Source: Porphyromonadaceae bacterium CG2_30_38_12
GTDB lineage: Bacteria > Bacteroidota > Bacteroidia > Bacteroidales > Paludibacteraceae
NCBI GenBank assembly: GCA_001873635.1
Contig: MNZK01000044.1
Span: forward strand, 1-37,336
Direction of reading: 5' to 3'
DNA length: 37,336 bases
Below the pieces are notes generated by a model. The model was given only the letters and a program-made list of their open reading frames with translations, was not told the origin of the DNA and searched no databases. This document shows positions 1 to 37,336 of the stretch, one piece after another. How positions within the stretch are numbered: the stretch's first letter is position 1; each line of letters begins with the position of its first letter. The position numbers and the translations under genes are program-made.

Positions 1-46
1 TGGTTTTACATATAGCCGGAATTTGGTGCAACCTGTATCTATTTAC

Positions 47-82
47 AAAAAAAAAGTTGCAGGCAACAAACCTGCAACTTTT
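47..82 (-). terminator. Rho-independent terminator downstream of rpsA
   Basis: Inverted repeat AGTTGCAGG-caacaaa-CCTGCAACT; an A-run on + strand at 47-55 becomes the T-tract on the minus strand. Confidence 0.8.
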
Positions 83-116
83 CATTCCATCTATTTGTCT
101 AAATTTAATCGGTTAT

Positions 117-2351
117 TTAAGCTTTTGGAGCTTCTTCAGCATCTGCTACTTCTGCTTCTGCTTTAACTTCCTCAGTTTTAACCTCAGCTTTAACTTCAGC
201 TTTAACTTCAGCTTTAACTTCAGCAATAACTTCTTCAGCAACTGCTTCTACTTTCGTTTCAGCTTTTGTTTCAGAAGCATCTTTCAATTCTTTTGCTTTT
301 TTAGTGGCTTTTGCAGCCGTTTTGGCAGCAGCTTCAACCATTTGGTCTTTCAAATCGGCTAATGACTGAATGTCTCCTAAGGTTGTTTTCTCCATAGAAG
401 CAGCTGGAGCAACAGTTTCTTCTTTTTTAGCTTTTTTAGGAGCAACTTTTTTGGTCGCCGATGAAGTTTTTTGTTCTACTTTTTCGCCTGATAATTCTGC
501 TTTTACAGCGCGTTTTACATCTTCAAATACACGGCTGTGCGATACGATTATGCGTTTTGCGTCTTTGTTGAATTCAATTACTTTAAAAGCTAATTTTTCG
601 TCTGCTTGAGCTTGAGCACCATCTTCTTTTACCAAATGTTTTGGAGTTGCAAAACCTTCAACGCCATAAGGCAGAGAGATTACTGCACCTTTGTCGAGCA
701 ATTCTATGATTACACCATCGTGAATGCTATCTACGGTAAACATGGTTTCCAATACATCCCATGGATTTTCTTCCAATTGTTTGTGTCCTAAGCTCAAACG
801 TCGGTTCGATTTGTCGATTTCTAATACCTGAACATCTATTTCGGCACCAATTTGTGTAAATTCTGATGGGTGTTTTACTTTTTTAGTCCACGATAAGTCT
901 GAAATGTGAATTAAGCCATCAACGCCTTCTTCTATTTCAACAAACACACCGAAGTTTGTAAAGTTACGTACTTTAGCTACATGTTTACTTCCTACCGCAT
1001 AGCGATCTTCAATACTTTCCCAAGGATCTGATTTCAATTGTTTCACACCTAAGGACATTTTGCGTTCGTCGCGGTCTAAAGTAAGTATCACTGTCTCAAT
1101 TTCATCGCCTACTTTTAGGAAGTCCTGAGCCGAACGTAAATGTTGCGACCAGCTCATTTCCGAAACGTGAATTAATCCTTCTACGCCAGGAGCTATTTCT
1201 ACAAATGCACCATAATCAGCCATAACCACTACTTTCCCTTTTACTTTGTCTCCAACTTTCATGTCGGCACTTAAAGCATCCCATGGGTGTGCGCTTAATT
1301 GTTTCAAGCCTAAGGCGATACGTTTTTTCTCATCATCAAAGTCAAGAATTACAACGTTTAATTTCTGATCCAATGAAACAATTTCTTCGGGATGAGACAC
1401 CCGTCCCCACGAAAGGTCTGTGATGTGAATTAGACCATCTACGCCGCCAAGGTCAATAAATACACCATACGAAGTGATGTTTTTAACGGTACCTTCCAAT
1501 ACCTGACCTTTTTGCAATTTACTGATAATATCTTTTTTCTGATTTTCAAGTTCTGCTTCAATAAGCGCTTTGTGTGATACAACAACATTTTTGAATTCGT
1601 GGTTAATTTTGATAACTTTGAATTCCATGGTTTTGTTTACGAATACATCGTAATCGCGAATAGGTTTCACATCGATTTGTGAACCTGGTAAGAATGCTTC
1701 GATACCAAATACATCAACGATCATACCACCTTTGGTGCGACATTTTACAAAGCCTTTCACAATTTCTTGCGATTCGAGTGCTGCGTTCACGCGATCCCAC
1801 GAGCGGGTTGCACGTGCTTGTTTGTGCGAGAGAATTAATTGACCTTTTTTATCTTCTTGGCTTTCAATGTAAACTTCAATTTTGTCGCCAACAGCCAAAT
1901 CTGGATTGTAGCGAAATTCGCTCATGGGAACAACGCCGTCCGATTTGTAACCAACGTTTACAACTACTTCGCGTTTGTTTATTGAGATAACGGTACCCTC
2001 AACTACTTCTTTGTCTTTGATAGCGTTCAGGGTGTTTTCGTACACATTTTTAAGGGTTTCTTTTTCCTGTGCGCTGAGCACTTCCCCTTTTTCGTAAGCG
2101 TCCCAGTCAAAATCGACATCAATGTGGATAGATGCAGGTGCTGCAACTGCGAATTGACGGGCTGGTACTTCTTCAATTATTTCTTCAACTACTTCTTGAG
2201 CAGGCACTTCGGCTGCTTCTTCAACTACGTTTTTTTCTTCGGCAGCAACTGCTTCCACAGTTTCTACTTCTTCTTCTACGGTTGGAACTATTTCCACTGT
2301 TTCCTCTACGGTTGGAATTAATTCTTCCGATAGATTTTTGTTTTCTTCCAT
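117..2351 (-). CDS. rpsA: 30S ribosomal protein S1 with extended low-complexity N- and C-termini
   Basis: Repeated S1 domains (e.g. GTVKNITSYGVFIDLGGVDGLIHITDLSWGRVSHPEE). Start set at MEENKNLSEEL (2351), because the tracked upstream start at 2435 would overlap the promoter. Confidence 0.95.
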   Translation of the reverse strand: MEENKNLSEELIPTVEETVEIVPTVEEEVETVEAVAAEEKNVVEEAAEVPAQEVVEEIIEEVPARQFAVAAPASIHIDVDFDWDAYEKGEVLSAQEKETLKNVYENTLNAIKDKEVVEGTVISINKREVVVNVGYKSDGVVPMSEFRYNPDLAVGDKIEVYIESQEDKKGQLILSHKQARATRSWDRVNAALESQEIVKGFVKCRTKGGMIVDVFGIEAFLPGSQIDVKPIRDYDVFVNKTMEFKVIKINHEFKNVVVSHKALIEAELENQKKDIISKLQKGQVLEGTVKNITSYGVFIDLGGVDGLIHITDLSWGRVSHPEEIVSLDQKLNVVILDFDDEKKRIALGLKQLSAHPWDALSADMKVGDKVKGKVVVMADYGAFVEIAPGVEGLIHVSEMSWSQHLRSAQDFLKVGDEIETVILTLDRDERKMSLGVKQLKSDPWESIEDRYAVGSKHVAKVRNFTNFGVFVEIEEGVDGLIHISDLSWTKKVKHPSEFTQIGAEIDVQVLEIDKSNRRLSLGHKQLEENPWDVLETMFTVDSIHDGVIIELLDKGAVISLPYGVEGFATPKHLVKEDGAQAQADEKLAFKVIEFNKDAKRIIVSHSRVFEDVKRAVKAELSGEKVEQKTSSATKKVAPKKAKKEETVAPAASMEKTTLGDIQSLADLKDQMVEAAAKTAAKATKKAKELKDASETKAETKVEAVAEEVIAEVKAEVKAEVKAEVKTEEVKAEAEVADAEEAPKA
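185..220 (-). repeat. 12-bp tandem repeat (CAGCTTTAACTT) encoding VKAE repeats in the S1 C-terminus
   Basis: Three perfect 12-bp units with degenerate flanking copies. Confidence 0.85.
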
Positions 2352-2424
2352 TACAGAAAATTGGTTTTTTAATGCTAATAAATTAGCGGGTTTGACATTA
2401 TAATTATTTGTAAAAAATTGACTG

Positions 2425-2432
2425 CAAAGATA
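2425..2432 (-). promoter_or_regulatory. Bacteroidetes-type -7 box (TATCTTTG) for rpsA
   Basis: CAAAGATA on + strand upstream of the rpsA start, matching TAnnTTTG. Confidence 0.6.
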
Positions 2433-2442
2433 CAACTTTTTT

Positions 2443-4500
<2,058 letters not shown>

Positions 4501-4568
4501 TCATTTTGTAAGGGCAAAGATAAAACAATTCTTTGTCAAATTTGATACAGCTTTGTTCATTGAAATAC

Positions 4569-4609
4569 ATTTCCTACCATTTCGATGTTTTTCCTTTTAT
4601 TTCCTACCA
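4569..4609. repeat. Direct repeat ATTTCCTACCA x2 (30-bp period)
   Basis: Identical 11-mers at 4569-4579 and 4599-4609 in the ligA upstream intergenic region. Confidence 0.6.
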
Positions 4610-4854
4610 AAATGTAAGAATTTCGTATTCAATTAGTTAAAAATAAAATTGGCAAAATAATATCTTAGAACTAATATTGAAAATTAAGGTATTGCTATAG
4701 AGATACTTATTTTTTTTAGTTTTTCTGATTTATGTTCAGACTTCTATTACTCTCGTAATTTAGTTTGCTACTGTTTCATAATTTAGCATCAAATCTGTAC
4801 GAGGAAAATATGTTTCAGTTTGTTTTTAAAAGCAGACATAAAACTTTTACAGCA

Positions 4855-4986
4855 TTATTTGCTCGAGGAGTTTATAAAGAGTGTAAGCGTATGGTCAATT
4901 TTTACAATATTTTTGTGTTTCTCGAGTTCCTGAATGATTTTTCGTCCCTTTGCCGTGCTTACATCTTTGTGTGCTGTAACTTTCAT
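4855..4986 (-). CDS. Small hypothetical protein (MKVTAHKDVSTAKGRKIIQELEKHKNIVKI...)
   Basis: Protein-like charged/helical composition, directly downstream of the Nif11-like ORF on the same strand; internal Met at 4986 preferred over the tracked start at 5046. Confidence 0.5.
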   Translation of the reverse strand: MKVTAHKDVSTAKGRKIIQELEKHKNIVKIDHTLTLFINSSSK

Positions 4987-5074
4987 GATTGGTTGGCTTT
5001 TTTGTTGATCCAAATCTACAACGTTTTTTTGATAAAAACACTTCAATTACATCAAATGTACGTGGCGCTTATGA

Positions 5075-5314
5075 TTACCGAAACAACTGATACCATGCCT
5101 TTATTTCTTTTACGCACCCGGCTTGCTCGTAAGTTTGGCACTTAATTTCCAGTACATTAAAAGCATCTTCAATTTCAGCATGCGTAAAACCTATTTGTTG
5201 CGCCGCCATTCCTTGAAGTAATTCGGCTTGAAACTTAAATGTGTAACACGATTTCAGAAAATCATTATCCAAATCTACTTTTGATATAAAGTTTATTGCG
5301 TTTTGTAAGCTCAT
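5075..5314 (-). CDS. Nif11-like domain small protein
   Basis: MSLQNAINFISKVDLDNDFLKSCYTFKFQAELLQGMAAQQIGFTHAEIEDAF fits the Nif11 pattern: short helical protein, F-x(2)-K, then GF-(T/D)-x(2)-E. Internal Met at 5314 preferred. Confidence 0.6.
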   Translation of the reverse strand: MSLQNAINFISKVDLDNDFLKSCYTFKFQAELLQGMAAQQIGFTHAEIEDAFNVLEIKCQTYEQAGCVKEIKAWYQLFR

Positions 5315-5374
5315 TTTTGTTAAGTTTATAAGGTTTGTAAAGTTATTAATTAAAAGAATCATCAGCTTATTAAA

Positions 5375-5449
5375 TCATTTTTTCTCTTCGTCGCAAACAT
5401 CTGTTTCGCAGGTTGTGCATTCGCCACCACAAACCGTTGCCAATTCCAT
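5375..5449 (-). CDS. Cys-rich 24-aa peptide MELATVCGGECTTCETDVCDEEKK (not in ORF track)
   Basis: Translated by hand from the minus strand; ATG 5447-5449, TGA at 5375-5377. TACCTTTG -7-like box upstream; Nif11-like ORF follows on the same strand. Confidence 0.4.
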   Translation of the reverse strand: MELATVCGGECTTCETDVCDEEKK

Positions 5450-5493
5450 AGCAGATTCGTGGCTGTATAAATCCAATTTTTTGTGTATCAGCA

Positions 5494-5501
5494 CAAAGGT
5501 A
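5494..5501 (-). promoter_or_regulatory. -7 box (TACCTTTG) for the Cys-peptide/Nif11-like cluster
   Basis: CAAAGGTA on + strand, about 45 bp upstream of the Cys-peptide ATG. Confidence 0.45.
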
Positions 5502-5603
5502 AATATAGCTTTCGCAAGTAAATTAATTGAAAATCATTCTATTATAAAATCTGTGATTTTGATACGTGTTTATTCATCAAATACGTATTGTGTTTTATAA
5601 AGA

Positions 5604-5643
5604 TTTTGTGGAACTTTGTGTAAATACTTTGTGGAACTTCGTG
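5604..5643. repeat. Two degenerate direct repeats TTTTGTGGAACTTTGTG / CTTTGTGGAACTTCGTG
   Basis: Units at 5604-5620 and 5627-5643, 23-bp period. Confidence 0.7.
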
Positions 5644-5970
5644 TTATAGTTTTTTTTATTACATAAAAATTACAAAGAAGTCACAACATTCACAAAGTGA
5701 TAAATTTAAATACCGGTCAATTAAAACTGCTCTTTTCCAAAATTGCTTTCCAATTTTTTCTTCAATTTGCTATTGGTATTTATAAAGTAGTTAGCTGTAA
5801 ATTCAATAATTTATCTTTTGCGTAGGTATTCAGTTTCCTGAAAAAATAGCTGTTTGCTCGAATTGCTATAAATATGCGTGTTTAAACCTTCCATATTTGA
5901 ACCTATGTTTAACTTGTTTTTTCAAAGCCATAATACGATGAAATAAAGAAAAAATTACAAATGTACTGTT

Positions 5971-6012
5971 AAAAAAAATCCTGCTGAAAAATTAATCAGC
6001 TGGATTTTTTTG
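5971..6012 (-). terminator. Hairpin terminator downstream of pepT
   Basis: AATCC-t-GCTGA...TCAGC-t-GGATT stem flanked by an A-run and a T-run. Confidence 0.7.
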
Positions 6013-6038
6013 TGAACTATTTTAATCAGCGCATTATC

Positions 6039-7265
6039 TTATGCTTTATTACCCATTATTTCTGCAATTTTCACAATAATCATCATAGCTTTTTCCATCG
6101 ATTGCACTGGAACATATTCAAAACGTCCGTGGAAATTATGACCACCTGCAAAAATGTTTGGACAAGGAAGACCATCAAACGAAAGACGTGCGCCATCGGT
6201 GCCACCACGTATTGGTTTCACATCAGGTTTCACCCCAACAGCTTCCATGGCTTCGAATGCTAAATCTACAATATGCATCACGGGTTCTACTTTTTCACGC
6301 ATGTTGTAGTACTGGTCGCGCATTTCAACTGTGGCTGTGCCTGCGCCAAACTCAGCATTAATTTTATTTGCTAAATGTTCAATTTCTTTTTTTCGACGTT
6401 CAAACCTATCACGGTCGTGGTCGCGAACAATGTAGCTTAAGGACGATTGTTCTACGGTGCCTTCCATGCCTACCAAGTGATAAAAGCCTTCGTAGTCCTG
6501 GGTGTGCTCGGGGGTTTCGTGGCGTGGAAGCATGGACGCAAATTGATGTGCTACACGCATGGAATTGAGCATTTTGTGCTTGGCATATCCGGGATGAACA
6601 TTCATACCCCGAAAGGTGATTTTAGCTGCAGCTGCATTAAAGTTTTCATATTCGAGCTCGCCTATTTCGCCGCCATCCATGGTGTAAGCCCATTCAGCGC
6701 CAAACTTAGGCACATCGAAATGGTCGGCGCCTTGCCCAATTTCCTCATCGGGCGTGAAACCTACACGTATTTTACCGTGCTTAATTTCTGGATGTTCAAT
6801 TAAATATTCCATTGCCGAAACAATTTCAGTTAAGCCTGCTTTATCGTCGGCGCCTAACAAGGTTGTGCCATCTGTAACTACAATATCTTGTCCAACGTAT
6901 TGTCGTATTTCTGGAAATTTATTCGTTTCCAGTGTAATTTGCTTTTCTTCGTTGAGCAAAATATCATTGCCATCATAGTTTGTCACTACGCGCGGTTTCA
7001 CGTGTTTAGCAGTCATGTCGGGACTGGTATCCATGTGCGACACAAAGCCAATAGTCGGAATTGTTTTGTCCGTATTTGCTGGTAAAGTTGCCATTACGTA
7101 GCCATTGGAATCTAATTCAACATCCTGAAGTCCTATCGTTTTAAGTTCTTCTACTAAGTATTGAGCAAACACCATTTGTCCTGGTGTACTTGGTGTCATG
7201 TGAGTGTTTTCGTCCGATGTAGTTGTAAAACTCACGTATTTAAAAAATCGATCTACTATATTCAT
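6039..7265 (-). CDS. pepT: Peptidase T (tripeptidase, M20 family)
   Basis: [70 protein letters not shown]. Confidence 0.96.
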
Positions 7266-7310
7266 TTTATTTTATTTTGTTTTATTAAATGTATTCAAGT
7301 CCCAATTTGT

Positions 7311-8480
7311 TCAAACTGCCAGCTCGTAAATTTTAGTAACATCTTCTTCGGTTAATTTTACAAAATTTCCCAACGTTTTGCCAGCTAAGCCTAAGTTTTT
7401 GACTAAAACAGGAATGTCGGCAGCACGGGCTCCTAAAGAAGCAAAACGAATGGGCATACCAAGTGAGCTTACAAATTTTTCGTAACAGGCAATGCCTTCT
7501 AATGCCGTGTTTTCAGGTTCCTGAAAATCCATACTACATCCCCAAACGCGCACGGCAAATTGTGCAAAGCGCATCACATCGTGTTTCATAACATATTTCA
7601 TCCAAGCCGGAAACATAACAGCCAAGCCAGCACCATGAGCTACATCGTACAATCCCGAAAGCTCGTGTTCCATTTGGTGCGTGCTCCAATCGCTCAAGCG
7701 GCCTACTCCGCAGGTGTCGTTGTGAGCTACCATACCAGCCCACATGAGGTTGGCGCGCGCATCGTAGTCCAAAGGATTTGCCAATGCTTTAGGTGCTTCG
7801 TTGATAACGGTTAGCAATATTCCTTCGGCAAGGCGATCGGAAATTTCAACGCGTTTGGAGTTTGTGAAATAACGTTCCATGACGTGTGCCATCATGTCGG
7901 TAGCACCACAGGCGGTTTGAAATGGTGGCAGGGAGCATGTCAGCTCGGGATTGAGAATAGAAAATGCAGGTCGTAGCACTTCGCCACCGGTGGCACGCTT
8001 CAATATTCCGTTTTCGTGCGTAATTACCGAACCACTCGAACCCTCGCTGCCAGCAGCTGTGAGAGTAAGTATAGTGCCTATGGGCAATGCTTTTTCTACT
8101 ATTTTTTTTCCTGTAAAGAAATCCCAAAAATCACCGTCGTACAAAGCTCCAATGGCAATTGCTTTTGCGGAGTCAATCACACTACCACCGCCAACAGCAA
8201 GTACAAAATCGATGTTGTTTTCTTTACATTGTTCAATGCCTTTATATACCAATCCGCTACGAGGATTGGGCACAACGCCACCCAATTCGGTAAACCATAT
8301 ACCGGCATTTGCGAGCGATTTTTTTACGCGAGCAAGCAATCCGCTTTCAACTACCGAGCCACTACCATAGTGAATCAGAACCCGCGTTCCTTTAAATTTG
8401 CGGACATAATCGCCGGCTTCGTTTTCACGCGATTTGCCAAATACAAAATAGGTTGGACTGTAAAAATTAAAATTATCCAT
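7311..8480 (-). CDS. Iron-containing alcohol dehydrogenase (butanol dehydrogenase-like)
   Basis: GGGSVIDSAKAIA, GSEGSSGSVIT, DWSTHQMEHELSGLYDVAHGAGLAVMFPAWMKY; start at MDNFNFYSP (8480). Confidence 0.93.
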   Translation of the reverse strand: MDNFNFYSPTYFVFGKSRENEAGDYVRKFKGTRVLIHYGSGSVVESGLLARVKKSLANAGIWFTELGGVVPNPRSGLVYKGIEQCKENNIDFVLAVGGGSVIDSAKAIAIGALYDGDFWDFFTGKKIVEKALPIGTILTLTAAGSEGSSGSVITHENGILKRATGGEVLRPAFSILNPELTCSLPPFQTACGATDMMAHVMERYFTNSKRVEISDRLAEGILLTVINEAPKALANPLDYDARANLMWAGMVAHNDTCGVGRLSDWSTHQMEHELSGLYDVAHGAGLAVMFPAWMKYVMKHDVMRFAQFAVRVWGCSMDFQEPENTALEGIACYEKFVSSLGMPIRFASLGARAADIPVLVKNLGLAGKTLGNFVKLTEEDVTKIYELAV

Positions 8481-8518
8481 ATTTTTTTTGATGTTAAATT
8501 GTTTATTTATGTAAACCA

Positions 8519-8526
8519 CAAAGATA
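8519..8526 (-). promoter_or_regulatory. -7 box (TATCTTTG) for the alcohol dehydrogenase
   Basis: CAAAGATA on + strand upstream of the 8480 start. Confidence 0.6.
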
Positions 8527-8590
8527 CAATTTCTTTCCTATTTTGTTGCTTTTTTAAAGTATTTTCAGCAATTTAGAAAAAGTTTTTCTA

Positions 8591-8614
8591 TCTATCTTTC
8601 ACACGAAAGATAGA
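8591..8614. promoter_or_regulatory. Perfect 10-bp inverted repeat TCTATCTTTC-acac-GAAAGATAGA
   Basis: Read directly; lies upstream of the alcohol dehydrogenase promoter. Confidence 0.6.
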
Positions 8615-9003
8615 CATTGGGGCTGTTACTCAAAAAAAATCTTCTCACCTTTTAATACACAGCTTACTATAGTGTCCCAATGGATTCTACTCAAGCAGCG
8701 AATTGGTAAAGGCAACAGCTTTTTTGTAAAACAGCAATTAATTCAGCAAATTTAATGCTAATGAAAAACCTTCACATCCTTACTCTTTATTTTTTTAAAG
8801 GGTGTGAGAAATATTATCGTTCTAAAATAATTATTTAAGATTAAACACGAATACATAAACTCACAAATTCTTGTTTTAAAAAAATAGAGCAATCACGGAG
8901 TAAAACTACAAGCAATTTTTTTGATATTAAACAGCCTACAATAACTTCAAAATATAAATTGTAACTGAAATTTAATACTAAAAAAGTTGTTAGTAAATAA
9001 TTA

Positions 9004-9023
9004 ATGTCGTATTTTTGCGACAT
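9004..9023. promoter_or_regulatory. Candidate ArsR operator enclosing the ars promoter -7 box
   Basis: ATGTCG-TATTTTTG-CGACAT: the 8-nt spacer is itself a TAnnTTTG box; arsR ATG at 9038. Confidence 0.65.
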
Positions 9024-9037
9024 AAAACATAATAACA

Positions 9038-9364
9038 ATGATAAAATCAGAAGTGTTTGATAATGAGCTACAAAAATTAGCAAATTTTGCGAAAGTAATT
9101 TCACATCCCGCACGTTTAGCGATATTGAAGTATTTGGCACAAACCAAAACTTGTATTTCGGGAGATATATCCGACCATTTGCCCTTGAGTCGCACTACCG
9201 TTTCGCAGCATCTGAAAGAATTGCGCGACATGGGATTGATACATGGCGAAATAGAGGGAGTGAAGATTAATTATTGTTTATGTGGTAGCTCTATTAAAGA
9301 ACAAATCGCAAATTTCGATGCTTTTTTCAGCACTATTACTGTTCAGGAATTTAGTTGTAAATAA
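9038..9364 (+). CDS. arsR: ArsR-family transcriptional regulator
   Basis: Winged HTH: ISHPARLAILKYLAQTKTCISGDISDHLPLSRTTVSQHLKELRDMGLI. Confidence 0.9.
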   Translation: MIKSEVFDNELQKLANFAKVISHPARLAILKYLAQTKTCISGDISDHLPLSRTTVSQHLKELRDMGLIHGEIEGVKINYCLCGSSIKEQIANFDAFFSTITVQEFSCK

Positions 9365-9376
9365 AAACTCAATCTT

Positions 9377-9766
9377 ATGATTATAAAAGAAATAATAGCC
9401 CACGAGGCAAATGCATTACTCAACGAAGGTGCATTATTAGTAGATGTACGTGAAAAAGACGAGGTGTTTCAAAAATCGTTTCAGATAGATGGCGTTGAGA
9501 ACATGCCATACAGCACATTCGATGAAAATTACATCGATTTGCCCAAAAACCAAAAAATTGTTTTAGCATGTCATTTAGGCATACGAAGTTTACGTGTAGC
9601 TCAATTCCTTTTGAATCAAGGTTGGGACGAAGCTAAAATCTTTAGTTTGGATGGTGGAATAGATGCCTGGCAAGCTGCAGGTTTACCAGTTAAAAAAGCA
9701 CCACGCTCATTTACGTTTGCAAAACCTACTTCGTCTTGTGGCTGTGGGAGTGGTGGATGCTGCTAA
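9377..9766 (+). CDS. Rhodanese-domain protein with C-terminal Cys-rich tail
   Basis: Rhodanese core LVDVREKDEVFQKSF...IVLACHLGIRSLRVAQFLLNQGW...LDGGIDAWQAAGLPV; tail SSCGCGSGGCC. Confidence 0.9.
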   Translation: MIIKEIIAHEANALLNEGALLVDVREKDEVFQKSFQIDGVENMPYSTFDENYIDLPKNQKIVLACHLGIRSLRVAQFLLNQGWDEAKIFSLDGGIDAWQAAGLPVKKAPRSFTFAKPTSSCGCGSGGCC

Positions 9767-9805
9767 ACAAAATTTTAAATTAACTCATTTTTAAATTCAA
9801 ACTTT

Positions 9806-10231
9806 ATGAAAGTATTAATTCTTTGTACCGGAAACTCATGCCGTAGCCAAATGGCACACGGCTTTTTACAATCGTTCGACTCCACCATCACGGTGTGTTC
9901 GGCGGGCACACAAGCCTCAGGCAAACTCAACTCCAATGCGGTGGCAGCAATGAAAGACGCCGGCATTGACATTAGTTATCACCCCTCCGATTCCGTTGAG
10001 AAATACCTCAACGATGAATGGGATTATGTTATCACTGTTTGCGGTGGCGCAAACGAGGAATGCCCTGCATTTTTTGGAAAAGTAAAACATCGCCTACATA
10101 TTGGATACGACGATCCGAGCCATGTAGTGGGCACAGACGAATTTATCTGGAGCGAATTTATCCGTGTACGTGACGAAATTAAAGCAGGTTTCTATAAGTT
10201 TTATATGGAAGAAATTAAACCACAGTTATGA
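9806..10231 (+). CDS. arsC: Arsenate reductase, low-molecular-weight phosphatase type
   Basis: N-terminal P-loop [38 protein letters not shown]. Confidence 0.93.
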
Positions 10232-10250
10232 ATTTTCAAATCTTCAAATC

Positions 10251-11312
10251 ATGAGTTCCTCTTCAAATCTCTCTTTTCTCGATCGCTACCTCACACTGTG
10301 GATATTTTTAGCCATGTTTATTGGCGTTTTTTCGGGGTGGATGTTTCCTGCGGTTGCTCAGTTTTGGAATAGTATGTCTTCTGGCACTACAAATTTCCCA
10401 ATCGCCATAGGTCTAATTGTTATGATGTATCCACCATTGGCCAAAGTGAAGTATGAAGAGCTGGGCGAAGTATTCCGCAATACCAAAATTCTCACCTTAT
10501 CATTGGTTCAAAACTGGATTATCGGACCGATATTGATGTTTGCACTTGCCATTCTATTATTCAAGTTTTTTCCGGGCGAAAACAACTCCAATCTACCCTA
10601 TGTTTACGGAATTATAATGATTGGATTAGCTCGTTGTATTGCGATGGTTATTGTTTGGAACGATTTGGCAAAAGGCGACACGCAATATGCAGCTGGTTTA
10701 GTAGCATTTAATAGTATTTTTCAAGTGCTCTTTTTCTCCGTGTATGCTTGGTTTTTTATTGCCATTGCTCCTAATTGGTTTGGCATTCCTACAAGTGATG
10801 CTGTGTCAAAAATCACCATAGGGCAAATTGCCGAAAGTGTTTTCATTTACTTGGGAATTCCTTTTATTGCCGGTTTCCTTACACGTTTTATTCTTATCCG
10901 GGTGAAAAGCAAAGAATGGTATCACTCCAAATTAATTCCCAAAATATCACCCTTAACCCTTATTGCTTTACTTTTTACCATTTTGGTAATGTTTTCACTC
11001 AAAGGCGAATACATTGTAAAAATACCAATGGATGTCGTTTTGATAGCCGTTCCATTGCTTATTTATTTTGTCATCATGTTTATCGGTTCGTTTTTCATGA
11101 GCAAAAAAGCAGGCGCATCCTACGAACAATCAACAACGCTTTCATTTACTGCTGCCAGCAACAATTTTGAATTGGCAATTGCTGTTGCCATTGCCGTTTT
11201 TGGAATCAATTCGGGCGAAGCTTTTGCAGCAGTTATTGGTCCGTTGGTCGAAGTCCCTGTAATGATTGCATTGGTCAATTTGGCTTTTTGGTATAAGAAA
11301 AAGTGGTTTTAA
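10251..11312 (+). CDS. ACR3-family arsenite efflux transporter
   Basis: [67 protein letters not shown]; start at MSSSSN rather than tracked 10164. Confidence 0.95.
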
Positions 11313-11399
11313 TATAAAAAAAATCAGCGCGTAGAATATACCAATTGCACTTTTGAATTCATTAAATAGAGTCAATCGTTTGTATTTGCAAAAATAATA

Positions 11400-11438
11400 A
11401 TGCATCACAACAACGCAGTAATGCTTGCTATGATGCAT
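11400..11438. repeat. Inverted repeat ATGCATCA...TGATGCAT
   Basis: Perfect 8-bp arms separated by 23 nt, between convergent ACR3 and Bor-like genes. Confidence 0.45.
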
Positions 11439-11457
11439 ATATGTAAAGATAGCCAAA

Positions 11458-11751
11458 TTATTTTATAATTGTAACCGTAGTAGGTGTGTAAAGTCCACCT
11501 GTTAAAGCATTTAAGAAACCATCGATGAATGAATGTGAAACTGTGATAGAGTAGTTTTCTGTTTCACCAACTAATTGTTTTGTGTCGGCAGTTGCAATAG
11601 GAGCTAAACCATAAATTAAATAATGATTGTGAGCAACGGTTTTAATTCCATTTTGTGGTCCTTTACCCACGGTTGCTGTGAATGTGTAACAAGAAGTCAT
11701 TGTTACGGTCATGACGATAAGAAACGCAAATTTTAATAATTTTTTTTTCAT
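11458..11751 (-). CDS. Bor-family lipoprotein
   Basis: Lipobox signal MKKKLLKFAFLIVMTVTMTSC; C-terminal FIDGFLNALTGGLYTPTTVTI resembles the Bor protein (NGLLGFITLGIYTP-like). Confidence 0.75.
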   Translation of the reverse strand: MKKKLLKFAFLIVMTVTMTSCYTFTATVGKGPQNGIKTVAHNHYLIYGLAPIATADTKQLVGETENYSITVSHSFIDGFLNALTGGLYTPTTVTIIK

Positions 11752-11907
11752 AAACATTAATTTGTTTTGTTTTGCCTACTCTTTAGCTTTTCGGCATACG
11801 CTTTATAAATCATATACAAAGGTAATTTATTTTTGAAAAATAAAAAAATGTAAATTCAACAAACTACAAGGTGTTGACATAAGTTAATTAAATATGCTTG
11901 AGGACTC

Positions 11908-12309
11908 TTACAAAAAACTTAAAAGCATAGCCAAGCCTTTGGGAACGAAAATGATTAAACCAACAGTGGCGGCGCTAATGGCAGCAACAAGAACAGCTCC
12001 CGCAGCAATGTCTTTTATTTTTCCAGCAAGTGCATTGTGTTGGGGTGAGACTATATTAACAAGGTTTTCGATTGCAGAATTGACCATTTCTAAGCTGATT
12101 ACTAATCCGAAACAGAGGATACAGAGCATCCACTCACTTAAGTTAATGTCAAAAATAAAACCACACACAACTACCAACAAGGCAATGATGAGGTGTATGT
12201 TCATATTTGCCTCTTTGCCAAAAACACTTCTAATTCCTGCAAAAGCATAACCAAAACTTCGTAATCGTTTTATCAGAGCACCTCTGAAATTATTTGTTTC
12301 GTTTTTCAT
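11908..12309 (-). CDS. dgkA: Diacylglycerol/undecaprenol kinase family
   Basis: AFAGIRSVFGKEANMNIHLIIAL..., SLEMVNSAIENLVN, IKDIAAGAVLVAAISA. Confidence 0.92.
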   Translation of the reverse strand: MKNETNNFRGALIKRLRSFGYAFAGIRSVFGKEANMNIHLIIALLVVVCGFIFDINLSEWMLCILCFGLVISLEMVNSAIENLVNIVSPQHNALAGKIKDIAAGAVLVAAISAATVGLIIFVPKGLAMLLSFL

Positions 12310-12324
12310 TTTTATATTTTAAAA

Positions 12325-12366
12325 TGCAAAGGTAAATAAATTTCGCTTATTTTATTTACCTTTGCA
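12325..12366. promoter_or_regulatory. 42-bp palindrome carrying back-to-back divergent promoters (dgkA / esterase)
   Basis: TGCAAAGGTAAATAAA-tttcgcttat-TTTATTTACCTTTGCA: perfect 16-bp arms, each with a TACCTTTG -7 box facing outward. Confidence 0.8.
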
Positions 12367-12405
12367 TGCAATGTTTTTGGAAACTTAAAATTCAATATTC
12401 TAACA

Positions 12406-13218
12406 ATGAAACGACTTGTATTTTTATTTGGATGTCTTTTGTTTTTTGTATTTGCTTTTTCGCAATCACAAGTTGATACAGTGGTAGTTAGTGCTTCTAA
12501 AATGCACAAAATGCTGAAAAATGTGGTCGTAGTGCCTGGGGATTATTCCAAGAAAAAACATTATCCTGTTGTATATATTTTGCATGGTTACAGTGATAAT
12601 TTTGCGAAATGGGTAAATACGGTTCCTTCAATTAAGAAATTAGCCACGCAGCATCAATTTATTTTGGTTTGTCCTGACGGTGGTTTTAGCAGTTGGTATA
12701 TGGATAGCCCTATTGATAGCACTTATCAGTACGAAAGTTATATTATCAACGATTTATTGCCATATATTGATAAAAATTATGCTACTATTCCCAATCGACA
12801 AGCACGTGCCATCACGGGTTTAAGCATGGGCGGACATGGCTCGATGTATTTGGCTATTCGCCATCAAGATTTGTTTGCAAATGCCGGAAGTATGAGTGGC
12901 GGGGTAGATTTGCATGCTTCCAACAAAAAATATGACATAGCAAAGCGTATCGGGACTATGGAGGCTCACCCAGAATTGTGGGACAGCAATTCGGTTATGA
13001 ATATGGTTGATAGCCTTAAAAACAAAGCGTTGAATATAGCCTTCGAGTGTGGCGTATCTGATTTCTTTTATGAGATTAATTTGGCAATGCATAAGCGATT
13101 GCTAATGCTGAAAATTGACCACGATTACACGGAGCGTCCAGGTGTTCATAATTGGGCTTACTGGGCAAATGCCATTGAATATCAACTCCTTTTTTTTGAC
13201 AATAACATGAAGCGTTAA
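12406..13218 (+). CDS. Secreted alpha/beta hydrolase, putative esterase
   Basis: Signal peptide MKRLVFLFGCLLFFVFAFSQ; YPVVYILHGYSDN; nucleophile motif GLSMGGHGSMYLA. Confidence 0.88.
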   Translation: MKRLVFLFGCLLFFVFAFSQSQVDTVVVSASKMHKMLKNVVVVPGDYSKKKHYPVVYILHGYSDNFAKWVNTVPSIKKLATQHQFILVCPDGGFSSWYMDSPIDSTYQYESYIINDLLPYIDKNYATIPNRQARAITGLSMGGHGSMYLAIRHQDLFANAGSMSGGVDLHASNKKYDIAKRIGTMEAHPELWDSNSVMNMVDSLKNKALNIAFECGVSDFFYEINLAMHKRLLMLKIDHDYTERPGVHNWAYWANAIEYQLLFFDNNMKR

Positions 13219-13238
13219 GTTTTTTACTCTAAATTACC

Positions 13239-13913
13239 ATGTCAATAACTACTAATTTATCACATATCAGAACACACATTCCACCACAAGTAGCGTTGGT
13301 TTGTGTATCCAAATTTAATCCCGATGAAGCCATTTTGGAGGCTTACAATGCTGGCGAACGCCATTTTGGCGAAAGTAAAGTACAGGAATTGCTCGGAAAA
13401 TTTGAGCGACTGCCAAAGGATATTCGTTGGCATTTTATCGGTCATCTGCAAACTAATAAAGTGAAAGCTATAGTTCCGATAGTTCATTTAATTCATGGTG
13501 TGGACTCCGAAAAGCTACTAAAGGAGATTAATAAACAAGCAGAAAAAGCTTTTTGTGTGGTGAATTGCTTGTTGCAAGTACATTTATCCGAAGAAGAAAC
13601 CAAATTTGGTTTTTCCGAAGGCGAGCTTTTTGATTATTATATGCATGGTGGTATTGATAAACATCCTCATGTACGCATTTGTGGGGTTATGGGCATGGCA
13701 TCGTTTACGGAGAATAAGGAGCAGATAGAAAAAGAATTTGAAATGCTTAAGAATATTTTTGATAAACTGAAAATGATTTGTTTTCAAAATAATGACGATT
13801 TTAAACAAATCTCGATGGGAATGTCGAGCGATTTTGAAGCAGCTATTGCCTGTGGCAGTACAATGGTGCGTATTGGTAGTTCCATTTTTGGCGAAAGAAT
13901 GTACCTTAAATAA
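13239..13913 (+). CDS. YggS/PROSC-family PLP-binding protein
   Basis: VALVCVSKFNPDEAILEAYNAGERHFGESKVQELLGK, WHFIGHLQTNKVK, ISMGMSSDFEAAIACGSTMVRIGSSIFG. Confidence 0.95.
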   Translation: MSITTNLSHIRTHIPPQVALVCVSKFNPDEAILEAYNAGERHFGESKVQELLGKFERLPKDIRWHFIGHLQTNKVKAIVPIVHLIHGVDSEKLLKEINKQAEKAFCVVNCLLQVHLSEEETKFGFSEGELFDYYMHGGIDKHPHVRICGVMGMASFTENKEQIEKEFEMLKNIFDKLKMICFQNNDDFKQISMGMSSDFEAAIACGSTMVRIGSSIFGERMYLK

Positions 13914-13919
13914 CTAATT

Positions 13920-15017
13920 TTGATGCTTATAAATTCACTGTCGTTACTAAATTATAAAAATATTGCGGAAGCTGAACTTACCTTTTCGCCCAAAATAAAT
14001 TGTTTTATTGGCGACAACGGTATGGGCAAAACCAACGTTTTAGATGCACTTTATTTCCTCTCTTTTTGCAAAAGTTATTCAAACTCTATTGATTCACAAA
14101 ATATTACACACGAAGCCGACTTTTTTATGATTCGTGGTAACTATATTCTTAATAGTCAGCCCGAAGAGATTTACTGCGGCATGAAGCGTAAGCAGAAAAA
14201 GCAATTTAAACGCAATAAAAAAGAATACGACAAACTATCTGACCACATCGGTTTAATTCCTTTGGTATTTATATCGCCCGACGATTTATACCTTATTTCG
14301 GAAGGAAGTGAAGAACGTCGAAAATTTATCGATGGTGTTATTTCACAATGTAATCATGCTTATTTGCAACAACTTATAAGTTACAATACTGCATTGAAAC
14401 AACGAAATGCACTGCTAAAATCCGATCAAGCAGTTGATTTCACGCTTTTTGAAATTTGGGAAGAGCTAATGGTGAAGCATGGCACATTTATTTTTGAAGA
14501 ACGCAAACGTTTTCTGGAAGAATTTGTACCTGTTTTTCGTGATATTTATCACAAAATTTCGGGTGGTAATGAACTAATTGATTTGGTTTATAGCTCGCAA
14601 CATGCAAGTAACGAGATTGTTAAATTGATGGCTCAGCACAGAGAGCGCGATAAAATATTGGGATATTCTACGCAGGGAATTCACAAAGATGAGTTGGAGA
14701 TGCTTCTGGATGGTTTTCCCATCAAGCGTGTTGGTTCGCAGGGTCAAAACAAAACCTATTTAGTATCGCTTAAGTTTGCTCAATATTTCTTTTTGCAACG
14801 GGCACATCAGCTTTCGCCTATTCTGCTTCTCGACGATATTTTTGATAAATTGGATGCTAATCGAGTTCAGAAAATAATAGAAATTGTTTCGGGGAAAAAT
14901 TTTGGTCAAATTTTTATTACTGATACAAACCGTGAACATTTAGATACTATTCTTGCTGGTTTGCAGAGTGAGTCAAAAATTTTCACGGTTGTGAATGGCG
15001 AAATTTTGAGTAATTAA
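13920..15017 (+). CDS. recF: DNA replication and repair protein RecF
   Basis: Walker A GDNGMGKTN; QGIHKDELEMLLDGFPIKRVGSQGQNKTYLVSLKFAQ; Walker B SPILLLDDIFDKLD. Confidence 0.96.
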   Translation: MMLINSLSLLNYKNIAEAELTFSPKINCFIGDNGMGKTNVLDALYFLSFCKSYSNSIDSQNITHEADFFMIRGNYILNSQPEEIYCGMKRKQKKQFKRNKKEYDKLSDHIGLIPLVFISPDDLYLISEGSEERRKFIDGVISQCNHAYLQQLISYNTALKQRNALLKSDQAVDFTLFEIWEELMVKHGTFIFEERKRFLEEFVPVFRDIYHKISGGNELIDLVYSSQHASNEIVKLMAQHRERDKILGYSTQGIHKDELEMLLDGFPIKRVGSQGQNKTYLVSLKFAQYFFLQRAHQLSPILLLDDIFDKLDANRVQKIIEIVSGKNFGQIFITDTNREHLDTILAGLQSESKIFTVVNGEILSN

Positions 15018-15619
15018 AATTTGGCTGCGAGAGGCAATGACAGTATTTCCCCTAAAAATTTTTCTAAGTCAAATTGTTTTAAATCAGTTATATCTGTATT
15101 AATTACATAATCGGCAAAAGGAATTAAATCAACATCTTTGCGCTGATTCTTCATCCGAGCTTTTATCTGCTCAACAGTTAGATTATCGCGTTTTTTTACG
15201 CGTGCTATGCGTGTAGCTTCGGAGGCGGTTATTAAAACAATTTTATCCACATAATGCCTAAAATTACCCTCGATGAGTATGGCACATTCCAAAAATATAC
15301 ATTTTTCAGTTTCGTGTAAGCCGCGCCATTTTCTGAAATCTTCTTGTACGGCAGGATGCACAATAGCATTCATCTTTTTTAGCAATTCGCTATTTGAAAA
15401 AACAAGGGACGCTATGAAACTGCGGTTGAGAATGTTGTTGGTGTAAGCCTCTTTGCCAAATTTTTCCACAATCTGTAACCGTATGTTTTGATCTTCATTT
15501 TGAAGGCGGCGTGCTTCCTTGTCGGTATTATAAATTGCATAACCAGCATTGCTCAAAACAGTACTCAAGGTGGATTTTCCACCTCCAATGCCGCCCGTAA
15601 TTCCTATAATTGTTGCCAT
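15014..15619 (-). CDS. coaE: Dephospho-CoA kinase
   Basis: P-loop GITGGIGGGKSTLS; YNTDKEARRL; TRIARVKKRDNLTVEQIKARMKNQ. Confidence 0.95.
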   Translation of the reverse strand: MATIIGITGGIGGGKSTLSTVLSNAGYAIYNTDKEARRLQNEDQNIRLQIVEKFGKEAYTNNILNRSFIASLVFSNSELLKKMNAIVHPAVQEDFRKWRGLHETEKCIFLECAILIEGNFRHYVDKIVLITASEATRIARVKKRDNLTVEQIKARMKNQRKDVDLIPFADYVINTDITDLKQFDLEKFLGEILSLPLAAKF

Positions 15620-15633
15620 CGTAATGGTTTTGT

Positions 15634-17364
15634 TTAAAATCCAAAAGTGAATCCAGCACTCATAGTCAAGTTGTTCCCTTGCAAATAAGCGGGTGTGTAA
15701 TAATTTAATGTTTGAGCTACTGTCATTCGTTTTTCTCCAAAACTTACTGCCTTGGTCGGTTCAAAAGCCTGTATATTAGTGTATTCAGCTTTAAAAAATG
15801 CATAGCCATTGTTTATGATTTCGTATGTTCCGTGCAAGCCTATAGTCTGATTGCTCCAGATGATTTCGCCCGGTGATGGTTGCTTAATAATGTCGTCCAC
15901 CTTCCCTACAATACCGTTGGAAGTTCCCCTGCGTACATAATCATATTCGTTTCCGTGCTCGGCATTCATGTAAAAAAGCTTCAAGTCGATGCCTCTTCGG
16001 GGTTTGTATTGCAAGGCAAAATAGCTTTCCTGAGCATTATCGCCTAAGTAATGCCCTAAATTGTACGAATTGGAAGCGTAGCTAAGCACCGAAATGGAGT
16101 GTTTGTAATTTAGAATGTTGGTTTTCGTATATTCAAACACGGCGGAAAGATTTTTTACAGGAAAATTGGTAATATTTACACCGCCTTTTAATGATATAGG
16201 ATTGGCTTCGGCGTTGTTTGGATTTAATCGGGCAAAATTAAATTCGTCGATAAACACAGAACCGTAAAAGTGTGTATGTTTCAGGTTACGCGAGCTAAGG
16301 TTCATAAACATTTGTGAGTTTTGGTTTTCAGTTCCCAAACCTTTGGTAAGTGTGTGGTCGATAGATTTGTAAAATACAATAGGTATCAAATAGCCTCCTT
16401 GTATGGTTTTTTCAGCATAAATAATCGAATTTCCGAAAGAAATTTTTAAATTTTTAATTGGTGTTAATGTAAACATATTGGCAGCCATAAATTTATTAGC
16501 CGGACGATACCAAATGGTGCTGCCATTCTCCAGATAGTACGAGCTACTGTCCCGAACGTTGGACACTAACCAAGCATGAAAGTAGTTTAGCTCGAACCAC
16601 TTAGCTGGCTGCAGTCGTAACGTAACCATCGGAAATGAGGGAGCTCTTCCTGAAAGAATATTAGACCCGTGAAAGTTGTCGCCCCACATCACGTTTTCTT
16701 TTACCAACCCGATAGATCCCCACGCGTTTGAGATTTTTATACCACCACGACTATCGCTATAGTCGCCACCATAAGAGGCTTCTTTGTATTCGTAGCCAGG
16801 CAAATTGTTTAAATAGTTATAGCTCGAAAGCGTGTCGCCGTTGTTAGATAAATCGCGTAAACTGCCAAAAATGGAAATATGCTTGCCAAGCATTGCCTGA
16901 AAATCAATACCTATCCATCTTTGAATAATATTCCCGTGCGTATTGGCAACGATATTCATTCCTAATATCGGACTAATACGTGCACGAAAAACTGAGTCCT
17001 TGTAATGGATAGCGGGCTGAATCAAGGCGGCTTTACTATTTTCATTTTTCCATACATGCCATTTGGCAGAAGGTAAGGTGTTGTTTTCCAATGCCAATTC
17101 GTTCAGAAAAAATTGAATTTCAGTACGCTGACGTGTATTCAAACGATTGCTTTGACGCTGAGCTTCAACTAACTTTAGCAAAATAAAACTTCTACTGTAA
17201 GGCTTTACAGCCGAATTTAATTCAAAAAATCCATCTGTGGCAAGTTCATCCACAAACTCGTACATTCGATAATAGGACATATTTTGAGGTATATCTTGCG
17301 CTGAGCTAAGCATAGTAATTGTCCACATCCACAAAATGAAAAGACACTGGTTTATTGTTTTCAT
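15634..17364 (-). CDS. Wzi-like capsule assembly / outer membrane beta-barrel family protein
   Basis: Signal peptide; WGDNFHGSNILSGRAPSFPMVTLRLQPAKWFELNYFHAWL and beta-barrel-like C-terminus. Confidence 0.75.
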   Translation of the reverse strand: MKTINQCLFILWMWTITMLSSAQDIPQNMSYYRMYEFVDELATDGFFELNSAVKPYSRSFILLKLVEAQRQSNRLNTRQRTEIQFFLNELALENNTLPSAKWHVWKNENSKAALIQPAIHYKDSVFRARISPILGMNIVANTHGNIIQRWIGIDFQAMLGKHISIFGSLRDLSNNGDTLSSYNYLNNLPGYEYKEASYGGDYSDSRGGIKISNAWGSIGLVKENVMWGDNFHGSNILSGRAPSFPMVTLRLQPAKWFELNYFHAWLVSNVRDSSSYYLENGSTIWYRPANKFMAANMFTLTPIKNLKISFGNSIIYAEKTIQGGYLIPIVFYKSIDHTLTKGLGTENQNSQMFMNLSSRNLKHTHFYGSVFIDEFNFARLNPNNAEANPISLKGGVNITNFPVKNLSAVFEYTKTNILNYKHSISVLSYASNSYNLGHYLGDNAQESYFALQYKPRRGIDLKLFYMNAEHGNEYDYVRRGTSNGIVGKVDDIIKQPSPGEIIWSNQTIGLHGTYEIINNGYAFFKAEYTNIQAFEPTKAVSFGEKRMTVAQTLNYYTPAYLQGNNLTMSAGFTFGF

Positions 17365-17380
17365 GATTTGTTACTTAATT

Positions 17381-18916
17381 TTAGGCACTTCGTGCATTTC
17401 GAAATAGAATGTTTTTGATAATCCGAAAGAAGTAAATGAGATCAGTTTGAAGCGTACCTTTGTTTTTGCAAGCGTATAGATAATTTAATTCTGAACTTTC
17501 AATTTCTTCTAAGGTTTGAGGCATGTCGGCATAAAAAGGTGGTAATAATCCGGGTTTAAATTGTACACGAAGTTGTTGTAACTCTTTGCTATACAAGCTA
17601 AAGTAATGTGAGCTAATGGGTCGTACGCCTACTAACTTCATTTCGCCACGAACAAAATTGATAAACATAGGTAATTCATCGAGCCAATACTTGCGCAGAA
17701 ATCTGCCAAGTGTCGTAACACGGATATCACGTTTAAATTTACCGCCTTTTTGTAAACTTGATTTTTTATAAATGTATGCCTGTATAAATTCTGAATAGGG
17801 ATGCATGGTACGAAACTTAAACACTTTAAACTGCTTACCATTTTTTCCCACACGGCTCAACTGTATTAATGGACCATGAAAGCGGTTTAAGTTTGGATCA
17901 GGTTGTTGCATTCTTCGTGCGTAAACATAGTTATAACTTCCTAATTTCTTTTCATCTATCACCTCAAAACCACATAGGTATAATCGTCCCAAAACCTCGG
18001 TTTTTGATAATACTCTATTTCTTCCTTTTGTAATGTCGTAATATAAACGTTTAGTTATAAATAGTTTTGGTGTTACTCTGTTCAACAGGAACATAAAACC
18101 GTAAATCAGATAGTTAAGTCGTTTGGGAAAACGTTTTAAAAATTCTTTTTTTTGTGTGCTCTTTGATTTGAAACGACAAATGAAAATACCATTGTCGGGC
18201 AATTTGGAATTAATAATAGCAAATTCTTTGTTAATGCCACGTATATTATTAAGCAACTGAAACTGTATGATAATCTGGAACTTATATTTTTGTTTTGATT
18301 TAAAATCATTTAAGTTATCCGAAAAACTTACATAGGTATTTCCGCTTCTGAAATCGACATACTGCGACAGGCTATCAAATGTTTTTTGGCAAGAATTTTC
18401 GATGATAACAGTTCTTAAATCCTGATAACTTTCTTCATCAAGCATGCTTGCAGGCTTTAGTTTGGCAAATTCTCGCACTTCAGTCTCTAACTGAAAATCA
18501 TCTTTGTAGTTGGTAGCATAAAGGATTGCAAAATATAGAAAATGAAAGATTGAATTGACAAAAAAAATAGATGTTGTAAATGTAAAAAGTACATTTTGTG
18601 AAAAATACATGTCGAAAAAGAAATGCGATACCCCTAACATGACAGAAAATGTTAGTATCGTAGCATAAAATAAATTAAAAGACGTAGGGATATATTTTTG
18701 CGTATGCAGTGGTTTGTATCTCCCCAAAAAATAGGATACTGTCAGCCAAATACTAAAGTAAATAAGTGCTGCAAGGTCGTATTTTGTGAATGGATTTTGA
18801 GTTGTTAGCGGAAAAAAACGAAGCACTACAAAAATACACAATGCCAAAAATAGAACATCGAAAAGAATGCTTATTTTGGAGGGTCTGTACAGTATTTTGA
18901 TGAAGCTACGAGGCAT
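17381..18916 (-). CDS. Membrane sugar transferase (polyprenyl glycosylphosphotransferase family), atypical architecture
   Basis: C-terminal RVGKNGKQFKVFKFRTMHPYSEF...TTLGRFLRKYWLDELPMFINFVRGEMKLVGVRPIS...FKPGLLPPFYAD; N-terminal TM helices. Confidence 0.9.
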   Translation of the reverse strand: MPRSFIKILYRPSKISILFDVLFLALCIFVVLRFFPLTTQNPFTKYDLAALIYFSIWLTVSYFLGRYKPLHTQKYIPTSFNLFYATILTFSVMLGVSHFFFDMYFSQNVLFTFTTSIFFVNSIFHFLYFAILYATNYKDDFQLETEVREFAKLKPASMLDEESYQDLRTVIIENSCQKTFDSLSQYVDFRSGNTYVSFSDNLNDFKSKQKYKFQIIIQFQLLNNIRGINKEFAIINSKLPDNGIFICRFKSKSTQKKEFLKRFPKRLNYLIYGFMFLLNRVTPKLFITKRLYYDITKGRNRVLSKTEVLGRLYLCGFEVIDEKKLGSYNYVYARRMQQPDPNLNRFHGPLIQLSRVGKNGKQFKVFKFRTMHPYSEFIQAYIYKKSSLQKGGKFKRDIRVTTLGRFLRKYWLDELPMFINFVRGEMKLVGVRPISSHYFSLYSKELQQLRVQFKPGLLPPFYADMPQTLEEIESSELNYLYACKNKGTLQTDLIYFFRIIKNILFRNARSA

Positions 18917-18940
18917 ATATAATTTTTTTCAGCTTTATTC

Positions 18941-21688
18941 TTACAAATTAGTTTTGTGTTCAGCTGCTTCTACAAGCTTAGAAGCTTCTTCTTTGGCTTT
19001 GAGTACTATGTTAGCAGCTTGCTTACGTGCTGTTTCTTCCATTTTTCGGGCTGCTATTTCAGCAGCTTTCTTTGTAAATGGGTTTGTAGCTTTCGAAATT
19101 AATGCCTCTCCTTGCTTTTTTGACTCATCAATTAAGTTATTCCCTTTTTTTTCGGCTTCTGCTATTAGCTTTGCCGCTTTTTCGTTAGCTTCGGAAATGG
19201 CTTTATCTCTTTTGATACGAGCTGCCTCGATGGCATTTTGTTTGGCATCATTTACTTGTTGGTCTATATTAACTTTGGCTTTGTCTTTCAAATCACTCAC
19301 CAAGGTGTTTGCAACACTTTTTAAATCGAGCGATATGTTGGGTTTTGTGAAAGTCCCTGTTATCGCAAAATTCAACGTCGAAAGTTTTCCTGCAAGCAAT
19401 TTGTCGGGCAATTGAACTTTGCCAGTATAGGCTATAGATTTGTCCAACGAAGTACTACCACCAACGGTTAAGTTTACATTGGAAACCTTGAAATCAAACG
19501 GTTTAGTAATTAATTTACCATCTTTAATGTCAAAATTTAATGCTAAATTTTTGATTGTCATTGGTACAATGTCCGATTTTTTGAGTGCGCTTGCTAAAGC
19601 ATTTAGTGCGGGAATATTTTTTAAACCTACGGTATTGGTAGAAAAATTACCTCCACCTACAACCGAAGCTAAGTCGGGCATCATGTCGCTTTTGAGTAAA
19701 GAATTAAATTGGAGTGTGGTTGAAAATTTGCCAGCAGCTTTTCCGAAAATAGGTACAAATTTCTGAACGGTTTCTACTTGGCTGAAAATTTCTTTGAAAT
19801 CCACTTCATTAATTGCAATGTTGAAATTTACCTTTGGCTTTAAAGTGTCAGCCGTGTTGTACAAACCGTTCATTAACAAGGCGCCCCCAAAACCATTCAT
19901 GGCTACATTGTACATTTTTAGTTCGCTGTTCGCTATTTTAATACCTCCATTTAGATTTTTGAAATTCATTTTTTCATATTGCATTTCTGCAACCTTTGCT
20001 TGTATGTCAAAATCAATATTGGCGGGAATGAGAACAGTGCTCATGCTCGAAGATGCCGTATCAGTTTTTGTACTCGCTGTGCCTGACATTAAATCGTTGA
20101 TATTCAGATAAGAAGAACTTAAATTCAATTTTCCCTTTAAGGTCTTGTCATGCAAAGCATAGGCTATAAAGTTTTCTAAACTTCCGTTTGCGGCAATGTC
20201 ATTTTTCCCAATTTTCATAGCCAATCGGGATAGAAGTATGTTTCTGTTGTTGAATTGCATAGCAGCTTCACCGATAGTTAGTTTATGAGCCAATGATGCC
20301 ATTTTAGCTTCAAACTTGATCATTTTCAGCCAACCATCAAACTCGATTTTTTCGTATTGACTTTTTTCGTAATCCGACATGCGTGCTGCCAAATTAAGTT
20401 GTAAATCGACCAATCCATTCAATGAAGTTTTTTTGTCGAGTGGATAAACTTCCTTTAACAAACCTAAATTTAGCTTGCCATTTGCTTTCATTGCTAAATA
20501 GGTATCCGTCATGGGATTTTCAACATGCATAGAAGCCCTAAAAGGATTTGCGGCCATGATGAACGAAAAATTTGGCACATCAATGATGGTAGCATCAAGT
20601 GTTTTTCCTGGGTTCGATACGTGTGCTTCAATTTGTATGTTTTCGACCTTGCGGGGTAGGGAAGGGTACTGAAACCAGCCGTTGCTGGCTATGAGTTTGA
20701 ATTGGAATGCAGGGTAGTAATCACCAATATAAGAGCCTTTTATAGTTCCCCCAAAATTGAAATCGCCGGCTGTTTTTATGTCTTCAAAAGAATTGGAATA
20801 TATAGCCGGAATCATGGATAGTAGTGCCTTGAAGTTGGTTTTGCCCGAATGTAAAGCCAAATCCATATCCCAGCCATCCGCTATGCTTTTAACCCAGCCC
20901 GTGAGTCTGAACGGAATTTCGTTGAGTGTGGATTGGTTATCATTTAGCTTGTAAATCATTTTGTTGAGGTTAGCATCGATGGTCAAGTCCATAGTAGCTT
21001 TGGCATCGGAGATATAGCGCATTCCTTCCCAATCGAAGCTTAAATTTGCACAGCTGGTTTTTGTAATTAACTGTGAGCTGTCGGCAGTGAAATCACCTGT
21101 TGTTGTGTGGTTTAGCTCTTGCAAGCTAAAAACCATGTTGGAAATATCCGATTTGTAAATAATGTTTGCGTTGTGAATGCTAAATTCCTTGAGCTTAAAG
21201 TGAAATTTCATTGCCGCCGTGTCCACCACAGCGGTGGAATCTGTTTCCCAAATTTCCCAATTTGCTTTCCCGTTTGCCAACACATGCGTAAACACTTTAG
21301 CGTCGTTAAATTCTAATTTCCGTATGTCGTAGCCATTGTTTCCAAAAAGACTTTTTATATTGATAATCAGGTTAATATCTTTGCTAAAAAGCAGCGTGTC
21401 TTTTCGAAATTCATTTTTTCCTACTATGCTAAAGTTTTCCAACTTAATGGATGCATAAGGGAAATTACGGATTAAGCTCAAATTTACGTTGGAGAATTGA
21501 ATGTTGGCATCGAACATGCTGGCTACGGTTGTGTCGGCCTTTTGCTTTATAGCATCACCAAAAAAAAACGGGATACTCACTAAAACAATTAAAATGAGGA
21601 ATAGTAAGGCAACAAAACCAATAATTAATTTTTTAAGCATGGGTTTGATTTTAGTATTGTTTATGTTATTGATTTGATAATTACACAA
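18941..21688 (-). CDS. AsmA-family protein with C-terminal coiled-coil tail
   Basis: N-terminal TM followed by LIRNFPYASIKLENFSIVGKNEF; C-terminal Ala/Lys/Glu-rich helix. Start likely at MLKKLIIG (internal Met). Confidence 0.85.
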   Translation of the reverse strand: MCNYQINNINNTKIKPMLKKLIIGFVALLFLILIVLVSIPFFFGDAIKQKADTTVASMFDANIQFSNVNLSLIRNFPYASIKLENFSIVGKNEFRKDTLLFSKDINLIINIKSLFGNNGYDIRKLEFNDAKVFTHVLANGKANWEIWETDSTAVVDTAAMKFHFKLKEFSIHNANIIYKSDISNMVFSLQELNHTTTGDFTADSSQLITKTSCANLSFDWEGMRYISDAKATMDLTIDANLNKMIYKLNDNQSTLNEIPFRLTGWVKSIADGWDMDLALHSGKTNFKALLSMIPAIYSNSFEDIKTAGDFNFGGTIKGSYIGDYYPAFQFKLIASNGWFQYPSLPRKVENIQIEAHVSNPGKTLDATIIDVPNFSFIMAANPFRASMHVENPMTDTYLAMKANGKLNLGLLKEVYPLDKKTSLNGLVDLQLNLAARMSDYEKSQYEKIEFDGWLKMIKFEAKMASLAHKLTIGEAAMQFNNRNILLSRLAMKIGKNDIAANGSLENFIAYALHDKTLKGKLNLSSSYLNINDLMSGTASTKTDTASSSMSTVLIPANIDFDIQAKVAEMQYEKMNFKNLNGGIKIANSELKMYNVAMNGFGGALLMNGLYNTADTLKPKVNFNIAINEVDFKEIFSQVETVQKFVPIFGKAAGKFSTTLQFNSLLKSDMMPDLASVVGGGNFSTNTVGLKNIPALNALASALKKSDIVPMTIKNLALNFDIKDGKLITKPFDFKVSNVNLTVGGSTSLDKSIAYTGKVQLPDKLLAGKLSTLNFAITGTFTKPNISLDLKSVANTLVSDLKDKAKVNIDQQVNDAKQNAIEAARIKRDKAISEANEKAAKLIAEAEKKGNNLIDESKKQGEALISKATNPFTKKAAEIAARKMEETARKQAANIVLKAKEEASKLVEAAEHKTNL

Positions 21689-21921
21689 CTAAATTAATAT
21701 AAAATATTGAGCTACAAAGATAGTAAATTTTGTTTTGTATCAATTTAATATCTAATATTAAAACTGTTGAAGCAATCAAAAATATTTTTTTAAAAAAATA
21801 ATTGAAAGCTATTGTATTTGATACAAGATTTCGTATATTTGCAGTGCAAAATAAATACAAACCCTCAAAATTAAATGCCTATTGCCCGATTATTACTTTA
21901 AAACCCCTAAATTTAAAAGTA

Positions 21922-22515
21922 ATGACAGATTTAAGTCAATTAGCCGATGAACAATTGGTTAAACTGTATGAAGAAGGCAATAATGAAGCATTTGAATTTC
22001 TACTTACACGTTACAAGTCAAAAGTTTATTCTTACATATATATTATTGTAAAGAATAAAGAATTAACCGAAGATATTTTTCAGGATACCTTTATTAAGGC
22101 AATTGCTGTTATTCAGCAAGGTCGCTACGTGGAGTCAGGAAAATTCCTGGGCTGGATTAATCGTATTGCACACAATTTAATCATTGATTATTTCAGACGC
22201 GAGAAAAACGAAAATACCATATCAGCAGATAGTTTGGAATATGATATTTTGAATAATGCTATGCTTTCGGAAAAAAGTGTGGAGGATGTGCTTTCAAACG
22301 AACAAGTTATGCTTGATATAGTTAAGCTCATCGATTATTTGCCACCTTCGCAGCAAGGAGTCATTCGTATGCGCTATTTTGAGGATTTGAGTTTCAAAGA
22401 AATTGCCGAAAAAACGCAGGTTAGTATCAATACTTCCTTAGGACGCATGCGATATGCCTTGATGAATATGCGTCGAATAGCCGAGGAAAAAGGCTTGTAT
22501 TTGGAGCTGAAGTGA
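21922..22515 (+). CDS. ECF-type RNA polymerase sigma factor
   Basis: Region 2 DIFQDTFIKAI...GWINRIAHNLIIDYFRR; region 4 LPPSQQGVIRMRYFEDLSFKEIAEKTQVSINTSLGRMRYAL; start at MTDLSQLADEQ. Confidence 0.95.
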   Translation: MTDLSQLADEQLVKLYEEGNNEAFEFLLTRYKSKVYSYIYIIVKNKELTEDIFQDTFIKAIAVIQQGRYVESGKFLGWINRIAHNLIIDYFRREKNENTISADSLEYDILNNAMLSEKSVEDVLSNEQVMLDIVKLIDYLPPSQQGVIRMRYFEDLSFKEIAEKTQVSINTSLGRMRYALMNMRRIAEEKGLYLELK

Positions 22516-22597
22516 TTTTTTTTATAAAAGTTTGGTCTTTGATACAATTTTTTTGAGGCATCAACGTTTTAATACAATAACAATTAAAATATGTCTA

Positions 22598-22783
22598 ATG
22601 CCTATGCAAAGAATTACTACTTCGTCGAAAAAAACTGATTTACTCGCAACAAACAAACCTTTTACGGAAACGAACAACATGCAGCCGTCCGCGGACACCC
22701 TGAAAAACATCTTAGCATTTGCTGCAGTGTATCGTGTTCAAAAAATTGCTCAAAATCAGTATGTTGAAATGTATTTAAATTAA
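22598..22783 (+). CDS. Small hypothetical protein downstream of the sigma factor
   Basis: ORF ending MQPSADTLKNILAFAAVYRVQKIAQNQYVEMYLN, followed immediately by a terminator. Confidence 0.65.
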   Translation: MPMQRITTSSKKTDLLATNKPFTETNNMQPSADTLKNILAFAAVYRVQKIAQNQYVEMYLN

Positions 22784-22816
22784 TAAAAAGTGCTCATGAC
22801 AATGGGCACTTTTTAT
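22784..22816 (+). terminator. Rho-independent terminator
   Basis: AAAAAGTGCTCAT-gaca-ATGGGCACTTTTT hairpin with T-tract. Confidence 0.85.
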
Positions 22817-22905
22817 TTCTAAGGAGAATTTTTTTTATTTTGTTGTTCGGTTAATTAAAACACGATGTCTAAGTTGCGTATTTCAACTTAGTGGCACAAG
22901 CTTAT

Positions 22906-24828
22906 CTAAAATTGCTTTCTGAAATTACAACCCTCTTTCCATCGGCTGCATCCAAAAGCTGAGTTACCTTTTATAATATGACCTTTACCACAGATAGGAC
23001 AAACCCCGCCTAATTTAATTTCGGCATTTTTTACTGTTGTGAGTGATGGAGCTATTTTGCTATTGTCGCTTTTTACATCGAATACAATTTGTCGTAAAAG
23101 CACCTTTAGCTCTTCTAAAAATTCTTTTGCAGCGTATTCGCCTCGCTCTACTTGGCGAAGTTTCTTTTCCCATTGTCCTGTTAGTTCCGCTGATTTAAGT
23201 AGCTCTACCTGAATGGTTTGTATTAGCTCAATGCCCGTGTTGGTGGCTATTAAGTTTTTTCGTTCTTTGCGCACATAATCACGTTTGAAAAGTGTCTCGA
23301 TAATCGCTGCTCGCGTGGATGGACGCCCAATACCATTGTCTTTCATGGCATCACGCAATTCTTCATTTTCAATCATTTTTCCAGCTGTTTCCATGGCACG
23401 TAGCAAGGTTGCTTCGGTATATGCTTTGGGAGGCGATGTCCATTTTTCGCCCAAAGTAGGGTCGTGTGGTCCACTTTCGTCTTTCACAAACAAGGGCAAT
23501 GTTTTTTCATCTTCTTCGTTTTCTTTTTCATCTTCGTTTTTCGATTTTTCAAAAACGACGCGCCAGCCTGGTTCTAAAATTTGTTTGCCATTTACCTTAA
23601 ATTCTACGGTATCTACTTCGCCCATCACAGTTGTTGTGGCTACTTTACAATCGGGATAAAAGTTTGCTATAAAGCGACGCGCTACCAGGTCGAAAACTTT
23701 TTTCTCGTTGTCGCTGAGTGCTGTTGGCTGTACGCCAGTGGGTATAATAGCATGGTGATCAGTTACTTTGGTATTGTCAAAAACCTTTTTGCTCTTCACT
23801 ATTTTGGCTGCAAGCAATGGAGTGGTAAGCAGCTCGTAGGTTTTTAATCCTTTGAGTATTGTTGGAATTTTTGGATAAATATCATCGCTCAGAAAAGTTG
23901 TATCTACGCGCGGATAAGTCGTAATTTTTTTTTCGTAAAGACTTTGGATTAGCTTTAAAGTTTCGTCAGCCGAAAAGCCATACTTTTTGTTACATTCCAC
24001 CTGCAATGAGGTGAGATCAAACAGTTTTGGTGCTGACTCGTTGCCTTTTTTTGTATTTATATCCGAAACTGTAAAATCTGAATTTTTTACCGTATCCAAA
24101 AATTTTGTACCTTCTTCTACACTTGCAAACCGCCCTTTAGCTGCCGAAAAAATGGTGTTGCGGTAAACGGTTTTAAGTTCCCAATAGGCTTCCGGTTTAA
24201 AATTTTCAATTTCTAATTGTCGGTTCACTATGAGTGCTAAGGTAGGCGTTTGCACTCGTCCAATGGAGAGTACCTGACGGTTTTTGGCATATTTCAGGGT
24301 ATAAAGCCGCGTGGCATTCATGCCCAAAAGCCAGTCGCCAATGGCGCGCGATAAGCCCGCTTCGTACAAATGTTGAAATTCGCTTTGATCTTTAAGTTTT
24401 GAAAATCCCTCGCGGATAGCTTCCTCCGTTAGCGACGAAATCCATAATCGTTTTACGGGGCTATGACACAGAGCTTTTTGCAATACCCATCGCTGAATGA
24501 GTTCGCCCTCCTGTCCAGCATCACCACAGTTTACAACCTCATCGGCATTCACAAGCAGGCTTTCAATAACTTTGAATTGTTTTTGGATACCACTGTCGTT
24601 CATCACACGAATACCAAAACGGTCGGGTATCATGGGTAAATTACTCAGCGCCCATGCTTTCCACGCAGGGTTGTACTCGTGCGGTTCGAGCAAACCACAC
24701 AAGTGCCCAAAAGTCCAAGTAACCTGATAACCATTTCCTTCCATGTATCCATCTTTTCTGTTTTTTGCTCCCAACACTTCGGCAATATCACGCGCTACAC
24801 TTGGTTTTTCAGCTATGCAAACTATCAT
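22906..24828 (-). CDS. topB: DNA topoisomerase III
   Basis: CIAEKPSVARDIAEVLGA, TYPRVDTTFLS, GIGRPSTRAAIIETLFKRDYV, C-terminal zinc motif CPICGKGHIIKGNSAFGCSRWKEGCNF. Confidence 0.96.
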   Translation of the reverse strand: MIVCIAEKPSVARDIAEVLGAKNRKDGYMEGNGYQVTWTFGHLCGLLEPHEYNPAWKAWALSNLPMIPDRFGIRVMNDSGIQKQFKVIESLLVNADEVVNCGDAGQEGELIQRWVLQKALCHSPVKRLWISSLTEEAIREGFSKLKDQSEFQHLYEAGLSRAIGDWLLGMNATRLYTLKYAKNRQVLSIGRVQTPTLALIVNRQLEIENFKPEAYWELKTVYRNTIFSAAKGRFASVEEGTKFLDTVKNSDFTVSDINTKKGNESAPKLFDLTSLQVECNKKYGFSADETLKLIQSLYEKKITTYPRVDTTFLSDDIYPKIPTILKGLKTYELLTTPLLAAKIVKSKKVFDNTKVTDHHAIIPTGVQPTALSDNEKKVFDLVARRFIANFYPDCKVATTTVMGEVDTVEFKVNGKQILEPGWRVVFEKSKNEDEKENEEDEKTLPLFVKDESGPHDPTLGEKWTSPPKAYTEATLLRAMETAGKMIENEELRDAMKDNGIGRPSTRAAIIETLFKRDYVRKERKNLIATNTGIELIQTIQVELLKSAELTGQWEKKLRQVERGEYAAKEFLEELKVLLRQIVFDVKSDNSKIAPSLTTVKNAEIKLGGVCPICGKGHIIKGNSAFGCSRWKEGCNFRKQF

Positions 24829-26177
24829 TGTTTTTTGTTTTCTTGTGTTGTAAGTAGTTCTATTTGAATAATATTTGTTGTTTGGTTTGTGATTTTATAG
24901 TTGTCGTCGGTTCGATGTCCGACAACCCAGCATATCTCGTTTTGGGAGCAAAGCAGCCAACAATTTTCTTTGTCGAAACGATTTATCTTTTCGTCGATAA
25001 AAAAATCGCTCATTTTTTTATGTGTTTTCATACCCAAAGGAATAAAGCTATCGCCTGTTTTCCAACGGCGAAGTGTTAGCGGATATTGCAGTTGGGAAGC
25101 ATCAAAGCTTGCTATTTCTTTATTTGTTGGAATTTTGTAAGCATTATTTCTTGTAAGTTTCGATATGCGTAAACGGATAGGAAAATTGATTTCTGAACTT
25201 TCTGCTGTTATTTCAATTTCAGTATCGGATGCTTCTGCGCGAGGCGAAACCAATAGGTAAGACCTGTCGTGCAGTAAAATGTGTGTGGGGGAATAGAATA
25301 TTTTTCCAGAATCGGCCTCTATTCCTTTCCAAATTTTGTTCACAGTATCTGAATGAAATTGGTAATATACCAAAATTTCAAAAAGAATTGTTTTCGGCGA
25401 CGTTTGAATTTTTAGCTTCTGGATATCAATTTCTAATGTTTGTTGATGCCATTCACAAAGTTCTTTTTTGAGTTGTTCAATTTTTTCGTTATAAAGTGTT
25501 TCTACTTCGTTCAATCGGTTTATTGTTTCATAGATAGTAGGTCGAAAAGATGGATTGATGGCTTCGAATAAGGGAATAATTTCGTTTCTGAATTTGTTAC
25601 GTGTGTATTTGTTTTCAAAATTAGAAGCATCCGTTACGAATGTTAAGTTGTTTTCATTCAGATAGTTGATTATTTCATTTCGGGCGCATTGCAGCATCGG
25701 GCGTATCACATGACCATTGCGCACGCGAATACCTGTCAAACCATGCAAGCCACTCCCACGTGTTAAATTCATAAGTAGCGTTTCAACATTATCGTCGGCG
25801 TGGTGAGCCACAGCGATAACGTCGGCATGCAGCTCTGTACGTAATTGCTCGAACCATGTATAGCGCAATTCTCGTGCAGCCATTTCCACAGAAAGCTTAT
25901 GTTGCTGTGCAAAAGTGTTAGTGTCAAAATCAATTTTGTGATATTCCAATCTTGCATCGTTGGCTAATTTATGCACAAAAGCTTCGTCAGCATCGCAAGC
26001 ATCGTGGCGTAAATGAAAGTTACAATGTGCTACAATACACTTGTAGTTAAGCATTTGTAGGCAGTGAAGCATGGCTACTGAATCGGCACCACCACTAACA
26101 CCTGCTATAACAAGGGAGTCTTTGTTTAATAAATTATTTTCCGAAATATAAGCGCTGATTTTCTTTAGCATTTTCAA
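24825..26177 (-). CDS. tilS: tRNA(Ile)-lysidine synthase
   Basis: PP-loop VIAGVSGGADSVAMLHCL; AVAHHADDNVETLLMNLTRGSGLHGLTGI; NKFRNEIIPLFEAINP. Confidence 0.96.
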   Translation of the reverse strand: MKMLKKISAYISENNLLNKDSLVIAGVSGGADSVAMLHCLQMLNYKCIVAHCNFHLRHDACDADEAFVHKLANDARLEYHKIDFDTNTFAQQHKLSVEMAARELRYTWFEQLRTELHADVIAVAHHADDNVETLLMNLTRGSGLHGLTGIRVRNGHVIRPMLQCARNEIINYLNENNLTFVTDASNFENKYTRNKFRNEIIPLFEAINPSFRPTIYETINRLNEVETLYNEKIEQLKKELCEWHQQTLEIDIQKLKIQTSPKTILFEILVYYQFHSDTVNKIWKGIEADSGKIFYSPTHILLHDRSYLLVSPRAEASDTEIEITAESSEINFPIRLRISKLTRNNAYKIPTNKEIASFDASQLQYPLTLRRWKTGDSFIPLGMKTHKKMSDFFIDEKINRFDKENCWLLCSQNEICWVVGHRTDDNYKITNQTTNIIQIELLTTQENKKQ

Positions 26178-26244
26178 AATTCATTGATAGTGCAAAGATA
26201 TGTTTTTTTTGAGAGTAAACTTATTCCTTAGGTTTAAAAATATT

Positions 26245-26273
26245 ATATCAAAAAACAAAGCATTCATATCAAA
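26245..26273 (+). promoter_or_regulatory. Candidate AraC-type regulator site: direct repeats ATATCAAA at 21-bp spacing
   Basis: ATATCAAA at 26245-26252 and 26266-26273, upstream of the TATTTTTG -7 box at 26303-26310. Confidence 0.5.
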
Positions 26274-26302
26274 TAAATATATTGTATGAAACTTGGATAC
26301 GT

Positions 26303-26310
26303 TATTTTTG
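26303..26310 (+). promoter_or_regulatory. -7 box (TATTTTTG) for rhaA
   Basis: Matches TAnnTTTG, 55 bp upstream of the ATG. Confidence 0.5.
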
Positions 26311-26364
26311 TAAGCTGAAATTTTAATGAAAAATTAATACAAAAACAATTATAATTTATTACAC

Positions 26365-27627
26365 ATGAAAAAAGAACAAATTCAGCAATCGTTCGAGATT
26401 GCAAAAGCACGCTATGCCGAAGTTGGCGTTGATGTACATAGAGCTATGAATGAGTTAGATAAACTCCCTATCTCGCTCCATTGTTGGCAAGCCGATGATG
26501 TTACTGGTTTTGAAAATCCTGACGGAATACTAACTGGAGGTATTCAAACAACTGGAAATTACCCTGGAAAAGCACGGAATATTGCCGAGCTTAGAGCTGA
26601 TATTGACAAAGCTATGGCGTTGATACCTGGAAATCATCGGGTAAATATTCATGCTTTTTATGGCGATTTTGGTGGACACTTTGTGGATCGCGACCAAATA
26701 GAACCCAAACATTTTCAGAGTTGGATTGATTGGGCAAAGGAGAAAAACTACAAACTTGATTTTAATTGCACCTGCTTCTCGCACGACAAGTCAGCTGATG
26801 GCTTAACGCTTTCGCATCCCGACCCCGAAATTCGCAAATTTTGGATAGAGCATGTGATTCGTAGTCGCAAAATAGCCGAGGAAATGGGACGCCAATTGGG
26901 CTCAAAATGTATGCACAATATCTGGATTCCTGATGGGTCGAAAGACATTACGGTGAACCGTTTGCAATACCGTAAAAATCTCAAAGAATCGTTGGATACG
27001 ATTTTTGAATACAAAACGGATGATAATTTGATGCGTGATTGTATCGAGAGTAAACTCTTTGGTATTGGTGCTGAGAGCTATACAGTTGGTTCGCACGAAT
27101 TTTATTTGGGCTATGGTGTTCGCAATAATGTTTTAGTTACCTTGGACGCCGGGCATTTTCACCCTACCGAATTGATTTCAGATAAAATTTCTTCTTTATT
27201 ACTCTATTTACCCGAAGTAATGTTACACGTAACGCGAGGCATTCGTTGGGATAGCGATCATGTGGTTATTCTTAACGAAGAATTGCTTGCTATTGCACAA
27301 GAAATTGTTCGTGCCGATGCTGTTGATAAAGTTCATGTGGGCTTGGATTATTTTGATGCCTCTATAAATCGTATTGGCGCTTATGTGGTAGGTGTTCGTG
27401 CTACTCAAAAAGCTTTGATGCAGGCATTGCTCGAACCTTTGACCATGTTGCGAGCAATGGAAGCTAAGGGGCAAAAATTTGAACGTTTAGCCTTGTTGGA
27501 GGAAGCAAAATCTCTTCCTTGGAATGCTGTTTTCGATTATTATTGTATGCAAAAAGGGGTACTTGTTGGTCAGGATTATATTGCTGATATTCAAAAGTAT
27601 GAAACAGATGTTACCTCCAAACGATAA
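26365..27627 (+). CDS. rhaA: L-rhamnose isomerase
   Basis: ISLHCWQADDVTGFE, NIHAFYGDFGGHFVDRDQIEPKHF, NVLVTLDAGHFHPTE, VGLDYFDASINRIGAYVVG. Confidence 0.97.
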   Translation: MKKEQIQQSFEIAKARYAEVGVDVHRAMNELDKLPISLHCWQADDVTGFENPDGILTGGIQTTGNYPGKARNIAELRADIDKAMALIPGNHRVNIHAFYGDFGGHFVDRDQIEPKHFQSWIDWAKEKNYKLDFNCTCFSHDKSADGLTLSHPDPEIRKFWIEHVIRSRKIAEEMGRQLGSKCMHNIWIPDGSKDITVNRLQYRKNLKESLDTIFEYKTDDNLMRDCIESKLFGIGAESYTVGSHEFYLGYGVRNNVLVTLDAGHFHPTELISDKISSLLLYLPEVMLHVTRGIRWDSDHVVILNEELLAIAQEIVRADAVDKVHVGLDYFDASINRIGAYVVGVRATQKALMQALLEPLTMLRAMEAKGQKFERLALLEEAKSLPWNAVFDYYCMQKGVLVGQDYIADIQKYETDVTSKR

Positions 27628-27645
27628 CCCAACATATTGAATATT

Positions 27646-28719
27646 ATGAATGCACTATTAGGTATTTTATTTCATTCTATAGGTGGTTTTGCATCCGGAA
27701 GTTTTTACATGCCTTACAATAAAGTGAAAGGATGGGCATGGGAAAGCTTTTGGATTGTAGGTGGTTTGTTTTCGTGGCTCATTGTGCCTCCTTTAGCAGC
27801 ATGGATAACCATACCCAATTTCACGGGTATTATTGCTGCAAGTTCCATGCAAATTCTTTTTATTACTTTTGTGATGGGATTATTCTGGGGCATTGGTGGC
27901 TTAACCTACGGCTTAGGGGTTCGCTATTTGGGTATGTCGTTGGGCAATTCTGTGGTTCTTGGCTTCTGTGCTGCTTTTGGAGCTATTGTTCCTTCTATTT
28001 ATTACAGTATTGTTCCTACTGAAGGCAAGGTTTCGTTCACCGATATGATTTCTAATTCGGGAGGACAATTGGTCTTGCTTGGCGTTTTAGTGTGCTTGGT
28101 AGGTATTGCTATTTCGGGCAAAGCTGGTATGATGAAGGAAAATGAACTCACCGAAGATCAACAAAAAGCAAGTGTTGCTGAATTTAGTTTGGTAAAAGGA
28201 TTGATAATTGCTGTCTTCTCTGGAATATTAAGCTCCTTTTTTAATTTTGGTATTGAAGCCGGAAAACCAATGGCAGAGGTTGCTAATGATGCTTGGAAGG
28301 CTATAAACCCAGGTCAGGGTGAGTTCTTGTACCAGAATAATGTTACCTACGTTGTTTTGTTGTGGGGTGGTTTGACTACCAATTTTATCTGGACAACCAT
28401 TTTGAGTTTGAAGAATAAATCGTATCGTAATTTTACGGATAAAAAAACGCCTATTTCTAAAAATATTATCTTTTCGGCAATGGCAGGAACGGTTTGGTTT
28501 ATGCAGTTTTTCTTTTATGGTATGGGCGAGAGTAAATTGGGTAATGGTGCAAGTTCATGGATTTTGCACATGTCCACCATTATTTTGACAGCCAATATGT
28601 GGGGCATTTATCGAAAAGAATGGTCTGGGGTGGCACCTAAAACCAAACGAACCATTACACTTGGTATTGCGATTATTATTTTTTCAGTGGTGCTGGTTGG
28701 AATAGGAAATTCAATGTAA
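27646..28719 (+). CDS. rhaT: L-rhamnose/proton symporter
   Basis: GSFYMPYNKVKGWAWESFWIVGGLFSWLIVPPLAAW; multi-TM; adjacent to rhaA. Confidence 0.95.
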   Translation: MNALLGILFHSIGGFASGSFYMPYNKVKGWAWESFWIVGGLFSWLIVPPLAAWITIPNFTGIIAASSMQILFITFVMGLFWGIGGLTYGLGVRYLGMSLGNSVVLGFCAAFGAIVPSIYYSIVPTEGKVSFTDMISNSGGQLVLLGVLVCLVGIAISGKAGMMKENELTEDQQKASVAEFSLVKGLIIAVFSGILSSFFNFGIEAGKPMAEVANDAWKAINPGQGEFLYQNNVTYVVLLWGGLTTNFIWTTILSLKNKSYRNFTDKKTPISKNIIFSAMAGTVWFMQFFFYGMGESKLGNGASSWILHMSTIILTANMWGIYRKEWSGVAPKTKRTITLGIAIIIFSVVLVGIGNSM

Positions 28720-28748
28720 TAAATTGATTTTTTCTGATTAAGTTAATT

Positions 28749-28779
28749 TAGGGGATACGGTTTGTATCCTCTTTTTTTC
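28749..28779 (+). terminator. Terminator downstream of rhaT
   Basis: AGGGGATAC-ggttt-GTATCCTCT followed by a T-run. Confidence 0.8.
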
Positions 28780-28804
28780 TATTTTTGTAAAAAAAATCAA
28801 TGCT

Positions 28805-29692
28805 ATGGATAAAAAAGTAAATTATTTGGTAACTAATGAGGAAGATGAGCTTTGGGGATTAATTGTTACCACAGTAGGTCGGCAAGAAATAACGGCTAAT
28901 GAAACTTATCCGCCGGCAACTCATCCTAAAGGCTATTATTTTCATGTAGATAAGGGACGCATTTTGAACGAATATCAATTACTGTATATTACGAATGGTC
29001 AGGGTGTGTTTACCTATGGTCAAAACAAACAATCGGAATTGATAACTGAGGGAAAAATGTTTTTTTTGATGCCTGGCGTTTGGCATACTTATCAACCAAC
29101 CGAAAATTCGGGCTGGAATGAATATTGGATTGGTTTTAAAGGTAGTGTCATCGAAAATGTTGTTCGTGAAGGTTTTTTCTTAAATCGTTCGCCGGTATAT
29201 AATATTGGCTTCAACGAACGCATCATCGATTTGTACTTTAAAGCCATTGAAATTGCAAATGAGGAGCGGGCTGGTTACCAGCAAGCTTTAGCCGGAATTG
29301 TAATGCATATATTAGGCTTGATGTATTACAGGGATAAGACACGGGGATTTGAAGATGAAGAATTGATTGGCAAAATAAATAAAGCAAAGGTGATGATGCG
29401 TGAGTCGGTTTACAAAAATATTTTATCCGAAGATATTTCAGCATCCTTAAACATCAGCTACTCTGGTTTTCGTAAAGCTTTTAAAGAGCTAACGGGTATT
29501 TCACCTAACAAATACATCATGGAGCTCAAACTGAGTGAAGTGAAATTACTGCTTTCTACTACTTCGCAATCGGTGAAGCAAATATCCTATTTGCTCAATT
29601 TTGAAAACCCAGAATATTTTCACGTTTTTTTTAAAAAACGAACTGGACTCACCCCTATGGAATATCGATCTTCTGCCGAAATAAAGGGATAA
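28805..29692 (+). CDS. AraC-family regulator, probably rhamnose-responsive
   Basis: N-terminal cupin-like domain and C-terminal HTH_18: ASLNISYSGFRKAFKELTGISPNKYIMELKLSEVKLLL...YFHVFFKKRTGLTPMEYR. Confidence 0.93.
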   Translation: MDKKVNYLVTNEEDELWGLIVTTVGRQEITANETYPPATHPKGYYFHVDKGRILNEYQLLYITNGQGVFTYGQNKQSELITEGKMFFLMPGVWHTYQPTENSGWNEYWIGFKGSVIENVVREGFFLNRSPVYNIGFNERIIDLYFKAIEIANEERAGYQQALAGIVMHILGLMYYRDKTRGFEDEELIGKINKAKVMMRESVYKNILSEDISASLNISYSGFRKAFKELTGISPNKYIMELKLSEVKLLLSTTSQSVKQISYLLNFENPEYFHVFFKKRTGLTPMEYRSSAEIKG

Positions 29693-29741
29693 TTCCTTAA
29701 ATAGATGGCTCTATTAGCTATTTGCTCGTTTTTAAAGCAAT

Positions 29742-29785
29742 AAAAAAAATCTCCAAATAACTTTCGTTATTCGGAGATTTTAATT
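29742..29785. terminator. Bidirectional terminator between the AraC regulator and PFOR
   Basis: AAAATCTCC-aAATAAC-tttc-GTTATTc-GGAGATTTT. Confidence 0.85.
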
Positions 29786-29817
29786 TTAATTCTCTTTTGA
29801 GAAATTATGGGTCTTTT

Positions 29818-32800
29818 TTAATATACTTGTTGTTCCAAACGTTTGTAGCCCGTGTAGCGCCATTTAGCGTTTTCTTCGGCTGCTTTGAATAGCTCTTCGG
29901 CTTCAGCAGGGAACTGTTTCGTAAGCGAGGTGTAGCGAACTTCACCTTTCAAGAAATCCTGGAACAATTCCCATTGTGGTTCTTTAGAATCTACAACCAT
30001 TGGGTTTTTGCCCTCAGCTTCCAAAGCTGGATTGTAACGATACAAATGCCAGTAACCGCATTTTACAGCTTTGTCTTGTTCTTCGTTGGCATGTCCCATG
30101 CCAGTAGTTAAACCATGGCTGATACAAGGCGAATATGCAATGATTAACGATGGTCCATCATAGGCTTCTGCTTCGCGAATGGCTTTCAGCGTTTGAGCTT
30201 GGTTAGCACCCATAGCTACTTGAGCTACATATACATATCCATAAGTTGTGGCTATCATACCCAAGTCTTTTTTACGCACTTTTTTGCCTGAGGCAGCAAA
30301 TTTAGCAACGGCACCTACTGGTGTCGATTTCGACGATTGACCACCTGTGTTGGAATAAACCTCTGTATCCAATACTAAAATGTTTACGTTTTTACCCGAA
30401 GCAATTACGTGATCTAAACCACCAAAGCCAATATCATAAGCCCAGCCATCGCCACCGATAATCCATTGCGATTTCTTGATTAAGTATTGTGATAAATCGG
30501 CAATTTGAGCACATTTGTCGCACTTACGTTCGTTAACCAACGGAACGATTTTGGATGCCAATTCTTTTGTTATGTCGCTGCTGTTGCAGTTTTCTATCCA
30601 TTCGCCAAATAATCCTTTCAATTCGTCAGAACAACAATCTTCGGCAATTGCTTCGGTCATTAATCGTTTCAGGCGCTCAGTCATTTGGTCGTTGGCAAAT
30701 ACCATTCCCAAGCCAAACTCAGCATTGTCCTCGAACAATGAATTTGCCCAAGCTGGTCCGCGACCTTCATCATTAGTTGTGTATGGAGTTGAAGGGGCTG
30801 ATGCAGAGTAGATTGAGCTACAACCTGTTGCATTAGCTACCAATTGATGATCACCAAATAGTTGTGACACTAATTTAACGTAAGGTGTTTCTCCGCAACC
30901 GGCACAAGCACCTGAGAATTCAAACAGCGGTGTTGCAAATTGTGAGTTTTTCACGTTGGCTTTTGTGTCCACCAAATGTTGTTTGGTTTTTACATTGTCC
31001 ACACAAAATTCCCAGTTTGTTTGATTTGCCATTTGCGATTCGATAGGCACCATTTTCAATGCTTTCCCGTTTTTATTGCCCGGGCAAACTTCAGCGCAGT
31101 TATCACAACCCAAACAGTCGAGTACATCCACTTGAATACGGAAGCTCATGTCGGCAAATTGTTTTCCATTGGCTTTCAGTGTGTCAGCTGCAAATGGAGC
31201 TTTGGAAGCCTCGTTGGTATCCAGTACAAACGGACGGATAGCAGCGTGAGGGCAAACGTAAGCACATTGATTACATTGGATACAATTATCTTTGTCCCAT
31301 ACAGGAACGAAAGCTGCCACTCCGCGTTTTTCAAATTTTGTAGTACCCTGATCCCAAGTGCCGTCTTCGCGACCCTTGAAAGCCGATACAGGTATGTCGT
31401 CGCCAGCTTGTGCGTTGACAGGTATGACGATGTTTTTAACCAAATCGGACATAGCAACATCCGAAATCAATTGATTTTCATCCGCCAAATTAGCCCACTC
31501 AGCAGGTACTTCAACTTGTACATATTCACCACCACGATCAACGGCAGCATAATTCATATTGATTACTTTTTCGCCTTTTTTACCATAAGATTTTACAATA
31601 GCGTATTTCATTTTTTCAACAGCCAATTTGTAAGGAATTACATTGGTTATTTTGAAAAATGTCGATTGCAAAATAGTGTTGGTACGATTTCCAAGTCCAA
31701 TTTCCTGCGCAATATTGGTAGCGTTGATTATATATAAGGTTATATTATTGGCAGCCAAGTATTTTTTTACATTTATTGGAAGGTTTTTTTGAACTTCTTC
31801 AGGCGTCCAAACGGTATTCAACAAGAAAGTACCATTCTTTTTTAATCCTTTGGTAACGTCGTACAAACGTAAGTAAGCCTGCACATGGCATGCTACAAAG
31901 TCGGGGGTGGTTACCAAATAAGTAGAGCGTATTGGCGTGTCGCCAAAACGAAGGTGAGAACAAGTAAATCCACCTGACTTTTTAGAATCGTAGGCAAAAT
32001 ATGCTTGTGAGTATTTGTCGGTATTATCTCCGATAATTTTGATAGAGTTTTTGTTGGCACCCACTGTGCCATCAGCACCTAAACCGTAGAATTTAGCTTC
32101 GTAAGTGCCAGCACCTCCCATGGGTATTTCTTCGCCAAGGTGCAGTGAAGTGAATGTAACATCGTCCACAATACCTACGGTGAATTGGTTGCGAGGCATT
32201 GGCAATGCTAAGTTTTGATATACAGCCAACACTTGAGCCGGAGTGAAGTCTTTTGAAGATAATCCATAACGGCCACCAACTACCAAAGGTTGATTTTCGA
32301 TGCCATACAATACATCTTTTACATCTAAATACAAAGGTTCGCCACCGGCACCAGGTTCTTTGGTACGGTCGAGTACACATACACGTTTCACTGTTTTTGG
32401 CATTACGGACAAGAAATGTTTGGCAGAGAAAGGACGGTACAAGTGAACGGAGATTAAACCTACTTTTTCGCCTTTAGCAGTCAGGTAATCAATACCTTCG
32501 CGAATGGCTTCGGTAGCGGAGCCCATTGCCACAACCATGCGCTCGGCGTCGGGTGCTCCATAGTAATCGAATAAACCATAGTTGCGACCGGTGATGGCGT
32601 TCAATTTAGTCAAATAATCTTCTACTATGCCAGGGATGGCATCGTAAAATGGATTACATGCTTCACGAGCCTGAAAATAAATGTCAGGATTTTGAGCGGT
32701 ACCTCGTACAACTGGGTGTTCGGGGCTTAAGGCACGGTTGCGAAATTCTTGCAAAGCTTCTTTGTCCAATAAATTAATTACGGCATCGCTATCAATTTCT

Positions 32801-33357
32801 TCAATTTTCTGTATTTCGTGTGAGGTACGGAATCCGTCGAAAAAATGTACGAAAGGAACGCGCGATTTAATAGATGCTAAATGGGCAATTGCTGCCATAT
32901 CCATTACTTCTTGCACCGAACCCGTTGCAAACATAGCGCAGCCAGTTTGGCGCACAGCCATTACATCCTGATGGTCGCCAAAAATTGAAAGAGCATGTGA
33001 AGCTAATGCACGAGCAGAAACGTGATAAACGCCCGGAAGCAATTCTCCGGCTACTTTATACATGTTTGGAATCATCAGCAACAAGCCTTGCGAAGCTGTG
33101 AAGGTCGAAGTCAATGCGCCAGCTTGTAACGAGCCGTGCATAGCAGCTGCAGCACCTGCTTCCGATTGCATTTCTTGCACTTGTACTTTTTCGCCGAACA
33201 TGTTTTTACGTCCGGTTGCAGCCCATTCGTCCACATACTCAGCCATGGTGGACGATGGCGTGATAGGATAGATAGCGGCTACTTCGCTGAACATATAAGC
33301 GATATGTGCAGCAGCCTGATTCCCATCACAGGTTAAAAATTTTTTTGTTTTTGCCAT
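29818..33357 (-). CDS. nifJ: Pyruvate:ferredoxin (flavodoxin) oxidoreductase, single-subunit
   Basis: YPITPSSTMAEYVDEWAA, CIQCNQCAYVCPHAAIRP, CLGCDNCAEVCPG, GCAGCGETPYVKL, GGDGWAYDIGFGGLDHV. Confidence 0.97.
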   Translation of the reverse strand: MAKTKKFLTCDGNQAAAHIAYMFSEVAAIYPITPSSTMAEYVDEWAATGRKNMFGEKVQVQEMQSEAGAAAAMHGSLQAGALTSTFTASQGLLLMIPNMYKVAGELLPGVYHVSARALASHALSIFGDHQDVMAVRQTGCAMFATGSVQEVMDMAAIAHLASIKSRVPFVHFFDGFRTSHEIQKIEEIDSDAVINLLDKEALQEFRNRALSPEHPVVRGTAQNPDIYFQAREACNPFYDAIPGIVEDYLTKLNAITGRNYGLFDYYGAPDAERMVVAMGSATEAIREGIDYLTAKGEKVGLISVHLYRPFSAKHFLSVMPKTVKRVCVLDRTKEPGAGGEPLYLDVKDVLYGIENQPLVVGGRYGLSSKDFTPAQVLAVYQNLALPMPRNQFTVGIVDDVTFTSLHLGEEIPMGGAGTYEAKFYGLGADGTVGANKNSIKIIGDNTDKYSQAYFAYDSKKSGGFTCSHLRFGDTPIRSTYLVTTPDFVACHVQAYLRLYDVTKGLKKNGTFLLNTVWTPEEVQKNLPINVKKYLAANNITLYIINATNIAQEIGLGNRTNTILQSTFFKITNVIPYKLAVEKMKYAIVKSYGKKGEKVINMNYAAVDRGGEYVQVEVPAEWANLADENQLISDVAMSDLVKNIVIPVNAQAGDDIPVSAFKGREDGTWDQGTTKFEKRGVAAFVPVWDKDNCIQCNQCAYVCPHAAIRPFVLDTNEASKAPFAADTLKANGKQFADMSFRIQVDVLDCLGCDNCAEVCPGNKNGKALKMVPIESQMANQTNWEFCVDNVKTKQHLVDTKANVKNSQFATPLFEFSGACAGCGETPYVKLVSQLFGDHQLVANATGCSSIYSASAPSTPYTTNDEGRGPAWANSLFEDNAEFGLGMVFANDQMTERLKRLMTEAIAEDCCSDELKGLFGEWIENCNSSDITKELASKIVPLVNERKCDKCAQIADLSQYLIKKSQWIIGGDGWAYDIGFGGLDHVIASGKNVNILVLDTEVYSNTGGQSSKSTPVGAVAKFAASGKKVRKKDLGMIATTYGYVYVAQVAMGANQAQTLKAIREAEAYDGPSLIIAYSPCISHGLTTGMGHANEEQDKAVKCGYWHLYRYNPALEAEGKNPMVVDSKEPQWELFQDFLKGEVRYTSLTKQFPAEAEELFKAAEENAKWRYTGYKRLEQQVY

Positions 33358-33433
33358 TTTGTTTGAAAATTAGTTATTTTTGAGTTGTCATGTCGATTGT
33401 AGTTTTCTGAAGCCTCTTTAAGTGTTTGGAGTA

Positions 33434-34609
33434 TTAATACAGAAAACCAAAAAGCCACAACGGAATTTCATTTTTTTGTCCCACGCGCTTATCGGCAACT
33501 GCATAAAACATTTTGCTCGAAAATTTATGTTTTGATTGGTTATCGCATTTAAAATGAAGTTGTTGGTCGATACAAAAATCTTGTTCATTTTTGCCAATAT
33601 TCACTTTGTGTTTTGAACGGAGGCTGTTGTAAAAAAATGTTTTGTAAGCAGTGTCGTCGTTTTTTAATTCAGGAAAAACAGTGTGCATGATATTCGTATT
33701 TTGCACGTAAATCTGTTTTGGCTTTTTTGGAAATTCATCGCCTTGTGCATACAAAAGGTTAATAAGACGAGCATCTTTTAAATACTTTATATAGTTCATA
33801 ATAGTAGCTCGCGAGGTTTCAATTTCGTTGCTAAGCTGACTTACATTTGGTCCAGCAGGTGCAGCTTCTATTAATAAATAAAGCAATTTACGGATTTTAG
33901 ATAGGTATTTTAAATCTATTTGTTTTATTAGTAAAATATCCACTTCGAGCATCATGTTCATTGTTTTGAGCAAGTTTTCCGAAAAATCTCTTTTTTCCAT
34001 ATGAAATGGGTAATAACCATATTCCAAATAATTCGAAAAAAAATCGAGTGGATTTATCTTGTTCGAAATGCTTCGTGCTATATCTACATGGTTTTTAGTT
34101 AGTTGCTCTAACTTTATGACCTTAAATTCGTTGTTGGTATTGTGGTTCAAAAATTCACGAAATGAAAAACCGCGTAAGTTATATACTTGAATAATGTCAT
34201 GCAAATCTGGATTGTCGTTTTTCAAACGCATCACGGATGAACCGGTAAATATTATTTTAAGGTTAGGAAAACGGTCGTAGCAGTTTCTTAATTCTTTCGA
34301 CCAGTTTTCATATTTGAATGTTTGGTCTAAAAGCAACGTTTTTCCTCCTTGAGAGCTGAATTTTTCGGCAAACTCTTCTAACGTGTGTTGGGTAAAATAA
34401 AAATTGTTGAAGTTTACATACAAGCAGCAACGATTAATTCCAAAATGTTCTTTCGCATATTGAAGTAGAAATGTTGTTTTTCCTACACCGCGACTGCCCT
34501 TAATACCTATTAACCGATGCGACCAATCTATTTCGTCCATCAATTGACGGCGAATAGGGGATTGTACGTGCTCAATTAAATAATTATGGGTTTTATAGAA
34601 CGACTCCAT
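33434..34609 (-). CDS. AAA ATPase, AAA_14/DUF4143-type family
   Basis: Walker A GIKGSRGVGKTTFLLQ; TLLLDQTFKYENWSKELRNCYDRFPNLKIIFTGSS; winged-helix-like segment NVSQLSNEIETSRATIMNYIKYLKDARLI; start at MESFYKTHN. Confidence 0.85.
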   Translation of the reverse strand: MESFYKTHNYLIEHVQSPIRRQLMDEIDWSHRLIGIKGSRGVGKTTFLLQYAKEHFGINRCCLYVNFNNFYFTQHTLEEFAEKFSSQGGKTLLLDQTFKYENWSKELRNCYDRFPNLKIIFTGSSVMRLKNDNPDLHDIIQVYNLRGFSFREFLNHNTNNEFKVIKLEQLTKNHVDIARSISNKINPLDFFSNYLEYGYYPFHMEKRDFSENLLKTMNMMLEVDILLIKQIDLKYLSKIRKLLYLLIEAAPAGPNVSQLSNEIETSRATIMNYIKYLKDARLINLLYAQGDEFPKKPKQIYVQNTNIMHTVFPELKNDDTAYKTFFYNSLRSKHKVNIGKNEQDFCIDQQLHFKCDNQSKHKFSSKMFYAVADKRVGQKNEIPLWLFGFLY

Positions 34610-34626
34610 GCTTAAAAAATTTTTTG

Positions 34627-34634
34627 CAAAGATA
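34627..34634 (-). promoter_or_regulatory. -7 box (TATCTTTG) for the ATPase
   Basis: CAAAGATA on + strand just upstream of the ATG at 34609. Confidence 0.6.
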
Positions 34635-34640
34635 TATAAA

Positions 34641-34659
34641 ACATTGCATTTTGCAATGT
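34641..34659. promoter_or_regulatory. Inverted repeat ACATTGCA-TTT-TGCAATGT upstream of the ATPase
   Basis: Perfect 8-bp arms directly upstream of the minus-strand -7 box. Confidence 0.65.
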
Positions 34660-34711
34660 GGAGATGGCAAAATATTGTATTTATTATTCTTAAATTATTG
34701 CTTGTATAATA

Positions 34712-34729
34712 ACATGTTGTAAAACATGT
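34712..34729. promoter_or_regulatory. Inverted repeat ACATGTT-gtaa-AACATGT between the ATPase and fucP
   Basis: Perfect 7-bp arms. Confidence 0.6.
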
Positions 34730-34760
34730 ATTTTGACAATGACCAAACTTTAAATTAAAA

Positions 34761-34768
34761 TATCTTTG
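34761..34768 (+). promoter_or_regulatory. -7 box (TATCTTTG) for fucP
   Basis: Matches TAnnTTTG upstream of the 34838 start. Confidence 0.6.
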
Positions 34769-34776
34769 CAACGCTA

Positions 34777-34794
34777 TCAGCATAGTTCAGCACA
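34777..34794. promoter_or_regulatory. Candidate operator TCAGCATAGTTCAGCACA
   Basis: 10-bp-period direct repeat; near-identical copy at 37301-37318. Confidence 0.65.
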
Positions 34795-34837
34795 GACAAA
34801 TTAATATTAAAAAGTATTCTAAATTGCAGTTATTTTT

Positions 34838-36226
34838 ATGGAAAAAACACAAAAATTATCTTTATTAAGAGGCACAGACGGCACTAATTATTTAATTCCC
34901 TTTATTTTGGTAACCTCTTTGTTCTTTTTTTGGGGATTAGCTAATAATATGACGGATACACTCTTATCTGCATTCAAAAACATACTTGAAATGACTGATT
35001 TTCAGACATCTTTCATTCAAATGGCATTTTATGGCTCGTATGCTTGTTTTGCACTTCCTGCTGCATTTTTAATTCGCAAATATACTTTTAAAGTAGGAAT
35101 TATTGTAGGGCTGGCACTTTATGCGCTGGGAACATTTTTGTTTTATCCTGCTGGTCAGGCTAGTTCGTATTCGTTTTACTTATTTGCAATTTATATTTTG
35201 GCAGGTGGCTGCTCGATACTCGAAACTACCGCTAATCCATATATTCTTTCGATGGGAAGACCTGAAAATGCTACATTGCGTTTGAATTTTGCACAAGCTT
35301 TTAATCCAATTGGTTCTATTTCGGGTATAATTTTGAGCCAGGTTTTTATATTATCACATTTGAGTAGCAATAAAAGCGCGATGAACGACACCCAATTGCA
35401 AGCAGCACAATCCACCGAAATGTCAGCTGTTACATTAACCTACATGGGAGTTGGCGTTGTATTATTGGCATTATTAATCGTAATCTTATTGTATAAAAAA
35501 ATGCCGGCCAACAAAGATACTACCGGCGATAGTTTCGGACACACTTTACGACGTTTAGTGAAGCGCCGTCATTATTCATGGGGAGTTGTAGCTCAATTCT
35601 TCTATGTGGGTGCTCAAATTGGTGTTTGGTCGTACACTATACGATATGTAATGAAGTCGTTGGGTTTGGTAGATGTTGTAACCGACAATATTATACCCGA
35701 GCAAGTAACTTTATTTATTAAGAATCACACATTTTGGAGCAATATTTGGCAATTTGATGCTACTACAACTGCCGAAAATATTGGCAATTCGTTTTATTTG
35801 ACTTCCTTGATTTTATTCATGGTGTCGCGTTTTATTTTTACTGCATTAATGCGTTACATGCGTCCGGGGATTTTATTGGCTGTAGCTGCAACCGGAGCTA
35901 TTGCAGCATCATTGGTGGCAATTTTTGCAACCGGAATGACAGGAGTAATAGGCTTGGTAATGATTTCGTTCTTTATGTCGCTCATGTTCCCTACTATTTA
36001 TGGTATTGCGCTCGAAGGCATGACCGAAGGCGAATCGAAAGTGGGCGGTTCATTCCTTGTAATGGCAATTTTGGGTGGCGCACTATTAACAACCGGACAA
36101 GGATTTTTATCGACCACATTTAATAGTATTAATGGATCGTATTGGATTCCTTTGGCTTGTTTTGTAATTGTAGGCACTTATGGTTTATTTGCCAACAAAG
36201 ACGAAAAGACAAAACATTTTGCATAA
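34838..36226 (+). CDS. fucP: L-fucose:H+ symporter
   Basis: MFS: FILVTSLFFFWGLANNMTDTLLSAFKNILEMTDFQTSFIQMAFYGSYACFALPAAFLIRKYTFK; GGCSILETTANPYILSMG. Confidence 0.94.
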   Translation: MEKTQKLSLLRGTDGTNYLIPFILVTSLFFFWGLANNMTDTLLSAFKNILEMTDFQTSFIQMAFYGSYACFALPAAFLIRKYTFKVGIIVGLALYALGTFLFYPAGQASSYSFYLFAIYILAGGCSILETTANPYILSMGRPENATLRLNFAQAFNPIGSISGIILSQVFILSHLSSNKSAMNDTQLQAAQSTEMSAVTLTYMGVGVVLLALLIVILLYKKMPANKDTTGDSFGHTLRRLVKRRHYSWGVVAQFFYVGAQIGVWSYTIRYVMKSLGLVDVVTDNIIPEQVTLFIKNHTFWSNIWQFDATTTAENIGNSFYLTSLILFMVSRFIFTALMRYMRPGILLAVAATGAIAASLVAIFATGMTGVIGLVMISFFMSLMFPTIYGIALEGMTEGESKVGGSFLVMAILGGALLTTGQGFLSTTFNSINGSYWIPLACFVIVGTYGLFANKDEKTKHFA

Positions 36227-36235
36227 ATCTGAATA

Positions 36236-37219
36236 ATGACAATAAAATATACAAACGCCACATCAAAAATTAAAACCTTGATTGATAGCATAAACGATGC
36301 TGTAATGCGGAAGGACTTACGTGTGGGAGATAATTTATTGTCGATAAACGAAGCAAGTACAAAATACAAAGTATCGCGTGATACGGTTTTTAAGGCATAC
36401 AACGAACTGAAACGGTTAGGCGTAATCGATTCGACACCGCAAAAAGGCTATTTTGTGAAAGGAGAAGTAAATAGAGTTTTACTTTTATTGGATACATACT
36501 CACCTTTTAAAAAGGATTTGTATCATCGGTTTGCAGATAATATACCTGATAATTATAAAGTTGACTTGATATTTCATCAATACAACGAACATTTATTTGA
36601 AACAATCATTGGCGAAAGTATTGGAAAATACAGCATGTATGTGGTGATGAATTTCTCGAACGACAAGTTTTCGGAAACATTGAAATTAATTCCTGCAGGC
36701 AAATTATTGTTGCTCGATTTTGGTGATTTTGAAAAGTCCGATTTCTCGTTTATTTGTCAGGATTTTAATCAAGCATTGTACGATTCGTTGAAAAATGGAA
36801 TTGAAGCCATTCGGAAATTCAGAAAGTTAGTATTCGTTTTTCCGGAGGACTTACGACATCCAATTTCTTCTATTCAATATTTCAAACAATTTTGTGCCGA
36901 TTTTGAATTTGAATATCAGATAGATAGAAAAAAAACGGAGTGGAGAGGTGTTGAAAATGGTTGTTTATACCTGTGTATTACAACCGAAGATATGGTGAAA
37001 ATTGTAAAAGATGCGAATCAGTCTGGCTGCAAACTCGGAAACGAAATTGGTTTGATAGCCTATAACGACGATCCTGTTTTGGAAATAATTCAAAATGGCA
37101 TTTCGTCTATCAGCATTGATTTTGGACTAATGGGCGAAAAAGCAGCACAATTTGTAAAAACAAAAAATCCGATTCAGGAATATTTGCCTACAAAATTGAT
37201 AGTGAGAGGGTCGATATAA
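36236..37219 (+). CDS. GntR-family regulator with periplasmic-binding-like sensor domain
   Basis: N-terminal wHTH LRVGDNLLSINEASTKYKVSRDTVFKAYNELKRLGVIDSTPQKGYFV; 10 bp after fucP. Confidence 0.9.
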   Translation: MTIKYTNATSKIKTLIDSINDAVMRKDLRVGDNLLSINEASTKYKVSRDTVFKAYNELKRLGVIDSTPQKGYFVKGEVNRVLLLLDTYSPFKKDLYHRFADNIPDNYKVDLIFHQYNEHLFETIIGESIGKYSMYVVMNFSNDKFSETLKLIPAGKLLLLDFGDFEKSDFSFICQDFNQALYDSLKNGIEAIRKFRKLVFVFPEDLRHPISSIQYFKQFCADFEFEYQIDRKKTEWRGVENGCLYLCITTEDMVKIVKDANQSGCKLGNEIGLIAYNDDPVLEIIQNGISSISIDFGLMGEKAAQFVKTKNPIQEYLPTKLIVRGSI

Positions 37220-37258
37220 TTATGAATTAAGAATTATGAATTAAGAATTAAGAATTGA
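37220..37258. repeat. Short tandem repeat (AATTATGAATTAAG)n, degenerate
   Basis: aattatgaattaagaattatgaattaagaattaagaattgag. Confidence 0.8.
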
Positions 37259-37300
37259 GAGTGTTTAGAGTTTTGAAAAAAATATTTTTTTTACATAATT

Positions 37301-37318
37301 TCAGCACAGTTCAGCACA
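37301..37318. promoter_or_regulatory. Candidate operator TCAGCACAGTTCAGCACA (second copy)
   Basis: One mismatch versus the 18-bp element upstream of fucP. Confidence 0.65.
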
Positions 37319-37336
37319 TTAAAATATAAATTAACA

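Follow-up and report, generated by a model that had tools for sequence, protein, structure and literature searches.

The Nif11 domain takes its name from nitrogen fixation and is most familiar as a RiPP leader. It forms the leader of many RiPP precursors and has been described as having no known function (PMC2887384). A nif11 gene of Bradyrhizobium carries a TGGCAC-N5-TTGC box and is downregulated when rpoN is mutated (PMC13207237), which lends independent support to the idea that Nif11 genes can be members of the nitrogen regulon. For Bacteroidales, Inoue et al. (2015) described a nifHDKENB cluster with a ferredoxin gene, two glnB-like genes, nifA, and mod genes, and inferred that nif was repeatedly lost within the order (PMC4356463). 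A term search of the text of that paper returned neither nifX nor acetyltransferase, and we found no description of a NifX-like/Nif11-like pair in Bacteroidales in the open-access literature.

The window, i.e., the whole 37,336-nucleotide stretch of DNA that was analyzed, belongs to a Paludibacter-like metagenome-assembled genome (MAG; 2.63 Mb, 82.6% complete, 118 contigs). An earlier, sequence-only reading described a compact cluster of three consecutive minus-strand ORFs, all of which we found in place, in the 1.5 kb that separate a peptidase T-like gene from ligA. The first encodes a 24-aa peptide, MELATVCGGECTTCETDVCDEEKK (minus strand, 5449-5375), which has the four Cys residues counted previously; its frame extends upstream to a GTG at 5494, for an ORF of 39 aa. 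The second, of 79 aa on the minus strand, starts with the ATG at 5314 and extends with its stop to 5075; an upstream in-frame ATG would give 95 aa, and the homologues begin at MSLQNA. The third, of 43 aa and also on the minus strand, runs from the ATG at 4986 to the stop at 4855. The features of the region are as follows.

6039..7265, minus strand: peptidase T-like gene (pepT), a flank outside the remnant (from the ORF list, identity read from sequence)
5494..5501, minus strand: TACCTTTG motif, unsupported as a promoter, at the breakpoint
4891..5482, minus strand: remnant block, the sole pepT-ligA stretch clearly homologous to the nif-cluster edge of Paludibacter relatives, with both ends intragenic
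5375..5482, minus strand: NifX-like C-terminal remnant of about 36 aa with the four-Cys tail CGGECTTCETDVC, aligning to residues 101-136 of full-length relatives
5075..5314, minus strand: intact gene for the 79-aa Nif11-like protein, 53 to 75% identical to 12 aligned relatives
4855..4986, minus strand: antitoxin N-terminal remnant, about 32 to 36 homologous aa of the 43-aa ORF, 78% identical to antitoxin residues 1-36
2443..4491, minus strand: ligA (NAD-dependent DNA ligase), a flank outside the remnant (from the ORF list, identity read from sequence)

Elsewhere in the window, positions 9038-11312 appear by eye to hold an arsenic-resistance set, made up of an ArsR-like regulator, a rhodanese-like protein ending in CGCGSGGCC, an ArsC-like phosphatase, and an ACR3-like transporter.

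A blastn alignment to the locus of the nearest relative, L038, showed 71% identity over 647 columns, covering window positions 5482-4891 (E = 3e-84), and the alignments to L040, L041, L042, and L039 agreed with it on the limits of this block. The upstream breakpoint falls inside the NifX-like gene and the downstream breakpoint inside the antitoxin gene, 592 bp apart. The flanks on either side, 5483-6038 (556 bp) and 4492-4890 (399 bp), had no convincing homology to the nif regions of the relatives. We did find a 27-bp match (93%) between window positions 5597-5622 (plus strand) and the nifA start of L098, but it lies on the opposite strand to the remnant and is probably a chance similarity in AT-rich DNA; the nifA starts of nearer relatives encode a different N-terminus. 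The -7-like box TACCTTTG proposed as the promoter of the three ORFs is indeed present, at 5501-5494. However, the 37-kb window holds 82 instances of the pattern TAnnTTTG (2.2 per kb), and at 17 to 22 bases upstream of TACCTTTG there is no TTTG. Because the motif is at chance frequency and has no TTTG at promoter spacing, it carries no weight as promoter evidence, and we rejected the promoter reading of what is a chance-level motif at the remnant junction.

The Cys-rich peptide turned out not to be a separate small gene but the cut-off end of a gene that encodes a NifX-like protein of about 137 residues in the relatives. The window tail is 69 to 81% identical to the last ~36 residues of the full-length proteins, and the four tail Cys residues, invariant in the aligned relatives, are all kept. 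The likeness of the full-length proteins to the NifX/NafY/NifB C-terminal/MTH1175 family (PF02579, Nitro_FeMo-Co) lies in profile matches, fold matches, and their place in nif clusters. Their Pfam E values lay between 7e-6 and 2e-4, with scores at about the gathering threshold or under it, and profile matches included TM1290, MTH1175, and MJ0327. Foldseek with the predicted fold retrieved TM1290, MJ0327, and orange protein (1rdu, 2qtd, and 2wfb among the matches, at E of about 2-3e-5), and the NafY core more weakly. Unlike the described family, these NifX-like proteins add the C-terminal four-Cys tail and score near or below the Pfam gathering cutoff, and they did not match the NCBIfam nifX model. 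The window retains the tail alone, in a fragment that lacks the PF02579 domain, and no full NifX-like copy of this type was found elsewhere in the host assembly.

The third ORF had been counted as a member of the same cluster; it is instead a truncated antitoxin gene, unrelated to Nif11. Its full-length counterpart in L038, L040, and L041 encodes an antitoxin-like protein of about 70 aa and is followed by a gene for a ParE-like toxin (PF05016 ParE_toxin, E = 2.7e-4). The relatives thus carry a putative antitoxin and then a toxin, as in a ParE-type toxin-antitoxin pair, whereas the window has only the N-terminal half of the antitoxin and no toxin. Conservation of gene order was accordingly partial: the Cys tail followed by Nif11 is kept in the relatives, with the Cys part being the NifX-like end, but L038, L040, and L041 are the only loci with all three, the third there being the longer antitoxin gene.

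The Nif11-like pattern seen in the 79-aa ORF was borne out at the family level. The window protein itself scored 17.5 bits against TIGR03798 (E = 0.0036), below the cutoff of that model, and was the only one of the 13 aligned copies with no Pfam Nif11 match at E of 0.1. All 12 aligned homologues matched Pfam Nif11 (PF07862), with scores for relatives of 26.0, 28.3, 27.9, 32.6, and 35.7 bits against a gathering cutoff of 23.8. The window copy is 67 to 75% identical to most of the aligned relatives, and it is by this identity that it belongs to the Nif11 family, its own scores being below the cutoffs. Over the N-terminal ~47 residues, the alignment with the family (PF07862/TIGR03798) is end to end, and the link to nitrogen fixers is shared as well, as the family name implies; in contrast to other members, the Bacteroidales proteins are single copy and carry one more helix at the C terminus, in which a CQTYEQA motif is conserved. 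The predicted structure is a five-helix protein (pLDDT 87), for which Foldseek returned no significant match. The window copy is changed at near-invariant residues, e.g., R20L and R67C, and retains the invariant Cys23 and Cys59.

The sequence-only reading had suggested, among other options, a minimal peptide-modification module, such as a Nif11-type RiPP precursor system. The use of the Nif11 domain as a leader in many RiPP precursors would favor this, as would the fact that the same profile, run over 396 genomes of the phylum, also retrieved several typical GG-leader Nif11 peptides. The matches in that survey were otherwise only weak (E of about 2e-4 to 7e-4) and came from one family, and while the GG-leader peptides among them support homology with the Nif11 leader family, they set the Bacteroidales proteins apart from it. 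Unlike the Nif11-type precursors (N11P, TIGR03798), the 79-aa protein and all of the aligned relatives stop at the last helix, with no GG site and no core peptide. There is one copy per genome, with no paralogue arrays, and no modification enzyme or peptidase-transporter gene is adjacent: the neighbors are nif, GNAT, and NifX-like genes in the relatives, and pepT and ligA in the window. With the GG site, core, paralogues, maturase, and transporter all missing, we rejected this reading, which is hardly credible for this locus.

Nif11-like homologues were found in 15 of the 35 other genomes of the genus (a count that leaves out a sixteenth, weak match in G006) and in 19 other Bacteroidales genomes. 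The G006 match (locus L017; E = 0.0017, with internal stops) was considered as a second remnant and rejected, since its flanks hold no trace of a NifX-like or antitoxin gene. Relatives with longer contigs have the genes in the order modABC, nifH, two glnB-like genes, nifD, nifK, nifE, nifN, nifB, a 2Fe-2S ferredoxin gene, and nifV; NCBIfam matches support the identification of nifA, nifB, nifD, nifV, and the ferredoxin gene. These clusters share with the published Bacteroidales cluster (PMC4356463) the nifH-glnB-glnB-DKEN-B-fdx core, nifA, and modABC, and the nif/anf spacing in G016 was about 49 kb, as reported for P. propionicigenes WB4 in the same paper. After nifV come a gene for a ~144-aa protein, in some cases ndk, and a gene for a ~109-aa protein, and this series converges on nifA-GNAT-NifX-like-Nif11-like. 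No strict sigma-54 pattern was found upstream of Paludibacter nifA or nifH. In the Paludibacter nif clusters examined, nifA and the NifX-like gene are separated by a gene for a GNAT acetyltransferase (L038:8849-9316 and equivalents). In those seen, a protein of ~144 to 149 aa is encoded beside nifV (L098:15987-16436 and equivalents); it looks HEPN-like by eye and had no Pfam or NCBIfam match at the thresholds used.

The presence of the Nif11-like gene followed that of nitrogenase. Within the genus, where 16 of the 35 relatives have nitrogenase-family genes (PF00148), 14 genomes had both, 1 had the Nif11-like gene only, 2 had nif only, and 18 had neither (P = 7e-7). The sole Nif11-like carrier without PF00148, G011, is split into 930 contigs, one of which, the short L040, still extends into nifV. 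Among 392 other Bacteroidales genomes, the corresponding numbers were 19, 0, 11, and 362 (P = 6e-25), the carrier count leaving out weak matches in G265 and G367. At these 19 loci, a NifX-like gene with the Cys-rich tail lies directly upstream of the Nif11-like gene in 13 and a gene for a ~105-aa protein directly downstream in 13, with at least one of these two neighbors at each locus; in several, the same 3 kb also contain nifH, nifV, ferredoxin, or a nifA-like gene. Examples of the ~105-aa protein are L116:1762-2079, L114:1811-2125, and L119:1719-2060 (query orientation), which carry the pattern ...TYAYDDLVFAEHNxFILxF.... It had no significant Pfam or NCBIfam match, and its homologue in Paludibacter converges on the Nif11-like gene, making it a candidate new nif accessory protein.

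The link to nitrogen fixation and the handling of metal clusters suggested earlier is real in the relatives, but it does not extend to the genome of the window, in which no nif genes were found. A profile search of the 82.6% complete assembly gave no nifH, nifDKEN, or nifB radical-SAM match, and the nifB model matched the host only once, over the NifX-like C-terminal part. The absence of nif genes could stem from the incompleteness of the MAG, with the cluster left unassembled; the truncated genes do not depend on completeness. We conclude that the locus is very probably a relic of the distal edge of a deleted Paludibacter nitrogen-fixation cluster. The ancestral order would have been nifA, GNAT acetyltransferase, NifX-like, Nif11-like, antitoxin, and ParE toxin, converging on nifV, fdx, and nifB. 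A deletion or rearrangement would have taken all that lay upstream of the last ~36 NifX-like codons and all that lay downstream of the first ~32 antitoxin codons, to leave the 592-bp block between pepT and ligA that the alignment shows.

Truncations of this kind could also be artifacts of joining unrelated pieces, in a chimeric assembly or a misbinned contig. The host genome is metagenome assembled, in 118 contigs, and in the relatives examined the 1.5 kb upstream of ligA contained no pepT, which is a weak point given that the window's own pepT lies just beyond 1.5 kb. However, breakpoints 592 bp apart within a 42-kb contig would need two misjoins, and the LigA of this contig groups with those of G004, which has the same antitoxin arrangement, and the nif-minus G021. 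We consider such an artifact highly improbable. In the LigA tree (a ligA homologue was present in 37 of the 40 genus genomes), the host stands beside the nif-plus G004 and the nif-minus G021 with moderate support (90/75); its branch is long, and the placement would fit a recent nif loss in a fast-evolving lineage. The host LigA branch measures 0.39, compared with a median of 0.09, which points to accelerated evolution of the lineage.

Since the activator, the NifX-like neighbor, and nitrogenase were not found in the assembly, the Nif11-like gene in the window is probably without a function now and at an early stage of decay. As a counterpoint, its ORF, wholly within the remnant block, remains open, and neutral evolution on its branch is not demonstrable: a codon model gave an omega of 0.15 on the window branch and 0.05 elsewhere, with P values of 0.08 against neutrality and 0.07 against the background, neither of them significant. 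The gene might instead have been kept for a new role as a reduced working unit, perhaps together with the detached four-Cys tail as a tiny metal-binding peptide and with a new promoter at the junction. An intact ORF in a genome where no nif genes were found, the retention of the four tail Cys along with Cys23 and Cys59 of Nif11, and a selection test compatible with constraint (omega 0.15) all speak for this. Retention is nonetheless very unlikely, as the case comes from a single genome, the promoter motif is at chance level, and conserved arginines have been lost. In addition, the neighboring antitoxin fragment is preserved to the same degree, in better agreement with recent loss than with retention.

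If the locus is the relic of a lost nif cluster, it would be a physical remnant of the kind of loss inferred by Inoue et al. (PMC4356463). The puzzling trio of small ORFs would then be the scar of that event, directly supporting the published account of nif loss for the patchy distribution of nitrogen fixation in Bacteroidales. In the intact relatives, linkage and fold suggest that the NifX-like protein most likely carries or stores a FeMo-cofactor precursor, while its four-Cys tail perhaps binds Fe-S or metal. From linkage, fold, and co-occurrence, the small helical Nif11-like protein may assist this carrier step. More tentatively, and with less than even confidence, we propose that the NifX-like protein with the four-Cys tail, the free-standing Nif11, and the ~105-aa protein might constitute an undescribed Bacteroidales nitrogenase accessory module, in which Nif11 would be a dedicated FeMo-cofactor trafficking partner, ancestral to the Nif11 RiPP leaders. 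Such a module would span many Bacteroidales families and give Nif11 a testable role beside a cofactor carrier. In the Bacteroidales surveyed, Nif11 is single copy, free-standing, tied to nitrogenase, and usually located directly after the NifX-like carrier gene, which offers a clean genomic handle on this family.
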